Translations under genes and position numbers: made by a program | Shown: piece by piece, positions 1 to 64,000 of the stretch | Position numbering within the stretch: position 1 is the stretch's first letter | Layout of the letters: each line of letters starts with the position of its first letter | Origin: Methanoculleus sediminis | GTDB lineage: Archaea; Halobacteriota; Methanomicrobia; Methanomicrobiales; Methanoculleaceae | Direction: 5' to 3' | Assembly (NCBI RefSeq): GCF_001017125.1 | Contig: NZ_JXOJ01000001.1 | Coordinates: 204,133-268,132, forward strand | Length of the DNA: 64,000 nucleotides | Notes under the pieces: model-generated | What the model saw: only the letters and a program-made list of their open reading frames with translations | Databases searched by the model: none | Told to the model about the DNA's origin: nothing

Positions 1-90
1 GACTGTCGGGACGACAGGAGTTCGAGCACCGCAGGTGCGACTCGCGACTGTCGGGACGACAGGAGTTCGAGCACCGCAGGTGCGACTCGC
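1..90. repeat. Tandem duplication of a 45-bp two-hairpin unit
   Basis: Two identical 45-bp units lie head to tail at 1-45 and 46-90. Each holds two short hairpins with three-base loops: CTGTCG-gga-CGACAG at 3-17 and GCACC-gca-GGTGC at 26-38 in the first unit. The same architecture recurs in degenerate form elsewhere in the window. There are no spacers, so it is not a CRISPR array. The left edge of the window cuts the array, so the true copy number is unknown. Confidence 0.9.
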
Positions 91-470
91 GATGTTCGAC
101 TCATAAGATCGAATGGCGTTCGAGCACCCGAAGGGTGGGAGGAGCAGGTGCAGGTGGTGTCGTGAATTGACGATGGGGGGAGAGGATACAGCCTCACGCG
201 AAGCCGCGAAGCGCGACTGGCCGAAGGGCAGGAGCGTGAGCACCGAAGGTGCGAAAGACGACTTTCCCGAAGGGTGCGACGTTCCAGAGAACGACTGTCT
301 GTAGGACAGGAGTTTGAGAAGACCGGAGGTCTTCGAGGAACGGAGCATGAGCACCGCCAGGTGCGGGAAAGGAGTTCGAGCACCGCAGGTGCGGAGAACG
401 CGAAGTTCGGCCGATTGCTGGCGGTAGTCCCCTTCGCGGCTTCGCGTTCTTCGCGTGAGGTAATGCGGTG
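91..470. repeat. Degenerate array of triloop hairpin repeats, no gene
   Basis: This intergenic stretch is packed with short inverted repeats of the family seen at 1-90. Clear members are CACCC-gaa-GGGTG (125-137), GCACC-gaa-GGTGC (240-252), CTGTC-tgtag-GACAG (295-309), GAAGACC-gga-GGTCTTC (318-334), GCACC-gcca-GGTGC (351-364) and GCACC-gca-GGTGC (380-392). A GCGAAGC-type motif near 190-215 and 430-460 reappears near 32490-32520. Small open frames here (starting near 113 and 274) simply translate the repeats and are not credible genes. Confidence 0.8.
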
Positions 471-547
471 AGGATGGCAGAGGCATGCCGGGTGTCCCGA
501 AGATCCGCACTCCACCCTTTATCCCCTCACCCCCCGACTTCTCCCCC

Positions 548-1030
548 ATGCAGATCGCAGTCATCGGGAGGGGGGACTGCTCCGTTGAGGAGTACGAAGC
601 GGCGGAGACCATCGGCTACCTCATCGCAGGCAACCATGAGACCGTCTGCTGCGGCGGCCTCGGCGGGGTGATGGAGGCTGCCTGCAGGGGCGCAAAAGAG
701 GCCGGCGGGACGACCGTGGGCATCCTCCCGGACACCGGGGAGGGGAACGCCTACCTCGATGTGGTGATCCGCACCGGCATGGGCCACGCGAGGAACGTCG
801 TCCTGATCAACTCGGCCGACGCGGTGATCGCCGTCGGGGGAGGCTACGGCACGCTCTCGGAGATCGCCATTGCACTCAAGACGGAGAAACCCGTATTCGG
901 CCTTCTGACCTGGAAGATAGAGGGGGTGTTTGTCTGCGCCACGCCCGAGGAGGCGGTCATCCTCGCAGTTCGCGCAGCACGCCTGTCCCGGCCGTCTCGT
1001 AGCCCCCGAGATCCCGGAGAATCTTCTTGA
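548..1030 (+). CDS. TIGR00725-type LOG/SLOG family protein
   Basis: The protein is 160 residues with a Rossmann-like fold typical of the TIGR00725 branch of the lysine decarboxylase-like/LOG superfamily. It opens MQIAVIGRG, then has a GGLGGVMEAACRGA nucleotide-phosphate loop and the hallmark GGGYGTLSEI motif around residues 96-105. The frame is open further upstream to 485, but the ATG at 548 begins the conserved first beta strand. Related LOG proteins bind nucleotides or cleave cytokinin-like ribotides; the substrate of this branch is not known. The last 74 bases overlap the 3' end of the convergent moeA gene, so the basic tail (after about residue 140) may be a read-on extension. Confidence 0.8.
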   Translation: MQIAVIGRGDCSVEEYEAAETIGYLIAGNHETVCCGGLGGVMEAACRGAKEAGGTTVGILPDTGEGNAYLDVVIRTGMGHARNVVLINSADAVIAVGGGYGTLSEIAIALKTEKPVFGLLTWKIEGVFVCATPEEAVILAVRAARLSRPSRSPRDPGESS

Positions 1031-2831
1031 ACGCATCCGAGGAGACGGTCTCGACGAGGGCCGCGATCCGCGGGTCGTCGAGCATCTCGCGGTGCATCGC
1101 GAGCTCGTAGCGCTCCGTCGCCACCGGGACGAACGCGAGATCGAGCGCCTTCGCGGCGCTGTAGACCCCCATCCCGGCGTCCGCCTCCCCGGTCCGGATC
1201 GCAAGGGCCACCGCAAGGTGCGTCGTCGCCTCCCGCTCGTAGCCGGGGATGAGGCCCGGGTCGATGCCCCGCTGTGCAAGATGGTGGTCGAGGAGCACCC
1301 TGGTCCCCGAACCCTTCTGCCGGTTGACGAACGTCCGGCCGGGCAGTTCCTCGAACCCGAGGCCCTCGCGGGAGATGACCCCCTGCTGGCGCTCCGCCAC
1401 GCAGAGGAGGACGAGGTCGGCGTCCGGCAGGTAGCGCTCCAGGTAATGGACGTTGTAGGTGCCGTCGGGGGCGAGGAGGTGCATCGGGGCCGCGTGGCAC
1501 TCCTGCTTTTTTAGCGCGATCACCCCGCCCATGCTCCCGACGTGAGTGGAGTGGACGTCGACGCCGCGCGGCCGCACCAGGTCGGCCAGGTAGTCGAGGG
1601 CCGGGTCGTGGCTGCCGGTGACGAGCACCGCCTCCTCCGCCTCCGCACGGGGGACGGTGAGCCGGACGTCCACGGTCTCCCCGGCCTCGGCGCCCTCTTT
1701 CTGCGCGGGGATCTGCATGTAACCGTTCGCCCGCACCGCGCTCATCTGGACGCCCGCGCCCCGTGACTGGGGGGCCGCAACCCAGCGGTCGCCGATTCTT
1801 CCCGCCGAGAGGAGAACGAACTCGTCGGTCCCGATATCGGAGTGGAGGCTTGTGGTCAGCCGGGCGGCGACGTGTTCGGGCTCGCGGACGAAGAGGCCGT
1901 AGCGGGCGACGAGCGGCATCACGAGCTCGCGGAGCACCGTCGCAGCGGCAAGGGGATAGCCGGGAAGCCCGATCACCGGTTTTCCCTCGATCCTGCCGAC
2001 GATCACCGGCTTTCCGGGTTTGATGGAGACCCCGTGCGCAAGCACCTCGCCGAGATCCGCGATGATGTCGGCGGTGTAGTCCCGCGTTCCGGCGGACGAC
2101 CCAGCCGAGACGAACAGGATGTCGTTCTCGGCGACGCCGCGCCGGACCGCCTCCCGGATCATGTCGCAGTCGTCCGGGACGATACCGTAGCGGTGCGTCT
2201 CCACGCCCGCCTCCGCGAGGACGGACGCGGCCATCAGGGTGTTGCTCTCCACCACCTTCCCGGGCGGAGGCATCTCCCCCGCCGGCACGAGTTCGCTCCC
2301 GGTGGGGATCAGGCCGGCCCGGAGCCTCGTGACCGCAACCTCCGTGACGCCGTAGTTTGCAAGCGCCCCAAGGTCGTGCGGCCGGATCCGGTGCCCTCTC
2401 GGGAGGATCATCTCCGACTCGCCGATGTCTTCGCCGACCGGGCGGATGTGCTGCCAGGGGCTGACCGGCTTTCGGACGGTGTAGGTCTCGCCGTCGGACT
2501 TCGAACCGACCCAGACGTCCTCGATCATCACCACCGCGTCGTAGCCGGGCGGGACGATGTTTCCGGTATTGACCCGCGCCGCGTCCGGGAGCGTCACCGG
2601 GCGCTGCTCGCTCGCGCCGACGGTATCGGCACTCCTGACCGCAATCCCGTCCATCGCCGAGAGGTGAATGGCGGGGACCGAGAACCGGGCAAATATGGGC
2701 TCCGCGGTGATCCTCCCCACCGCCCCGGCGTTCACCGGGACGCGGACGGTGCCAGGAACCGCCGAAAAAGAGGTTCTGACTAACTCCCGCGCCTCCGCGA
2801 GCGATATCACCGAGAGGTAACGTTTCACCAC
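957..2831 (-). CDS. moeA: Molybdopterin molybdotransferase MoeA fused to a C-terminal periplasmic-binding-protein-like domain
   Basis: This 624-residue protein has a full MoeA module (about residues 1-400) followed by a roughly 200-residue PBP-like/LysR substrate-binding-type domain. MoeA inserts molybdenum or tungsten into adenylylated molybdopterin. Visible MoeA signatures are the SAMDGIAV segment near residue 59, the VSAGSSAGTRD loop near 240 and the KPGKPV..G..GLPGYP segment near 273-292. The C-terminal part (about 410-624) has the VTGSHDPALDYLA opening seen in such fusions and may sense oxyanion or cofactor, which is inference. Its ATG overlaps the stop of the upstream MoeA paralogue by 7 bp, so the two are translationally coupled. 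It serves the Mo/W enzymes of methanogenesis such as formylmethanofuran dehydrogenase (established role of the pathway). Confidence 0.92.
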   Translation of the reverse strand: MVKRYLSVISLAEARELVRTSFSAVPGTVRVPVNAGAVGRITAEPIFARFSVPAIHLSAMDGIAVRSADTVGASEQRPVTLPDAARVNTGNIVPPGYDAVVMIEDVWVGSKSDGETYTVRKPVSPWQHIRPVGEDIGESEMILPRGHRIRPHDLGALANYGVTEVAVTRLRAGLIPTGSELVPAGEMPPPGKVVESNTLMAASVLAEAGVETHRYGIVPDDCDMIREAVRRGVAENDILFVSAGSSAGTRDYTADIIADLGEVLAHGVSIKPGKPVIVGRIEGKPVIGLPGYPLAAATVLRELVMPLVARYGLFVREPEHVAARLTTSLHSDIGTDEFVLLSAGRIGDRWVAAPQSRGAGVQMSAVRANGYMQIPAQKEGAEAGETVDVRLTVPRAEAEEAVLVTGSHDPALDYLADLVRPRGVDVHSTHVGSMGGVIALKKQECHAAPMHLLAPDGTYNVHYLERYLPDADLVLLCVAERQQGVISREGLGFEELPGRTFVNRQKGSGTRVLLDHHLAQRGIDPGLIPGYEREATTHLAVALAIRTGEADAGMGVYSAAKALDLAFVPVATERYELAMHREMLDDPRIAALVETVSSDAFKKILRDLGGYETAGTGVLRELRG

Positions 2832-4027
2832 AGGATCACCTCGACCTCTTCGCCGACCTCGAACCCCTCGCTCGATGCCGGGATCCGCACCACCCCTTCG
2901 CTCTGCACCAGGGTGTTGAGGAGCCCCGACTTTCCGAAGACCGGTGTCGCCTCCCCGTTGCCGAGACTGACCCGGACGTAGTCCTCCCGCCCGCGGGTGG
3001 AGGGGACGTTCTGGGTCAGCCGGGCGCGGACGGTTCGCCGGGAGACGGCGGTCTGCCGCATCGCCGCGAGCAGGTGGTCGACGACGGCGACGAGCACGAC
3101 GAAGGCCGAGGCCGGGTGGCCGGGGAGCCCGATGACCGGTTTACCCCGTGCCGTCCCGATGATGGTGGGTTTCCCGGGCGCCAGCGCGATCCCGTGCACC
3201 AGCACCTCGCCGAGTTCCGCGACGACCGCCGCGGTGTTGTCCCGCTCGTCCTTCGACGAGCCTCCCGAGACCAGAACCGCGTCGCACCGGTCAAGCGCCG
3301 AAGAGACCGCCCGCTTCAGCACCGCCCGATCGTCCCTGACGATCCCGAAGTAGACCGGGTGGCAGCCCCGTTCCGTCACGAAGGCGCCGGCGAGGTAAGA
3401 ATTCGCGTCCCGCACCTCGCCCGGCCCGGGCGTCTCGACGACGGGGACGAGTTCGTTTCCCGTTGAGATGATCCCGATCCGGGGCATCTTCACCACGCTG
3501 ACCCGGTCGGCGCCGACCGCCGCGGCAACGCCGATCTCGCGGGGAGTCAGCACGCGCCCCCGTTCCAGGGCCACCTTCCCTGCCCCGAAATCCTCGCCGC
3601 AAAAGATCACGTTCTCACCCGGGGCCACCGGGCGGTGCACCAGGATGTCGTCCCCGATCTGCTCGGCATGCTCGATCATCACCACTGCGTCCGCGCCTGC
3701 GGGGAGAGCGCCGCCGGTGGGGACGTACCGGCACGATCCGGGGAAGATGCTTCCGGCATCCGCGCTCCCCATCCCGATCCTGCCCCGGCACTGGAGCATC
3801 GCCGGGATGGCCTCGGACGCCCCGGTGGTCTCGGCCGCGGCGACCGCGTATCCATCGACCGTCGAACGGTCGAACCCCGGGATGTCGATATCGGCGAGGA
3901 CGTCCCTCGCGAGAACCCGGTACAGGGCGTCTTCGAGCGGGACGTCCTCGCAGCCGGGCGGCGGCGCGATTCTCCGCACCGCCTCCACGGCCTCGGCGAC
4001 CGATACGACCTCGAGGAAAAGGCTCAT
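2825..4027 (-). CDS. moeA: Molybdopterin molybdotransferase MoeA (stand-alone paralogue)
   Basis: A 400-residue protein of normal MoeA length. Signatures include DRSTVDGYAV near residue 54, the ADAVVMIEHAE segment near 115, VSGGSSKDERDNTA near 255 and APGKPTIIG..RGKPVIGLPGHP near 280-305. It lies immediately upstream of a second, longer MoeA and overlaps it by 7 bp. Paired divergent MoeA copies are common in archaea and are usually explained as one handling molybdenum and the other tungsten; that split is inference here. Its own start overlaps the stop of the small upstream gene as ATGA, making a three-gene unit. Confidence 0.93.
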   Translation of the reverse strand: MSLFLEVVSVAEAVEAVRRIAPPPGCEDVPLEDALYRVLARDVLADIDIPGFDRSTVDGYAVAAAETTGASEAIPAMLQCRGRIGMGSADAGSIFPGSCRYVPTGGALPAGADAVVMIEHAEQIGDDILVHRPVAPGENVIFCGEDFGAGKVALERGRVLTPREIGVAAAVGADRVSVVKMPRIGIISTGNELVPVVETPGPGEVRDANSYLAGAFVTERGCHPVYFGIVRDDRAVLKRAVSSALDRCDAVLVSGGSSKDERDNTAAVVAELGEVLVHGIALAPGKPTIIGTARGKPVIGLPGHPASAFVVLVAVVDHLLAAMRQTAVSRRTVRARLTQNVPSTRGREDYVRVSLGNGEATPVFGKSGLLNTLVQSEGVVRIPASSEGFEVGEEVEVILW

Positions 4028-4206
4028 CTGAAGCAGCCCAGCTGACAGCCGCGGATCTTTATTCTCGGTTCGCGCTGGTTGCAGTACCGGGCGATATCCA
4101 TCTTCGGGATACTGTACTTCTCCGAGATCTCGAAGGCCTGTGGGCAGGTAATCTCGTCTTCTATACCGTATGCCTCGAAGGCTTTCCGTATCTTATCCTC
4201 GTCCAT
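4024..4206 (-). CDS. Small conserved-looking hypothetical protein upstream of moeA
   Basis: A 60-residue acidic-then-basic protein starting MDEDKIRKAFEAYG and ending in a cysteine-containing tail (RIKIRGCQLGCF). The frame continues to an ATG at 4260, but the internal ATG at 4206 gives a cleaner start at the first helix and leaves room for a promoter. The stop overlaps the start of moeA as ATGA, so it is co-translated with the molybdopterin genes. The CxxxC-type end could bind metal, but no family is recognised and no function is assigned. Confidence 0.65.
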   Translation of the reverse strand: MDEDKIRKAFEAYGIEDEITCPQAFEISEKYSIPKMDIARYCNQREPRIKIRGCQLGCFR

Positions 4207-4300
4207 AGTACCCACATGGTTTGCCTGCAGGGAGATAGGATTTACTATCGCGCCGGTCAAGCACTACCATTTAGCAGCCCCGCGACCCACATTGTACCCG

Positions 4301-5614
4301 ATGCAGATCGCGCTGATCAATTCGGAACAGGACACAGCAGGGGTAAACATCCGGAACCACCTCCGTGCGCTGCTCGCGGAAGGTAAACCCTGGCCGCTTG
4401 CCGATCGCCATACGCTGGCGTTTTACGAGGTCGACGGGCGGCTGATCCACCAGGACCGGATCGACGGGAAGGTCGATGCCGATCTCATCGTGTTCATATC
4501 CCGGCACGCGAGCGTGCACCAGATGCCCGCCCTGACCGTACACGTCACCGGCAACTACGAGACCGCCGACCTCGGCGGGGAGCCGGGAAGACTCGCTCCG
4601 GCAGCTCCCGCGTGGATGCACGCAATCCTCGGCAACCTCGCCGCCCGCGCCCCGGAGGGCTACCGGGTCTCCTACGAGGTGACGCATCACGGTCCGACGG
4701 AACTCTCGACGCCCTCACTCTTCGTCGAGATCGGGTCGACCGCGACCGAATGGGCCGATCCGGCCGCCGGAAGGGCGGTTGCGGAGAGCATCCTCGCCGC
4801 GGAGCCAGAGGAGACGATCAATCTTCTCGGCTTCGGCGGAACCCATTACGCCGTGCGGCAGACCGATATCGCTCTCTCCTCCCGCGGAGCCTTCGGGCAC
4901 ATCGTCCCGACCCGGCAGATCGGTGCCGTAGATCCCGATCTGCTCCGGACGATGCAGGAGGCGAGCGGCGCCGTGGCGGCCTACATCGATAGGAAGTCCC
5001 TCCCTAAAGACGACGCCGGGCGGATCGAGCGAATGCTCGCCGACGCCGGGCTCCCTCTCCTCTCCGAGTCGGAGGTCCTGGAGGCGTCCGGCCTTGCGTG
5101 GGCGACCTATCTCCTAGTCAGGGATCTCGCCGAAGAGATTGCTCCCGGGTCACGCGTCCGCATCCACGATCTCAGGGGAGAAGGCACTCCCGCCGTGGTG
5201 CGGATAGCCCCCGAGTTGATTGAAGAAACGATTAAATCAGACAAATCGGCTTTTCTCAACGGTCTCGATGAATTTCCCGCCGCTCATCTCTCGAAAGGCT
5301 CGGCAGAGGTTTTATCGACGTTCATCTGCTTTGAAAACGAGTCGTCCCGACTCGCAAGTGATATAACTACCCTGTGTGTAAAACTCTTACTTATCTGTGA
5401 AAATGCTGTTATCGACGGTGATCACCTCGTCCTCCGGAAGGTGCGGTTCGACCCCGAGAAGGCGCGCGGACACGGGATCCCCAAAGGGCCGCTCTTTGCC
5501 ATGCTTGCCGCCGGAAAGGCGGTCGAGATCGAGGGGAGGATGGTCACACCCGATGCAGTGCAGACAACCAGCGTGAAGCGGATACATATCCCGGGATTGG
5601 AGAGATACATATGA
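4301..5614 (+). CDS. dtdA: D-aminoacyl-tRNA deacylase (archaeal DtdA)
   Basis: Removes D-amino acids wrongly attached to tRNA, an aminoacyl-tRNA quality-control step in the cytoplasm. The 437-residue length and the opening [17 protein letters not shown] fit archaeal/plant DtdA (formerly DUF516), which is unrelated to bacterial Dtd. The conserved blocks [17 protein letters not shown] (about residues 66-82), [21 protein letters not shown] and GFGGTHYA are visible. The frame is open upstream to 4079, but that part has no family resemblance and the ATG at 4301 matches the family start. The stop overlaps the ftsZ start (ATGA), so this gene heads the dtdA-ftsZ-secE-spt5 unit. Confidence 0.93.
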
Positions 5615-6708
5615 AATCCATCGTAGAAGAGGCACTTTCACGGGCGCGAGAGGAGCAGCGCTTTGCTGAGCCCACGGAGGTCGACAAGGATCTTGAAGAT
5701 CTCCTTATGGAACTCCGGACTGAGATCGCCGTCGTCGGGTGCGGGGGCGGCGGTTCGAACACGGTGACCCGGATGGCGGATGAAGGCATCAATGGGGCGC
5801 GGCTGATCGCTCTCAACACCGATGCGCAACACCTTGTCAGAACCCGTTCGGATACCCGGATTCTCATCGGAAGGCAGAGAACCCGCGGTCTCGGCGCGGG
5901 TTCGATCCCCCAGGTCGGCGAGGAAGCGGCCCTCGAGAACGAGGACGACATCAAGCGGGCCGTCCAGGGGTGCGACATGGTCTTCATCACCACCGGGCTC
6001 GGTGGCGGCACCGGTACCGGTTCCGCACCCGTGGTCGCGAAGGCCGCGAGGGAGGAGGGCGCACTGACCATTGCGGTGGTTACCCTGCCGTTCACGGTGG
6101 AAGGCGCTATCCGGGGACAGAACGCGGAGGCCGGCCTCGAGCGGCTCCGTGAGGTGGCGGATACCGTCATCGTCGTCCCCAACGACCGGCTGCTGGAGGT
6201 CGTGCCCCGGCTCCCGCTCCACGCCGCGTTCAAGGTCTCGGACGAGGTGCTGATGCGGGCGGTCAAGGGCATCACCGAGCTCATCACGATGCCCGGTCTC
6301 GTCAACCTCGACTTCGCCGATGTCCGGACCGTCATGGAGCGGGGAGGCGTCGCGATGATCGGGATGGGCGAGAGCGACAGCGAGGACAAAGCCGCCGACT
6401 CGGTCAAGAAGGCGCTGCGCTCCCCGCTGCTCGATGTCGATATCTCCGGCGCGAGCGCGGCGCTCGTCAACGTGGTCGGCGGACCCGATATGACGATGTC
6501 CGAGGCGGAAGGCGTCATCCAGGAGGTCTACGACCGCATCGATCCCGATGCCCGCATCATCTGGGGTGCGCAGGTCGACCCCGATATGCAGGGCAAGATG
6601 CGTACGCTGCTCGTGGTCACCGGCGTCCGGTCACCACAAATATATGGGAGAAACGAAAAGAGTATGCCACGCATGATGAAACAGTTTGAGATCGACTTCC
6701 TGAAGTGA
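5611..6708 (+). CDS. ftsZ: Cell division GTPase FtsZ
   Basis: Tubulin-family GTPase that polymerises at the division site. The 365-residue protein has the nucleotide-binding glycines [10 protein letters not shown] near residue 47, the tubulin signature [10 protein letters not shown] near residue 132 and the T7-loop region [11 protein letters not shown] near 231. An N-terminal 35-residue acidic helix precedes the core, and there is a short basic tail without a bacterial-type FtsA/ZipA-binding peptide. The position next to secE and spt5 is a conserved euryarchaeal arrangement and fits the FtsZ1/FtsZ2-type archaeal proteins. The start is coupled to dtdA by ATGA. Confidence 0.97.
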
Positions 6709-6714
6709 GCCGGT

Positions 6715-6924
6715 ATGATGGATTATAAAGAGACGTTGGAGGAAGTAAAGTCGTTCAAGATCGAGGAGGAACTCTTCAAGAAGTACTGGCGCGTGCTGAA
6801 ACTGGCACGGACGCCGACCCGCGACGAGTTCTCCAAGATCGCCATCGTGGCTGCGGCCGGAATCATGCTCATCGGCCTTGTCGGCTTTATCATCTATGAG
6901 ATCATGCTGGTACTGCCCAAATGA
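6715..6924 (+). CDS. secE: Preprotein translocase subunit SecE (Sec61 gamma)
   Basis: A 69-residue protein with an amphipathic cytosolic helix (residues about 1-42, including the FKKYWRVLKLARTPTRDEF segment typical of Sec61 gamma) and one C-terminal transmembrane helix (about 44-66). It clamps the SecY channel. It lies 6 bp after ftsZ and its stop overlaps the spt5 start as ATGA. The first two codons are both Met. Confidence 0.93.
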   Translation: MMDYKETLEEVKSFKIEEELFKKYWRVLKLARTPTRDEFSKIAIVAAAGIMLIGLVGFIIYEIMLVLPK

Positions 6925-7403
6925 TGGATATGGTTGAGAGCGCAAACAGGATATACGCGATAAAGACGACCGCAAAGCAGGAGCGGACGGTAGCCGACAA
7001 TATCGAGAAGGTGATCCGGGAACAGAAAGATATCCACGTGATGGCCGTCATGGTTCCCGAGGAACTGAAAGGCTATGTCCTCGTGGAGAGCCCGGACTCC
7101 ATCGCCCGGATAGAGCAGCTGGTGGAGCTGATCCCTCATGCGCGCGCGGTGGTGCAGGGTTCGACCGCTCTCTCCGAGGTGGAGCACTTCCTGGTGCCGA
7201 AACCGGTGGTCAGCGGAATCACCGAGGGCACCATCGTCGAGATCATCGCCGGCCCGTTCAAGGGCGAGAAAGCGGTTGTCAAGCGTATCGATTCAGGAAA
7301 GGAAGAGATTACGGTCGAACTCTACGAGAGTATGGTTCCCATTCCGATCACGGTCCGCGGCGACTCCGTTCGCGTCGTGGAACGCTCGGAAGATGCTTCC
7401 TGA
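6921..7403 (+). CDS. spt5: Transcription elongation factor Spt5 (NusG-like)
   Basis: Archaeal Spt5 binds the RNA polymerase clamp and, with Spt4, raises processivity. The 160-residue protein has an NGN domain (about residues 9-95, ending VQGSTALSEVEHFLVPKP) and a KOW domain (about 100-155, with EGTIVEIIAGPFKGEKAVVKRID). Length is usual for the archaeal protein. It is the last gene of the dtdA-ftsZ-secE-spt5 run and is followed by a T-rich stretch. The start could be the first ATG or the second at 6924. Confidence 0.95.
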   Translation: MMDMVESANRIYAIKTTAKQERTVADNIEKVIREQKDIHVMAVMVPEELKGYVLVESPDSIARIEQLVELIPHARAVVQGSTALSEVEHFLVPKPVVSGITEGTIVEIIAGPFKGEKAVVKRIDSGKEEITVELYESMVPIPITVRGDSVRVVERSEDAS

Positions 7404-7418
7404 AGAATACAACGCTAA

Positions 7419-7430
7419 TTTCTTTTTTGT
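7419..7430 (+). terminator. T-rich terminator after spt5
   Basis: A pyrimidine run (TTTCTTTTTTGT) begins 15 bases after the spt5 stop. Archaeal RNA polymerase terminates on such U-rich tracts without needing a hairpin. A new TATA box lies about 100 bp downstream, which supports separating the spt5 unit from the ribosomal operon. Confidence 0.6.
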
Positions 7431-7520
7431 CCTGCCGGTCCCACCATACTGCGGGCGATACGATTCCCGACTGCCGGGCACGCCTGTTCCTGAACGGCCC
7501 GTGTGCCGCCCGGGTGCTGT

Positions 7521-7579
7521 ACTTTAAATCCTCCCACGTTGACCTTAGAGAACCCAGGCAACTATTCCCCTGAGGAATA
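7521..7579 (+). promoter_or_regulatory. Promoter and leader hairpin of the L11-L1-L10-L12 operon
   Basis: The sequence ACTTTAAATC at 7521-7530 is a good archaeal TATA element; initiation would fall near 7552. The predicted leader then holds a six-base-pair stem TATTCC-cctga-GGAATA (7563-7579) and a GGTGA ribosome-binding site near 7587, before the L11 ATG at 7598. A hairpin between start site and RBS could serve feedback control of the operon, but archaeal L1 feedback is best described through a 23S-like site near the L1 gene, which I did not identify. Confidence 0.6.
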
Positions 7580-7597
7580 ATCAGCTGGTGAACTTGT

Positions 7598-8074
7598 ATG
7601 GCAGAAACGGTCGAGGTATTGGTACCCGGCGGCAAGGCAACAGCAGGCCCGCCTCTGGGGCCCGCGCTCGGACCTCTCGGAATCAACGTGAAGGCTGTCG
7701 TCGACGATATCAACAAGAAAACAGCCGAATTCAACGGCATGCAGGTGCCGGTGACGGTCACGGTCGACGATAAGAAGAACTTCACGATTGAGGTGGGCAT
7801 TCCGCCCACGACGGCGCTCGTCATGAAAGAGGCCGGTATTTCGAAGGGTTCGGCAGAGCCGGGTGCTTTGGTGGCGGGAGATCTGCCGCTGGAGGCCGCC
7901 GTCCGTATTGCCCGTATGAAATTTGATGGCATGCTCTCGTACGATCTGAAGTCCGCGGTCAAAGAGGTCGTTGGAACGTGCGTGAGCGTCGGTGTCACCG
8001 TCGAGGGGAAGAAGCCCCGCGAGATGATCCAGGCCATCAATGACGGGGAGTACGACGGCGTACTCGTCGCATAG
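7598..8074 (+). CDS. rpl11: 50S ribosomal protein L11
   Basis: Binds the GTPase-associated centre of 23S rRNA. The 158-residue protein starts with [13 protein letters not shown] followed by the [13 protein letters not shown] signature (residues about 18-31), and has the usual archaeal length and C-terminal RNA-binding domain (with the GTCVSVGV segment near 130). First gene of the stalk operon. Confidence 0.98.
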
Positions 8075-8125
8075 ATGTCAGACAACCATAGAAGATCGTG
8101 AGGTCGTGTACTATGGAGGCAAAGG

Positions 8126-8767
8126 ATGGTTGACAAAACCAGTATACAGGATGCCGTGAAGGCGGCACTGGAGAAGGCTCCGGAACGGAAGTTCAAGGAG
8201 AGCGTGGATATCACCGTCAACCTCAGGAATATCGATATGTCCCAGCCCAAGAATCGTATCGATGAGACGATTCTCCTCCCGCACGGTTTTGACAACGTCA
8301 AGATCGCAGTTCTCGGGAAGGGCGACATCACCACGCAGGCAAAAGAGGTGAATGTGGACCTCATCATCGGACCTGAGGAGATCGAGCGGCTCGGGGGAGA
8401 ACCCCGGGAAGCGCGCAAGGTGGCGGATGAGTACCGGTTCTTCCTTGCCGAGACGGCAATGATGCCTCTCGTCGGGCGTTATCTCGGTGTCAGGCTCGGT
8501 CCCCGCGGACGGATGCCTATGCCGGTTCCGCAGGGAATGGACATCCGGCCCATCGTTCAGCGTCTGAGGAACTCCGTGAAGATCCGGACGAAGGACAAGA
8601 AGGTCTTCCACGCGAAGGTCGGAACCTCCGGCATGGAGCCCGAACAGATCGCCGAGAACATCGACACGGTTCTCCGGAGGGTCGAGTCCGTCCTGGAGAG
8701 CGGAACGATGAATATCCACTCGGTTTACGTGAAGACGACCATGGGGCCGGCAGTGAGGGTGATCTGA
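8126..8767 (+). CDS. rpl1: 50S ribosomal protein L1
   Basis: Forms the L1 stalk and, in studied methanogens, represses its own operon by binding mRNA. The 213-residue protein has the typical N-terminal stretch and the PRGRMPMPVP loop around residue 130. The 51-bp gap after L11 carries a GGAGG-like ribosome-binding site (near 8114). The stop overlaps the L10 start by one base. Confidence 0.97.
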   Translation: MVDKTSIQDAVKAALEKAPERKFKESVDITVNLRNIDMSQPKNRIDETILLPHGFDNVKIAVLGKGDITTQAKEVNVDLIIGPEEIERLGGEPREARKVADEYRFFLAETAMMPLVGRYLGVRLGPRGRMPMPVPQGMDIRPIVQRLRNSVKIRTKDKKVFHAKVGTSGMEPEQIAENIDTVLRRVESVLESGTMNIHSVYVKTTMGPAVRVI

Positions 8768-9795
8768 TGGCACTCTATACGCACCACCTGCCCCGGTGGA
8801 AGAAGGAAGAAGTAGAGGAGATCAAGCGCGGTATCGAGGAGCACTCGCTCGTCGGCGTCGTGGACATGTACGGCATTCCCGCCTCGCAGGTCCAGCAGAT
8901 CCGGCGGAACCTCCGCGGCACGGCGAGGGTGAAGATGGCCCGCAACACGCTGATCGAGCACGCCTTAAACGAGCTCGGCGGCAGCGTCGCGGCCTTAAAC
9001 GACCACGCCGACGGCCAGAGCGCCCTGATCTTCACGAACGAGAATCCTTTCAAGCTCTTCAAGCTGCTTGAACGGACCAAGACGAAGATGGCGGCGAAGC
9101 CCGGCGAGACTGCTCCCGAGGATATCGTCATCCCGAAGGGTCCGACCAGCTTCAAGCCCGGCCCGATCGTGGGCGAGCTCCAGCAGGTGGGCATTCCTGC
9201 AGCCATTGAGGGCGGAAAGGTCAAGATCCGCGAGACGAAGACGGTCGTGAAGAAGGGCGAGGTCATCAACAAGAAGGTTGCCGAAGCTCTCGTGAAACTC
9301 GGCGTCAAGCCGATGGATGTCGGCCTCATTCTGCAGGCCGCATACTACCGTGAGACCATCTTCACGCCGGACCTCCTCGCCATCGATGAGGAAGTCTACG
9401 CGAACAACATCGTACTCGCTGCCCAGCAGGCGTTCAACCTCTCGGTCAACGCCGTCATCCCGACCAGACTTACCGTCGCGGCCATCATCGGCAAGGCGGT
9501 GAGCGAGGCCCGGAACGTGGGTGTCGAGGCGAGCATCTACGAGAAGGATATCGTCGACCTGATCATCGGGCGGGCTCAGCGCGAGATGCTGGCCGTCGCG
9601 CTCGCGGCGCAGGGCCGTGGGTTCGAGCTCGATGAGGCGACCCTGAAAGCCGCATCGGCTGCGACCGCTGCGGCACCCGCGGCAGCAGCCCCGGCGGCAG
9701 CCGAGGAGAAGGCCGAGGAAGAAGAGTCTGAAGAGGAGAAGAAGGAAGAGGAGGAAGAGAGCGGCATGGCCGGTCTCGGCGCCCTCTTCGGCTAA
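8767..9795 (+). CDS. rpl10: 50S ribosomal protein L10 (P0 stalk base)
   Basis: Archaeal P0: anchors L12 dimers at the ribosomal stalk and recruits elongation factors. At 342 residues it has the N-terminal RNA-binding domain (YGIPASQVQQIRRNLRG near residue 36), the archaeal insertion domain, three helical L12-binding spines near 230-285, an Ala-rich hinge, a long run of Glu/Lys and the shared C-terminal [10 protein letters not shown]. That tail is identical to the end of L12, as expected for the factor-binding peptide. Confidence 0.97.
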   Translation: MALYTHHLPRWKKEEVEEIKRGIEEHSLVGVVDMYGIPASQVQQIRRNLRGTARVKMARNTLIEHALNELGGSVAALNDHADGQSALIFTNENPFKLFKLLERTKTKMAAKPGETAPEDIVIPKGPTSFKPGPIVGELQQVGIPAAIEGGKVKIRETKTVVKKGEVINKKVAEALVKLGVKPMDVGLILQAAYYRETIFTPDLLAIDEEVYANNIVLAAQQAFNLSVNAVIPTRLTVAAIIGKAVSEARNVGVEASIYEKDIVDLIIGRAQREMLAVALAAQGRGFELDEATLKAASAATAAAPAAAAPAAAEEKAEEEESEEEKKEEEEESGMAGLGALFG

Positions 9796-9823
9796 TATCA
9801 TTTCAAAAAGAGGTGAATGAACT

Positions 9824-10144
9824 ATGGAGTATATCTACGCTGCACTGCTCCTGCACAACGCAGGCAAAGATGTAACTGAAGAGAATGTGACTGCTGTCCT
9901 GAACGCGGCCGGTGTCGAGGTCCAGGACGCCCGCGTGAAGGCGCTCGTCGCCGCACTCGAGGACGTGAACATCGAGGAGGCCATCAGCAAGGCCGCCGTC
10001 GCGCCCGTCGCCGCTGCACCCGCCGCAGCCGCTGCCCCCGCAGCCGCCGCCGCGCCCGCAGCCGAGGAAGAGGCCGAGGAAGAGGGCAAGAAGGAAGAGG
10101 AAGAAGAGAGCGGCATGGCCGGTCTCGGTGCCCTCTTCGGCTAA
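9824..10144 (+). CDS. rpl12: 50S ribosomal protein L12 (P1 stalk)
   Basis: Acidic stalk protein of 106 residues: an N-terminal dimerisation helix bundle ([18 protein letters not shown]), an Ala/Pro-rich hinge (about 66-88), an acidic Glu/Lys tract and the C-terminal [10 protein letters not shown] that binds translation factors. Preceded by a GAGGTGA ribosome-binding site. Last gene of the operon. Confidence 0.97.
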
Positions 10145-10148
10145 ACCC

Positions 10149-10158
10149 TTTTTTCTTT
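10149..10158 (+). terminator. T-rich terminator after rpl12
   Basis: A run of six T followed by CTTT starts four bases after the L12 stop. This is a typical archaeal U-tract terminator closing the stalk operon. No other gene lies between here and the 3' end of hypF at 10336. Confidence 0.65.
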
Positions 10159-10335
10159 CGCCTTTAACGAACCGGTTATCTTCTCGGATCGAGTGACGCT
10201 CCGCTCTCTCTGTGTCGGATCTTTTAGAATGCTTCTCAGGGCAGCCGTGCCGCCTTTGTCCCGGTACTGCGTCGCCGGGTCGAACGAGAAAAAGAGGGTG
10301 TCTGTCCGATTACAACCCGGTGGATACGGGAGAGT

Positions 10336-12543
10336 TCACTCCTCCACGCTCCCGCCGTACACGACCTGCCCGAAGCTGATGCATCCGTCGCCGAGCGGGT
10401 AGTCCTTATTCATGATGAACTCGAGCCCGGCGTTGCGGATCTCGGTCCGGATCGTCTCGCGGATCGCCCGGTTGTAGGCCACCCCACCCGAGAGCGCCAC
10501 CCGGGGGATCCCGCGCTCTTCGGCCGCCCGGACGGCCATCGCGGCGACGCCCCGGGCGAGGTTGTACTGGAACGATGCGGCGATGTCGTCCGCCCGCCCC
10601 CCGGCAGCCGACCGCCGGCAGGCCTCCGCGAGGAGCGAGCGGGTCGAGAGGACCTCACACCCGCCGTCCTGCCGGTACTCGAGGTCCCAGGCCGAGGGTT
10701 TCCCGGCGTATGCCGCCGACTCGAGTTTCATCGCCGGCTCCCCGTCGTAGGTTCGCTCCCGGCAGATCCCGAGGAGGGCTGCGGCGGCGTCGAGAACCCG
10801 GCCGGTGCTCGAGGTCGCGGCGACGTTCAACCCCCGCTCCACCTGCCTGACGAGGACGGCGAGCTCGATATCGCTCCAGCCCCGTGACGCCAGGATGTCC
10901 CGGACTTCGGGGGTGGGGAGGATGCCGTAGAGCATCCGCTCCGGGAACCGGGTGGCGAGGTCGCCGCCCGGCATCGGGACGACCTCGAGGTGGGCGACCC
11001 GGTCGAGGTAGGGGATCCGTCCGGCAAACACCTCCCCGCCCCAGATCGTGGCGTCGTCGCCGTAGCCCACGCCGTCGATCGCGATCCCGACGCACTCTTC
11101 CCGGGTCGTGGCGGCGATGTGCGCCCGGTGGTGCTGGACGGCGAGGAGTTCTGCCCCTGTCGCTTCGGCAACCTCCCTCGCGTAGCGGGTCGAGAGGAAC
11201 TGCGGGTGGAGGTCGTGGACGATCCGGTCGTACCGGGCGCCGGTGAGCCCGCCGAGCCGTTCAGCCGTCTCCTGCAGGTAGGCGAGGGTCTGGGGGTTCC
11301 TGACGTTTCCGACGTGGGGGGAGGTGATGCAGAAGCCGCCTTTGTAGATGGAGATGTTCGCGTTCAGTTCCGGGCCGACGCCGAGGATGCATCCTTTGCC
11401 GAGGTCGATCGCCTCCCGCTTCGGGGCGAGGCCCCGGGAGAGCCGGATGATGTAGCCGTCCCTGACGACGGAGTCGTCGCACCGGTTGACGATCCGGCGG
11501 TCGTGGGTGAGGATATAGTCCACCTGCCCCGGGAGCCGCTCAAGAGCGACTCCGAGATCGGTGATCATCGGGTAGCCCGGCAGGTTCGCGCTCGTCATGA
11601 TGAGGAGCGGGTGGGCGAGGTTCGCGAAGAGGAGGTGGTGCAGCCCGGTGTAGGGGAGCATACACCCGATGGTGTGGAGGTCCGAGATCGTCGGGTGGGA
11701 CACGGGATCCCGTTTCTCGAGCACCATGATCGGCCGTTCCCGGGAGTGGAGGATCCGCCGCTCCTCGTCCGAGACGACCGCGATCCGTTCGACTTCCTCC
11801 GGGGTCGCCATCACCGCGAGCGGCTGCTCCGTCCGGCCGAGGCGGCATTTCAGAACCCCCGCCGCCTCCTCGGTGCAGGCGATATGGAATCCCCCGATCC
11901 CCCGGATGGCGACGATCGAGCCTGCGTCGAGGAGGGCCGCCGCTTCCCGGATGGGATCCCCTGCTACCGGCGTTCCGTCGGCCCGGAGAAGGGCGAGACC
12001 CGGCCCGCAGGCCGCACAGGCGATTGTCTGGGCGTGGTGGCGGCGGCACGCCGGATCGGTGTACTCGCTCTCGCAGGCGGGGCAGACGGGGAATTCCGCC
12101 ATCGACGTCCGCTCCCGGTCGTAGGGGATGGTATTGATGATGCTGTACCGGGGCCCGCAGTTGACGCAGGACGTGGCCCAGTAACCCTCGTACCGGCCGC
12201 CTCGCGTGAAAATATCGGCGATGCAGTCGTCGCAGATGGCGACGTCGGTCGGTATGAACCCCGAGAGGCTCCCCGAATTACTCTCGAGAATGGTAAACCC
12301 TTCGGTCTTCCCGCCGCGCAGATTCTGGACATCTACGGAATCTATTTGAGATAATGGCGTTCCTCTGGAAACGGCTTCCAGAAATTCCTCGAAGCGGTCG
12401 CCGGATGCATGGATCTCGACCTCGCTCCCGAGGTTTTTGACCGTCCCCGTGATCCCAAATTCCCGCGCTTTTGCATAGACAAAGGGACGAAACCCGACTC
12501 CCTGGACGATGCCCCGGATGATGATTGTGCCACTGGTACGCAT
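10336..12543 (-). CDS. hypF: Carbamoyltransferase HypF (hydrogenase maturation)
   Basis: Activates carbamoyl phosphate and transfers the carbamoyl group to the HypE C-terminus for cyanide-ligand synthesis of [NiFe] hydrogenases. The 735-residue protein shows all domains in order: acylphosphatase (GIVQGVGFRPFVY near residue 9), two zinc fingers (CDDC with CVNCGPRYS; CPAC with CAACGP, about residues 104-185), a YrdC-like domain (about 200-385) and a Kae1-like domain (about 390-735, with LAVQHHRAHIAA near 485). It stands alone; no other hyp genes lie in the window. The start ATG is divergent from the HTH gene at 12601. Confidence 0.96.
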   Translation of the reverse strand: MRTSGTIIIRGIVQGVGFRPFVYAKAREFGITGTVKNLGSEVEIHASGDRFEEFLEAVSRGTPLSQIDSVDVQNLRGGKTEGFTILESNSGSLSGFIPTDVAICDDCIADIFTRGGRYEGYWATSCVNCGPRYSIINTIPYDRERTSMAEFPVCPACESEYTDPACRRHHAQTIACAACGPGLALLRADGTPVAGDPIREAAALLDAGSIVAIRGIGGFHIACTEEAAGVLKCRLGRTEQPLAVMATPEEVERIAVVSDEERRILHSRERPIMVLEKRDPVSHPTISDLHTIGCMLPYTGLHHLLFANLAHPLLIMTSANLPGYPMITDLGVALERLPGQVDYILTHDRRIVNRCDDSVVRDGYIIRLSRGLAPKREAIDLGKGCILGVGPELNANISIYKGGFCITSPHVGNVRNPQTLAYLQETAERLGGLTGARYDRIVHDLHPQFLSTRYAREVAEATGAELLAVQHHRAHIAATTREECVGIAIDGVGYGDDATIWGGEVFAGRIPYLDRVAHLEVVPMPGGDLATRFPERMLYGILPTPEVRDILASRGWSDIELAVLVRQVERGLNVAATSSTGRVLDAAAALLGICRERTYDGEPAMKLESAAYAGKPSAWDLEYRQDGGCEVLSTRSLLAEACRRSAAGGRADDIAASFQYNLARGVAAMAVRAAEERGIPRVALSGGVAYNRAIRETIRTEIRNAGLEFIMNKDYPLGDGCISFGQVVYGGSVEE

Positions 12544-12600
12544 TGAGATTTCAGCAAAAATTTATGGAGTTATACCACCATATAACAATAGGGTATCGCA

Positions 12601-13113
12601 GTGACGGGACATATTAAAATTCTTAACGATCCGGTGGAACTGGTTCCTCTTCTCATAACGTTCAATAATGCCGATTATAAAAAGATCTACGAACTCCTGA
12701 ACAAAGCCTGGCTGACCGAGGAAGACCTTGCGACATATGCCGGCCCCTCGACGGTGACCGAGTGCCTCTCTATTCTCAAGAAAGGAAACCTGATCGAAGA
12801 GCAGTGGCGGATGCCCAAGCCCGGAGAGAAACCGACAAAGGAGTACCGGGCGACATACAGCAAGTTCCGGGCCAGTTTCCAGTGTTCCATGGGCGATATC
12901 GGGGATCTGCTGCACATCGCCGTCTCGAACGACGAGGGTCTGCGCACGATCGTGGACTCGGTCGAGCAGGAGATCGTGGCCGGGACCACCTCCATCGGCG
13001 ATATCTCCCGAAAATACGGGGTCAGCCCTACCTTCATCAAGGGGCTGGCGAAGAGGATCCCCGGTCTCGATGTGAAAGGGCAGGGAATGGTGCTGCTTGA
13101 CCGACTTCACTGA
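12601..13113 (+). CDS. Winged-helix (ArsR-like) transcriptional regulator
   Basis: A 170-residue protein with a GTG start. An N-terminal helix-turn-helix (about residues 22-65, with LNKAWLTEEDLATYAG and SILKKGNLIEEQW) is followed by a wing (EYRATYSKF) and a second C-terminal helix-turn-helix-like stretch (ISRKYGVSPTFIKGLAKRI, about 138-156). Its 3' end overlaps the next regulator by 17 bp, and that gene in turn overlaps a helicase, so the three are likely one transcript. It is divergent from hypF across 57 bp. The target is unknown; control of its own operon or of hypF is inference. Confidence 0.75.
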   Translation: MTGHIKILNDPVELVPLLITFNNADYKKIYELLNKAWLTEEDLATYAGPSTVTECLSILKKGNLIEEQWRMPKPGEKPTKEYRATYSKFRASFQCSMGDIGDLLHIAVSNDEGLRTIVDSVEQEIVAGTTSIGDISRKYGVSPTFIKGLAKRIPGLDVKGQGMVLLDRLH

Positions 13114-13906
13114 CGACCCTCTTTACGTCATCCTGCGCAGCAAACGCGAGGCCACCCGGTTCCAGATTCTCGTAGAGATCGCCGAACACCAGCCGGCCGT
13201 CCGCCAGCAGGAGGTTGCCGCGAAACTCGGTGTGACGCCTCAAGCCGTCTCCGAGTACATCCGGGAGCTGGTGGACGAAGGGCTGGTCGCCGCTCACGGC
13301 CGGGGCCGCTACGAGGTGACGAAGAGCGGGATCGAGTGGGTCCTGCGTCACGCCGAGGCGCTCGAGGCGTATGCCCGCCACATCAACCGGGATGTCATCC
13401 AGCAGGTGGCGGTCTGGACGGCCATCGCCCGGGACGATATCCGGAAAGGGGATACGGTCGGCGTCTTCATGCAGGACGGGTGGCTCTACGCGACGAGAGA
13501 AGAGCAGAGCGCCACCGGCCTCGCGACCATGGACGCGGCACCGGGAGAAGATCTCGGCGTCGCCCAGCTGAACGGCATCATCCAGCACGAAGAGGGGCTC
13601 GTTCACGTCTGCAAGGTGCCGAGGGTGGAGCGGGGCGGGTCCCGGCAGGTCAGCACGGATCTTCTCCGGGAGGCCGTCCGGGACGCCGAGATGGTGGGCG
13701 CCGTCGGCCTCGAATCCTACGTGGCCCTCAGAAAGGCGGGCATCGAGCCGGATATGTTCTTCGGCTCAAGGGAAGGGGTCGTCGAAGCGGCGTTCCACGG
13801 CCGGGAGTGCGCAATTCTTATCGTCGATGAGGAGTTTACCGATTTCCTCAAGCGCCTGGAGACGGTGGGGCTCACCTACACGATCCACGACCTGATCCCG
13901 TCATGA
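13097..13906 (+). CDS. Winged-helix regulator with C-terminal ligand-type domain
   Basis: A 269-residue protein using a TTG start inside the end of the preceding gene. The N-terminal winged helix (about residues 10-75) is clear: RQQEVAAKLGVTPQAVSEYIRELVDEGLV. The remaining ~190 residues form an alpha/beta domain of a type found in archaeal regulators of the arCOG DUF7839-like group; its ligand is not known to me. The stop overlaps the following helicase ATG (ATGA). The conserved proximity to the helicase suggests a link to RNA or DNA metabolism, which is inference. Confidence 0.75.
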   Translation: MTDFTDDPLYVILRSKREATRFQILVEIAEHQPAVRQQEVAAKLGVTPQAVSEYIRELVDEGLVAAHGRGRYEVTKSGIEWVLRHAEALEAYARHINRDVIQQVAVWTAIARDDIRKGDTVGVFMQDGWLYATREEQSATGLATMDAAPGEDLGVAQLNGIIQHEEGLVHVCKVPRVERGGSRQVSTDLLREAVRDAEMVGAVGLESYVALRKAGIEPDMFFGSREGVVEAAFHGRECAILIVDEEFTDFLKRLETVGLTYTIHDLIPS

Positions 13907-15912
13907 AAGTCATCGTCCAGCCCCAGAAAGGCACGTATAAACTGCTGTTCGTCGAAGGCGGCCGCGTCGAAGGTTCGGGTTTCGTCGACCTGGCTGCGAC
14001 CCCGAAGGGCCGGCGGCCGAAGAATTTCAAGATGCGCCGTCGCGGCAAACAGCTCAAGCCAACCCCTACCCGTGACCTGATCGCCCTGCTGCGCCGTTCC
14101 ACGGTACTCCTTGCGGCGAAGAGCCCTGAATTCGAGTCGTTCCTTGCCGATCTCCAGATCCCGTCGTCGAGGATAGATATCTGCCGGTTCTGTCAGCTCG
14201 AGGACCGGTTCGCGCCGGTCGACAGGGCGACCGGCGTCCGGTACGGCGGGGAATGGATCTGCATGGAGTGCGCAAAGCGCGAGATGCGCCGGGAGCTCGG
14301 TTACCTGGGGAAGTTCGGCGGCTCGGTGCTCGTTCACCTGGAGAAACTCCTCGCTCAGATCCGCGATCTCGACCGGGTGCTGGCGTCGGTGGGCCCCGAG
14401 CACCCCGACCTGAAGCGGACGCTCTTTGACCGGCTCGAGGCGCACGAGGTTCAGAAAACCGCTCATATCACCGAACTCCCGCTCCCTCCCGCGTTCGCGA
14501 AGGCCGCCGGGGTCGAATACCTGATGCCCGTCCAGCAGCTCGCCGTCCAGGACGGGCTTTTAGAGGGGCAGCACCTCCTGGTCGTCTCGGCGACCGCGAG
14601 CGGCAAGACCTTCATCGGGGAGATGGCCGGGATGAAGAACTTCCTCGAAGGCCGGGGGAGGACGCTCTTCCTGGTCCCGCTGGTCGCGCTCGCGAACCAG
14701 AAGTACCAGCGGTTCCGCGACCGCTACGGCCACCTGGTCCGGGTCACCCTGCAGACCGGGGTGAGCCGTCTCAACCTCCCCGAGACCCGGCCTGCGGGTG
14801 ACCGGGACGTCAACGCTCCCGTGGTGGTTGGAACCTACGAGGGGATCGACCACGCTCTCCGGACCGGGCGATCCTTAAAGGATATCGGAACCGTCGTCAT
14901 CGACGAGGTGCAGATGCTCGAGGACCCGGAACGCGGCCACCGTCTCGACGGGCTGATCGCCCGGCTCAAACATGTCGCTCCCGAGGCGCAGTTCCTCTAC
15001 CTCTCGGCCACGATCGGGGCTCCGGGGCTGCTCGCGGATAAACTCCGGGCAAATCTTGTCCGCTACGCGGACCGGCCGGTTCCGCTCGAACGCCATCTCA
15101 TCTTCGTCGAGCGAAGCAAGAAGATCAACTTCATCAAGCAGATGGTCGCCGAGGAGTACAAGGTGCGGTCGTCGAAAGGCTACCGGGGCCAGACGATCGT
15201 CTTCACCAACTCCCGTGCCCGCTGCCACGTCATCGCCGACGCCCTCGGAAAGAAGGCCGCCCCCTACCATGCGGGGCTGACCTCCCAGGAACGCCGGGAC
15301 GTGGAGCGGCGGTTCGCGAACGGGGAGATCGCCGCCGTGGTCACGACAGCGGCGCTTGCTGCCGGCGTCGATTTCCCTGCGTCCCAGGTGATCTTCGACG
15401 CCCTTGCGATGGGTATCCAGTGGCTCACCGTCCAGGAATTCCACCAGATGATGGGCCGGGCGGGCCGGCCGGACTTCCACGATCTCGGCCGGGTGGTCAT
15501 CATGGCGGAACCCGGGGGGTCGTACTCACGGACGTCCGGGAAGACCGAGGAGGAGGTCGCCGTCGGCCTTCTGCGAGGCGAGATGGAGGAGGTCGCGCCC
15601 GAGTACGACATGGAGCAGAGCACGGAGGAGTTCGTCGCGAACGCCGTGGTCTCGAACGGCGACGAGCAGCAGATCATCAAGATGACCCACACGATGGTCG
15701 GGACGCTGGAGCCCGCCCTCCCCACGCTCCTCGACTACGGGCTGGTCCGGCGGCGCGGCGGGCGTATCGAACTCACCGATATGGCCCGGGTGATGGCCGA
15801 ACATTTCATCGGCGCCGAGCGGTTGATCGAGATCAAGGACCTCGTGCGGCGTATGGACGATGCGGCCGAGATCGTCGCGGAACTCGAGTGCGCCGAAGAG
15901 ACGACGCCGTAG
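13903..15912 (+). CDS. Archaea-specific Ski2-like superfamily II helicase (ASH-Ski2/COG1202 type)
   Basis: A 669-residue ATP-dependent helicase. An N-terminal ~200-residue extension carries a four-cysteine zinc site (CRFC near residue 87 and CMEC near 118). The helicase core follows: Walker A SATASGKT near residue 229, LVPLVALANQKY (Ia), VIDEVQML (DEVQ box, near 331), LSATIG (motif III) and QMMGRAGRPD (motif VI, near 513). A winged-helix and ratchet-like end completes it. This domain plan matches the archaeal ASH-Ski2 family, linked in Thermococcales to nucleic-acid transactions with RNA decay factors (family knowledge). ATGA-coupled to the upstream regulator. Confidence 0.9.
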   Translation: MKVIVQPQKGTYKLLFVEGGRVEGSGFVDLAATPKGRRPKNFKMRRRGKQLKPTPTRDLIALLRRSTVLLAAKSPEFESFLADLQIPSSRIDICRFCQLEDRFAPVDRATGVRYGGEWICMECAKREMRRELGYLGKFGGSVLVHLEKLLAQIRDLDRVLASVGPEHPDLKRTLFDRLEAHEVQKTAHITELPLPPAFAKAAGVEYLMPVQQLAVQDGLLEGQHLLVVSATASGKTFIGEMAGMKNFLEGRGRTLFLVPLVALANQKYQRFRDRYGHLVRVTLQTGVSRLNLPETRPAGDRDVNAPVVVGTYEGIDHALRTGRSLKDIGTVVIDEVQMLEDPERGHRLDGLIARLKHVAPEAQFLYLSATIGAPGLLADKLRANLVRYADRPVPLERHLIFVERSKKINFIKQMVAEEYKVRSSKGYRGQTIVFTNSRARCHVIADALGKKAAPYHAGLTSQERRDVERRFANGEIAAVVTTAALAAGVDFPASQVIFDALAMGIQWLTVQEFHQMMGRAGRPDFHDLGRVVIMAEPGGSYSRTSGKTEEEVAVGLLRGEMEEVAPEYDMEQSTEEFVANAVVSNGDEQQIIKMTHTMVGTLEPALPTLLDYGLVRRRGGRIELTDMARVMAEHFIGAERLIEIKDLVRRMDDAAEIVAELECAEETTP

Positions 15913-15914
15913 GG

Positions 15915-15920
15915 TTTTTT
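15915..15920 (+). terminator. T6 terminator after the helicase
   Basis: Six consecutive T residues start two bases after the TAG stop of the helicase gene. This is a likely archaeal U-tract terminator at the end of the three-gene unit. Confidence 0.55.
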
Positions 15921-16041
15921 CGGGAACTTGCCCGGAGAAGGTCCCCCTCCCCAAAACCCGCGGTCAGTTGTGTTTTTCAAGTTCTCTTGCCCCCTGTTTC
16001 ACGTTTCGGGAAATTATAAAGCCCATGTACGGGATTTCCAC

Positions 16042-16190
16042 CGGACATCGCACCTTCGGTGCTCCAGCTCCGTTCCTGCCGGAACGTCGCTTATCGCCAC
16101 GCACTGCCCCCGCCCCCGGGGCGGGGTGCGACGGGCTGTAGGACCGGAGCATGAGCACCGAAGGTGCGGAGGAGGAGCGCGAAGCGCGGG
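16042..16190. repeat. Triloop hairpin repeats in the intergenic region 15913-16422
   Basis: Members of the hairpin family lie in both orientations. In inverted orientation are GCACC-ttc-GGTGC (16050-16062; loop gaa on the minus strand) and CGTTCC-tgcc-GGAACG (16071-16086). In forward orientation are GCACC-gaa-GGTGC (16155-16167) and GCGC-gaa-GCGC (16177-16187). The rest of the 510-bp gap (to 16422) has no credible gene; it contains only a G/C-rich stretch at about 16220-16275. Confidence 0.75.
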
Positions 16191-16422
16191 TGGGGTGGGG
16201 GTTACAGACATTCATTCCGACGTGGAGACAGGGGAGGGGGGATGCTCCCCCCTCCCCGTCAGCCCCACCCCCACGTGGCGATAGCCACCACGGTCCACTG
16301 TATTGGGACTCTCTTGTCTCAACAGGTCTATTGGCGATCAACAGCACTGCAGTATTCTCAACCATCACTGTAGGTTCACTGGCTCCTCAAACCCCGGCCG
16401 GGTACAGCCCAAAACCCTCTCC

Positions 16423-17496
16423 CTACCGATACCGCTCCAGGTACTCCCGCACCTTCTCCGACTCCACCCAGCCTTCGTCGAGCTGTCTGAGGATTGCCTT
16501 GATCTGCCTGACCTGCTCCCGGATCTTCTCCGCTCGCTCGTCGTCGATGAGGTCGGCCATCCCCTGGACGACCTGGAGAGGGTTTCGGATGTGGTCGGTC
16601 AGGACGGCGAACTGCTCGATGTTCCTCTCGATCTGCCGGTATGCCTCCATTCTTTCCCGCTCGATCCTCTCCCGCTCTCCCATCTCGCGTTTGAGGCTCT
16701 CGTTTGCGGCCCGGAGTTCTTCTGTCCGTTGCGTCACCAGTTCCTCGAGCCGGTAGCGGTAGTCCATCAGTTCCTTCTCGGCCTGCCGTCTCTCCGTCAC
16801 GTCCCGTGCGATGATGAGGATGGCCGGCGTGCCCCCGAGGGTGATGCGGTGGATGCTCGCCTCGACCGGGATCCGTTCGCCTTCCCGGGGGATCAGGTCG
16901 GCGGAATGGAGGCGTTGGTCGCCCTTCTTGAAGTCGCTCCGGATGAGGATGACCGATCCGGGAGCACGGGCGAAGAGTTCGTCGCGGGTATACCCGAGGC
17001 ACCGGCAGGCAAGCGCGTTCGCATCCAGTATCCGGTAGGGCGTCCCTTCCCTCCCGACGGCGCATACCAGCAGAAAATCGTTCCCGCTCTCGAAGAGGAG
17101 GCGGTAGCGGTCCCTGCTCTCCTGGAGGTCGCGCCGGGAACGTTCCAGTTCGCCGAGCATCAGGTTGACCTCTTCGACGAACCGTGAGACGGGATCGCCC
17201 CCGACTGCAGGGAGGCGGGGCGGGATACTGCCCGTTGTCCTGATTCCCTCGATGCTTGCATCCATGCCGGCGATGCGGGCGGCCACTTCCCGCTCCTTGA
17301 GCCAGACGCCGAGCAGCCCGAAGGCGATGCATACGAGGAGGAGTTCGATGAGCAGGACGCCGGGAGAGGTCAGGACCTCCCTGGAAAGACCAACCGGGAG
17401 AACGAGTGCGAGGAATGCCTGATCGCGGGCCCTGGTGATACGGTGGGCCGCAGATGGAAAAGCGGGGAACGAGGGTCGATCGTTGCGGGAGGCCAT
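16423..17496 (-). CDS. Membrane-anchored PAS sensor protein with a histidine-kinase-like H box but no ATPase domain
   Basis: A 357-residue sensor. A transmembrane helix lies at about residues 44-65, followed by a HAMP-like linker (about 66-120), a PAS domain (about 128-240, ending ILIIARDVTERRQAE) and a long coiled coil (about 240-290). Near residue 298 is DHIRNPLQVVQG, an H-box-like motif common in methanogen histidine kinases. The protein ends about 60 residues later with no HATPase_c domain (no N, G1 or G2 boxes). It is therefore either a truncated kinase or a dimerising sensor that acts through a partner. No response regulator is adjacent. Confidence 0.8.
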   Translation of the reverse strand: MASRNDRPSFPAFPSAAHRITRARDQAFLALVLPVGLSREVLTSPGVLLIELLLVCIAFGLLGVWLKEREVAARIAGMDASIEGIRTTGSIPPRLPAVGGDPVSRFVEEVNLMLGELERSRRDLQESRDRYRLLFESGNDFLLVCAVGREGTPYRILDANALACRCLGYTRDELFARAPGSVILIRSDFKKGDQRLHSADLIPREGERIPVEASIHRITLGGTPAILIIARDVTERRQAEKELMDYRYRLEELVTQRTEELRAANESLKREMGERERIERERMEAYRQIERNIEQFAVLTDHIRNPLQVVQGMADLIDDERAEKIREQVRQIKAILRQLDEGWVESEKVREYLERYR

Positions 17497-17776
17497 GACG
17501 TTGTACCGAGTCGCATACGTCGGGCAGATCCCTGCCCGTGGCCTGCGGGGCGGACCCGGGAGGTCGCCCGGTCGCCCTGCAGGTATCTACTGTGGCGGTT
17601 CCGGCGCGTTTTTTATCCGCGCGTCGTCGTATCCCATGAGGGTGAATCTAACATATAAACATTTCTGATACAGGAGAGATGTTTACAGCGCAAATTCCAT
17701 TTTTTATCTTGGATGAGGGAGTGTCGCGCGACATCTGGAGACATATGTCGGTCTTTGGTCTGACGTCACCGGGAGC

Positions 17777-18970
17777 CTACCCGGACCCGGGAATATCTTC
17801 CCTGCCGGCTGCACGGGCGCTCCTCCGCATCATCACCGCAAAGATCCCGGTTCCGAGAAGACTTATCGCGCCGCCCACGTAGAAAACGGCGTCGATCCCG
17901 ATGTAGTCCATGAAGACGCCTCCCATCAGCGGCGCGATGATCATGCCGATCCCGAAGACCGTGTTGTAGGCACCCATCGAGGTTCCCATTCCTATCGTCC
18001 GGCCCGCATCGACCGTCAGGGCCATGATGGCCGGCTGCTGGATGGCGCCCCCGATACCGACGAGGGAGGTGATCACGAGCAGGGGGAGAAACGATCCCGA
18101 GAACGGAATCGCAGCGATCGCCAACGCTGTTATCGCCGACCCCGTGACGATCAGGGCGACCTTGTTGCCGGTATCGGTTACTCTCCCCATCGGCACCTGG
18201 AGGAGCGCCATCAGGAAGGTGTTCGCGGAGAGGACGACGCCCACCTCGGTGGGGCTGATCGCGATGAGCGGGCCGAAGACCGGGATGAAGACCATCATGC
18301 CTCCGCGCCCGAGGGCGCTGATGAAGGAGAAGACCATGACCCCCCGCATGATCGGGAGCATGAGGATCTCCCGCATCGGGACGGTGTTTCCTTCCTGAAC
18401 CGTGAACGTACCGCGTTTTGCCTCCGGGAGGGAGATTCCGACGAGGAGCGTGGCGAACGCCGAGAGGGCGGCCATGACGTAGAAGACCGAGTCCAACCCG
18501 AATGCATCATTCAGGAATCCTCCGAGCAGCGGCCCCATCCCCATCCCGAGGAACATCGAGATGGAGAAGTTCCCCATGTGGCTCCCCTCTTTTCCCTTCT
18601 CCGAGAGGTCGGCGACGTAGGCCATGGCTATCGGGACGACCATGGCCGACGCGAGGCCGTGGGCGAAGCGGACTGCCGTGAGCGAGTAGACGCTGTCGAC
18701 GATGATGTAAGCAAGCGACAGGACCGCGTAAGCGAACATGCCGATGAGGATGATCCATTTCCTCCCCCGGCGGTCCGATATCCGGCCGATGACGGGCATG
18801 AAGACCGACCGGGAGAGCGCGAAGGCTGAGAAGATGATGCCGAGCCAGATGCCGGTCGCGCCCAGGTTCTCCGCATAGATGGGCAGCAGCGGGCTGACGA
18901 TGCCGAGCCCGAGCATGGTGGCGAAGACGGAGATGAATAAGACGTTATAGATGCGTTTGGCGGTATTCAT
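17777..18970 (-). CDS. Major facilitator superfamily transporter
   Basis: A 397-residue protein with about 12 predicted transmembrane helices. MFS signatures include the loop 2-3 motif GRISDRRGRKWII (about residues 61-73) and its second-half counterpart MGRVTDTGNKVALI (about 261-274). It resembles drug/proton antiporters of the multidrug type; the substrate cannot be read from the sequence. No operon partner is evident. Confidence 0.9.
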   Translation of the reverse strand: MNTAKRIYNVLFISVFATMLGLGIVSPLLPIYAENLGATGIWLGIIFSAFALSRSVFMPVIGRISDRRGRKWIILIGMFAYAVLSLAYIIVDSVYSLTAVRFAHGLASAMVVPIAMAYVADLSEKGKEGSHMGNFSISMFLGMGMGPLLGGFLNDAFGLDSVFYVMAALSAFATLLVGISLPEAKRGTFTVQEGNTVPMREILMLPIMRGVMVFSFISALGRGGMMVFIPVFGPLIAISPTEVGVVLSANTFLMALLQVPMGRVTDTGNKVALIVTGSAITALAIAAIPFSGSFLPLLVITSLVGIGGAIQQPAIMALTVDAGRTIGMGTSMGAYNTVFGIGMIIAPLMGGVFMDYIGIDAVFYVGGAISLLGTGIFAVMMRRSARAAGREDIPGSG

Positions 18971-19087
18971 GCAGGTTACACTCGAATAAAGATCAGGCCC
19001 GCGAATCGGGTCTGCGGAGGTTGTTCTACAGTTGCAGGGAAAAGAGTTGGCGGTACTGCGGCATATATATTGGGTCGCCGGCCGGAA

Positions 19088-19924
19088 TCATGCCCGCCGC
19101 GCGACGCAGCACCACCGGTCGTAGAGCGGATCACGCCGGTTCTCGAAGACCTCGGTCTCCCGGCGCTGTCCGATGCACCATTCCTGCACTCTTGCCGCCT
19201 CTTCTTCCGTGCCGACGGTGATCAGCGCTTCATCGGTGAGGGCGAGGAGATTGGTGACGATCGATCTCCAGAGGGCCGTGTTGTAGGAGTAGATCTCCCC
19301 GACCATGAAGGCCGCCCCGAGAGGCACCGGCGCGATGTAGCGGGACGCCTTCTGCGCGTCGATGCACATGGTGTCGGAGGGCACGAGACGCCCTTTCGAG
19401 AGGCCGAGCGCGAGAAGGCCTGGGTCGTTGTCGTATGCGAGCGCCCGCACCCCTCCCGCCCGGAGAGCCGCGGTGCCGACCCCCGACCCGCAGCAGCAGT
19501 CGAGGCACGGGGTTCCCGTACGGTCGCCCCAGACCTCATCGAGGAGGTCGCGGATCTTCCCCTCCCGGTCGGGGCGCAGGTCTTCGAGGGCGGGGAACGT
19601 GGTCTCCAGCAGTTCCGCACTGTAGTACTCGCGGACCGCCGAGAGCCATGCCTCCCGGCTCTCCTGGTAGATGTCGCCGCCGACCGTCTCGAAGCACTCG
19701 ATGGCGGCGAGCGTCGGCTCCCGGAAGAGGAACGAGGCGGCGTGCCATCCCTCGTCGTCGTGAAGGGCGAGCGCCATCGGCTCCTCCTTCTCGTCGACCA
19801 GAAGACGGGCCTCGTCCGGCACGATCCGGAGCAGCAGGTTCGTGTATGAATCTACCGTCAGGTCCGCGAACGACGGTTCGACCAGCCGGCACCCACCGAT
19901 CTCGAGGATCTCCGCAACCTTCAC
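19088..19924 (-). CDS. SAM-dependent methyltransferase-like protein
   Basis: A 278-residue protein. The central Rossmann motif CCCGSGVGTAALRAGG followed by ALAYDNDP (about residues 132-155) is a class I S-adenosylmethionine-binding site. The N-terminal ~120 residues have no recognised domain. The start is a GTG that overlaps the stop of the upstream bactofilin-like gene by 4 bp; the longer open frame upstream merely shadows that gene. The substrate is unknown. The coupling to the polymer-forming protein suggests a joint role, which is inference. Confidence 0.78.
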   Translation of the reverse strand: MKVAEILEIGGCRLVEPSFADLTVDSYTNLLLRIVPDEARLLVDEKEEPMALALHDDEGWHAASFLFREPTLAAIECFETVGGDIYQESREAWLSAVREYYSAELLETTFPALEDLRPDREGKIRDLLDEVWGDRTGTPCLDCCCGSGVGTAALRAGGVRALAYDNDPGLLALGLSKGRLVPSDTMCIDAQKASRYIAPVPLGAAFMVGEIYSYNTALWRSIVTNLLALTDEALITVGTEEEAARVQEWCIGQRRETEVFENRRDPLYDRWCCVARRA

Positions 19925-20769
19925 GCCGTCCGCCTCTCGATCTTCATGCCGCCCGGCGCGCGGATGACCCCGTCCACGCGTGCGTCCTCGTGCAGGGTGA
20001 GACGCTTGCAGGAGACGTTCCCGAGGATATGCACCTCCTGCTCGATCGTCACGTCGCCGTCGCTCTGGATGTCGCCGTGAACGGCCGTACCTCTGGCGAC
20101 GCTCGCACCGTCGCGCGCATGAAGACTCCCGAAGATCGTCGTCTCCTCCCGGACGGCGATCGAGCCGGCGCGGATGTTCCCGTGCAGCCGGCATCCGGCC
20201 CCGACGGCCATCTTCTCCGGGACGGAGAACGTCTGCATGTTGAGGACGGCGCCGCCCGGGATCATCAGCGGCGTGGCACTGGGGGCCTCGTCGTCGCCGA
20301 AGAGTTTTTCGAGGACGGAACTCAGTTCTTCTTCCTTCTCGATCCCGAGGACGGCCACGAGGTACATCACGATGTAGATGATGACCGGCATCGGGTTCCT
20401 TATGGAGATCCAGCCCTTCGCTTCGAACCCGCGCTCGATCTGGACATTGTCCCCGATATCGAGGTCGCCCTTGACGACCAGCTTGCCCTGGATCTTTACC
20501 CCTTCGCCGAGGTAGGCATCCTCCTCGACGACGACGTCCCCGTTGATCTCGCACCAGTTGTCTATTCTGGCGTCGCCGCTCGCAACGATGTTGCCGTTGA
20601 TCTTGCTGAATTCACAGACCACGACGTCGTTGCCGAAGAGGCCGTAATCGATCCGGCACCGCTCGCCGATGACGATGTCCTGATCGGTCTTGAGCGTCCT
20701 CTCCTGGAGCTCGGTATGGTCCGGGAGAGCGCAGCTCTTGATCCAGTCGTGGTCTCCTGTCGTTTCCAT
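19921..20769 (-). CDS. Bactofilin-like polymer-forming protein (two beta-helix segments with a hydrophobic insert)
   Basis: A 282-residue protein built from short repeats with spaced Gly, Asp and hydrophobic residues (for example INGNIVASGDARIDNWCEINGD), the signature of right-handed beta-helix bactofilin-type folds. The two repeat blocks (about residues 30-120 and 180-275) are split by a hydrophobic segment at about 124-141 (MPVIIYIVMYLVAVLGI) that could be membrane-associated. It sits 16 bp after apgM and overlaps the methyltransferase start. Bactofilins form cytoskeletal filaments in bacteria; the archaeal role is unproven. Confidence 0.75.
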   Translation of the reverse strand: METTGDHDWIKSCALPDHTELQERTLKTDQDIVIGERCRIDYGLFGNDVVVCEFSKINGNIVASGDARIDNWCEINGDVVVEEDAYLGEGVKIQGKLVVKGDLDIGDNVQIERGFEAKGWISIRNPMPVIIYIVMYLVAVLGIEKEEELSSVLEKLFGDDEAPSATPLMIPGGAVLNMQTFSVPEKMAVGAGCRLHGNIRAGSIAVREETTIFGSLHARDGASVARGTAVHGDIQSDGDVTIEQEVHILGNVSCKRLTLHEDARVDGVIRAPGGMKIERRTA

Positions 20770-20785
20770 TTACCTGGTATAATCT

Positions 20786-22021
20786 TCATGCGCCATACTT
20801 ATGACTCTTATTAATTAGATCCAGGACGATCGGCATGAGATCGCGGCCGCGGATACGGTGGAGCCCGCCCTCAGCGCACGAGACCTCGTCGAATCGGTTC
20901 GTCCGGTCGGTCCGGACGCCCGGGCCCCTGATGACGACCGGAACCGGGTCGGCGCTGTGATCTTTGACCGAGCAGGGCGTGCTGTGGTCGGCGCAGATGA
21001 CGATCAGGGTCTCCTTGAGATCGAGCAGCGGCGCGAGCGCCTTATCGATCACTTCGATGAAGTCGCGTTTCTGGATGGCTTTGCCGTCGTGGCCGGCCTC
21101 GTCCGCGCCCTTGATGTTCATCAGCACGAAGTCCTTCCGGCCGAGTTCCCCTATCGCCGCCCTCACCTTGGCGTCGAGATCGGAGTCGATCGACCCGGTC
21201 GTCCCCGGCACCGGGATGTGCTCGAGCCCCACGACCTTCCCGATCCCGGAGATGAGGGTGGCCGCCGAGATGACGCTCCCGGAGAGCCCGTAGCGCTCGG
21301 GGAACTGCGGGAGCGCACCCATCTTCCCGGCGCCCCGGATCAGGAGGAGGTTTCCCGGCGGGAGTCCTTCCTCTATCCGCCGGACGTTTACCGGGTGATC
21401 GTAGAGGATCTCTCCCGACTGGCGGATGAACTCGTTGCAGGCATCGGCGGTCTTTCTGTCCGCCGGGTCGTCGGTGCAGGGCCGGATCGTGAGCGGCAGT
21501 ACTCCTTCTTTCTTCGGGTCGTTCGAGGAGACCTTGTCGCCGAGTCCTTCTCCGACGAGGGCGAGGGCCGCCCGGTGGCCGGCGCCCGCCTCGAACCGGA
21601 ACTCGAGACCGAGACCCGAGAGGTCGACGTTCTCCCGGATGGCCTCTGCAAGCGGTTCCGTCCCGGAGATCCGGCCGGCCCGGCGGTCGGTGACGAGGCC
21701 GTCCGCGTCCACGGTGGCGAAGTTGCACCGAAACCCGATCATCCCGGCGGTCATGTGGATGCCGGTTCCTTCGGCCTCGAGCGGGCCCCGACCGGTGTAG
21801 TACTCCTGCGGCGGGTAGCCGAGCAGGGCGAGGTGGGAGGTGTCGGACCCGGGCCGTATCCCGGGCGCGACGGAGTCCATGATCCCGCATACGCCTTCGG
21901 CGGCGATCCGGTCGAGAACCGGGGTCCGGGCGGCGCCGAGCGGGGTCAATCCGTCCAGCGCATCGCAGGGGCGGTCGGAGATCCCGTCCAGTACCAGGAA
22001 GAGAACCTTCTCAGCAATCAT
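20786..22021 (-). CDS. apgM: 2,3-bisphosphoglycerate-independent phosphoglycerate mutase, archaeal type
   Basis: Interconverts 3- and 2-phosphoglycerate in glycolysis/gluconeogenesis. The 411-residue protein belongs to the alkaline phosphatase superfamily: LVLDGISD (metal ligand Asp12), PGSDTSHLALLGY (nucleophile Ser62), DEAGHDGK near residue 309 and CADHSTPC near 344 supply the two-metal site. Length and motifs match archaeal ApgM. It follows a small unknown gene by 27 bp and precedes the bactofilin-like gene. Confidence 0.95.
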   Translation of the reverse strand: MIAEKVLFLVLDGISDRPCDALDGLTPLGAARTPVLDRIAAEGVCGIMDSVAPGIRPGSDTSHLALLGYPPQEYYTGRGPLEAEGTGIHMTAGMIGFRCNFATVDADGLVTDRRAGRISGTEPLAEAIRENVDLSGLGLEFRFEAGAGHRAALALVGEGLGDKVSSNDPKKEGVLPLTIRPCTDDPADRKTADACNEFIRQSGEILYDHPVNVRRIEEGLPPGNLLLIRGAGKMGALPQFPERYGLSGSVISAATLISGIGKVVGLEHIPVPGTTGSIDSDLDAKVRAAIGELGRKDFVLMNIKGADEAGHDGKAIQKRDFIEVIDKALAPLLDLKETLIVICADHSTPCSVKDHSADPVPVVIRGPGVRTDRTNRFDEVSCAEGGLHRIRGRDLMPIVLDLINKSHKYGA

Positions 22022-22048
22022 CGAGAACAGGTGAGATCCAGAACGTCA

Positions 22049-22558
22049 TTACTCTTCCCGGTGGGCGGCGGAGATCCAGGTTGCCGGGCAGCCCTTTCCC
22101 TTCTGGACGAGTGCCAGGCACCGCTCGATCCGGAGGAGGGCCTCTTCCGCGAGGGTTTCGCTCTCCTCGCGGCACTCCTCCCCGCACCCGAGCATGATGA
22201 GGATGTTGGCCGCCATGATTACGTCGGCCGAGAGACACCGGAGTTCTCCGGCGAGTTCCTCGCCGAGGACTCCTCGCATGTCGCACGCGGTGTTGTAGAG
22301 CTGGTGCGAGTACCGATCGAGCATCGCGTTCGAGGCGAGAACCCGGGCGCTGCCGCTCTCCCTCTCCCGGAGCTCGTCCCACTCCCGGTGGAACTGGACG
22401 AGTATCCTTCTGATGATCCCCCGGGCCATCGTCTCCCGCTCGTCGGGGCCCCGATGGTTTAGCACTACCCGGTTTGTCCGCCGGCCCTTCGCATGCCGCC
22501 CTTCGACCATCACCGCCATCACCTCCCTCTCGTATTCCGGCGGGGTATACCCCGTCAT
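22049..22558 (-). CDS. Conserved-looking hypothetical protein upstream of apgM
   Basis: A 169-residue soluble, mostly helical protein with several cysteines (CDM near residue 92, CGEEC near 124). No family is recognised. It is 27 bp upstream of apgM and probably heads the unit with apgM, bactofilin-like and methyltransferase genes. On the minus strand a TATA-like TTTTTAAAC lies near 22621-22629, which would place initiation about 40 bp upstream of the ATG. Codon use matches its neighbours. Confidence 0.7.
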   Translation of the reverse strand: MTGYTPPEYEREVMAVMVEGRHAKGRRTNRVVLNHRGPDERETMARGIIRRILVQFHREWDELRERESGSARVLASNAMLDRYSHQLYNTACDMRGVLGEELAGELRCLSADVIMAANILIMLGCGEECREESETLAEEALLRIERCLALVQKGKGCPATWISAAHREE

Positions 22559-22645
22559 AGAGCATATACCCTTCGTGCCGTTTCCGTCGGGTAAGCGAGG
22601 GGATGCGAAGGCACGGGGATTGTTTAAAAAAGTGAGCGGCGGGCC

Positions 22646-23239
22646 TTATACGGCCGCAACCTGCTCCAGTTTGGACTTGGTGAGCTCGACCCGGCGGATC
22701 GGGTAGATCGTCTTGACGACCTTGAAGATGTCCCGGGCCATGTCGCCGGAGACGATCTCCTTGACCAGGGTCTCGAAGTCGCTCTCGGCCGCTCTGGCGG
22801 CGAGGGCCTGCGAGATTGCCTGCCGTACGGCGTGGACCTGGCTCTGGTCGGCCCTCGAGAGGGTGAGACAGACGACCGTCACCCGCAGGAGTTTCTTATC
22901 CTTGCTGACGATCGGGTGGATGGTGTCGATGCGGGATGCCCGCCGCTTGACCATCGACCGGAGGTAGTCCCGGGTCACTTCGTGCCCGACGAACTCGGTG
23001 TACGCGGCGTCGCCTGCGACGTTGTTGATCTTGAACCTCATCTTGATGTGGGACTTGGAGTAGTCCTGCACGACTTCGCCGAGCGTCGCGGTCATGACGC
23101 GGCCGACCATGTTCTCGGGGTCGGCGGAGATGGCGTCGCCGATCTCGGCTTTGCCGAAGGCGTCGGGTACGTAGACACGGTACCACTTCTTGGCCTTCCA
23201 GCCTTCCAACCTTCTTCCAACCTGTTTCTTCTTTGCCAT
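22646..23239 (-). CDS. rps3ae: 30S ribosomal protein S3Ae (eS1)
   Basis: A 197-residue small-subunit protein with the typical opening MAKKKQVGRRLEGWKAKKWY and the TSVLKxx-like central beta domain. The upstream extension of the frame is rejected because the family begins at this Met and a ribosome-binding site (AGAAGTGAT) sits just before it. It is the last gene of the S15-DHH-Pcc1-S3Ae operon, 17 bp after pcc1. Confidence 0.96.
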   Translation of the reverse strand: MAKKKQVGRRLEGWKAKKWYRVYVPDAFGKAEIGDAISADPENMVGRVMTATLGEVVQDYSKSHIKMRFKINNVAGDAAYTEFVGHEVTRDYLRSMVKRRASRIDTIHPIVSKDKKLLRVTVVCLTLSRADQSQVHAVRQAISQALAARAAESDFETLVKEIVSGDMARDIFKVVKTIYPIRRVELTKSKLEQVAAV

Positions 23240-23256
23240 GGTATCACTTCTCTCTA

Positions 23257-23544
23257 TTATCGAATTTTCAGCCCATTTGATCCTGATTCCACTCCGGAAC
23301 TCTCCAGGCCGCTTACCCGCCGCTTCGATGCGGCGGCGCATACGTCCTCCGCTATCGCCAGGTTCATGAGGTAGTCGTCCACCGAGGCGATGATCGACCT
23401 GATCCTGGTTCCGTCGATCTCGGCCCGCACCCCGCCCTCGATCGCGGTAGTCCTGATCAGGGTGAGGTTGTCGGGTTCGAGTGCCGCGGCCACGCAGCCG
23501 GGGAGGCTGTGCGGGGTCTCGATGACGCCCTCGATCCGGATCAT
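23257..23544 (-). CDS. pcc1: KEOPS complex subunit Pcc1
   Basis: Pcc1 dimerises the KEOPS complex, which makes t6A37 on ANN-decoding tRNAs. The 95-residue protein begins MIRIEGVIETPH, and has the alternating pattern of the small alpha/beta Pcc1 fold and a C-terminal helix with NLAIAEDVCAA. The start overlaps the stop of the DHH gene (ATGA). The TsaC enzyme providing the threonylcarbamoyl-adenylate for the same pathway is at 30783-31358. Confidence 0.85.
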   Translation of the reverse strand: MIRIEGVIETPHSLPGCVAAALEPDNLTLIRTTAIEGGVRAEIDGTRIRSIIASVDDYLMNLAIAEDVCAAASKRRVSGLESSGVESGSNGLKIR

Positions 23545-24758
23545 GCGGGGATCGCCTCCAGGAGTTCCTGCCTGAACCGGTCGGCCTGATCGGCGGCGAC
23601 CCGGGCGCCGGCTCTCAGACGGTGTCCGCCGCCCTGGCCGCCGCATGCCTCCGCGATCGTTCGCATCACCGCCTCGAGGTCGAGGTCGATGCCCGGGGGG
23701 CAGCGTGCCGAGACGGAGCAGTGGTCGCCGATCCTGCCGATGACGAAGACGGGGCCGCTCTGGACGAAATCGTTTGCGAGCGCGTCCGCGACGTCGCTCG
23801 CGACTTCTCCGTCGTCCACCGCAAAGAGGGCGACGCGCTCGTCGAGCCGGCGCGCCCCGCGGATGCCGGCGATGACCGCCTGCCGGTAGCGGGCGGTGAT
23901 CTCCCAGGCTTCCTGGATCGCGTGGCTCGAGCGAAGACAGAGCGATGCGCCGATATCCCCGTTCCCTGCCTTGCCGCAGGCGTCGACGACGGCGGCAAGA
24001 TTCAGGGCCTCGTCGATCACCTCCCGGCCGAGGCTGTAGGTGGTTCCCCAGATCCCGCAGAGTGCGGAGACCGAGGCGTCCGGGGCGGCCGCGAGGACGA
24101 TCCGGGTGAGGAGCGACTCGATGTCCATGTCGTCCTCGTCGGTGACCTCTGCAACGAGCGTCCTCGCTCTGTCGGGAACGCCCGAGAACCCGGGGAGGTA
24201 GGGGTCGACGGCGAGCGCGAGCTGCTCGACGAGCCCTCTTCCCGGGAGGCGGAGGCCGCGGCGGGGCGTTATGAACCCGTTCGCGATGCCTTCGTTCACA
24301 ATCTCTTTGTTCGGGCCGTCGAGTGTCTGGCCGTCCCCGATGATCCCGAGGAGCGCGAGCCCCGCGAGATCCCGGTTGTCGCCCATGCGCTGGGCGACGA
24401 GGTAGGCCGCGCCGGCCGCCGAGATATCCCGGTCGCCGTCGATTCCGGCGAGGTGCGGGTTGACGTGGTAATCCCCCTCGAAACGGGGCAGGTGGTGATC
24501 CACCACCATGACGTCGCCGGGGAGGTCCGTGAGTGCCGATCCGAAGTCGCAGAGAAGCACGCTGCCGTCGCCGGGGAGGTCGTCCGTGGTGATGCCGGGG
24601 CGGATCCTCAGCCGGAACCGTCCGCCCTCGCGGAACATGGCGTGGCAGAGTATGGATGCGGCGGCTATACCGTCGGCATCGTGGTGCGCCAGCACCTCCA
24701 CGAACTCCTGCTCGAGCAGGTGGTCGGCCAGGCTTGCAACAGCGGCGTCAAGCGACAT
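23541..24758 (-). CDS. DHH-family phosphoesterase (archaeal RecJ-like)
   Basis: A 405-residue DHH-DHHA1 protein. Motif I is AHHDADGIAAAS (residues about 24-35), motif II is CDFGSAL near 70 and motif III is VVDHHLP near 85; the DHHA1 Gly-rich end GGQGGGHRLRAGA is near 378-389. Archaeal RecJ homologues act as single-strand nucleases, some as GAN bound to the replicative helicase. The location between S15 and Pcc1/S3Ae is a conserved archaeal arrangement. It begins 6 bp after rps15. Confidence 0.9.
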   Translation of the reverse strand: MSLDAAVASLADHLLEQEFVEVLAHHDADGIAAASILCHAMFREGGRFRLRIRPGITTDDLPGDGSVLLCDFGSALTDLPGDVMVVDHHLPRFEGDYHVNPHLAGIDGDRDISAAGAAYLVAQRMGDNRDLAGLALLGIIGDGQTLDGPNKEIVNEGIANGFITPRRGLRLPGRGLVEQLALAVDPYLPGFSGVPDRARTLVAEVTDEDDMDIESLLTRIVLAAAPDASVSALCGIWGTTYSLGREVIDEALNLAAVVDACGKAGNGDIGASLCLRSSHAIQEAWEITARYRQAVIAGIRGARRLDERVALFAVDDGEVASDVADALANDFVQSGPVFVIGRIGDHCSVSARCPPGIDLDLEAVMRTIAEACGGQGGGHRLRAGARVAADQADRFRQELLEAIPA

Positions 24759-24764
24759 GGGTCA

Positions 24765-25223
24765 TCAGCGGGTGAGCAGGATCTCCGCGGTCTCCGGTTT
24801 ATAGGTCCAGCCCTTCGGCATCCGTCCGGACTTGACGTAGTACTTGACCAGCCTGCGCACCTTGGACTCGGCGATCTGCAGCTGCCGCTTGTTATGGACG
24901 TCTTTGTTGTTCTCCGCAAGGTGTTTCCTGATCCCGAGCGCTTTCTGCATCAGGTTCCGGAGATCTTCGGGGATCTCGGATTCAAGTCCCTTCTCGCGGA
25001 GGATCTCGCTTATGCGCTTGCCGGTGGCGAGCTTGACGTCGGGGACGGCGTACCTGTCACGCAGCGCAAGGCCGATCTGGCTGGTCGACATGCCGTCTTT
25101 GCGAAGATCGACGATGATCTTCTCGATCTCTGCTATGTCCGTGTTGGACCACTCGGGTGCCTCCTTCCGGTAGGGTCGGACGGAACTGCTGGTTCCGCGA
25201 CGCCGAGCGTACATTCTTGCCAT
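24765..25223 (-). CDS. rps15: 30S ribosomal protein S15
   Basis: A 152-residue archaeal/eukaryotic-type S15 with the N-terminal extension MARMYARRRGTSSS and the 16S rRNA-binding helices (LMQKALGIRKHLAENNKD near residue 89). It has a strong ribosome-binding site, GGAGGTG, 6 bases before the ATG. First gene of the operon. Confidence 0.97.
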   Translation of the reverse strand: MARMYARRRGTSSSVRPYRKEAPEWSNTDIAEIEKIIVDLRKDGMSTSQIGLALRDRYAVPDVKLATGKRISEILREKGLESEIPEDLRNLMQKALGIRKHLAENNKDVHNKRQLQIAESKVRRLVKYYVKSGRMPKGWTYKPETAEILLTR

Positions 25224-25298
25224 TCATGCACCTCCGATAGATATACTATGTTAAGTCCAGAAAAGAGTCCTTTAACTGACTAATCTCTGTAATCCCGA

Positions 25299-25450
25299 GC
25301 CCTTGCGGGCAGTGCTTCCGGGAGCACGTCGGACTTACCATAGCCAGCACGTATTCGTGCTGCATCATATTCTCCGGGAGGAATCTTAAGGGTATCGTAT
25401 GGGTTGCGCGGCCCGCGCCCCCTTCCGGCGACAGGGGGGCGGGTGGGCCG
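25299..25450. other. Hairpin-dense noncoding stretch, possible structured RNA
   Basis: The gap between rps15 and tRNA-Gly has four perfect or near-perfect stems: GCCC-ttgc-GGGC (25299-25310), GTGCT-tccggg-AGCAC (25312-25327), AGCACG-tatt-CGTGCT (25346-25361), and a long G/C stem that pairs CGGCCC (25409-25414) with GGGCCG (25445-25450) and encloses runs of C and G. No reading frame is credible. It could be an RNA gene or overlapping terminators; I could not match it to a known RNA family. Strand is not determined. Confidence 0.5.
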
Positions 25451-25492
25451 AATGTTTAATCTGCTCCCGGGTCAACATGTATTGGTATCGGT

Positions 25493-25563
25493 GCGATAGT
25501 AGTCTAATGGTAGGACAGGGGCTTCCCAAGCCTCTAGTCCGGGTTCGATCCCCGGCTATCGCA
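25493..25563 (+). tRNA. tRNA-Gly (anticodon CCC)
   Basis: A complete cloverleaf without intron. The acceptor stem pairs GCGATAG with CTATCGC, the D arm includes TAATGGTAGGAC, the anticodon stem GGGGC/GCCTC holds the loop TTCCCAA with anticodon CCC, and the T arm is CCGGG-TTCGATC-CCCGG. The discriminator is A and CCA is not encoded. A TATA-like TTTAATC lies near 25455-25461, about 25 bp before the expected initiation point. Confidence 0.96.
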
Positions 25564-25823
25564 TGGGTTTTCCGAACTTTTCTTCCGGGTTTTTCGGGGT
25601 CGATCGTTCGATACGGTTCATGGCGCCGCGCGGGTCGAGGACTGCGGTTTTGGTCTCCCTCCGGGTGCGACCCGGCACCAGGGGTTAAACGGTTCTGATC
25701 GGCCGACCCAGGCAAATCCGTTCCGATCGTCGCGCCCAATCCGCCGGGCATGACATCCATGGCAGGCCCGGCGATGGAAGGCTTTAGACGATCTTTTAAC
25801 CTATCGTTCCTCAGCGATGTATC

Positions 25824-26627
25824 ATGATGGGGACTGCCGGTCCGGAAATCATGGCCGATGTGACGCTTGTCGATATTACGCCGGAGAGCATCGTCGATTA
25901 CGGCGTTTGCGGCTATAAAGACCTGAAAAAGCATCGAGAGCTGCGAAGGAAGATCGACTGGTTCGGGGAATACTACGCGAAAGGCCTGAGGATGAAGGCC
26001 CTCGTTTCGAAAGAACACGGCTACCAGGGCATGATCGAGTATATACCCGGCAGGTATGCGCACCGCCCCGTGGATGCGGATGGGTATCTGTTTATCCACT
26101 GCATCTTTGTCGGGTTCAGGAAGGAGTTCAAGGGGAAGGGCTATGCCTCCCTCATGATCGACGAGTGCATCCGGGAAGCCAGGGAGGCAGGGATGCATGG
26201 CGTTGCGGTCGTCGTGCGGGACGGGCCGTTCATGGCCGGCAGAGATATCTTCGTCAGGAAGGGATTCGTTCCGGCCGATGCGGCGGATCCGGACTTCGAA
26301 CTGCTGGCCCTCAAATTCAGTCCGGATACGAACGATCCCCGGTTCCGGGATATGAAGAAGCATCTTGAGGAGTACCGTGACGGCTTGTTCGTCATCCGCT
26401 CGGTGCAATGCCCGTACACCGAGAAGAACACGAACGCAATCCTCGAGTCCGCGAGGAGCAGGTTCAACCTCAAGGCCACGTTGATCGACCTGGAAGATTC
26501 GGATGCCGTTCAGAATTCCCCCTGTGCTTTTGGAACCTTCTGCATCGTGCACGACGGCAAGGTCATCAGCCACCATCCCATCAGCAACACCCGGTTTGAG
26601 AATATCATGAAGAAGAGGGTCGGGTAA
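25824..26627 (+). CDS. GNAT N-acetyltransferase with C-terminal YoaP-like domain
   Basis: A 267-residue two-domain protein. The N-terminal GNAT fold has the acetyl-CoA loop FKGKGYASLMIDECI (about residues 101-115). The C-terminal part (about 190-265, with VQCPYTEKNTNAILE) resembles the YoaP domain that often follows such acetyltransferases. The ATG at 25824 lies about 27 bp from a TATA-like CTTTTAAC (25793-25800), so translation may be leaderless; an internal ATG at 25851 is the alternative. Substrate unknown. Confidence 0.85.
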   Translation: MMGTAGPEIMADVTLVDITPESIVDYGVCGYKDLKKHRELRRKIDWFGEYYAKGLRMKALVSKEHGYQGMIEYIPGRYAHRPVDADGYLFIHCIFVGFRKEFKGKGYASLMIDECIREAREAGMHGVAVVVRDGPFMAGRDIFVRKGFVPADAADPDFELLALKFSPDTNDPRFRDMKKHLEEYRDGLFVIRSVQCPYTEKNTNAILESARSRFNLKATLIDLEDSDAVQNSPCAFGTFCIVHDGKVISHHPISNTRFENIMKKRVG

Positions 26628-26701
26628 CCGGTTCTCTTCGCTCTCCGGTTATCCGGTCGCCACCGCGGCCCGGCTTGCGCCGGCCCTCGTTTTGGCGAGG
26701 A

Positions 26702-27508
26702 TCACCCGGTGCCGTTACGGCCGTCCTCCGGCACCACCTCGAACCGGCAGTGATTGAATCCCATCGAGTAGCACCGGGTCTCGACCGCCGCCGTCGGCCG
26801 GCCGTAGTGGCGGGAGAAGAGTGCCCGGAGGATGCCCGAGTCGAACGCGCACGCGGGCCGCCCGGTGACCGGGAGATCGGCGCACTCGAAGCAGTCGTAG
26901 ACGAGGAGGACGAGCGGTTCCGTCTCCGCGACCTCGATCCGACCGAGACGGTGCTCCTCCCAGAGCCGGGCGATATTCGCGCAGAACGCCCCGGTCTCCG
27001 GGGCGGCCACCGCCGGGTAGAGTTCGTCGCCGATCCGCTCCCCGGCCCGGGAGAGGAGGGGGTCGAGGAGGACACCCTCCTGCATGAGCGAGACCCGGAT
27101 CGTCCGGAACGCGAGCCGGTAGAACGCGTTCGGGTCGCCCGATCCCGCCTGGTACGCCCCCGCATAGGCGGCGAGCGCATCGGCCACCCGCTCGTCCGGC
27201 GAGACGCTCGCGACGAGGTCGCCGGCGACGAAGAATATCTTCTTCCGGGAGTCATCAGGGTCTGCCCGGGATCCGATCACGCCCGCCGCCGCCATCTCCT
27301 GGAGGTGTACCGAGACCGTCGACTTCGCCCGGCCCGCGAGAGAGACGATCTCCTCGAACGTGCGCTCGCGTTCCCGGAGGGCTGCGAGGATCGTGCGCCG
27401 CACCGGGTTCTCGACCGCCCGCGCACCCGCAGGAGTCGAGTAAAGGTCTATCTCCAGGTTTGCCTTCGGCCGTCCGGGTCTCCCCCGGCTGTTCGTCCCC
27501 TGCTCCAT
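26702..27508 (-). CDS. ArsR-type regulator with C-terminal V4R sensor domain
   Basis: A 268-residue protein. The N-terminal winged helix (about residues 35-95, with TFEEIVSLAGRAKSTVSVHLQEM) binds DNA. The C-terminal half is a V4R (vinyl 4 reductase-type) small-molecule domain, recognisable by YDCFECADLP and, at the end, CYSMGFNHCRFEV; the cysteines may bind metal or a ligand. Divergent from fprA with a 70-bp shared region rich in dyads, so it probably controls fprA and itself (inference). The start used is the ATG at 27508; the frame extends to 27577 across the promoter. Confidence 0.85.
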   Translation of the reverse strand: MEQGTNSRGRPGRPKANLEIDLYSTPAGARAVENPVRRTILAALRERERTFEEIVSLAGRAKSTVSVHLQEMAAAGVIGSRADPDDSRKKIFFVAGDLVASVSPDERVADALAAYAGAYQAGSGDPNAFYRLAFRTIRVSLMQEGVLLDPLLSRAGERIGDELYPAVAAPETGAFCANIARLWEEHRLGRIEVAETEPLVLLVYDCFECADLPVTGRPACAFDSGILRALFSRHYGRPTAAVETRCYSMGFNHCRFEVVPEDGRNGTG

Positions 27509-27526
27509 AGAGTAAAATCGAAAGGG

Positions 27527-27576
27527 TGATATATCAATTGTTCGGATATACTGGAATGTTCGTATTATATCGAACA
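27527..27576. promoter_or_regulatory. Divergent promoter/operator between the V4R regulator and fprA
   Basis: Two dyads fill this spacer. TGATATATCA (27527-27536) is a perfect palindrome over the likely TATA box of the regulator. TGTTCG (27557-27562) is inverted as CGAACA (27571-27576), with TATTATAT between; a further direct copy of TGTTCG is at 27539-27544. GATATAC near 27545-27551 would serve as the fprA TATA box with initiation near its ATG. The layout suggests an autoregulated switch. Confidence 0.6.
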
Positions 27577-27578
27577 AA

Positions 27579-28805
27579 ATGGTGATGACAATGATGGCTA
27601 CCGAACTTGCCCCCGGCGTCCACTGGGTCGGGGCGATCGACTGGAATCTCCGGGAATACCACGGCTACACCCTCCCGGGAACGACCTACAACGCCTACCT
27701 CGTCCGCGGCGAGAAGACGGTGCTGATCGACGGCGCCTACCCCGGGTTCGAGGGCGAAATCCTCGGCCGCGTCGAATCCGTCTGCGACCCGGGAGAGATC
27801 GATTACCTCGTCGTGAACCACATCGAGATGGACCATTCCGGCACCCTGCCGGCGTTCGTGCGGCGGATGCCCGACGTCCCGATCTACTGCACGGAGCGGG
27901 CCCGCGCCGGGCTTGCCCGCCATTACGACACCACAGGCTGGAATATCCGGGTCGTCAAGTCCGGCGATACCCTCGATCTCGGCGGGAAAACCCTTACGTT
28001 CCTCGAGGCGCCGATGCTCCACTGGCCCGACTCGATGTTCACCTATCTCGCCGAGGACGCCATCCTCTTCCCGAACGACGCCTTCGGGCAGCACGTCGCG
28101 AGCGCCGCCCGGTTCGACGACGAGCTCGGGCGCGACGCGGCGATGGCCCACGCGCAGAAGTTCTTCGCGAACCTGATCATACCGCTCGCGCCGAAGGTCC
28201 TGAAGAAACTCGACGAGGTCGGGGGCCTCGGGATCGATATCAGGATGATCGCGCCGAGCCACGGCGTCATCTGGCGATCGCATGCCGGCGATATCCTCAA
28301 GGCCTACACAGACTGGAGCCGGGGCGTCGCGAAAGACAAGGTCACGATCGTCTACGACACCATGCACGGCTCGACCACGATGATGGCGAAGGCGATCGCC
28401 GAAGGCGTCATGGCCGAGGGCGCCGACGTCCGGTTCTGCCTTCTCGCCGACGGCCGTTATGAAGGAACGCACCGGAGCGACGTCGTCACGGAGATCCTCG
28501 ACTCGAAGGCGGTTCTCGTCGGGTCGCCGACGCTCCAGGACGAGGTTCTCCCCACGGTGGCCGGTTTCCTCAGTTACCTCCGCGGGTTACGGCCCGGCCG
28601 GTTAGGGACGAAGAAGATCGGGTGCGCGTTCGGGTCCCACGGCGGTATGGGGGGCGCGGTTGCTCAGGCGGAGGCGGCCCTGAAGGCGGCCGGGATCGAG
28701 GTGATCGACGGCGGGTTCCAGGTGAACTACCGGCCGGACGGCGACGAACTTACGCGGGCTTACGACCTCGGGCGGAAGGTGGCGAGGGAGATCCGCGTCC
28801 GGTGA
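27579..28805 (+). CDS. fprA: Flavodiiron protein, F420H2 oxidase type
   Basis: Reduces O2 to water with electrons from coenzyme F420H2 in methanogens, protecting them from oxygen. The 408-residue protein has a beta-lactamase-type diiron domain (about residues 1-255) with the ligands in NHIEMDHSG and later His/Asp residues, followed by a flavodoxin domain (about 258-405) whose FMN loop is YDTMHGSTTMMA. There is no rubredoxin or flavin reductase extension, matching methanogen FprA. Several Met codons cluster at the start; 27579, 27588, 27591 and 27594-range starts are hard to tell apart. Confidence 0.93.
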   Translation: MVMTMMATELAPGVHWVGAIDWNLREYHGYTLPGTTYNAYLVRGEKTVLIDGAYPGFEGEILGRVESVCDPGEIDYLVVNHIEMDHSGTLPAFVRRMPDVPIYCTERARAGLARHYDTTGWNIRVVKSGDTLDLGGKTLTFLEAPMLHWPDSMFTYLAEDAILFPNDAFGQHVASAARFDDELGRDAAMAHAQKFFANLIIPLAPKVLKKLDEVGGLGIDIRMIAPSHGVIWRSHAGDILKAYTDWSRGVAKDKVTIVYDTMHGSTTMMAKAIAEGVMAEGADVRFCLLADGRYEGTHRSDVVTEILDSKAVLVGSPTLQDEVLPTVAGFLSYLRGLRPGRLGTKKIGCAFGSHGGMGGAVAQAEAALKAAGIEVIDGGFQVNYRPDGDELTRAYDLGRKVAREIRVR

Positions 28806-28930
28806 CGCCCGCCCGGACGTTCCGATCGGACCCCCTGAAGCCCGCTCCGTGGGAACCATAATCACGGTTGCCGTTGCCTACACCACGTGGTGCGGCACGA
28901 AACGAGTATTCCCCGGGGAGAGGTAGGGGC

Positions 28931-30004
28931 ATGAGGCGCCGCCGCTGGATCGCGCTCTCGCTCCTCGTCAGCGGCGCGGCCCTCGCGGGGCTGCTCGCGG
29001 CGACCTTCACGCCGGCAACACGGGCCTACCTCGGGGAGGTCGGCGTCGCCGCCCTCCTCCTCGCCTTCGCGCTCCGGGCCGGATCGATCCTCTGCCGGGT
29101 GGTGCGGATCGCGGTCATCTGCCGCGGCCTCGACTACACCGTGCCGTTATCCAGCCTCGCGATCACCCAGAGCCTCTCGCTCTTCGCCGGCTCGGTCACC
29201 CCCGGCCAGGTGGGCGGCGAACCCGTACGGATCCACCGGCTCTCCCGGGCCGGGCTCGCCGTCGGGGACGCCGTCACCGTCGTCGTCGCGGAGCGGGTGC
29301 TCGACCTCGCGGTCTTTGCCTCGCTCACCTTTGCGGCCCTTCTCGCCGTCCGGCATCTCTGGGATTACCTCGCCGCAACCGTCCTCTACCCGGTGGCGGC
29401 CTTCCTCCTTCTCGTCCTCGCCCTTCTCCTCGCGCTCGCCCTCCTGGTCCGCCGCCCTTCTCTCGCGAACCGGGTTATCGGCGGCGCTGCCGTCCGGGTG
29501 CTCGACCGGTGCGGCCGGAGCCGACGCTGGCTTCGGTTCTGTCCGGGCTCGGATGGTGCGGAGAGGCTCGTGGAGCGGATTGCCCACGAGACCGAGATCT
29601 TTGCCGCGAGTTCTTCCCGGTTTGTGAGGGCCGACCCCCGGGCGCTCGGCGGCGCGATCCTGATCAGCATCCTCGACTGGGTCTTCCTCTTCTCCACGGC
29701 GTCGGCGCTGCTCGTCGCTCTCGGCCTGCCGCCGTCCGTTCCCGAGTCGTTTCTCTTCCAGGGCGTCCTCCAGATGATTGCGGCCGTCCCGCTCATCCCC
29801 GGCGCGGCGGGGATCGCGGAACTCGGCGCCGCAACGCTGTACAGCCGGATCGTGCCCACCTACCTCCTCGGCCTCTTCGTCGTTCTCTGGCGGCTGATAC
29901 TCTACTTCCTCAACATCCCGCTCGGCCTCCTCGCGGCGGCTCTTGCGGCGAGGGAGAGGAGCGGCGGTGGGGAGGCGGATCGCCGGGGCACCGAAAACCT
30001 ATAA
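28931..30004 (+). CDS. UPF0104 / lysylphosphatidylglycerol synthase transmembrane-type flippase-like protein
   Basis: A 357-residue membrane protein with about eight helices, belonging to the UPF0104/LPG synthase TM superfamily. The conserved TPGQVGGEPVRIHRL segment (near residue 95) and PLIPGAAGIAELGA near the end are diagnostic. Members translocate or modify lipids; the substrate in archaea is not established. The ATG at 28931 is preceded by a GGTAGGGG ribosome-binding stretch, so I prefer it over the upstream ATG at 28868. It follows fprA but with its own 125-bp gap. Confidence 0.88.
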   Translation: MRRRRWIALSLLVSGAALAGLLAATFTPATRAYLGEVGVAALLLAFALRAGSILCRVVRIAVICRGLDYTVPLSSLAITQSLSLFAGSVTPGQVGGEPVRIHRLSRAGLAVGDAVTVVVAERVLDLAVFASLTFAALLAVRHLWDYLAATVLYPVAAFLLLVLALLLALALLVRRPSLANRVIGGAAVRVLDRCGRSRRWLRFCPGSDGAERLVERIAHETEIFAASSSRFVRADPRALGGAILISILDWVFLFSTASALLVALGLPPSVPESFLFQGVLQMIAAVPLIPGAAGIAELGAATLYSRIVPTYLLGLFVVLWRLILYFLNIPLGLLAAALAARERSGGGEADRRGTENL

Positions 30005-30105
30005 CCCTTATAAGACCAAAATCTATCTTTTAACGCGGATATGACGAGAAATACCCTGTTCGTGAAACGATCGGAGGACGTTTCGATCTTCTGCCCGGGA
30101 GGGTC

Positions 30106-30783
30106 ATGACCACCGATACCGAAATGTATGCCCTCTCGATCATCACCGAGAATCGGGCCGGCGTGTTGCGCGACGTGGCCACGGTGATGGCGGATTACCG
30201 GGCGAACATCCAGATGATCCAGCAGTCGATCCTGACCTCCGGCCCGAACACCGGGAAGGCCTACCTCTACTTTGAGTTCGAGGAGTGCGGCAATCATGGC
30301 AAACTCATCGCCGATCTCGCGCGGGTTCCGTCCGTCGTCGACGTCACCATCTACCCGCCGTTCTCCCGGATATTCGGATCACGGGTGATCATCATCGGCG
30401 GCGGCGCGCAGGTGGCGCAGGTGGCGATGGGTGCCGTGAACGAGGCGGACCGCCACAACATCCGCGGCGAGCGGATATCGGTGGACACGATCCCGCTCGT
30501 CGGTGAGCAGAACCTGGCGCTCGCCGTCGATGCGGTGGCGCGGCTCCCCCGGGCGTCGATCCTGGTGCTCGCCGGGTCGCTGATGGGCGGCGAGGTTTCG
30601 CGGGCGGTGGAACGGGTCAGGGCGGCGGGCATCCCGGTGATCGCGCTCAAGATGGCCGGGAGCGTTCCTTCGCACGCCGATCTGGTCGTGACCGACCCGA
30701 TCCAGGCCGGGGTCTTTGCCGTGATGCACGTCAGCGGCAAGGCCGTCTTCGATATCAACCGCGTGCGGGGGCGTGAGTTCTGA
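30106..30783 (+). CDS. ACT domain plus DUF5612 protein
   Basis: A 225-residue protein with an N-terminal ACT domain (about residues 5-80, opening YALSIITENRAGVLRDVATVM) and a C-terminal DUF5612 domain (about 85-220) that resembles nucleotide- or sugar-binding Rossmann segments (IIIGGGAQVAQVAMGAV). ACT domains sense amino acids or similar effectors. This family is common in methanogens without a proven function. The stop overlaps the TsaC start by one base. Confidence 0.85.
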   Translation: MTTDTEMYALSIITENRAGVLRDVATVMADYRANIQMIQQSILTSGPNTGKAYLYFEFEECGNHGKLIADLARVPSVVDVTIYPPFSRIFGSRVIIIGGGAQVAQVAMGAVNEADRHNIRGERISVDTIPLVGEQNLALAVDAVARLPRASILVLAGSLMGGEVSRAVERVRAAGIPVIALKMAGSVPSHADLVVTDPIQAGVFAVMHVSGKAVFDINRVRGREF

Positions 30784-31358
30784 TGGACCCGATCGATATG
30801 GCCGTCCGGGTGCTCTCGCGCGACGGGCTCGTCGTCTACCCCACCGAGACGGTCTACGGCCTCGGGGCGGACGCTCTCTCGGAGGACGCGGTGATGCGGG
30901 TGTACGAGGCCAAGAACCGGCCGGTGGGCAAACCGATATCGGTCGCGGTCTCGGATATGGAGATGCTCGACGCCGTCGCGGTGGTGGACGATGCAGCGAG
31001 GGCGTTCATCGAGCGGTTCCTGCCCGGCCCGGTGACGGTGCTCCTCCCGGTGAAGTCCTGCCTGCCGGCGGTGCTGACGGGCGGGACCGGCCTCATCGGG
31101 GTCCGGTGGCCCGACCACGAGATCGCCCTTGCCATCATCTCGCGGCTCGATGCGCCGATCACGTCCACCAGCGCGAACATCTCCGACGATATAGCGCCGA
31201 CCCGTCCCGAAGAGGTCTCCGTCCCCCACGACTACCTGGTCGACGGCGGGGAACTCCGCGGGACGCCGAGCACGGTGGTGGACCTCCCCGCCCGGCGCAT
31301 CCTGCGCAAGGGCGCGGAGTGGGAAACGGTGGAAGCGTTCCTGGAGACCCTGGGGTGA
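30783..31358 (+). CDS. tsaC: Threonylcarbamoyl-AMP synthase (Sua5/YciO/YrdC)
   Basis: Makes L-threonylcarbamoyladenylate from threonine, bicarbonate and ATP for t6A synthesis by KEOPS. The 191-residue protein has the YrdC signature VYPTETVYGLGADA (residues about 18-31), KNRPVGKPISVAV near 47-59 and the STSANISDD segment near 131. It lacks the C-terminal Sua5 domain, so it is the short TsaC form. Coupled to the DUF5612 gene. Confidence 0.92.
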   Translation: MDPIDMAVRVLSRDGLVVYPTETVYGLGADALSEDAVMRVYEAKNRPVGKPISVAVSDMEMLDAVAVVDDAARAFIERFLPGPVTVLLPVKSCLPAVLTGGTGLIGVRWPDHEIALAIISRLDAPITSTSANISDDIAPTRPEEVSVPHDYLVDGGELRGTPSTVVDLPARRILRKGAEWETVEAFLETLG

Positions 31359-31361
31359 TTC

Positions 31362-32294
31362 ATGCAACCGGTACGACTCCGTGACTTCATCGAGGACCGC
31401 GAGGGTTGCCTCTATGCGGTCTCGAACTACGACAACGCCGACCGGATCGGGTGCATCCTCCGCTACGTCCCCGACGCGGCCGGGGAGCGGACGAACCTCG
31501 CCGGCCGCCGATACCATAAATACGATTTTGCCGAGTCTTTCGACTGGGTTCGGGCGCACAGGCCGGAGTACCTGGACGGCGTTCACCGGGTGCCCTACTG
31601 CGACGTGGCCCGGGTCTACAAGCCCGAGGAGGAGATCGACGGCGTGGCGGCGCGGAACAAACGGGTGGCGCGGCTCCTCGCTCACCTGACCCTCCCGGCG
31701 GGCTCGTTCGGGTGCACGGGTTCGCTCCTCTGCGGCCTCGAGAACGACGCTTCCGACATCGACCTGGTAGTCTACGGCGACGCCTGGTTCGTCGCCCAGC
31801 GCCGGCTCCGCGACCTCGTGGAGAGGGGGGTGATCCCCGCGATGAGCACCGCGATGTGGCGGAAGGTCTACGACAAGCGGGTGCCCGAGATATCGTTCGA
31901 CGCCTTCGTCCTGCACGAGCAGCGGAAGTGGAACCGGGGCGAGTTCGAGGGAACCTACTTCGACCTCCTCTACACCCGCGCCTACGAAAACCTTGACGCG
32001 GTTCCGGCCGGCGCGGGGAAGGTTCTCGGCCGGGCGACGATCGAGGCGACGGTCACGGACGCGTCGCTCTCCTTCGACAGCCCGGCGGTCTACGCGACGG
32101 ACCACGACGAGATCTCGCGGGTCCTCTCCTTCACCCACACCTACTCGGGCCAGGCGCTCGCGGGGGAGGTCGTCGAGGCGAAGGGCGTCGTGGAGGAGCA
32201 CGGCGACGAGCGGTGGCTGATCGTCGGGACGACCCGCGAGGCGAAGGGCGAGTACATCGTCTCGAAGACGCTGCTCGAGAGTTCGGGACGCTGA
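31362..32294 (+). CDS. Predicted nucleotidyltransferase (Pol beta superfamily)
   Basis: A 310-residue protein. The catalytic motif is GSLLCGLENDASDIDLVVYG (residues 120-139), with Asp132 and Asp134 as metal ligands and the upstream Gly-Ser typical of Pol beta-like folds. The surrounding parts have no recognised domain. It starts 4 bp after tsaC behind a GGGGTGAT ribosome-binding site. A role in RNA or tRNA modification is suggested only by its neighbour. Confidence 0.8.
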   Translation: MQPVRLRDFIEDREGCLYAVSNYDNADRIGCILRYVPDAAGERTNLAGRRYHKYDFAESFDWVRAHRPEYLDGVHRVPYCDVARVYKPEEEIDGVAARNKRVARLLAHLTLPAGSFGCTGSLLCGLENDASDIDLVVYGDAWFVAQRRLRDLVERGVIPAMSTAMWRKVYDKRVPEISFDAFVLHEQRKWNRGEFEGTYFDLLYTRAYENLDAVPAGAGKVLGRATIEATVTDASLSFDSPAVYATDHDEISRVLSFTHTYSGQALAGEVVEAKGVVEEHGDERWLIVGTTREAKGEYIVSKTLLESSGR

Positions 32295-32299
32295 CGTTT

Positions 32300-32530
32300 T
32301 TTGCGCATCCTATTATCGGCTCACGCGGAGACGCGAAGAATAGTTGATGAGTGTTCCAGTCCCCTTCGCGTCTTTCGCGCGAGGCCGTATCGTTATCTCC
32401 ACAATCCACTCACGCGAAGACCGGTTGACAGGTAGGGTAACGCTCCTTCACACCTAACGGTGCTCATGCTCCTGCCATTCTGGCAGTCGCACTTCGCGGC
32501 TTCGCGCTCTTCGCGTGAGGCCGTGCCGTC
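32300..32530. repeat. Intergenic repeats of the triloop hairpin family and GCGAAG elements
   Basis: Between the nucleotidyltransferase and the Cas4-like gene lie TTCGCG-type repeats (32316-32330, 32360-32385, 32489-32520), the last nearly identical to 430-459. Two hairpins in inverted orientation are CTGCCA-ttc-TGGCAG (32472-32486) and CACC-taac-GGTG (32451-32462). No gene is supported in this interval. Confidence 0.7.
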
Positions 32531-32557
32531 ATTTCCGTAATTCTATGTCTGGACTCG

Positions 32558-33220
32558 TCAGAAGAGGTCGGAGAGCCGCCGCGGCCCGGCGGTGCACCGC
32601 TCGAGGTGCGGGCAGCCCTCGCAGGGCGCCCGGAGGGGCCGGGGCGGGAGTTCGCCCGCGACCACCCTCTTTGCCGCCCGGATCGCCTTGATCATCTCCC
32701 GCCGGTCCCGGGGCTGGGGCTCGACGTAGCGGCAGACGCCGCTTGCGACGTACTCGACGTAGCCGCCGGCGACGGGGCGGCCGAGCGTCTCTTTGAGGCA
32801 TGCGACGTAGCAGGCGACCCGGAGCCGGTCGGTGCCGTAGACCCCGGCCTTCGGGGCGGTGCTCGACCGGGCGACGGCGAAGGTGCCGTCCTCGAAGATT
32901 TTATCGACTCTTCCCCGGATGCCGAGGGTGTCGGACTCGACGGCGAGGTCGACCTGGACGGGCCGCTGCCACGCGGTCTCACTGCAGGCGGCGACGCATT
33001 CGTCGAGGAGTTCCCGGACGTCCTCCGTCGCTTCGGGGAGGACGCAGAGGACCTCCCGCCAGATCTGCTCCGCCTCGAGGAGTTCGCCGAGGTGCGTCGA
33101 GACCTGTTTGCAGACGGTGTAGCGCGGCAACTCCGGGTGCTCCTCCGAGCGCTCGAAGTAGTAGCGACGGGGGCAGATGTGGCAGGCGACGACGCCGGAT
33201 ACCGGGATGTAGTCGGTCAT
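32558..33220 (-). CDS. Cas4-like (Dna2/RecB-type) protein outside a CRISPR locus
   Basis: A 220-residue protein with the Cas4 layout: an N-terminal cysteine pair (CHICPRRYYFE, residues 15-25), three C-terminal cysteines (CEGCPHLERC, about 199-208) for an iron-sulfur cluster, and a RecB-like core (GRVDKIFEDG near 127-136, then YGTDRLRVACYVACL near 152-166). The usual E-x-K triad segment reads VARSS here, so nuclease activity is doubtful. No cas genes or CRISPR repeats are in the window. The function of such stand-alone archaeal Cas4-like proteins is uncertain. Confidence 0.75.
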   Translation of the reverse strand: MTDYIPVSGVVACHICPRRYYFERSEEHPELPRYTVCKQVSTHLGELLEAEQIWREVLCVLPEATEDVRELLDECVAACSETAWQRPVQVDLAVESDTLGIRGRVDKIFEDGTFAVARSSTAPKAGVYGTDRLRVACYVACLKETLGRPVAGGYVEYVASGVCRYVEPQPRDRREMIKAIRAAKRVVAGELPPRPLRAPCEGCPHLERCTAGPRRLSDLF

Positions 33221-33340
33221 TGGCAGGGTTCCGTTTGAGAGGAACTACGCCCTCCCGCTATTTAGCGGGGTATGCTCCGCACCGGCCCCCCGGCCGACCA
33301 AGACCAACTCTTATGCCGGAGGGGGTCACAGAAGAAGGGT

Positions 33341-33637
33341 ATGGCAAACCGCGAGATATCGGTTAACATCCCCGGCAACCTCGACCCGGTCTACTCCAAC
33401 CGCATCCAGATCGCCTACAAGGAGGACGAGTTCACGTTCCTCTTCCTGCACGAGATCCCCGGCATGAACCAGGCGCGGGGGAAGGCAATCGTCTCGATCA
33501 GCCCCCGGCACGCGAAGAACCTGGTGGAGGTGCTCGCGAAGAGCGTCGCCGACTACGAGCAGAAGTTCGGCAAGATAACCGCCCCGGAGGCCGCCGCACA
33601 GCAGGAGAGCAACGTCACCATCCGGGGGTACTCCTGA
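33341..33637 (+). CDS. DUF3467 family protein
   Basis: A 98-residue small protein. It starts ANREISVNIPGNLDPVYSN and has the central SISPRHAKNLVEVL helix (about residues 54-67) typical of DUF3467. The ATG at 33341 follows a GAAGAAGGG ribosome-binding stretch; the frame upstream is not family-like. Function unknown, though the family is widely kept in methanogens. Confidence 0.85.
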   Translation: MANREISVNIPGNLDPVYSNRIQIAYKEDEFTFLFLHEIPGMNQARGKAIVSISPRHAKNLVEVLAKSVADYEQKFGKITAPEAAAQQESNVTIRGYS

Positions 33638-33710
33638 ACGGGACCGGACCGGCAGGCTCCCGGCAGGTGATACCTTTTTAATTCCGGACGTGTAATATTC
33701 TAGGGCAGTT

Positions 33711-33782
33711 GCCGCTGTGGCTTAGCGGTATAGCGGCTGATTCGTAATCAGCAGGTCGGGGGTTCAAGTCCCCCCAGCGGCT
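33711..33782 (+). tRNA. tRNA-Thr (anticodon CGT)
   Basis: A complete cloverleaf without intron. The acceptor stem pairs GCCGCTG with CAGCGGC, the anticodon stem GCTGA/TCAGC holds the loop TTCGTAA with anticodon CGT, and the T arm GGGGG-TTCAAGT-CCCCC is strong. The discriminator is T and CCA is not encoded. A TATA box CTTTTTAAT (33674-33682) lies upstream at the right distance. GC-poorer accessory genes follow immediately, which makes its 3' end a candidate integration site. Confidence 0.97.
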
Positions 33783-34088
33783 TTGCTTTTTGTTGAAGGT
33801 TCAAGTCTCTTTTCGAAAACGTTTCTGTATCCGTAAGTCTATTCTGGATCCCAAGCAAGGTCGTAACGGTGATGGCGGGGGGATAGGCGAATGGCAAGGC
33901 GTGGACACACCTCCGTGTTTATGGAACATGCTATTTGGGAAAAACGTTGATTTTGCTTTGGCAAATGCCTACACGAGTCCTCTCACGGCTGAGTTATCCT
34001 ATCCCCCGAGAGGAACGGCTCATTATCTCAATGAAAAATTGAAAACTGGTTGCAAATTTGAGTCTTTCAATATTTATTTGCGATCGAA
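33783..34088. other. Gene-poor start of the island with a widely spaced inverted repeat
   Basis: No credible gene. A 10-bp inverted repeat pairs GGGGGATAGG (33878-33887) with CCTATCCCCC (33998-34007), about 110 bases apart. The 5' part reads like a tRNA D arm (GCGAATGGCAAGGC), but no T arm is present. GGTTCAAGTC at 33798-33807 repeats ten bases of the tRNA-Thr T loop region. An open frame (33790-34176) spans it but looks random in composition. Confidence 0.5.
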
Positions 34089-34796
34089 TCAGGATTCCCA
34101 GGCAACAATACCCGCAAGATATTCGCTCAATACCATCCGAACCAAAAATCCGCCCTCACATTGTTTCGCTGTATAACGGTAGCGATCGGATTGAACGACA
34201 ATCCAATCCCCTTCTTGTTCGAAATGGCCGAGCTTCGATCCGACTTCGCGGAGAAACCCTCTCGTGCCGATCTCCGAAAAGACCATCCTCCCCCGCGGCA
34301 CTCCATTTTCGAATTCTTTCCGCTCATCATCCGGCATGCATGTCAGCGGAGCGGCGATTACATGATCGGGTTCGTCGAACATGGGAACGAACTCGTAGGC
34401 TATGTGACCATGTGCAAGTTTGATCAACACGTTCAGGACGCGATCCATCTCCGGTTTCCACGTCGAATAACCTTCTTCGTCCCTACTCTGGGAAGCAACA
34501 ATCCTGGCTCGCAGAGAGGGGTTTTTGCTGAGAATGCGCTTGATTTTCGGTCGTCGAAGATCTTCTATTTCGCAGGTGCCGCATGTGACGCACTCAACGA
34601 AGCAAGCAAGATATTGCTCATCCAACGAGAAGTCGTGGTTGCACTTCGAGCATGCACCTACGACCGGCAATCCTGGCGGAAAAGGCTCGTCCAGCAATAC
34701 TTTCGAGGGGACATGATCGCGGGTGTCAGGTGCCTCTCCACAGTAGGCGCATATGACAGTAAGGCGGTCGTCCATGAAGAGTTTTCGTGGATCCAT
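34089..34796 (-). CDS. HNH-endonuclease-like zinc protein
   Basis: A 235-residue protein. The N-terminal zinc-finger/HNH-like element reads CAYCGEAPDTRDHVPSKVL followed by CSKCNHDFSLDE (about residues 16-60), with two CxxC pairs around a D-H motif, as in HNH nucleases of mobile elements. A third CVTCGTC cluster follows near 70. The C-terminal ~150 residues are not recognised. A TATA-like AATTTATGG (34826-34835, minus strand) would give a nearly leaderless transcript. Base composition is lower in GC than the core genes. Confidence 0.7.
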   Translation of the reverse strand: MDPRKLFMDDRLTVICAYCGEAPDTRDHVPSKVLLDEPFPPGLPVVGACSKCNHDFSLDEQYLACFVECVTCGTCEIEDLRRPKIKRILSKNPSLRARIVASQSRDEEGYSTWKPEMDRVLNVLIKLAHGHIAYEFVPMFDEPDHVIAAPLTCMPDDERKEFENGVPRGRMVFSEIGTRGFLREVGSKLGHFEQEGDWIVVQSDRYRYTAKQCEGGFLVRMVLSEYLAGIVAWES

Positions 34797-34913
34797 AGGA
34801 TGATGAAGTTAGGGTTTTTGGTGTCCATAAATTAGATTGCCCGAAAAGCGACGCTATTCCTATTGCCGTGAAAAGCATCGTGTTGCCTAGAACTAGAATG
34901 GAAATCAGACATA

Positions 34914-34997
34914 TATCACTGATACATTTATATGCCTATCATAATTCAACGATACGTATCACTGATAATTATAAATGGGTGTCATAATATAGTGATA
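34914..34997. promoter_or_regulatory. Operator array and promoter of the AbiE-like module
   Basis: TATCA-c-TGATA, an 11-bp palindrome with a one-base centre, occurs exactly twice (34914-34924 and 34957-34967) and in a decayed third form (TAT-AGTGATA, 34988-34997). GATACGTATC (34951-34960) is a further perfect palindrome touching the second copy. The TATA element ATTATAAAT (34968-34976) sits directly after the second operator, placing initiation close to the GTG at 35001. This is the usual form of an autorepressed toxin-antitoxin promoter. Confidence 0.7.
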
Positions 34998-35000
34998 ACC

Positions 35001-36032
35001 GTGACTCCGATTGATCAATCCCCGGAAGTCGTCGCGTTCATCCGGGAAGCGCTCGGCCTCTCGCCCGACGCAAGAGCCGACGATGTTGCAGCTCTATATC
35101 AATCAATGGAGACGGAGCTGCCGTTGCAGCCGGATATCGTATTCAAAGAAGATGAGCGGCTCTACTTCGTCGAGGTAAAATTGAACGTCACGTCGATCGA
35201 CACGATTGCCAGAATGCAACTCTTACGGGAGCTCTGGCACCGGAGGGAACCCGGCCGACCACCAGTCGAGCTGGTTCTCGCCGCCAGAACCATCCGCCCA
35301 CGGGAAGAGCAACTCGCACGGGAACTCGGCATCAGGGTGATAAAACTCCCCCGGACACTCGGTCCGCCCCTTCAATCCGAGTTCAAGCCGTCGAAGAGCA
35401 GGATCACTTCCGAAAAATCCTGGAAGATCGTCTCCCGCCTGCTCAAAGAGAAGAGCACATCCATCCGGCAACTGGCACTGAAGGAAGGTGTCTCCTACGG
35501 CTGGGCGCACAAAACCGTCGAGATGCTCATAAGCCAGAACATCGCGAAGAAGAACGACAGCTACGTCCAGATTAGCGATGTGAAGAAACTCCTGAACGGC
35601 ATCGCCTGGGAGCGGCCGATGAAGAACATGAGCATCGCGGAGATCCCGACCTCCTTCAGCGATTCGATACCGGCGGCGAGGGACATCACCTCCATGCTCT
35701 CCGACCAGAATGTGCCGTTCGCCTTTACGGGCTACACGGCCGGCGGGCTCTATACGGGATACGCAGTTCGCCAGGATGCGATCTACCTCTACCTCGACAG
35801 GAAAAACCTCAATCTCTTCAGCGAGCTCTTCAAAGCACCCTTTAACAAGTCAAACCGGAACTGCATACGGGCGTGGATCTACGCGCCGGACAGGGACATC
35901 TTTACCGACACGCAGCAGAAAGAGGGCATCACTGTCGTATCTCCTGCACAGACTCTGCTCGACCTTGCAGGATTCGGGTACAGCGCAATGGATCTCACGA
36001 AAGCGCTGGTGAACATATATGACGCTCTATAA
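35001..36032 (+). CDS. AbiEi-like antitoxin/regulator with a nuclease-like N-terminal domain
   Basis: A 343-residue three-part protein. Residues about 15-120 resemble a PD-(D/E)XK nuclease fold, with PDIVF (Asp45) and FVEVKLN (Glu58, Lys60) as the putative catalytic strand pair. Residues about 140-190 form a winged helix (TSIRQLALKEGVSYGWAHKTVEML). Residues about 217-343 resemble the AbiEi C-terminal domain, ending SPAQTLLDLAGFGYSAMDLTKAL. The GTG at 35001 is chosen because the frame upstream (to an ATG at 34932) runs across operators and TATA box; GTG at 34992 is an alternative. It overlaps the nucleotidyltransferase by 14 bp, as antitoxin and toxin genes do. Confidence 0.75.
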   Translation: MTPIDQSPEVVAFIREALGLSPDARADDVAALYQSMETELPLQPDIVFKEDERLYFVEVKLNVTSIDTIARMQLLRELWHRREPGRPPVELVLAARTIRPREEQLARELGIRVIKLPRTLGPPLQSEFKPSKSRITSEKSWKIVSRLLKEKSTSIRQLALKEGVSYGWAHKTVEMLISQNIAKKNDSYVQISDVKKLLNGIAWERPMKNMSIAEIPTSFSDSIPAARDITSMLSDQNVPFAFTGYTAGGLYTGYAVRQDAIYLYLDRKNLNLFSELFKAPFNKSNRNCIRAWIYAPDRDIFTDTQQKEGITVVSPAQTLLDLAGFGYSAMDLTKALVNIYDAL

Positions 36033-36765
36033 CCCGGGCCAGGAAGTCATCGAGCTCTCCCTCGCCGAGCTCCGGGAGATCGTCGCCTGGGTCAACGAAC
36101 GCGAAGAGGATTCACCCACTCCAACGACGATCCTTATCGGAGGATGGGCTGTCGATGCATACAACCCGTACGTCGGTTCCGTCGACATCGACCTTGTCAC
36201 CAACAGCAGAACCCGCCGAAGCCTGATGCATCATCTGGTTCATCACGGAGGGTTTCGTTACAGGCGATACACTCACCATACGACCGTTGAGAAGGGATCC
36301 GGTGCGGAAACCGTCACACTCGACTTTTACTCAAGAGAGCGGGCGAACCCATTCGAGGGCGGGCGGGGAGAACTTGCATTTGACTTTCTCGATGATCATA
36401 CGACCGTCATGCCCGTCAGAGGCAACATCCGGGTGGCCGTGCCGACACGCGGGGCACTCCTGATCATGAAGTTGAAAGCCGTATGGGACCGCTCATTCCG
36501 CTACGAACTGGGACGATCGCCCGATCCCGAGTGGGAGTATTCGAAACTCGTCAAAGACAATGCAGACGTTCTGGCTCTGCTTGACCCTGAGCACGGCGGG
36601 CATGATCTCGATCTCGAACTCCTCGGCGAGATGCTGAACAGCCATCCATTCCTGAGGGAATGCATCGAGAGGCTGCCGGATTCGAGCGATGCCCGGGAGA
36701 AATACGAGCGGATGGATGAGAGATCCATTCGACGGGTCTGTGAGGATTTCTTATCGGTGTTGTGA
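36019..36765 (+). CDS. AbiEii-like nucleotidyltransferase (putative toxin)
   Basis: A 248-residue protein. The nucleotidyltransferase motif is IGGWAVDAYNPYVGSVDIDLV (residues 40-60 region; Asp56 and Asp58), and a conserved lysine region MKLKAVWDRS with VKDNADVLALL further on matches the K-x-K/KD signatures of AbiEii/MenT-type enzymes. Related toxins block translation by adding nucleotides to tRNA or other targets (family knowledge). The ATG lies inside the end of the AbiEi-like gene, so expression is coupled. It is the effector candidate of the island. Confidence 0.78.
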   Translation: MTLYNPGQEVIELSLAELREIVAWVNEREEDSPTPTTILIGGWAVDAYNPYVGSVDIDLVTNSRTRRSLMHHLVHHGGFRYRRYTHHTTVEKGSGAETVTLDFYSRERANPFEGGRGELAFDFLDDHTTVMPVRGNIRVAVPTRGALLIMKLKAVWDRSFRYELGRSPDPEWEYSKLVKDNADVLALLDPEHGGHDLDLELLGEMLNSHPFLRECIERLPDSSDAREKYERMDERSIRRVCEDFLSVL

Positions 36766-36837
36766 AAAGGTGCGCTCAATAAGGCGGATTTATTCCTCGA
36801 AAAGGTGCGAGAACAATTGGGGGAGTGTATTTCACCC

Positions 36838-37020
36838 TCACCTCGCGGAGAGCGCCTCGCTCTGCGAGAGGGTTTCTTCCTCCTCGACCTCTTCCATCGA
36901 GAGCGCGAGCCCGCAGTCTTCGAGGAGTTCCTCGATCTTCTCGAAGGTCTCGATATCAAGAACGACCCTGATCTTTCTGTCGTTGTCGGTTACGATGTAT
37001 TGCCGCTTGATATTGATCAC
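36838..37020 (-). CDS. Orphan antitoxin-like small protein
   Basis: A 60-residue acidic protein. It starts MINIKRQYIVTDNDRKIRVVLDIETFEKIEELLED, the pattern of Phd/YefM- or RelB-type archaeal antitoxins that read out a short N-terminal beta strand and a following helix, then a Glu-rich tail. No toxin gene follows on the minus strand: the next gene in that direction is the opposing nucleotidyltransferase. It may be a solitary remnant or act on a distant toxin. Two copies of GAAAAGGTGCG (36764-36774, 36799-36809) lie just downstream. Confidence 0.65.
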   Translation of the reverse strand: MINIKRQYIVTDNDRKIRVVLDIETFEKIEELLEDCGLALSMEEVEEEETLSQSEALSAR

Positions 37021-37196
37021 CGCTCACCACCTCCTGCCGCTCTCTCGCCTGTACGGGTATCCTGGGAGAACTTAACGATAAATGTTGAGGTGTTCCAGTG
37101 CTCTGCCGCATCCGGCCGGACAGGGCGAAAGAGAGTGACACCTGAAATCTGCCAAAAATGAGAACTTCGCCTTCCTACACATCATACCGGGCTTTT

Positions 37197-37805
37197 TTAG
37201 AACAGCCAGTTCCAGATTCTCATCTTATAGTGCCTATTTATGCTGATATTGGGATCCCCGTCGAGCATCTTGCTCACCCTCACCTTCATCTTGTAGCCTT
37301 TTTTGATCTTCAGGAATGTCTTGCTGAATAACGTGTTGGGAGACATTACCTGGTTGAGGTAACCGTACTGCTCCTTTATCGATTCCAGTTTCAAGGCGGC
37401 CATAGTCTCGTCGCAATCTTTTGCTCCCGAATCCGTGAACGTATGGCAATCCCTTATGAAGTCCGTAAGGATCTTCACTCCCTGCTCATTCTTGTTCATC
37501 GTCTCGGTCAGGTTCAGTATCCTGTCGGAGAATGAGATGACAAATATCAGGAAACCCAGAAATGCAATCACGTTTCTCGTGTCCTGCTGAGCGTGGAAGG
37601 GCAGCGATAACGAAATCAGAATTGTAGGATCCGCAATACTTAAAAAGGCAATAGACGCCGAGAAGAAGAGAATGGAAAGTGATAGTCCGCTGGAGATCCA
37701 TTTATATTTTCTGTGCTGATATGCACAGATTTCCCTGATCAACCCGGCCTTGTCCGCTAACTTGTTAATCTCGTTAACGCAGTCCTCTACTGTTTTCTCA
37801 CCCAT
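37197..37805 (-). CDS. Two-helix membrane protein resembling SLATT effectors
   Basis: A 202-residue protein. An N-terminal helical part (about residues 1-35, with REICAYQHRKYKW) leads into two transmembrane helices (about 37-58 and 80-97), followed by a helical cytoplasmic domain of about 100 residues. This layout matches SLATT (SMODS- and SLOG-associating 2TM effector) proteins, which form pores on a nucleotide signal. I see no SMODS or SLOG partner next to it; the nearest nucleotidyltransferase is the AbiEii-like gene 430 bp away on the other strand. The base composition is clearly AT-richer than the core. The family call is tentative. Confidence 0.6.
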   Translation of the reverse strand: MGEKTVEDCVNEINKLADKAGLIREICAYQHRKYKWISSGLSLSILFFSASIAFLSIADPTILISLSLPFHAQQDTRNVIAFLGFLIFVISFSDRILNLTETMNKNEQGVKILTDFIRDCHTFTDSGAKDCDETMAALKLESIKEQYGYLNQVMSPNTLFSKTFLKIKKGYKMKVRVSKMLDGDPNISINRHYKMRIWNWLF

Positions 37806-38259
37806 TGGAGTCCCTCACAATTAGTAATTCATGAAATGTGTTCCAGCTTGTTTTTGAGTGCACTCTGTCCCGGATCAACGTAAAGGGGCGTAACGGTAAA
37901 GCCTGCCGACAAAAAATGGTAAAAACAAGCGGCGGAATCAATACCTCCGCTGAAGAGAAGCAGGCACCGTGTTGACATTGTTGAACCATCTAAAGAAATT
38001 AATTGATTGGATATATTCGTTTCGAAACTTCTTTTTTTCCAGATCGTCCAGAAAACGATTATCTGTTGTATTAAGGCAGAAAGGATTCATCCTCAAATAA
38101 CAGGCAATCCGGAAAAGCGGATGACATCCCCTCTTTCGAAACAGCAAACGGCATCGGCGCCCCGCCGCCCGGGTGCGATCCTCCGGCAGGACCCGGACAT
38201 CGAAAGTGATTAATCCATGACGGCACCTGACACGGCGCTCACAACATGGAGAGTGCAAG
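37806..38259. other. AT-rich gap before the sulfatase gene, no gene seen
   Basis: About 450 bp of lower GC content with only short, compositionally poor open frames. The last 20 bp supply the ribosome-binding site of the sulfatase (GGAGAG at 38246-38251). I found no second copy of the tRNA-Thr 3' end that would mark the right border of the island. Confidence 0.6.
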
Positions 38260-40608
38260 ATGTCCGAGAGATGGAAGGGCACGGTCAATCTCGATATCCG
38301 GGATTCGGTGCCTGATTGGGATCCCTACCTGCAGCCGCAGGCACCGGCGGATGCCCCCAACATCCTGATGATCGTCTGGGACGACGTCGGCTACGGGGCC
38401 ATGGACGTATTCGGCGGCCCTATCGAGACACCCACAATGCAGCGTATCGCCGACATGGGCATACGCTACAGCAACTTCCATACCACGGCGCTCTGTTCGC
38501 CCACCCGGTCGAGTCTGCTCACCGGGCGCAACGCAACCAGCAACAACATGGCCTGCATCACCGAGGCGTCCGCCGGTTTTCCGGGGCTGTCCGCCCGCAT
38601 TCCGTTTGAGAACGGGTTCATCTCGGAGGTGCTCAACGAGCGGGGCTGGAACACCTACGCCATCGGCAAGTGGCACCTGACCCCGGGAGAGGAGACCGAC
38701 ATGTCCTCGTGGAAGGGCCGCTGGCCGCTCGGGCGGGGGTTCGAGCGCTACTACGGATTTCTGGGCGGAGAGACCAACCAGTGGTACCCCGATATCGTCT
38801 ACGACAACCACCCCATGGACCAGCCCTACCGCCCGGACGAGGGCTACCATTTCTCCAGGGATATCGCCGATCGGGCGATCGAGTTCGTCCGCGACTCGAA
38901 GATGATCGCCCCCGAAAAGCCCTGGTTCATGTACTTCTGTCCCGGGTGCGCCCATGCCCCGCACCACGTCTTCAAGGAGTGGGCCGATAGGTACCGGGGC
39001 CGGTTCGATGAGGGCTACGAGAAGATACGGGAGCAGATCCTCGAGAACCAGAAGAAGATGGGGCTGCTGCCGGCGAATACCGTTCTATCGCCCATCAACC
39101 CTCACGGTGAGCCGGCAACGGCCGGGCCGGACGGTCAGCCGTGGCCGGCTCTCGACTTCGTCCCTCCCTGGGACTCGCTCTCCGAGGACGAAAAGAGGCT
39201 CTTTATCCGCATGGCAGAGGTGTTTGCCGGTTTCGTCACCTACACCGATGCCCAGGTAGGGCGGATCCTCGACTATCTCGAGGAGTCGGGGCAGCTCGAG
39301 AACACCATCATCGTCGTTGTATCCGACAACGGCGCGAGCGCCGAAGGCGGGCCCAGCGGCTCCTTCAACGAGAACAAGTTCTTCAACAACGTCCCCGACA
39401 CGGTCGAGGCGAACCTGCCGCATATCGACGAGCTCGGCGGCCCCGGGGCATACAACCATTACTGCACCGGCTGGGCGTGGGCGTTCGACACCCCGTTCCC
39501 GTACTGGAAGCGGTTTGCCGGATACGAGGGCGGCATTGCGGACATGTGCCTGGTTGCGTGGCCCCGCGGCATCAGCGCCCGCGGAGGGATACGCCACCAG
39601 TACGTCCACGCCGTGGACATTGTCCCGACGCTCTACGACCTGCTGGGGATCGAACCGCCGAAGGTATTGAAGGGCTATACCCAGAACCCGATCGAGGGGG
39701 AGAGCTTCAGGGCCAGTCTTGATAATCCCGATGCGCCCGGCCGGGAGACCCAGTTCTACGCCATGCTCGGCCAGAGGGCGATCTACCACCAGGGGTGGCT
39801 GGCAAACACCGTCCATCCGCCCCTCTCCGGCTGGGGCAACTACGCACACGACGTCTGGGAGCTCTACAACCTGGAGGAGGATCGGGCCCAGGTGCGGAAC
39901 CTTGCAGACGAGAAGAAAGACATGCTTGAGCTCCTCAAGGGGCTCTGGTTCTACTATGCAGGGGTCTACAACGGTATGCCGCTTGATGACCGCAGCGCAC
40001 TGGAACTCATTTCGACGCCGCGCCCCCAGCCATCCAGGCCCAGGAACCGTTACGTCTACTATCCGGGTACCGCCGAGGTCCCCGAGTCGGTGGCGGTCAG
40101 TGTCAGGGGGCGGTCGTATGCAATCGCGGCCGGCGCCGTCATCGACGGGCCGGAGGCGCAGGGGGTGCTCTTCGCCCACGGGGGCGTCGGCGGCGGGCAT
40201 AGCCTCTACATCGCCGATGGGCGGCTTCACTACGTCTACAACTGGCTCGGGGACGCGATCCAGAAGATCTCCTCAAGCAGCACCGTGCCCGCCGGCCGGC
40301 ACGTCTTCACAGCGGAGTTCGCAATGGATGGCGCCGATCCCGATACCGGGAGCGCCGTCGGCACCCTCGCCCTCTACATAGACATGAAGAAGGTGGGCGA
40401 GGGACGAATCCGGACCCAGCCCGGATTTTTCGCCCTCACCGGCGACGGTCTCTGCGTCGGCCGGGACAGCGGGTCGCCGGTATCGCCGGACTACTCCGCA
40501 CCCTTCGCCTTTACGGGCGGGACCATCGACCGGGTGGTGATCGATGTCAGCGGCGAGCATTACGTCGACCACGAGAAGGAAGTGGCTGCCTGGATCATGA
40601 GAGATTAG
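38260..40608 (+). CDS. Type I sulfatase (arylsulfatase family)
   Basis: A 782-residue sulfatase. The signature CSPTRSSLLTGR (Cys79 to Arg90) contains the cysteine that is converted to formylglycine, and Asp41-Asp42 in VWDDVGYG are metal ligands; DNGASAEGG (near residue 359) gives the distal metal residues. The C-terminal third includes a lectin-like beta-sandwich segment. There is no signal peptide, so it should act in the cytoplasm. The convergent gene encodes the matching anaerobic maturase, which explains how the cysteine is activated without oxygen. The substrate is unknown. It lies at the edge of the accessory region and may have been acquired (inference). Confidence 0.93.
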   Translation: MSERWKGTVNLDIRDSVPDWDPYLQPQAPADAPNILMIVWDDVGYGAMDVFGGPIETPTMQRIADMGIRYSNFHTTALCSPTRSSLLTGRNATSNNMACITEASAGFPGLSARIPFENGFISEVLNERGWNTYAIGKWHLTPGEETDMSSWKGRWPLGRGFERYYGFLGGETNQWYPDIVYDNHPMDQPYRPDEGYHFSRDIADRAIEFVRDSKMIAPEKPWFMYFCPGCAHAPHHVFKEWADRYRGRFDEGYEKIREQILENQKKMGLLPANTVLSPINPHGEPATAGPDGQPWPALDFVPPWDSLSEDEKRLFIRMAEVFAGFVTYTDAQVGRILDYLEESGQLENTIIVVVSDNGASAEGGPSGSFNENKFFNNVPDTVEANLPHIDELGGPGAYNHYCTGWAWAFDTPFPYWKRFAGYEGGIADMCLVAWPRGISARGGIRHQYVHAVDIVPTLYDLLGIEPPKVLKGYTQNPIEGESFRASLDNPDAPGRETQFYAMLGQRAIYHQGWLANTVHPPLSGWGNYAHDVWELYNLEEDRAQVRNLADEKKDMLELLKGLWFYYAGVYNGMPLDDRSALELISTPRPQPSRPRNRYVYYPGTAEVPESVAVSVRGRSYAIAAGAVIDGPEAQGVLFAHGGVGGGHSLYIADGRLHYVYNWLGDAIQKISSSSTVPAGRHVFTAEFAMDGADPDTGSAVGTLALYIDMKKVGEGRIRTQPGFFALTGDGLCVGRDSGSPVSPDYSAPFAFTGGTIDRVVIDVSGEHYVDHEKEVAAWIMRD

Positions 40609-40634
40609 CCTCTGATCCAGAACCCATCACCATT

Positions 40635-41942
40635 TCAGGGCGCTGTTCGCCTTCCGCAGCACTTCTTGTACTTCAGCCCGCTCCCGCAGGGGCAGGGTTC
40701 GTTTCGCCCCACCTTTGCCGCCGTCCTGCCGGTCTCCTTCCTCTCTGCCGCGAGTATCGGCATCACCTCGTCCGCGGGTCGCCCCTGCCGAAGCAGGTCG
40801 GCCATCATCCGCATCGGGCGGTCGGCATGGGAGAAGAACGCTTTATACCCCTCGCAGAGGTAGTTCAGTCCAGCTTCGCCGTCCGGCGCCTCGATGAACC
40901 GGTTCTTCGGGCACTCCCCGTTGCAGACGGCGAGGAACCCGCATTCCCGGCAGTACCTGGGGAGCGTATCGCGCTTGGCCGTCCCGAACCTCCGCTGCTT
41001 CTCCGAGCCGACGAGTTCGACCAGCGGCGTCGTGAGGATGTTGCCGAGGAGGTGGTCCGGTTCGACGAAGTGGTCGCAGGAGTAGAGGTCCCCGTTATGC
41101 TCGAGCGCCACGCCGAGGCCGCATGTGGGCCCGAAGACGCAGGCCGTCCCCGCTCTACCCAGCCATCCCGCAAGCGCCCAGTCGAAGTTCAGGACAAACA
41201 TCCGGCCGACGTCTCCTCCGATCCACTCATCGAAGACCTCGATCAGGAACCGTCCCCACTGCTCCGGCCGGACGGATCGATCGGTGACCCTATTCCCCTC
41301 CTGAAATCCGGTCTCGCTCTCCCGCTCGACGATGGGAATGAACTGGATATACGGCGCACCGAGCTCGTCGCGGAAGAACCGGTAGACCTGCAGGGGATGA
41401 TCGGCGTTTGTGCCGTTGACCGCACAGAGGATGTTGAAGTCAACCCGGTGCTTCTGGAGCAGGCGGGCGGCTTTGAGGACCCGGTCGAACGTGCCGCGGC
41501 CCCGCCGGTCTCTCCGGTAGACGTCGTGGAGTCTCCCGGGGCCGTCCATGGAGAGACCGACCAGAAAATTGCTGTCGCGGAAGAACCGGCACCAGTCGTC
41601 GTCGAGGAGGATGCCGTTTGTCTGGAAGGTGTTCTCGATACGGGTTTTAGGCTTTGCATACTTCTTCTGCACTTCCACTGCTCGCCTGAAGAAGTCCAGC
41701 CCCATCAGGGTCGGCTCTCCCCCCTGCCAGGCGATCGTCACATGGGGCACGCGATGCCCTGCGATGGTCTGGCGGATGTACTCCTCCATCACCTCGTCGG
41801 TCATCCGGAAGTTGCTCTCCTGGTATAGCGCTTCCTTCTTTCTGAAGAAGCAGTAGGCACAGTCGAGATTGCACCGTGCGCCGGTCGGTTTCGCCATGAC
41901 GTGGAAGGCGAGGGCTGCCTCGCCATCAGGCCTGCGCATCAA
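40635..41942 (-). CDS. Anaerobic sulfatase-maturating enzyme (radical SAM, SPASM) with SEC-C tail
   Basis: Converts a cysteine or serine of sulfatases to formylglycine with S-adenosylmethionine. The 435-residue protein has the radical SAM cluster motif CNLDCAYC (Cys24, Cys28, Cys31), [10 protein letters not shown] (near residue 69), and a SPASM region with paired cysteine clusters ([10 protein letters not shown] near 268; [17 protein letters not shown] near 341). A C-terminal SEC-C zinc motif, [16 protein letters not shown] (about 415-430), is an uncommon extension. It is convergent with the sulfatase, 26 bp apart, so the two form a functional pair. Confidence 0.93.
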
Positions 41943-42132
41943 GCCACCCCGTACTCATACCTACCTCCGGGCAGAACGACTGCTCGGGACCGGGTGCTGA
42001 GGAAGGTCATATTAAACTATCGTGATGCTTAACACAGGGCAGCAGGGCCGGCGTTCCGGGATGTTGAGCACAAGCGCCCTTTACCCGCGAAATGAGCGTG
42101 CAAAATGCGCTTCTGCTTGAGATAAGAGAAGG

Positions 42133-42147
42133 GGAGGCACTGCCTCC
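42133..42147 (-). terminator. Palindromic terminator downstream of the HdeD gene
   Basis: GGAGGCA-c-TGCCTCC is a perfect 7-bp stem 15 bp past the HdeD stop. On the minus strand it is followed by a pyrimidine-rich stretch (CCTTCTCTTATC). It may be a terminator for the HdeD gene. Confidence 0.5.
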
Positions 42148-42162
42148 ATACCTGCCCCCCGG

Positions 42163-42717
42163 TCATCCCGGCATCCGGAGAGCAAAGACGATCGCCGCGA
42201 TTCCGCCGATGATGGCAAGCACTGCAATGAGCAGCACAAAGGCCAGCGCCGCGATGAACGGGTGTACGACCAGGATCAGCCCGAAGATGATGCTTATGAT
42301 GCCGAGGATCGCCGTCCCCCAGCCCTCGCCGGAGAATCCCTGCACCAGGTAGATTGCCCCGATGACGAGCCCTTCCACCCCGATGACGATGGCGTAGATC
42401 GTCGGGATGAGGACGGCGCTGTAGAGCGGATAGATGAGCACGATCACTCCCGCGAGGATGCCGAGGATGCCGACCAGCATCTTCCAGCCCCATCCGGTTT
42501 TATCCCTGGAGAGGCTGAGGAGCACGACGACGCCGTTCGCCAGCCAGTAGATGCCGAGGACGGTGGCGAGGAACGTCAGTGTCGGGATGGGGTAGACGAA
42601 GAAGAGAACGCCGAAGAGGATCGCGACGATCCCGAGGAGCAGCACGAACCAGCGTGCCGAGCCCGCCGCGCCGCCCGTCTCCGGGAAGCCGGCGCCGGAT
42701 TCAATACCGTTGGTCAT
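42163..42717 (-). CDS. HdeD family (DUF308) membrane protein
   Basis: A 184-residue protein with six transmembrane helices in three paired repeats (for example FVLLLGIVAILFGVLFFVYP near residue 24), the DUF308/HdeD pattern. In E. coli HdeD supports acid resistance at high density; in archaea the role is unproven. A 14-bp palindrome overlaps its TATA box. Confidence 0.88.
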   Translation of the reverse strand: MTNGIESGAGFPETGGAAGSARWFVLLLGIVAILFGVLFFVYPIPTLTFLATVLGIYWLANGVVVLLSLSRDKTGWGWKMLVGILGILAGVIVLIYPLYSAVLIPTIYAIVIGVEGLVIGAIYLVQGFSGEGWGTAILGIISIIFGLILVVHPFIAALAFVLLIAVLAIIGGIAAIVFALRMPG

Positions 42718-42746
42718 AAGAGCACCATACGCCGTATCCCCGGGCA

Positions 42747-42766
42747 GTATATAAGCGTATACGCTT
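42747..42766 (-). promoter_or_regulatory. TATA box and overlapping 14-bp palindrome upstream of the HdeD gene
   Basis: On the minus strand, CTTATATACT (42747-42756) is a TATA element that would start RNA near 42722, a few bases before the ATG at 42717. The perfect palindrome AAGCGTATACGCTT (42753-42766) covers its upstream edge where TFB binds. A dimeric regulator here could block or recruit the initiation complex. Confidence 0.6.
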
Positions 42767-43148
42767 CATGCCGGGAGACCCCGGCCTGCCTCTCACCCGC
42801 CTGCGGCCTCCCGGAGCGTGAACAAAAACGCCGCTCCCTCCTCCGGACGGCCCGATACCTGCATGAAGTTCAAACCAAAAGCAGGCAGAACGAAGCACGG
42901 AGCCGAAAACGGAACTTCAAATCCTGAACGCCATCGTCCTTGCGGTGATTGACGGACAGTGCACCGTATGAAGATGCATGTACGCGGTGCAGATAGGCAC
43001 GTCCGTTGCTGTATCCCGAACGTTACCGGTATACGTTTGCCCATTGATACGGCAATTGCACTGCCGGCACCATGCAGATGCTCTTCACAGCATATTTCCC
43101 TCATGAACGACAGAGTTGCTGAATATCCTGAATCTCGGAGAGATACCC
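42767..43148. other. Gap between HdeD and CGGC genes, no gene seen
   Basis: About 380 bp without a credible frame. It includes one stem, TGCACCG (42960-42966) with CGGTGCA (42985-42991), and a GGTATACG dyad near 43031. A TATA-like GCATATTT lies near 43092 for the following gene. Confidence 0.5.
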
Positions 43149-43595
43149 ATGGGAGATCCGATCAGACTGGGAATCATCATCTGCGACCGCTACCGGACCT
43201 GTGCCGGGGGCAAGTGCCTGCGGGCACTGCGCGACCGCGAAGGCGCTTTTGAGCGCTACAAAGGGAAAGACGTCGAGCTTGTCGGGTTTGCAACCTGCAA
43301 CGGCTGTCCCGGCGGGAACATCGAGTACGTCCCGCAGGAGATGAAGAACAACGGTGCCGAGGTCGTGCACCTCGCCACCGGCATGGTTGTCGGGTATCCC
43401 CCCTGTCCACGGATCGCGTACTTTTCCCGGTTCATCAGGGAAAAATACGACATGGACGTGGTCGTGGGGACCCACCCTATCCCGGAGAAGTACTTCACCA
43501 CGCACACGAATCTCGGCTCCTGGGACTCGGCACTCTGGAAAGACCTGATTGCCCCCACCCTCGCCGATGAAAAAACCCGGTTGTCCTACGATTAA
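43149..43595 (+). CDS. CGGC domain protein
   Basis: A 148-residue protein with the cysteine pattern of the CGGC family: IICDRYRTCAGGKC (residues about 9-22), ATCNGCPGGN (about 49-58) and YPPCPRI (about 85-91). Such proteins are thought to bind metal; function is not established. The ATG at 43149 is taken as it opens the first beta strand and follows a GGAGA-like ribosome-binding stretch; an upstream ATG at 43116 lacks one. Confidence 0.88.
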   Translation: MGDPIRLGIIICDRYRTCAGGKCLRALRDREGAFERYKGKDVELVGFATCNGCPGGNIEYVPQEMKNNGAEVVHLATGMVVGYPPCPRIAYFSRFIREKYDMDVVVGTHPIPEKYFTTHTNLGSWDSALWKDLIAPTLADEKTRLSYD

Positions 43596-43817
43596 CCCAC
43601 TGTCCCGGTGGTGCATCAGTGGAGGCCACGGTACTCTTTTCCCGTGCCCGCGCAGACCCTCTTCAGGTATTGCGTGGCACGGATCGGCCCGCGGGCCGGG
43701 TTCTTCTTTCGTGAGAAAACGATCCGTATGGCGCGTGCCGGAGGGCTCGAACCCGCCGGATGCCGGGGTCGATGACGGCGGACCCCTTTGAGCCGGCCTG
43801 CTGTATGAGCGCCCCTC

Positions 43818-44483
43818 TCACCTCTTCACCGAGTATACCAGGTGCACCGTCCCCTGCTCCATCGGCACGGCCTTCCGGAGTTCGAGCGCCGTCCGCCCCC
43901 CGGCCCGGCCGAAGAGTTTCTTCTCCCCCTCGCCGACGATGACCGGATGGACGATCAGGCTGATCGTATCCGCGATCCCCTCCCGGATCAGGACGTCGTT
44001 CAAGTCCGGGCCGGTATCGGAGACCACCCGCGAGATCCCGAACCGCTCCCCGAGTTCCCGTATGGCGCCCTTGAGGTCCACCCGGCTCCCGCCGCGCCGG
44101 ATGAACGGGTACTCCCGCTCGCGGAGGTAGTCGAGGTAATCCTCCGGCGTTGTCTCCGAGACGAGGACGACGACGTCTTTCGTGTGCTCCATATTCCGGT
44201 AGAAGTGGAGCAGGTTTTTGAGCACGCCCCTGCTGTCGACGATGACGCAGACAGGGCGGGGGTCGTCCGGCCGGACCCCGGGCCGGTGCCGGTCAGCCTC
44301 CGCTTCGGGCTCGCCGATGTCCATGAACATCTCGATCCCGGTCTTCGCCGTGGCCGAACCCGCGAGCACCGCCCCCGGCTCGAAGGCCAGGAGCGCGCCG
44401 TAGTGCAGCCCGAGATCGACCTCGAAGCCCGTCACCGCGTGGTCGAGACTCACGCTGTTGTGGATGATGACTTCCGGATCCAT
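43818..44483 (-). CDS. RibD C-terminal/dihydrofolate-reductase-like pyrimidine reductase
   Basis: A 221-residue protein of the RibD_C fold. It opens IIHNSVSLDHAVTG and has the NADPH-binding segments VLAGSATAKTG (near residue 39), VVSDTGPDLNDVLI (near 152) and LIVHPVIVGEG (near 176), as in archaeal 2,5-diamino-6-ribosylamino-pyrimidinone phosphate reductase of riboflavin/F420 precursor synthesis. The archaeal riboflavin enzyme usually has more canonical ends, so this could be a paralogue with another substrate. Confidence 0.8.
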   Translation of the reverse strand: MDPEVIIHNSVSLDHAVTGFEVDLGLHYGALLAFEPGAVLAGSATAKTGIEMFMDIGEPEAEADRHRPGVRPDDPRPVCVIVDSRGVLKNLLHFYRNMEHTKDVVVLVSETTPEDYLDYLREREYPFIRRGGSRVDLKGAIRELGERFGISRVVSDTGPDLNDVLIREGIADTISLIVHPVIVGEGEKKLFGRAGGRTALELRKAVPMEQGTVHLVYSVKR

Positions 44484-44632
44484 GCGGGGAGATACGTCTG
44501 TTCGGGATATAACATGCGCGAATCCCTCCCCGGACGGCCCCGGCCTGACCGGTTCTCCGTCGGCCCCGGCCTAACCGGAAGAGAAAACCCTATCCCTCTC
44601 CCTGCCGAGAACTTCCTGCCGGAGGATGCCCG

Positions 44633-45838
44633 ATGGAGATCCCGCAGGATATCTTTGACCGTATGGCAGGCAGCATGACCGACCGCGAGTCGCTCCTCTC
44701 GCCCCGGGCGACCCGGAACGCCGATTACCTCAGGCGGTCCGGCCGCAAACCCGAGGACCCGGTCATCCGGCCGCCGTTCTTCCGGGACGCCGACCGGATC
44801 GTCCACTCGAAGGCCTACTCGCGCTACATCGACAAGACCCAGGTCTTCTACCTGGTCGAGAACGACCATATCACCCACCGCGTCCTCCACGTCCAGCTCG
44901 TCTCGAAGATCGCACGGACGATCGGACGAGCCCTCGGCTTGAATGAGGATCTGATCGAGGCGATCGCCCTCGGCCACGATATCGGGCACGTGCCCTACGG
45001 CCATCTCGGGGAGAAGTTCCTCGACGAACTCTGCACCGAACACGGTATCGGGGGTTTCCGGCACAACGTCCAGAGCGTCCGGTTCCTCGACGTCGTCGAG
45101 GACTGCGACCTCACGCTGCAGGTGCTGGACGGGATTCTCTGCCACAACGGCGAGGTCCACGACCAGACCCTCACGGTGGAGGGCGAGGCCGACTGGGACT
45201 CGTTTGCGGAGAAACTGGAGCGGATCGAGGACGGAGCCGACGCCCTCCCGCTCACCCCCGAGGGATGCGTCGTCCGGTGCGCCGACAGCGTCTCCTACCT
45301 CGGCCGCGACCTGGCGGACGCTCTCGAGGTCGAGGTCATCGATGAACGGGATCTCGATGACTTCCCCGAGAACTGCATGGCCCTCTTCGGTATTGCCGGG
45401 CGAAAGAAGGAAGATTTCTCGGAAGTTAATCGGAGAGTGCTCGACGTCCTGATCCGCGACATCATCGCCGGGAGCTACGATGCCGACTGCATCGCCTTCT
45501 CCGCCGAGGCGTCGGCGTGCGTCGCGGCCTTCAAAGAGTTCAACATGCAGCACATCTACGGAAACGAGAGACTCATAGAGAACCAGAAGAAGATCCGGTT
45601 CATGTTCCGGTATCTCTTCGACCGCATCCTTGAAGATATCGAGAACGGCCGGAGAGACTCGCCGGTCTACGAAGACCTGATCGACGCGGCCTGGGCATCC
45701 CGTGCATATCTTGGTGCCGCGGCGCCGGAGGAACTCGCGAGGGATTTCATCGCCGGGATGACCGATCGCTACTTCGAATGGGTCTTCCAGCGGAGCATCC
45801 TTCCCGAGAGAATCCGGTCGAGGTACCGGGGGTGGTGA
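44633..45838 (+). CDS. HD-domain deoxyguanosine triphosphate triphosphohydrolase-like protein
   Basis: A 401-residue dGTPase-type HD protein. Metal ligands are in HRVLHVQLV (His82) and GHDIGHVPYGHLGE (His115, Asp116), and a third in the later Asp of CADSVSYLGRD near residue 219. dGTPases split dNTPs to nucleoside and triphosphate and some restrict phage; the substrate here is not proven. The ATG follows GGAGGA by 7 bp. Confidence 0.88.
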   Translation: MEIPQDIFDRMAGSMTDRESLLSPRATRNADYLRRSGRKPEDPVIRPPFFRDADRIVHSKAYSRYIDKTQVFYLVENDHITHRVLHVQLVSKIARTIGRALGLNEDLIEAIALGHDIGHVPYGHLGEKFLDELCTEHGIGGFRHNVQSVRFLDVVEDCDLTLQVLDGILCHNGEVHDQTLTVEGEADWDSFAEKLERIEDGADALPLTPEGCVVRCADSVSYLGRDLADALEVEVIDERDLDDFPENCMALFGIAGRKKEDFSEVNRRVLDVLIRDIIAGSYDADCIAFSAEASACVAAFKEFNMQHIYGNERLIENQKKIRFMFRYLFDRILEDIENGRRDSPVYEDLIDAAWASRAYLGAAAPEELARDFIAGMTDRYFEWVFQRSILPERIRSRYRGW

Positions 45839-45970
45839 ACCCCCGCACGGCCTATGAAAGGGGCGACTTCCGGTATCTTCCAGATCCGGCCGGAGATTCC
45901 ACGTCAGGCCGATTGATGTAACCCGAGGAATTGTATATATTTATATGGCCCTTCCGGTCAATGCATATTG

Positions 45971-46312
45971 ATGAGCAAGCAGATCCTTATTCTCGGTCTG
46001 GCTGCGGTGCTCGTCCTGACAGCCGGTTGCATGGGGCTTGGCGGTCCCAGCCCCAAAGTCGTGGAGGACTCCCTGACCAAGGACGTCAGCCTCTCCAAAG
46101 GCCTCGTGTACAACGTGAACGCGGTGATACAGAACGACGGGGCCGACGGCGACGTCACCGTGACGATGAAACTGATCGATGAGGAGAAGGGTTTCGTCCG
46201 GGACGAGGTCTCGACGGTGATCTCCATCCCCTCGGGGGAGACAAAGAAGGTCAGCCTCACGCTGGACGGAGACGTCGGCAGGACGTACCGGCACAGTGTT
46301 GAGGTGAGTTAG
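45971..46312 (+). CDS. Small secreted lipoprotein
   Basis: A 113-residue protein. The signal peptide runs from residue 1 to a lipobox LTAGC (Cys19), followed by a short linker and a beta-rich domain (about 40-113) of alternating Val/Asp/Thr residues like an Ig- or CARDB-type fold that may extend from the membrane. Its TATA-like TATATTTATAT (45932-45942) would start the RNA near the ATG. Function unknown. Confidence 0.8.
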   Translation: MSKQILILGLAAVLVLTAGCMGLGGPSPKVVEDSLTKDVSLSKGLVYNVNAVIQNDGADGDVTVTMKLIDEEKGFVRDEVSTVISIPSGETKKVSLTLDGDVGRTYRHSVEVS

Positions 46313-46330
46313 GCGGAGGGCGTTTCTTCT

Positions 46331-46385
46331 GGATCGGGTTTCCAGCCCTGATTAAGGGGGTTTAGACCCCTTCTTCGACCCGATA
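46331..46385 (+). terminator. Nested dyad after the lipoprotein gene
   Basis: AAGGGG-gtttaga-CCCCTT (46354-46372) is flanked by an outer pair, ATCGGGT (46333-46339) with ACCCGAT (46378-46384). It lies 20 bp past the lipoprotein stop and just before the promoter of the helicase gene, so it may act as a terminator or as a regulatory structure. Confidence 0.5.
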
Positions 46386-46442
46386 CGACATGGTCGACAC
46401 ATACCAGTGTCATTTTTTTAACCCCTCCCCCAAATGGGATGT

Positions 46443-49400
46443 ATGGAACTGTCCCCAGGGATCTACGAGCAGGTCATTAGTGAATACCTTGCATCGAAAC
46501 TCTCCGGTCCGGAAAAGGAAGGGAGAGTCTTTAAAGACCCTCTTGCGCGCTTCGATCCCCAGACCGTTCTCTCCCGATACCTCGGAAAGATTATCAGAAC
46601 TGCTCTTTTGACTGCCGATGAGGCAGGAGCCTCGCTTGAAGAGCAGGTCCTGATCTGCAACCGCCTCATCGAACGCCTCGGTGCTGAACTACGGGATAAG
46701 ACGCTTGAACAGTGTAAGATCACGCCCGAAGCAAAGGTCTTGCTCGCCCTTGTAGAGTGCAATCACCTCTCTGCACTTAAGGTTGCTGCCCCCACCCGTC
46801 CCGAGACCTCTATCGCGCAGAGCAGTCTATTCACCGGGTCTCCCGGGGAGCCCGGGCTCGTGGATGAACTCCGGAAGGAGATCCGGACCGCCGATCGTGT
46901 CGACCTCCTGGTATCGTTCATCAAGTGGAGCGGGCTCCGCCTGATTCTCGACGATTTAAAAGAATTCGTCAGGCATGGTCAGCTTCGAGTGATCACGACC
47001 TCGTACACCGGGGCAACCGATATCAAGGCGGTCGAGACCCTTGCAGACCTCCGGAACACCACCGTCCGGATATCTTACGATACCGACAGAACCCGGCTTC
47101 ACGCGAAGACCTACACGTTCCACAGGAACAACGGCTTTTCCACGTCCTATATCGGGTCATCTAACCTCTCGAACCCCGCGATAACGAGCGGTCTTGAGTG
47201 GAATGTCAAGGTTACCGAGCAGGACTCATATGATATCATACAGAGGATCGAGAAGACGTTTGAGACCTACTGGAAAGACCCGGAGTTCATCGAATATACT
47301 TCGGAGAGTCGGGAGCGGTTGCAGCGTGCTCTCTCGAAGGAGAGACGGAGCGAGATAGACTTCCGCCCGGTCTTCGATATCAGGCCCTACTATTACCAGA
47401 AAGAGATCCTCGAGCGGCTGAAGGCGGAACGGGAACTGCATAACAACTACAGGAATCTCATAGTCGCCGCCACCGGGACGGGGAAGACGGTCATATCTGC
47501 GTTTGATTACAAGAGTCTCGTCCAGAGGCCGGGGGAATATCCCCGTCTGCTCTTCGTTGCTCACCGTGAGGAAATTCTGAAACAGAGCCTCCAGGTTTTC
47601 CGAGGGATTCTCAAAGACCAGAACTTCGGGGATCTCCTGGTCGGAGGGAACGAGCCTGCGCAGATCGCGCATCTGTTCACCTCAATCCAGAGTCTGAACA
47701 GTAGAAATCTCCCGAAGATCACACCTCCGAACTATTACGACATGATCATCGTCGACGAGTTCCATCATGCCGCTGCGCCCTCATACCAGAAGCTGCTCAC
47801 ATACTACACCCCGAAGGTCCTTCTCGGACTCACCGCGACACCGGAACGCATGGATAATCTTGACATCCTCGAGTATTTCAATGAAAAGATCTCTGCTGAG
47901 ATCCGGCTTCCTGAGGCAATCAACCGGAAACTGCTCGCCCCATTCCATTACTTCGGCGTCACCGATGTTGTCGACCTCGATACCGTGCCCTGGAAACGGG
48001 GAACTTACGACCCTGCCGAGCTCTCCAGGGTCTACACAGGGAACCAGCAGCGGGCGGACCTGATCATCAGGGCTGTACAGGACTACACGACCGATCCCCA
48101 CGACATCACCGGGCTCGGGTTCTGCGTCTCCGTTGAGCACGCTGAATATATGGCTGCAGCGTTCCAAGAGGCGGGTATCCCTGCGGCCTGCCTTCATAGT
48201 GGGAGTTCACGGGAAGAGCGTTCCACCATCCAGAAGCGGCTGATCGATAAGGAGATCCACTTCATCTTCGTCGTCGATCTCTACAACGAAGGCGTTGATA
48301 TTCCCGAGGTGAACACCATCCTCTTCCTGCGTCCCACCGAGAGCCTCACGGTCTTTATCCAGCAGTTTGGGCGGGGGCTCCGTCTCTCGGACGGGAAGGA
48401 GTGCCTGACGGTCCTTGACTTTGTTGGCCATCATAACAAAAACTTCCCGTTCGGTGAGAGGATTTCAGCACTTCTCTCTCCTGGCGGGAAAACCCTGGTA
48501 GAACAGGTCTCTCGTGACTCCTATTCGCTTCCGAAGGGCTGTTATATCCACTTCGAGGAGAAGGCCAAGGAGAGGGTTCTTGCAAATATCAGGGCAAACA
48601 TCACGAATAGGGCCACGCTCATCCGCAAGATCCGTTCGTTTGAAGATGAGACCGGCGAACACCTTACATTCAAGAGATTCCTCCAGCGTTACAGCCTGCA
48701 GCCTCTCGATATTTACCGGAAGGGCACGTTCTGTTCGTTGGCCGCAGAGGCGGGCATATACCCGGAGACCTACACGGATGAACACCTCTTCCCCAGGAGC
48801 GCCGCAATCAGGCTGGCGACACTGAATTCCCCGGAAGTTATCCGCCTCATCAGGGCCGCGCTCTCCGACCCCTGCCATTACTCACCGGCGGCCCTCTCGG
48901 ACCGCGAGAAGAGCATGCTGGCACTCTTCTACTACTCGCTCAATGATGTGTCTCTTCGTGACGAGAATATGGGTGTTGAAGAGATTTTCTCCGATATCTT
49001 CGCATATGATGAAATCCGGCGCGAGATCTGCGACCTTTTGGAGTACAACGGAGCACATATCGAGTTCCTACCAAAATCTGTCGACCTTGGTTTCGAGAAC
49101 GCCCTCGAACTCCACTCTACGTACACCCGGGCTCAGGCTTTTGCAGCACTCGGTCATTATACCCTTACCCGAAAACCGGCAGGGGGCAGTCGGGAGGGAG
49201 TTGTGTACCTGGAGGATAAAAAGGCCGATGTGTTCCTAGTCACCCTGAATAAGACCGAAGAACACTACTCGCCCACAACGATGTACAAAGACTACGCGGT
49301 CAACGAGACCCTCTTCCACTGGCAGTCCCAGAGCACCACTTCGGCATCTTCGCCGACCGGCCGGCGCTACATCGAGCATGAACGCCGGGGGAGCAAGGTC

Positions 49401-49577
49401 CTCCTCTTCGTCCGCGAGTACAACAGGGTCGACGGCGTCACGCAACCGTATCTCTTCCTCGGCACCGCCCGGTACATCTCCCACGAGGGGAGCCGGCCGA
49501 TGAGCATCACCTGGGAACTCGATCACCCGATGCCGCCGGGCTTCTTCCTGAGAGCGAACAAGATGGTGGTTGGATAA
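46443..49577 (+). CDS. PLD-like nuclease / SF2 helicase / DUF3427 protein
   Basis: A 1044-residue multidomain protein. A phospholipase D-like domain (about residues 120-270) carries HAKTYTF near 220 and SYIGSSNLSNPA near 237, a single HKD-type site. The superfamily II helicase core follows: Walker A AATGTGKT near 342, IIVDEFHHAA near 435, LGLTATPERMD near 460, and QQFGRGLR near 640. A DUF3427 domain fills the rest (about 700-1044). This architecture is found in mobile and defence-linked loci and may cut or remodel foreign DNA; activity is inference. The ATG at 46443 fits the family start MELSPGIYEQ and a T-rich TATA-like element near 46412-46420; ATG 46434 is in frame. Confidence 0.88.
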   Translation: MELSPGIYEQVISEYLASKLSGPEKEGRVFKDPLARFDPQTVLSRYLGKIIRTALLTADEAGASLEEQVLICNRLIERLGAELRDKTLEQCKITPEAKVLLALVECNHLSALKVAAPTRPETSIAQSSLFTGSPGEPGLVDELRKEIRTADRVDLLVSFIKWSGLRLILDDLKEFVRHGQLRVITTSYTGATDIKAVETLADLRNTTVRISYDTDRTRLHAKTYTFHRNNGFSTSYIGSSNLSNPAITSGLEWNVKVTEQDSYDIIQRIEKTFETYWKDPEFIEYTSESRERLQRALSKERRSEIDFRPVFDIRPYYYQKEILERLKAERELHNNYRNLIVAATGTGKTVISAFDYKSLVQRPGEYPRLLFVAHREEILKQSLQVFRGILKDQNFGDLLVGGNEPAQIAHLFTSIQSLNSRNLPKITPPNYYDMIIVDEFHHAAAPSYQKLLTYYTPKVLLGLTATPERMDNLDILEYFNEKISAEIRLPEAINRKLLAPFHYFGVTDVVDLDTVPWKRGTYDPAELSRVYTGNQQRADLIIRAVQDYTTDPHDITGLGFCVSVEHAEYMAAAFQEAGIPAACLHSGSSREERSTIQKRLIDKEIHFIFVVDLYNEGVDIPEVNTILFLRPTESLTVFIQQFGRGLRLSDGKECLTVLDFVGHHNKNFPFGERISALLSPGGKTLVEQVSRDSYSLPKGCYIHFEEKAKERVLANIRANITNRATLIRKIRSFEDETGEHLTFKRFLQRYSLQPLDIYRKGTFCSLAAEAGIYPETYTDEHLFPRSAAIRLATLNSPEVIRLIRAALSDPCHYSPAALSDREKSMLALFYYSLNDVSLRDENMGVEEIFSDIFAYDEIRREICDLLEYNGAHIEFLPKSVDLGFENALELHSTYTRAQAFAALGHYTLTRKPAGGSREGVVYLEDKKADVFLVTLNKTEEHYSPTTMYKDYAVNETLFHWQSQSTTSASSPTGRRYIEHERRGSKVLLFVREYNRVDGVTQPYLFLGTARYISHEGSRPMSITWELDHPMPPGFFLRANKMVVG

Positions 49578-49664
49578 CAGCCCGCCGAAACATACATCGC
49601 GGCCGGCGTCAGATCATGAATGAATGAACCCCTGCCTGCCCGGAGGAGACGTGGTGCCATCCCG

Positions 49665-50492
49665 ATGAACCACCGGTGTCCGGCCGTTCTCGTCCACGGG
49701 TGGCGGAGCCATCCCGGTATCTGGAACCGCCTTGCCCCGGCGCTCACGGAGGCCGCGGTGCCCTTCTGGAGGTTCGACCATACGGGGCTGCAGGGCGCCG
49801 GGACGGAGACGATCGCTCTCGCTCTCCAGGACTACATCCACACAAAGCGGGAGGAGACCGGGTACGGCGGCCCGGTCGACATCGTCTGCCACTCGATGGG
49901 GACGTGCATCGCCCGGTACCTCCTCGAAGTCCTCGACGGAGTTGCACGGGAGGAGGATGTCCGGCAGCTCGTCGGGATCGGCCCCCCGAACAACGGTTCG
50001 GCCATGGCCGAACTCTTCAACGACCCCGAGCGGGGTCCCGAAGTGATCCGGCGGCTTGTCGGGGTATTTGTGCCGGAAGACTACGATCCCCGGGAGGATA
50101 CCATCGTCCAGGAGTTCCGCCCCCGGAGCAGGACTGTTGCGGCGCTCCGCGACGCCGGAACCCGCGACGAGATCACTTACCGGATTGTCCTCGGCGCGAA
50201 CCTCACCGCGACCCCGGCGTTCTTCCCGGCCTTCGCCGGCAAAACCTGGGAGTTCGGCCCGGACCGCGGGTGGCGGACGACGTATGCCGGCGACGGGATC
50301 GTTCCCCACTCCGACTCGTACCTCCCGGGTGCGCGGATGGACGTCCTCCCCGCGGACCCCGGTAACCTGGCCCGGCACCCGGAGCTCTACTGCCACACCA
50401 TGCTGCCGAGAAACCCCGAGGTCGTCGCCCGCGTCAGGGACTACCTTTCTCTCTCTGCAGGGCCCGCCGTGCGGACTCCGCCCAGGCGCTGA
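49665..50492 (+). CDS. Alpha/beta-hydrolase (lipase-like)
   Basis: A 275-residue hydrolase. VLVHGWRSHPGIW (near residue 8) holds the oxyanion-hole HG, VCHSMGTCIARYL (near 74) the nucleophile Ser, and later GDGIVPHSDSYLPGA (near 206) likely the acid. This order is typical of lipases of the EstA/LipA kind. The start at 49665 is chosen over 49620 because the hydrolase core begins there; the true start is uncertain. Its last 59 bp overlap the convergent small gene. Confidence 0.82.
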   Translation: MNHRCPAVLVHGWRSHPGIWNRLAPALTEAAVPFWRFDHTGLQGAGTETIALALQDYIHTKREETGYGGPVDIVCHSMGTCIARYLLEVLDGVAREEDVRQLVGIGPPNNGSAMAELFNDPERGPEVIRRLVGVFVPEDYDPREDTIVQEFRPRSRTVAALRDAGTRDEITYRIVLGANLTATPAFFPAFAGKTWEFGPDRGWRTTYAGDGIVPHSDSYLPGARMDVLPADPGNLARHPELYCHTMLPRNPEVVARVRDYLSLSAGPAVRTPPRR

Positions 50493-50754
50493 TCGCCCGT
50501 TCCAGCTCCTCGCCTGCCTTCCGTGCCCTCTGCTGGATATGCTCGTGCCCCTCGGACGTCCCGAAGAGGTGCTGGCCTGCGTTCACCACGTCGTTGACTG
50601 CCTTCCTGACCGACTCCGATGCCTCCTGCACCCGCTTCTCGACGGTAGGAGCGTCCGGTGCCGGCTCGGCCTCCGTTGCCGGTTCCTCCTCCGGTGCGGG
50701 GGCGGGGTCGACGACCCACCGCCCCTGTACAAAGCGACCTTCAGTCTCGCTCAT
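50434..50754 (-). CDS. Small acidic-helical hypothetical protein
   Basis: A 106-residue protein that starts MSETEGRFVQGRWVVDP, has an Ala/Glu/Pro-rich linker and then a predicted amphipathic helical end (about residues 35-100, EKRVQEASESVRKAVND). A TATA-like TTTTTATT on the minus strand (about 50774-50783) matches this start; the frame further upstream shadows the next gene. Family not recognised. Its stop lies inside the hydrolase gene. Confidence 0.65.
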   Translation of the reverse strand: MSETEGRFVQGRWVVDPAPAPEEEPATEAEPAPDAPTVEKRVQEASESVRKAVNDVVNAGQHLFGTSEGHEHIQQRARKAGEELERAISAWAESARRALQREKGSP

Positions 50755-50823
50755 ATGCGTGGGTGTAGAACTCTCCGGAATAAAAACCTGGCTTTTTACA
50801 CCGCCACCCCTCCCGGCGGGTGG

Positions 50824-51435
50824 ATGCGCAGGTTCATCTACCCGGAAGACTACAGAGGATACGATATGATCAGGGCTGCCGCCATCGAGGCATGCGGGCG
50901 GGCTCTCTCCCCGGACACCTGCCGGTTTCGGGTTGCACGAGCCGTTGCGTTCGTGCTTCTCTTCCTCCTGGCCGTTCCGTTCCTCCTCGGCTCCGCCTTC
51001 GGTGTCTCCCCCGCGGCGGTCCTGGCCCTCATCGGATCGACCCTCCTCCTCCAGGCGGCCGCGGCCGTCGTCGGCCTCTCGCTCGGGCTGCACCCGGCGG
51101 TCGTTCTTCTCTTCCTGACGTCGGTGGCCGCTGCCGTCCTGATCGGCATCCTCGAGGTCTGCGACCTCTTCGCCGGGCGTTCCCGGATGATTCAGGGTCT
51201 TTTATCGAAGATCGATGCAAAGACGGGGAGTATCGATTACCTGAAACGCTACGGCGCCCTGATGCTGATCCCGGTCATCTGGATCCCCGGGATCGCCCTC
51301 TACGGAACCCCCGTTGTCGCGTGGGTCTTCCAGTACCCGCGGGCGGTCTCTCTCCTCTGCATGCTTGCCGGGTGGGCGATCGCGATCGTCGTGGTCATGG
51401 CGGCGACGATGGGGCTCGTCCGCCTGGCGTTCTGA
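50824..51435 (+). CDS. Small multidrug-export-like membrane protein (COG2426 type)
   Basis: A 203-residue membrane protein with about five helices (residues about 38-60, 62-83, 87-108, 148-170, 176-200). The cytoplasmic loop with IDAKTGSIDYLKRYGALMLIP near residue 134 resembles the COG2426/small multidrug export family. The start could be ATG 50824 or the downstream ATG 50866, which has an AGAGGAT ribosome-binding stretch. Substrate unknown. Confidence 0.72.
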   Translation: MRRFIYPEDYRGYDMIRAAAIEACGRALSPDTCRFRVARAVAFVLLFLLAVPFLLGSAFGVSPAAVLALIGSTLLLQAAAAVVGLSLGLHPAVVLLFLTSVAAAVLIGILEVCDLFAGRSRMIQGLLSKIDAKTGSIDYLKRYGALMLIPVIWIPGIALYGTPVVAWVFQYPRAVSLLCMLAGWAIAIVVVMAATMGLVRLAF

Positions 51436-51488
51436 TCCCCGGGCCGGCAGGAAGGTTTTTTCCCGCCGGACACAAGAGATCGATACCC

Positions 51489-52280
51489 ATGAACAGCGAC
51501 CTGAAGGCAGCCGTCCTCGAGCGGTGCCGGAAGATGGAGATCCCGCTCGTCGGGATCGCGGGGACGGACCGGTGGGAGAACCCCCCGTTCCGGCCCTGGA
51601 TGCCGGAGGAGTTCTACCCGCAGTCGATCTTTCCCGGGGCCCGGTCGGTGATCGTCATCGGCCTTCCCATCCATCTCCCGGTGCTCGAGACCTCCCCGTC
51701 GATCTACTACCACGAACTCTATAAGACCGTCAACACCCTGCTCGACCAGTACACCTACCGGCTCGCCTCCTTCCTCAATGACTGCGGCTACCCCTCGGTC
51801 TTCGTCCCCCGGGACGGCTACGGGAGCATCGAGGTGCTCCGGAAAAATCCCGTCGCCTTCTTCTCGCACCGCCACGCCGCCCTCCTCGCGGGGCTCGGGA
51901 CCTTCGGCGTGAACAACACCCTCCTCACGCCGGAGTACGGCCCCCGGGTCAGGTTCGGCTCGGTCATCACCGCGGCGGACCTGCCGCCCGATCCGCTGCT
52001 CGCGGAGAACCTCTGCACCCGGTGCATGCTCTGCGTCGAGGCCTGCCCGGTGGGCGCGCTCGATGAGCGGGATTACCCCGAGGGCCTCACCGACAAGGCT
52101 GCCTGCGCGGAGAACAGCGCCGAACTCGCCCGGCGCCACATCTCGCCCTGCGGCATCTGCATAAAAGTCTGCCCGGTCGGGGAGGACCGGCGGCACTACG
52201 GCCGAAGCACCCTTGCAGCCGACGGTGATCCGCGCCACCGGCGTGCCAGGGAGCACGTGCAGAAGTACGGCGGGCTGTAA
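51489..52280 (+). CDS. Epoxyqueuosine reductase-like iron-sulfur oxidoreductase
   Basis: A 263-residue protein. An N-terminal part resembles the DUF1730/QueG-like cobalamin fold (PGARSVIVIGLPI near residue 49; GYGSIEVLRK near 111; HRHAALLAGLGTFG near 126). Two ferredoxin motifs follow: CTRCMLCVEACPVG (near 175) and CGICIKVCPVG (near 223). Archaea use archaeosine rather than queuosine, so the substrate is likely different. It is a reductase by fold only. Confidence 0.82.
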   Translation: MNSDLKAAVLERCRKMEIPLVGIAGTDRWENPPFRPWMPEEFYPQSIFPGARSVIVIGLPIHLPVLETSPSIYYHELYKTVNTLLDQYTYRLASFLNDCGYPSVFVPRDGYGSIEVLRKNPVAFFSHRHAALLAGLGTFGVNNTLLTPEYGPRVRFGSVITAADLPPDPLLAENLCTRCMLCVEACPVGALDERDYPEGLTDKAACAENSAELARRHISPCGICIKVCPVGEDRRHYGRSTLAADGDPRHRRAREHVQKYGGL

Positions 52281-52296
52281 GCCCGCCAAAAAAGGG

Positions 52297-52986
52297 TTAT
52301 TCTCTTCCCACTCTGCCCATCAACCGGTCCATTAACTCCGGCGCCCGGTCACGCATGCCGAACCCGACGATGATGGCGATCGCCGCACCGACGCCGATCC
52401 CGACTCCCCAGGCGATCGGGACGACGAAGACGTAGATGATCGAGAGGTCGAGCATGAGCTGCTGGAGCGCGAGGATGGCGACGACGAAGTAGAGGAACGC
52501 CCGCAGTAGCATCGCGATAAATCCGAAGCCCTGGATGCTCTGCACCTCCCCCACATTCTGGAGGAGATCCATCAGCCAGTCGATCAGGATGAACCCGATA
52601 ACGAGGATCAGGATAAACGCAACGATGTTCGGGATGTACGCTACGATGGCCGCGACCGCCGCCGTCAGGGCCGGGATCTGCAGGACGCTGACTGCCGTGA
52701 GGATTGCGATGAGGTAGATGAACCAGCGGACGATGAGGTCGAAGAGGCGGCTTATACTCATCGTGGAACGTTCGATCTGCTGGCCGATCGATGTCTTCCG
52801 GAGCGCGTCGTCGACGCCGATCCGGTCGAGAACTTCGGCAACGACCCTTCCGAGGATACGCCCGAGGATCCAGCCGATGATCAGGATGACGATCGCTGCA
52901 ATGAGGTTTGGCAGAAACAGAATGACATTACGGGCCAGTTCTTCAACCGGCTCAAACACCTGAGCCGAGAGGTCTCCATTTGTCAT
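52297..52986 (-). CDS. Membrane protein of the mechanosensitive-channel TM-helix type
   Basis: A 229-residue protein with about five membrane segments, containing conserved TM-helix repeats (LPNLIAAIVILIIGWILGRI near residue 25; VAYIPNIVAFILILVIGFIL near 113) of the MscS-related type, without the MscS beta domain. Some family members are stretch-gated; that is not shown here. The start is downstream of a TATA-like region at 53020-53030 (ACTATATAAA). Confidence 0.85.
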   Translation of the reverse strand: MTNGDLSAQVFEPVEELARNVILFLPNLIAAIVILIIGWILGRILGRVVAEVLDRIGVDDALRKTSIGQQIERSTMSISRLFDLIVRWFIYLIAILTAVSVLQIPALTAAVAAIVAYIPNIVAFILILVIGFILIDWLMDLLQNVGEVQSIQGFGFIAMLLRAFLYFVVAILALQQLMLDLSIIYVFVVPIAWGVGIGVGAAIAIIVGFGMRDRAPELMDRLMGRVGRE

Positions 52987-53081
52987 GGTATATCACCGGG
53001 GGAAGGATATGGGAGGTACTATATAAATCTTGATGTACCCGCCATCCGGGGAGCGCGGGGAGACCGTTGCAGGGGGAGTGC

Positions 53082-53250
53082 GAGCACGAGCGAACGTGAG
53101 CACCCGTCAGGTGCGAGTTGCGACGGTTCGTTAGAAACGACTTCCCCGCAGGGTGCGACGGGCCGTAGGGTGCGACTGCCGGAACGGCAGGAGCATGAGA
53201 AAACACGAAGCGTTTTCGGGGCCGGAGCTTGAGCCCCGCAGGGGAAGAGA
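53082..53250. repeat. Triloop hairpin repeats between the channel-like and RND genes
   Basis: Members of the hairpin family, forward orientation: GCACC-cgtca-GGTGC (53100-53114), CTGCCG-gaa-CGGCAG (53176-53190), GAAAACAC-gaa-GCGTTTTC (53199-53217, one mismatch) and CCCC-gca-GGGG (53234-53244). No gene lies between 52987 and 53281. Confidence 0.75.
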
Positions 53251-53281
53251 CGACTTATCAGAAGGGGGGGCGACGGAGAGG

Positions 53282-55540
53282 TTACTCCGGGACCCCGGCC
53301 CCCGCCGGAACCCGGGAGCGCCCGGTGTAGCGGTACATCAGCGCGAGGACCGCCGGCATGACGACGATTGCGCCCACGAGCGAGAACCCGACGGTGATGA
53401 CCGTCACGATCCCGAAGTTGCTGATGATGTTGAATGTCGAGAGGGTGAGCGCCGAGAACCCGAAGACCGTCGTCAGCCCGGATACCGTGATGGCCGTCCC
53501 GATCTTCTGCACCGCGGTCTGGATGGCGTCGAGGAACTCCATGCCCCGGGCGAGTTCCTCCTCGCACCGTTCCATGATGAGGATGGTATACTCGGACGCG
53601 ACGCCGATTGTCATCGACCCGAGGACGGCCGTCAGCGGCGTGTACTCGAGGCCGAGAAGATACATGATCGCGCCGTTCCAGCCCACGATGAAGACGATCG
53701 GGATGACCGGTGAGATGGCCCTGAATTTCCGGTAGACGAGGATCATGAACCCGAGGATGAAGGCGAACCCGAGCAGGGTCATGAAGGTTTTCGACTCGCT
53801 GATATCATCCATGAGGGCGGCGAACATCTCCAGCTGGCCGGTTATCTTCACCGTCACCCCGGCCGGCGGGTTGTTCCACACAGCATCGCTCTGCATCCTC
53901 CCGATGAGATCCCGGGCGACGCTCATCTCCATATTAACCGTCGAGAACTCGAGCACCGTCTCCATATTCCCGTTGAGGTGGCGTTTCAGGGTCGACTCCG
54001 GGATCCGGGCAATGACGCTGTCGACCTCTCTCTCGGTCGAGGGCAGCACTCCGTTGTTGTACTGCCGGACCAGAGTTGCGATACTCGTCACACCGGTGAT
54101 CTTGTCGTTATGCTCCTGCTCGTAGACCCCGAATCGATCTATCCAGGCAAGCGTATCCGGGGAGAGGACGTCGTCCGCGATCACGACGACGGGGATGGTG
54201 CTCGTCGACCCCATCGTCCGGGTGATCTTCTCCAGATCCTGGAGGGCCGGCATATCGTCGGGAACAAACGTCTTTTCGTCCGCGCTGATAGGAACGCTCT
54301 GGTCGAGGTGGAAGCCTCCCGCCGCGACCACTGCAAAGAGCAGGATAACCGGGAGCGGGTACTTTGCGACGGTATAGGCCAGCCGGCCGAGGAAGCGGTC
54401 ATACCGCTCGATGAAGGAGTTCCCGGACTTCGGGGTGGGGTTGGTGGTTTCGCCCTCCTTCTTCGGCCGGTAGCGGGTGGCGATTGCAAAGACCGGGACG
54501 ATGACGAGCGCCGCGACGTAGCAGGAGACGACCCCTATGGTGCAGACGATGCCGAAGTCGCCGACCATCGGCACCGGCCCAAAGAGCATCGCGACGAACC
54601 CGAGCGCCGTCGCCGACATCGCGACCAGGACCGAGGGGCCCATCTGCGTGACGGTGGCCCATATGGCCTCCGGGATCGTGCCGCGCCGGATCTCCTCGTC
54701 GAATCGTGCGTGAAACTGGATCGCGTAATCGATCCCGATCCCGATGAGCACCGGGAACGCCCCGATCACCACCATGCTGACGGGAATACCGAAGAGGCCC
54801 ATGAACCCGAAGGTCATGATGAGCCCGACGGCCACGATCCCGACGGGGAGGAGGCTGTAGCGGACGTGGGAGAAGAGGAGCATCACCGCGAGGACCATGA
54901 GAAGCATGGCCGCAAGGATCAGCACGCCCATCTGCCCCCCCATCTCCTCTTCCATCTCCTTTGAGAATGCCGGGTTTCCTGAGACCGTGACCGCGAGGCC
55001 CGGCGGGGGCTCCGATATGGCGATGGCGGACTCTATGTTCCCGAGGACCTGCATCTGGGCCTCCAGGGTGACGCCCGGCTCAAGCGCGATGACGCTGATC
55101 GTCATGAGATCCGAAGGCAGCATCCTCTCGACCATCTCAGGCGGGGCCTGCCCGATGATCCCGTCGATCTCTGCTTTAGATGACGGCAGGGTGCCGCCGT
55201 TCGCCTGTTTCAAGAGGTCGACGACGCCGGAGACGGTATCGACGTAGCGTTCGTTCCTGAGATCCTCCTGGAGATGGTCGATATACCTGAGGATCTCGGG
55301 GCTCCGGACGCTGTCCGCCTCATAGATGAGCATGATCGCGTCGGAGCCGTAGGTCTCGGTGTAGTGGCTCAGGAGTGCGCCGCGGGGGGTGGCTTTGTCG
55401 ACGTAGGTGTCGTCGCCGGTCTGCATCGAGACCATCGAGAGCCCGAAGCATGCCAGGATGAAGATGGCGGCGGCGACCCCGGCGACGGTCCAGGTGTGGT
55501 TGTTGATGGCGGCGGCGAGCCATTCGTAGGGGTTCTTCAT
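53282..55540 (-). CDS. RND-superfamily exporter (MMPL/HpnN type)
   Basis: A 752-residue protein with the full RND plan: one N-terminal helix (about 14-34), a large extracytoplasmic loop, a six-helix block with GIGIDYAIQFHARFDEE (near residue 247), a second helix and loop, and a final block with GVASEYTILIMERCEEE (near 650). It resembles hydrophobe/amphiphile exporters of the HpnN/MMPL type, used for lipids or antibiotics. Start coupled (ATGA) to the small upstream gene; no membrane-fusion or outer-membrane partner, as expected in an archaeon. Confidence 0.92.
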   Translation of the reverse strand: MKNPYEWLAAAINNHTWTVAGVAAAIFILACFGLSMVSMQTGDDTYVDKATPRGALLSHYTETYGSDAIMLIYEADSVRSPEILRYIDHLQEDLRNERYVDTVSGVVDLLKQANGGTLPSSKAEIDGIIGQAPPEMVERMLPSDLMTISVIALEPGVTLEAQMQVLGNIESAIAISEPPPGLAVTVSGNPAFSKEMEEEMGGQMGVLILAAMLLMVLAVMLLFSHVRYSLLPVGIVAVGLIMTFGFMGLFGIPVSMVVIGAFPVLIGIGIDYAIQFHARFDEEIRRGTIPEAIWATVTQMGPSVLVAMSATALGFVAMLFGPVPMVGDFGIVCTIGVVSCYVAALVIVPVFAIATRYRPKKEGETTNPTPKSGNSFIERYDRFLGRLAYTVAKYPLPVILLFAVVAAGGFHLDQSVPISADEKTFVPDDMPALQDLEKITRTMGSTSTIPVVVIADDVLSPDTLAWIDRFGVYEQEHNDKITGVTSIATLVRQYNNGVLPSTEREVDSVIARIPESTLKRHLNGNMETVLEFSTVNMEMSVARDLIGRMQSDAVWNNPPAGVTVKITGQLEMFAALMDDISESKTFMTLLGFAFILGFMILVYRKFRAISPVIPIVFIVGWNGAIMYLLGLEYTPLTAVLGSMTIGVASEYTILIMERCEEELARGMEFLDAIQTAVQKIGTAITVSGLTTVFGFSALTLSTFNIISNFGIVTVITVGFSLVGAIVVMPAVLALMYRYTGRSRVPAGAGVPE

Positions 55541-55863
55541 CGGCGCACCTCCTGTATGCTCGCCCCGTACTCGCCGATGATTGCCAGGGTCACCGCGTGG
55601 GCAATCTCACCGTCGTTCCTGCCGGCGGGTTCGATCCCGTACTCCCCGGCGGTGCGCCGGAGTTTTGCGGGGTCGAGGATCCGGTAGTCACAATCCCTCT
55701 CGCCGGATGTAATCGTTATCGTGAGAACGGACGAGAGCAGGGACGCTGTAGGCTCTTCGTCCATGGCGAGACGGTGGAGCAGGGCTACGGCCTCTCGGCA
55801 GTCTGCCGGGGGGATGAACCCCGCTTCGATCCAGACCTGGTCGGTCTCCTCTATATGCGGCAC
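55537..55863 (-). CDS. Small hypothetical protein coupled to the RND exporter
   Basis: A 108-residue soluble protein beginning at a GTG (PHIEETDQVWIEAGF) and ending in the RND start region; its stop overlaps the exporter ATG. ATG 55764 is a shorter alternative start. The open frame continues upstream past 56500 but is there only a shadow of the HTH gene. The family is not recognised. Its coupling suggests it modulates or is made with the exporter. Confidence 0.6.
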   Translation of the reverse strand: MPHIEETDQVWIEAGFIPPADCREAVALLHRLAMDEEPTASLLSSVLTITITSGERDCDYRILDPAKLRRTAGEYGIEPAGRNDGEIAHAVTLAIIGEYGASIQEVRR

Positions 55864-56187
55864 TTTGCGGGGTATGTTGCGGTTGGCCTGTCTTTTGTAC
55901 GTCGATTCTTTGGAACACCGGCAGGATCCGGTGTTACAGGTGGTTGCGCAGTTCACGTCTCTCCTCGTTATAAATGGCTTGTCTGCTGGAGGTAGTGTTT
56001 TTGAGGGACAGGATATGAACCTGCTGCAACCCGGGCGGGGACCGGCACCGGAGTCCGGTTTCCCGGCAGGGTTCCCTGCAGCCGGTTCTCGAGCATCTCT
56101 CATATCGATCAATACTGGATTGCCCGCGGATTCAAGGTTCTCCCGTATATGTACGGTGTTTATAGGGGGCGACGTCCCACACGATGT
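55864..56187. other. Divergent promoter region between the RND unit and the HTH_10 gene
   Basis: About 320 bp with no credible gene. GTGTTTATAGG (56156-56166) is a TATA element for the HTH_10 gene, predicting a leaderless start at 56188. On the minus strand CGTACAAAAGA near 55890-55900 may serve the RND unit. No further dyads were obvious. Confidence 0.5.
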
Positions 56188-56871
56188 ATGCGCAAGATGA
56201 CCGTCGAGGTCTGCCCGAAGGATCCGTTGATGGGCATGCCCGCCGACGCAGAGGTTCTCAACCGGGCAATGAAACCGATCCTGGAGAAGGTCGAGTCGAT
56301 AAAAGTCGTCGATCTGCTTAAGGTAGACCTCGAACAGGGCAGGGAGATGGTGGTTGCCGACGTCACGATGAAGGAGGGATACACCGCGAGCGACCTTGAG
56401 CTCCCGGAAATTCTCGGTTCTCTTGAGGTGCTCAAGGCCGACGGCCGGACGTATACCTGTTTTCTCCGGATCGTCATCCGGGACGGGTTCCTGCTGGAGA
56501 AGATGCGCGAGTTCGACCTGGACGTCATCTGGACGGCTCCTATATACAAGTCCCGCGACCTGTTCGTTCACACCTGCATCGGCGATTCAGAGAACCTGAA
56601 CAAAGTCCTCCGCCTGATGTCGACCTACGGCGAGGTCCGAAACGTCGTCTTCGAGGAGGCAACCTTCTCCGGGAACGGGCCGCTCTCAGTTCTCACCCCA
56701 AGACAGAGGGATCTGTTGCTCGCGGCAAAACAGTACGGCTACTACGAGTATCCCCGCAGGATCAACAGCCAGCAGCTCGCGGAGAAGGTGGGCATCAGCA
56801 AGACCACCGCGATCGAGCACCTGCGAAAGGCAGAGGTCCGGCTCATCTCCACGCTCCTTGCCGGTTACTGA
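56188..56871 (+). CDS. Bacterio-opsin activator-like HTH_10 regulator
   Basis: A 227-residue regulator. The C-terminal HTH_10 domain (about residues 165-220) reads LTPRQRDLLLAAKQYGYYEYPRRI then LAEKVGISKTTAIEHLRKAE, the bacterio-opsin activator pattern. The N-terminal 160 residues form an alpha/beta sensory domain. The ATG at 56188 suits a leaderless RNA from the TATA at 56156-56166; ATG 56197 is an alternative. It is divergent from the RND unit, whose control is a natural hypothesis. Confidence 0.85.
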   Translation: MRKMTVEVCPKDPLMGMPADAEVLNRAMKPILEKVESIKVVDLLKVDLEQGREMVVADVTMKEGYTASDLELPEILGSLEVLKADGRTYTCFLRIVIRDGFLLEKMREFDLDVIWTAPIYKSRDLFVHTCIGDSENLNKVLRLMSTYGEVRNVVFEEATFSGNGPLSVLTPRQRDLLLAAKQYGYYEYPRRINSQQLAEKVGISKTTAIEHLRKAEVRLISTLLAGY

Positions 56872-57278
56872 CGGCGCAATCCCCCGTTGCCCGGGAGGCT
56901 TACCGGGAGACGGGTGGTCCGGGCGCCGGTTCAGCCGCGCCCGAACCCCGGCCGTCCGTTGCTGCCGGATACGTTTCCGGGACATGCTGATGATGGCTCT
57001 CCCGGCTTTCGGAGGGTGGATACATCCGAGTATCTGTTCAGGTGGTATCGCTCTTTTATGCTGCTCTCGTTTGTCCTTGCCGGAACGGCCTTCTTCGAAC
57101 CGACCGGGCGTTCCGAGACGTTTTGCGTGGAACCGGATCGCTGACGGCATGGATCTGGCCTCCGGCAGGAGGCTGCTCCGGTAAAGGGCAGTCTTGCGAG
57201 GAGAGTTGAACCCTCTCTCGCCGGTATATCCGTATCCCGTCGCAAACCATAAGTGTGTTGCAACCAAACAGAGGTGCA
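56872..57278. other. Gap between two regulators, no gene seen
   Basis: About 400 bp. Short open frames occur but have random composition and no ribosome-binding site or family resemblance. A GAGGTG ribosome-binding site (57271-57276) and CCATAAG TATA-like element serve the gene at 57279. Confidence 0.55.
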
Positions 57279-58031
57279 ATGGTTGCCGAAATAGTTCCCG
57301 GGCTCCGGGCTCTCGGGATGAACGAATACGAGGCGAGCGTCTACTCCACGCTCGTCGGGCTGCAGAAGGCGACCGCGCGGGACATCCACGAAGCAAGCGG
57401 GGTTCCCCGGGGACGGATCTACGAGATCCTGAACGACCTGGCCCGGCGGGGTTTCATCGCGGTTGAGGAAGGCTCCCCCACCTCCTACTACGTGCTCGAC
57501 ATCGACGTGGTCTTCGACCGGCTCAAAGAAGACTACATCCGGACCCTCGACGAGATCCGCGAGGTGTTAAAGAGCCTCTCGGTCAAACCGCGTCTCCCTC
57601 CCGATTCGTTCTTCATCCTCAGGAGCGGCTGGGCAATCGAGAACCATATCGCCTCGCTCTTCCGCCGGGTAAAGAAGAGCATGGTGATCCTCTGCTACGA
57701 TCCGGCGTTTCTCCGGAAGCACTATGCGGCCATAAAACCGCTCAAGCGCAGGATCGACCTCTACGTGGTCGTGCAAAAGAAGGAGGATTATGCCGCGATC
57801 AACCTCCCGATATACGAGGCCCGGGGTGCCGTGCTCGAACTCCTCGAGACCCCGGCGGTGAACGAGTCCGTAATGGGCCGGAGGAGAGATGAGTGCGCGA
57901 TACTGGTCGACGGGCGCGACTTCTTCGTCATCGTCGCGGTGGGGTCCGGGCGGCACGCGGTGATCGGCTCGGATATGCCGATCATCGGTTACATGCAGAA
58001 GACGATCGTCGAGCGGCTTACCGGGGCGTGA
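57279..58031 (+). CDS. TrmB-family transcriptional regulator
   Basis: A 250-residue protein. An N-terminal winged helix (about residues 5-80; LGMNEYEASVYSTLV, then ATARDIHEASGVPRGRIYEIL) leads to a short coiled coil and a C-terminal TrmB-type ligand domain with a degenerate PLD-like fold. TrmB proteins sense sugars and related ligands in Thermococcus; the target here is unknown, although a secreted serpin and a glycosidase operon lie next in line. ATG 57279 is used; GAGGTG precedes it. Confidence 0.88.
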   Translation: MVAEIVPGLRALGMNEYEASVYSTLVGLQKATARDIHEASGVPRGRIYEILNDLARRGFIAVEEGSPTSYYVLDIDVVFDRLKEDYIRTLDEIREVLKSLSVKPRLPPDSFFILRSGWAIENHIASLFRRVKKSMVILCYDPAFLRKHYAAIKPLKRRIDLYVVVQKKEDYAAINLPIYEARGAVLELLETPAVNESVMGRRRDECAILVDGRDFFVIVAVGSGRHAVIGSDMPIIGYMQKTIVERLTGA

Positions 58032-58067
58032 GGGGGCGAAGGGCCCACCTCACCGGACCTCTGTTCC

Positions 58068-59372
58068 TTACGATCCCTCCGGGTTCGCGACCCGCCCTGC
58101 AAAGAGGATCGTGCCGGAATCCTCCTCGACGATGAGGAAGACGAACGGGTGGTCCGCCCGGAAGACGGGCGTGGTGTCCTCGCCGGGCGCAGCCTTCAGG
58201 TTCATGACGACGCCGGTCGCCGCCGCGGCCTCGGTGCCCTCCTCGCTCACGTCGACGAATGCCTTGTGAACGACCTCGCTGACGAAGAGCATATCCGTGC
58301 CGTCCATCCCCGAGAAGTCGGCATCGTAAGAGAATGCCGTCGGCATCCCCATCGCCGCAAGCGCCCGCAGGAGGCTGTACTCCGTCTCAAGCGTAAACTT
58401 CGGGAAGACGACCCTGACGCGCCGGTCAGTCATCGAATCCCGTAAGTCCGCGAGCGTCTCCGCGTCCAGCGCCTCCTCCGCAACCGTCAGGTTGTCTTCC
58501 CGCGGGAGGAGGACGAGCATCGAGAGTTCCGTTCCGTTTCCGTGCGCATACGGCATCTCGAGTACCTGGAGGGTCCCGGTCTCGGCATACCCGTAGATTG
58601 CATCCTCGTCCGTGCGGTGCATCATCGGTACCCGCACCGTCTCGCCCGGAGCAACCCGGAACTCTTCCTCCGTCGTCTCGGCGGGGTCGAACTGCTTGAC
58701 CCAGGTCCCGTTGAAGTAGATCGCGTTCGTGATCACGAGCCGGGTCATCGAGTCGATCGAGCCGGGCGGCAGAAGGTCGCGAATCCTGTCCTCGGTCTTC
58801 TCCTCCACCCAGCGGTTGATGGTCTGCCGCGACGCCTCGGAGTCGCCGGCCAAGTCAAGGTTCGTGACATTCGCTCCGTACCACCGGGCGGCCGTATCGA
58901 CGTACTCCGGGAGGAACGGGTAGGTCTCCTGCGCCCAGAGGGCGTTTGCGGAGCGGAGGGTGTAGTTCCGGTCTCCGTGGTTCAGGACGGCATCGAGCCC
59001 GGCGAACCCGGTTCTCCGGAGGCTCTCGTTCACCGGGAGGTGGAGCACCGATGCGATCTCGTCGGCGGTCGTGCCCCGGGCGCCCTCGTAGGTGATCGCG
59101 AGGGCCGTGGAGATGCTGTAAGGCGAGAAGAAGATGTTCTTGCCCGCGGATTCCGGGTCGCTTGCGAGGTGCCGGTAGAGGTCGGCCGCGAACCGGTTGT
59201 TCCCCGCCGAGACGTTGCCTGCACCTTCGGCAGCCGGGTCCGGGGTCTCCTGCCCGGCGGGAGGAGCCGACTGCCCGGACGTCGTTTGCGGCGTATCGAT
59301 GCATCCGGGAGCGATGCAGCCGAGCACGATGAGGCCTGCGAGAAGCAGCAGGCCGATAATCCTTCTGTTCAT
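58068..59372 (-). CDS. Secreted serpin (serine protease inhibitor), lipoprotein
   Basis: A 434-residue serpin. The signal peptide has a cysteine lipobox (LIVLGC or CIAPGC, residues about 15-24), followed by a Ser/Pro/Gly linker and the serpin core: NIFFSPYSISTAL (near residue 80), FSGMDGTDMLFVSEVVHKAFVDV (about 346-370) and a C-terminal HPFVFLIVEE. The reactive-centre hinge EEGTEAAAATG (about 373-383) has small residues at P12-P8, the inhibitory pattern; the P1 position by counting is near Lys390. It probably blocks proteases at the cell surface. A TATA element GGTATAATTATC on the minus strand would give a leaderless transcript. Confidence 0.92.
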   Translation of the reverse strand: MNRRIIGLLLLAGLIVLGCIAPGCIDTPQTTSGQSAPPAGQETPDPAAEGAGNVSAGNNRFAADLYRHLASDPESAGKNIFFSPYSISTALAITYEGARGTTADEIASVLHLPVNESLRRTGFAGLDAVLNHGDRNYTLRSANALWAQETYPFLPEYVDTAARWYGANVTNLDLAGDSEASRQTINRWVEEKTEDRIRDLLPPGSIDSMTRLVITNAIYFNGTWVKQFDPAETTEEEFRVAPGETVRVPMMHRTDEDAIYGYAETGTLQVLEMPYAHGNGTELSMLVLLPREDNLTVAEEALDAETLADLRDSMTDRRVRVVFPKFTLETEYSLLRALAAMGMPTAFSYDADFSGMDGTDMLFVSEVVHKAFVDVSEEGTEAAAATGVVMNLKAAPGEDTTPVFRADHPFVFLIVEEDSGTILFAGRVANPEGS

Positions 59373-59450
59373 GGTGTGCGGTATGGTGCCCCGGATAATT
59401 ATACCTGGCGTTAACGACGAAGGTTTTCGAAGTCTTGCCTGATAGATGGT

Positions 59451-61370
59451 TCATTCTCTCAAAGCGGCACCTCTCCGGCGCGTCTTCTCGAGTTCCGCAC
59501 GGTGTTTCGGGGTTCCTATCGGTGCGTGCCCCGGGATGGGTTTCCCTTCGGCATAGGCAAGGTAAATGGCACTGTTGATGAACCCGATATGGGTGAACGC
59601 CTGGGGGAAGTTGCCGAGGAACGTTCCTGTCGCCGTGTCGAACTGCTCGGGGTAGAGTCCCACGTGGTTTGCGCGCTCGACCATCTGCTCAAAGAGCGTT
59701 CGTGCCTCACCGACCCGGCCGGAGAGCGCGAGAACGTCGATGAGCCAGAACGTGCAGAGCCCGAACGCCCCCTCCTTACCCCGGAGGCCGTCTTCAGCCA
59801 GGTACCGGTAGACAAGCCCGTTCTCCGTGAGACCGGCAATCGTCGCATCGATAGTCCCGGCCACCCGTTCGTCGTCGAACGGAAGAAGTTCGAGGAGCGG
59901 GATGCGGAGGTTGGCCGCATCCAGTTCTTTCGACCCGTACGACTGGACGAACGCGCCCGTCTCTGCGTCGTAACCCTGTTCAAGCACCTGCCGCCTGATC
60001 GCGACGGCGTTTCGCGCCCACCGGTTCCTGTCCCCCCGGAGGCCGTATCGGTCGGCGAGATGGGTCGCCCGGTCGAGCGCCACCCAGAGCATCACCTTCG
60101 AGTAGACGTAGTGGCGCGGCTCGCCCCGGATCTCCCATATGCCGTAGTCCGGCTCTCTCCAGATGCTGCACGCCTCGTCGGCAACCCTGGAAAGGAACGC
60201 CGTTTCCTCCCCGGAGGGCCTGTACCCTCGCCGGTAAAGTTCGTATGCGGTGTTGAGGAGCTCGCCGTAGATCTCGAGCTGCAGCTGGCCGGCGGCGCCG
60301 TTCCCGATCCTGACCGGCCGCGAGCCCCGGTATCCCTCGAGGTGAGAGAGTTCTTCCTCGTCGAGTTCGGACCACCCGTGAGTGCCGTACATGATCCGGA
60401 GTCCGCGCCCTTCCCCGACGTACATCTCCGAGACCCGTTCCATCCAGGAGAGGAGTTCGACGGCCTCCTTCTCGTGCCCGAGAGCGATCAGCGCCTGCGC
60501 CGTCATAGCCGAGTCACGAATCCAGGCGAAGCGATAATCCCAGTTCCGTACCCCGCCGATCTCCTCGGGGAGGGATGTCGTCGGTGCGGCGGTGATCGCT
60601 CCCGTCGCCGCGTTCGTCAGCAGTTTGAGGGCGAGTTCCGACCTGACGAGCAGCGGGAGCAGGCCGTCCGCCCACTCTTCGTTGTGGAGGGGTTCGCTCC
60701 CGTGCACCCACGCCCGCCAGATCTCCGCGGTCTTCTCTACGATGGCCTCTGCCCGCTCCGGCACGTAGGTCAAATCTTCGGTTCCCCACCGTGCTATCAG
60801 GACACGCCGTTCTCCCGCCTGCATCGGGAACGTCGCCCGGAGGGTGTGCCCGCCCTCCTCCCCGGCCACCCCGCCCTCTTCCATGCCGAAGAGCGCCATG
60901 TCGTCCCTTCCGTCGGTTGCCAGCCAGCCGTCCGGAATCCGTTCGATATCGGTCGTCCCCCTGGCGTAATCGAACCGGGGCGACCACTCCACCGCTACCT
61001 CCACGGTGCCGTCCTCGCAGTCGAGGATGCGGTAGAGTTCGGGCGGGGCGAACGACCCTCCGCGTCCTCTGATGCTCCCGAAGAGCGGCATCAGGTCGGT
61101 CACCACGAGCGTCCCCGCTTCATCGGAGAACCCGGTCACGAGGACGTTGGTGTCCTCGACGTAGCGCTGTCTTCCCCGTTCTACCCCCGGGACGGAGACC
61201 CGGAACCTGCCGCCGAGCCGGGTATCGAGCAGTGCGGCAAAGACGCTTGCCCGGTCGAGGTAGGGGTAGCAGCACCAGTCGATCGAACCGTCCTTCCCGA
61301 CGAGCGCCGCCGTCCGGAGGTTCCCGATGACGGCGTAGTCGGCGATGGGTTTGTAGCCTTCGTCCCGCAT
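59451..61370 (-). CDS. Glycoside hydrolase family 15 protein (glucoamylase/trehalase-like)
   Basis: A 639-residue (alpha/alpha)6-barrel enzyme. N-terminal super-beta-sandwich: ADYAVIGNLRTAALVGKDGSIDW. Catalytic region: NWDYRFAWIRDS (near residue 275) and LEGYRGSRPVRIGNGAAGQ (near 344), typical of archaeal/bacterial GH15 that hydrolyse maltooligosaccharides or trehalose. No signal peptide, so it is intracellular. It begins 4 bp after the flavin oxidoreductase gene. Confidence 0.93.
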   Translation of the reverse strand: MRDEGYKPIADYAVIGNLRTAALVGKDGSIDWCCYPYLDRASVFAALLDTRLGGRFRVSVPGVERGRQRYVEDTNVLVTGFSDEAGTLVVTDLMPLFGSIRGRGGSFAPPELYRILDCEDGTVEVAVEWSPRFDYARGTTDIERIPDGWLATDGRDDMALFGMEEGGVAGEEGGHTLRATFPMQAGERRVLIARWGTEDLTYVPERAEAIVEKTAEIWRAWVHGSEPLHNEEWADGLLPLLVRSELALKLLTNAATGAITAAPTTSLPEEIGGVRNWDYRFAWIRDSAMTAQALIALGHEKEAVELLSWMERVSEMYVGEGRGLRIMYGTHGWSELDEEELSHLEGYRGSRPVRIGNGAAGQLQLEIYGELLNTAYELYRRGYRPSGEETAFLSRVADEACSIWREPDYGIWEIRGEPRHYVYSKVMLWVALDRATHLADRYGLRGDRNRWARNAVAIRRQVLEQGYDAETGAFVQSYGSKELDAANLRIPLLELLPFDDERVAGTIDATIAGLTENGLVYRYLAEDGLRGKEGAFGLCTFWLIDVLALSGRVGEARTLFEQMVERANHVGLYPEQFDTATGTFLGNFPQAFTHIGFINSAIYLAYAEGKPIPGHAPIGTPKHRAELEKTRRRGAALRE

Positions 61371-61374
61371 ACGG

Positions 61375-62346
61375 TCACCCGGTCAGTGCAGGGAGAACCT
61401 CGCGCCCGAAATCTTCGATGAACGCTTCCTGGTTCCGGTTCACGTTGTGCAGGTAGAGGTGCGAAAAACCGAGTTCGATATCGTCTTTGAGCCACCGGAC
61501 GTGCTCCGCCGGGTCCGCCGAGACCCGGATCTTCTCAAAGACCTTTGCGGGTTCGGCGAACTCGCCCATCGCCTCGAACTCTCCCGGCTCCCGGAGGGTC
61601 TCGAGCACCGTCGCCGGAAAGACGTTCGCCCGCCACTGGTCCCATGCGCCGGTTCGCGCCTCGTCGTCGTCCCGCGCGTAGGAGAGGTCCACCTTGAGGT
61701 ATATCGGTTTTCCCTCCCCGCCCCCGCGCCGGAACGCCCTGGAAACCTCTGCGAGTTCGTATTTCGGCATCGCGACGGTGATGAGGCCGTCCGCCCATCC
61801 GCCGACCCATTCTGCGGTGGCGGCCGTCAGGGCGGCGCCGATAAGAAGCGGCGCCTCGGCCGGCCGGGTGTAGAGGCGGGCGGAAACGGTGCGAACCGGG
61901 GCGTCGGCCGTGACCGTCTCCCCCGCCCAGAGCCTTCGGATGATGGTGGCGGCAGCGAGGAGCCGGTCGTTTCGTTCCCGCTTCTCCGGCCAGGCCTCAC
62001 CCGCGATGCTCTCGTTGAGAGCCTGGCCGCTCCCGACGGCGACGAAGAACCGGCCGGGAAACATCTCCGCAAGGGTCGCCGCCGCCTGTGCGACGATCGC
62101 CGGGTGGTAGCGGTAGCCCGGCGCACATACCACCCCTGCCGGAAGAGCGGTCGCCTGGAGCGCCGCGCCGAGCCACGACCACGCAAACCCGCTCTCCCCC
62201 TGGGCGGGGGTCCAGGGGTTGAAGTGGTCGGAGGAGAGTATGCCGCGAAACCCGGCGGCTTCGGCCTTTCGTGCGAGGCTAAGGAGCATGCCCGGTGGAA
62301 ATTGTTCGTGGGATGCGTGGTAGCCGATCATCGTCTCCTGTTTCAT
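61375..62346 (-). CDS. TIGR03885-type LLM-class flavin oxidoreductase
   Basis: A 323-residue luciferase-like TIM barrel. It opens MIGYHASHEQFPPG and has SSDHFNPWTPAQGESGFAWSW (residues about 38-58) and MFPGRFFVAVGSGQALNE (near 99-116), hallmarks of the TIGR03885 group, which is annotated as probably using FMN rather than F420. A TATA CTTTTATAG (62378-62390, minus strand) and a GGAGATG ribosome-binding site precede the ATG. Heads an operon with the GH15 gene, suggesting a shared carbohydrate-related step, as inference. Confidence 0.88.
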   Translation of the reverse strand: MKQETMIGYHASHEQFPPGMLLSLARKAEAAGFRGILSSDHFNPWTPAQGESGFAWSWLGAALQATALPAGVVCAPGYRYHPAIVAQAAATLAEMFPGRFFVAVGSGQALNESIAGEAWPEKRERNDRLLAAATIIRRLWAGETVTADAPVRTVSARLYTRPAEAPLLIGAALTAATAEWVGGWADGLITVAMPKYELAEVSRAFRRGGGEGKPIYLKVDLSYARDDDEARTGAWDQWRANVFPATVLETLREPGEFEAMGEFAEPAKVFEKIRVSADPAEHVRWLKDDIELGFSHLYLHNVNRNQEAFIEDFGREVLPALTG

Positions 62347-62416
62347 GCTGTTGCATCTCCGCTCCGGACTGTGCACGGGACTATAAAAGTCTGGTGTCCG
62401 CCCCCGCTCGCGTGGT

Positions 62417-63799
62417 TCAGGGGAGAAACTCGGTCGCGACGTAGTAGACTGCAAAGACCGCAAAGAAGATCCCCACGGCGAAGATCAGGATCACGACGGG
62501 CAGGGATGGCCGGAACTGGGCCGGGAGCGTCCGCCGGTTCAGGTAGACCGTCATGAAGGCGACCACCGGGATCTGGATCGCCTCGACGATCCCTGCTATG
62601 GCGAGGGCGGTCACCGGTTCGAGCCGGACGAGGACGAAGACGAGCGGCAGGATACCCATCAGTCCGATCAGGTAGACGGAGCGGTAGAACCGCATCGAGA
62701 CCCACCGCCCGGCGGCCTTCATCTGGCGGGCGATGAAGATCGACCCCTGACCGAGCATCCTCGTCCAGCCGTCGAGGTTGGCGACGAGCGTGCTCCAGAA
62801 GGCAAAGAACGAGGCGAGGATCATCAGCCAGGCTCCCGGCGGCCCCCAGACGCCCCCGAGGAGAACCGAGAGCACCGCGGTCACCTCGGGCCCCTCGGGG
62901 AGGAGCCCTTCCGGCCTGAGAAGTTCGGCTCCCAGGACGAGGAGCGCGACGAGCAGGAGGAGGACGATGCCTGCGGCGATGGTCGTTGATAACGCCATGA
63001 GCCGGAGCCAGCCCCGCATGGAGTCCTTCTCGCTTCGGGAGAGGCGGGTAACGTCCGGCAGGTCTTCCTCCTCGATGACCTTCTCTTCCCCTTCTTGCCT
63101 GTGCACGGTGTAGTAGGCGGCGCCGTAGCCCCGGGCCGTGAGCCAGTAGGAATACCAGATGAGGCCCGCGGCCCCGGACATCACGAATCCGAGCCAGGGG
63201 AGGAGTTCGGCGAAGACGACGTCGGGCGGGAGGGCCGGCACGAGGCCGGCGGCGAGCGGCACGATGCCGGGGAAGACGTAGCCCGCGGTGATCACCAGGG
63301 CCACGATGATGGCGATGGCCATCACGATGGATGCCTGCTCCACACCCCGGTACCTGCCGAAGAAGACGAGAGCGAGCGAGACCAGCAGGACTATTGCCGC
63401 CCAGGCCGTGAAACTGCCGGGGAGAATCAGGATGATGGCGGAACTCGCGGAACCTGCCATCCCGGTGATGGTCGCGACCGCAACGAGGATCTGGGGGAGC
63501 ACGATGATCCAGACGCCCCAGTTCGCCGGCCCGGGGAGGTTTCTGATCCCCTGGAGGAGCGAGCCGCCCGTCACGACCGCGTAGCGCCCGATCTCGATCG
63601 AGAGCGCTGTCTTTAAGAGTATCGCAAGGATGAGCATCCAGAGCACGGAATAGCCGTAGAGCGAGGCGATCCGTGGGGTGAAGAGGAGTTCCCCGGTCGC
63701 GATGGCAGAGATCATCCAGATGATCGCGGGGCCCATCCACGTGAGGCTCTCCCTGCCGCGGGGGGCCGGAGGGACGATGATCCGGTCTTCGTCCGCCAT
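62417..63799 (-). CDS. Nramp-like membrane transporter without the DPGN metal motif
   Basis: A 460-residue protein with about 11 transmembrane helices in the Nramp/LeuT fold. At TM1, where classical Nramp has DPGN, this protein reads GPAIIWMISAIATGELL, so the Mn/Fe-binding Asp and Asn are absent. It may carry another substrate or use a different ligand set. A cytoplasmic loop rich in Glu (EGEEKVIEEEDL) lies near 235-247. No gene partner is evident. Confidence 0.8.
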   Translation of the reverse strand: MADEDRIIVPPAPRGRESLTWMGPAIIWMISAIATGELLFTPRIASLYGYSVLWMLILAILLKTALSIEIGRYAVVTGGSLLQGIRNLPGPANWGVWIIVLPQILVAVATITGMAGSASSAIILILPGSFTAWAAIVLLVSLALVFFGRYRGVEQASIVMAIAIIVALVITAGYVFPGIVPLAAGLVPALPPDVVFAELLPWLGFVMSGAAGLIWYSYWLTARGYGAAYYTVHRQEGEEKVIEEEDLPDVTRLSRSEKDSMRGWLRLMALSTTIAAGIVLLLLVALLVLGAELLRPEGLLPEGPEVTAVLSVLLGGVWGPPGAWLMILASFFAFWSTLVANLDGWTRMLGQGSIFIARQMKAAGRWVSMRFYRSVYLIGLMGILPLVFVLVRLEPVTALAIAGIVEAIQIPVVAFMTVYLNRRTLPAQFRPSLPVVILIFAVGIFFAVFAVYYVATEFLP

Positions 63800-63978
63800 G
63801 GTTTGTCACGTCCGACTCATCCGGGATGAGGCGGGCCCATGAGCAGGCCGGGTATACATAAGTCTTCCTGCCGGAGGCCGGAAACTCGCCGGGAAAGGCC
63901 GGTCCGGGGCCGCCCGGCACCGTTTTCTACGGGGGACACCGCAAACGCTCCTTTCTTGGCAGAATCGTGGCGAGCGAG

Positions 63979-63998
63979 CGATCTTACGAAGGAGATCG
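63979..63998. repeat. Right-edge triloop-hairpin element
   Basis: CGATCT (63979-63984) pairs with AGATCG (63993-63998) around a cgaa-containing loop, resembling the hairpin family in other intergenic spaces. The window ends here, so its context is cut. No gene is seen between 63800 and 64000. Confidence 0.4.
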
Positions 63999-64000
63999 AA

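Follow-up and report, generated by a model that had tools for sequence, protein, structure and literature searches.

A two-hairpin unit of 41–47 nt, abundant, recently mobile and conserved at the fold level in Methanoculleus

The 64,000-nt stretch of the Methanoculleus sediminis genome analysed here (the window) carries copies of a two-hairpin element that is abundant, recently mobile and conserved at the level of the fold, and whose architecture is novel. The family is probably a very small non-autonomous mobile DNA (41–47 nt plus a 3–4-nt target), single units of which would be pasted in by a putative enzyme that acts in trans and recognises the folded hairpins. Of the mobile DNA units known from cellular chromosomes, this would be one of the smallest; its architecture is readable at the single-base level, and many natural pairs of occupied and empty sites are available. 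No description of the two-hairpin unit was found in the openly accessible literature searched; parts of the phenomenon have been seen earlier without recognition, as G-quadruplex repeats and probably as satellites of Methanoculleus marisnigri.

Build, copies and fold of the unit

The unit reads NNC–GA–stem 1–loop–stem 1′–GA–GNN–N–GA–stem 2–loop–stem 2′, and a typical copy, folded as either DNA or RNA, forms two adjacent hairpins. Hairpin 1 (H1) comprises an inner stem of ~6 bp, tandem G·A/A·G and a 3-bp outer helix, in which NNC:GNN pairing spans the tandem G·A mismatches that bracket stem 1. One linker nucleotide separates it from hairpin 2 (H2), which has a stem of 5–8 bp with GA flanks. A preliminary description of the window had noted hairpins, often in pairs, with a GGAG spacer. 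The pairing stands, with both hairpins forming one mobile unit rather than independent elements, and the spacer is in reality the G·A/GNN portion of the third helix, which had escaped that reading. The conserved flanks are NNC-GA and GA-GNN (CGA/GAG), a GTAG or CGTC tag was not found as a conserved flank, the ends (left NNCGAC, right GGTGC) are not mutual inverted repeats, and the consensus lacks four G-runs. The core GAGNNNGAGCACCGNAGGTGCG, allowing at most two mismatches, matched the window's own genome (G000; 15 contigs totalling 2.49 Mb) at 120 places, 61 in forward and 59 in reverse orientation; the reversed control pattern matched once. Inspection of the flanking genes placed the units, which are short, palindromic, dispersed and high-copy, in intergenic DNA.

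A covariance model, R1, was built from family units, including those of the window, and used to search the genome and its relatives. Within the window, it matched four of the five places proposed earlier (1–470, 16050–16167, 32450–32491 and 53073–53245), the best copies with E values of 1e-16 to 1e-8. The fifth, a hairpin at 63979–63998, was rejected as a family member, having a large loop and no unit grammar; it adjoins a tRNA. The copies are as follows:

1–38, plus strand: unit with its 5′ end cut by the window start; H1 CTGTCG-GGA-CGACAG, H2 GCACC-GCA-GGTGC
43–83, plus strand: second tandem copy of the preceding unit; period 45, i.e. unit + 4 nt
86–138, plus strand: degenerate unit; H2 CACCC-GAA-GGGTG, by direct reading
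212–252, plus strand: unit; outer helix CGC/GCG, H1 CTGGCC-GAA-GGGCAG, H2 GCACC-GAA-GGTGC
257–392, plus strand: outermost unit in a nest of three levels; 5′ half 257–274 (GAC-GA-CTTTCCC-GAA-GGG), 3′ half 365–392 (GGG-AAAG-GA-GTT-C-GA-H2), with GGG duplicated at 272–274 and 365–367
275–364, plus strand: middle unit, inside H1 of the outer unit; 5′ half 275–289, 3′ half from ~335–338 to 364, H2 GCACC-GCCA-GGTGC
290–334, plus strand: inner unit, inside H1 of the middle unit; outer helix AAC/GTT, H1 CTGTCT-GTA-GGACAG, H2 GAAGACC-GGA-GGTCTTC
16050–16091, minus strand: unit; AGC/GCT, H1 CGTTCC-GGCA-GGAACG, H2 GCACC-GAA-GGTGC
16127–16167, plus strand: unit; TGC/GCA, H1 CGGGCT-GTA-GGACCG, H2 GCACC-GAA-GGTGC
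32450–32491, minus strand: unit; TGC/GCA, H1 CTGCCA-GAA-TGGCAG, H2 GCACC-GTTA-GGTGT; its intergenic region is mostly missing from most relatives
53073–53114, plus strand: degenerate unit; H2 GCACC-CGTCA-GGTGC
53171–53217, plus strand: unit; TGC/GCA, H1 CTGCCG-GAA-CGGCAG, H2 GAAAACAC-GAA-GCGTTTTC, with one mismatch in a stem previously listed among those with kept pairing
53217–53245, plus strand: degenerate 3′ half; H2 CCCC-GCA-GGGG, a weak match (E 0.4)

The hairpin cluster at 1–470 is thus real, part of it being the nest of units within each other's H1.

Pairing is maintained while the arms change, as had been claimed, and paired changes exceed those in shuffled sequence, the comparison named at the time. 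Covariation of stem 1 reached 0.414 versus 0.143 ± 0.013 after shuffling, with six of six H1 pairs changing on both sides; in an alignment of 74 units, chosen without H1 pairing as a requirement, covariation was 0.407 versus 0.165 ± 0.011, and slid versions scored 0.10 or less. When H1 arms were exchanged among units, ~7 perfect stems were expected versus 70 observed, and inner pairing was 0.56 (maximum 0.59) versus 0.82. The outer helix alone gave 0.503 versus 0.259 ± 0.027 shuffled, and all three NNC/GNN pairs were present in 170 of 310 distinct units compared with 80 (maximum 103) after shuffling, chiefly as AAC/GTT, TGC/GCA, CGC/GCG and AGC/GCT. The 5-bp H2 is nearly always GCACC, so that this class contributes little or no covariation; other H2 stem classes vary (GAAGACC, GAAGCC, GAAACCC, GAAAACGC, CCACC and others).

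Taken descriptively, since the units are related by copying and are not independent events, the loop and pair counts among 209 family units gave GNA in 136 of 150 H2 triloops and GNNA in 50 of 59 H2 tetraloops, always with C–G closure, GNA in 113 of 153 H1 triloops, and C–G closure in 55 of 56 H1 tetraloops. The triloop rule proposed earlier holds in copies elsewhere for the dominant GNA class and has to be extended to tetraloops, which account for roughly one loop in four and obey GNNA. The third base of GNNA was a pyrimidine (GNYA) in 74 cases and a purine (GNRA) in 15. Stable DNA motifs include d(GNA) triloops with a CG closing pair (PMC5815330) and d(cGNNAg) (Nakano 2002); the unit loops fit both, and their GNYA bias runs opposite to the GNRA rule of RNA. 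Non-Watson–Crick pairs on the GNA strand were G·T in 58 instances versus A·C in 17, as expected if this strand is the one that folds. From these sequence patterns, we infer that the units fold as single-stranded DNA, a fold that movement may require. Selection on the fold, suggested previously, is likely because of the covariation and the strand-specific G·T wobble bias, and gene conversion could contribute. The units offer a test of natural selection on the stability of DNA-specific loops, d(GNA) and d(cGNNAg).

Across genomes, R1 matched 33 of 35 Methanoculleus assemblies, with 70 matches at E ≤ 0.01 in a genome of another genus of the family (G038); elsewhere in the Methanomicrobiales, isolated genomes hold from one to a few copies each. 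Some outlying matches, on short contigs of metagenome-assembled genomes (MAGs), may reflect contamination. Exact-pattern matches in named genomes were, among those listed, nearly all from Methanoculleus or Methanomicrobiales MAGs. Contig DXJM01000434.1, assigned to a Lokiarchaeota MAG, has a genuine unit and is very likely contamination, probably a misbinned Methanoculleus contig. A viral or plasmid carrier was discarded: two IMG/VR matches and one Fimbriimonadaceae match were chance cores without H1, and there was no plasmid match.

Occupied and empty sites

Orthologous intergenic regions were compared over ~400 kb from each of five genomes, together with other loci, and were found to differ by whole units. 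Both units at 16050–16167 are missing from the orthologous site of one relative (G004), and at the same locus in another (G009) a third unit interrupts a G/C-rich repeat. An exact empty site in a related genome was identified for 71 non-tandem units. The inserted DNA consists of one unit, from NNC through the end of stem 2, plus extra bases, which numbered 4 nt at 42 sites, 3 nt at 25, 5 nt at three and 6 nt at one, with none at 0–2, so that 3–4 nt were added at 67 of the 71. They tend to repeat the last bases of the left flank (on average 2.54 of 4 positions versus 2.01 permuted; 2.13 of 3 versus 1.64), a similarity equalled in none of 2000 permutations. Plain examples have GAAG on both sides of the unit at G000:296673 and G000:175099, and GGAG at G007:698366, a clean insertion with 100% identical flanks. 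The extra 3–4 nt are read as a putative short target duplication of partial identity; as the match to the left flank is only partial, some of these bases may be element sequence.

The target is G-R-R-R, with RRRR at 35 of 43 sites versus 2–16 at shifted positions; cGNA motifs are likewise enriched, and most target sites fall in already repetitive DNA. The target was no more prone to form hairpins than neighbouring positions were, and the notion that the target must itself be a hairpin was dropped, since stems at the insertion point were no commoner than at shifted positions. Templating of the arms from the target by snap-back copying, suggested by G004:518675, was also rejected, as that site lies inside the moeA coding sequence and shows ordinary protein variation. 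G004:518675 and G011:689748 hold a chance look-alike of the unit in moeA, with an in-frame 36-nt difference in protein length.

Among the non-redundant empty sites, 14 of 43 correspond to a hairpin of an older unit, whose loop or 3′ arm is often entered, giving nests; three levels were read directly at window positions 257–392. An AnBn array, in which 5′ halves are followed by 3′ halves, lies at ~371.9 kb of contig C1 in G000, with (4,2) halves, and at ~547 kb of C1 in G008, with (7,5), the 5′ halves exceeding the 3′ halves by two in both species. Each side has gained three halves, as repeated insertion into the innermost loop predicts, whereas tandem duplication of a whole unit would give (AB)n, unlike the array observed. 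Ordinary tandem arrays also occur, with a period of unit + 4, and at G008:C1:222468–223453 more than 20 tandem 47-nt units stand where G000 has one copy.

Proposed mechanism and rival explanations

Units gained singly, with 3–4 extra bases and at purine-rich targets, argue for very small non-autonomous mobile DNA. The putative enzyme would act in trans on the folded hairpins and not on a fixed stem sequence, and such recognition would let the arms drift through compensatory change. It would make a short staggered cut in the target and paste in one unit, and the hairpins would probably form either as a cruciform or on DNA made single-stranded in replication or repair. A broader proposal, which we advance only tentatively, is that the units represent a new class of mobile DNA defined by fold and not by sequence: the mover would read two single-stranded DNA hairpins through their G·A-flanked stems and GNA-type loops, the stems would change by compensation, and insertion into purine-rich loops of older copies would produce the nests. 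The units test whether fold alone suffices for the recognition of mobile DNA.

The main rival, which we consider unlikely, is an artefact of replication or repair without dedicated transposition: units would spread as repeats recombine, slip and switch templates, and quasi-palindrome correction or gene conversion would preserve the perfect arms. It is compatible with the tandem arrays, the mosaics and the plasticity of repeat-rich regions, and with the landing of most insertions in older repeats. It accords poorly, however, with complete single units that have fixed ends and a consistent 3–4-nt addition at many sites, or with the clean insertion described above. The loop rule and the strand bias of the G·T intermediates also suggest that a single folded strand is under selection.

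Functional RNA hairpins, acting as 3′ untranslated, attenuator or processing signals, had been offered as a possible explanation and are very improbable: although the units also fold strongly as RNA, are intergenic and at two of the four window loci sit between converging genes, the tetraloops are GNYA and not GNRA, the two orientations are equally represented, no Rfam family was matched, and presence varies at the same gene pair among close relatives.

The other earlier suggestion, a REP-like family, holds as far as short, palindromic, dispersed, intergenic, high-copy and mobile elements are meant. As a REP/REPIN moved by a RAYT, a Y1 HUH single-strand transposase, the family could be accommodated by its more than 100 copies and its strand-specific hairpin. 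This explanation is largely refuted and keeps a slim chance at best, because insertions bring 3–4-nt duplications, the conserved flanks are neither GTAG nor CGTC, and the search for a RAYT-like transposase (Y1_Tnp, PF01797) gave 0 matches in G000, the domain being absent from the copy-rich complete genomes and from nearly all copy-rich relatives. Matches in 7 of 35 genus genomes came mostly from unit-poor ones, such as G034 (19 matches), G012 and G031. The unit-poor genomes are G012, G014, G020–G024, G031 and G034, while G000, G008, G009 and G027 are rich in units.

Least probable is that a reverse transcriptase copies the units through RNA, the route proposed for the double hairpins of Allomyces mitochondria, which are similar in architecture (PMC2800124), given the absence of RVT_1 from G000 and its presence in only 3 of 35 relatives, the DNA-type loops and the short target duplications. 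With regard to other candidate movers, IS110 is absent from G000, and Cas1 is present in nearly all genus genomes and is therefore uninformative, pointing to neither association nor exclusion.

Neighbouring repeats and known systems

Recurrent G-quadruplex sequences (rPQS) of Methanomicrobiaceae, motifs of four G-runs accompanied by a C-rich tract (PMC8044849), occur in the same genus and intergenic places as the units, which lie inside or beside them (16067–16290) but, unlike them, are not G4 motifs; one clean unit insertion sits between an rPQS G-run and C-run. Window positions 16067–16290 form a larger composite with inverted TATCGCCACG / CGTGGCGATA ends that contains the rPQS G4/C-rich repeat, resembles a MITE and serves as an insertion hotspot for units. 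It adjoins a DEAD-box helicase gene, and rPQS lie beside such a gene in 9 of 12 organisms (PMC8044849). The published account of 45- and 51-nt satellites in M. marisnigri treats them purely as tandem repeats and gives no structure, dispersal or mobility (PMC6749651); judging from the period of unit + 4 nt, they are probably tandem arrays of two-hairpin units. A separate dispersed repeat of GCGAAG / CTTCGC runs (CTCACGCGAAG...) occupies 180–215, 395–465 and 32318–32530; it contains the d(GCGAAGC) mini-hairpin motif, and units insert after GCGAAG. An S15-Methanomicrobia ribosomal protein leader (Rfam RF03137) lies at 25289–25361.

The units resemble REP/REPIN–RAYT systems as high-copy short intergenic palindromes and depart from them in the lack of a Y1 transposase and of a GTAG/CGTC flank and in the target duplication. 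With MITEs they share a target-site duplication, albeit of partial identity; their left and right ends do not form the terminal inverted repeats of a MITE, and the survey of resident transposons covered three families.

Closest in behaviour is the yeast mitochondrial GC42 cluster, followed by the mitochondrial double-hairpin elements. The latter, namely the Allomyces double-hairpin and sponge repetitive hairpin elements, consist of two neighbouring hairpins and are mobile, with no known function (PMC2800124). Here too, two adjacent hairpins make up the mobile unit, but those of Allomyces lack flanking duplications, whereas our units carry short ones. Yeast GC42 clusters are ~42 nt long, palindromic, dispersed and polymorphic, undergo merging and shuffling, and have flanking direct repeats of 2–3 nt (AG/ACT) and an unidentified mover (PMC4478555). 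The likeness, a palindromic unit of ~42 nt bounded by short direct repeats, is one of behaviour, with no sequence relation claimed. In contrast to these fungal mitochondrial clusters, the units reside on archaeal chromosomal contigs, have two hairpins with a covarying stem 1, GNA/GNNA loops and tandem G·A, and use a 3–4-nt purine target. They provide a tractable prokaryotic counterpart to the yeast mitochondrial GC clusters.
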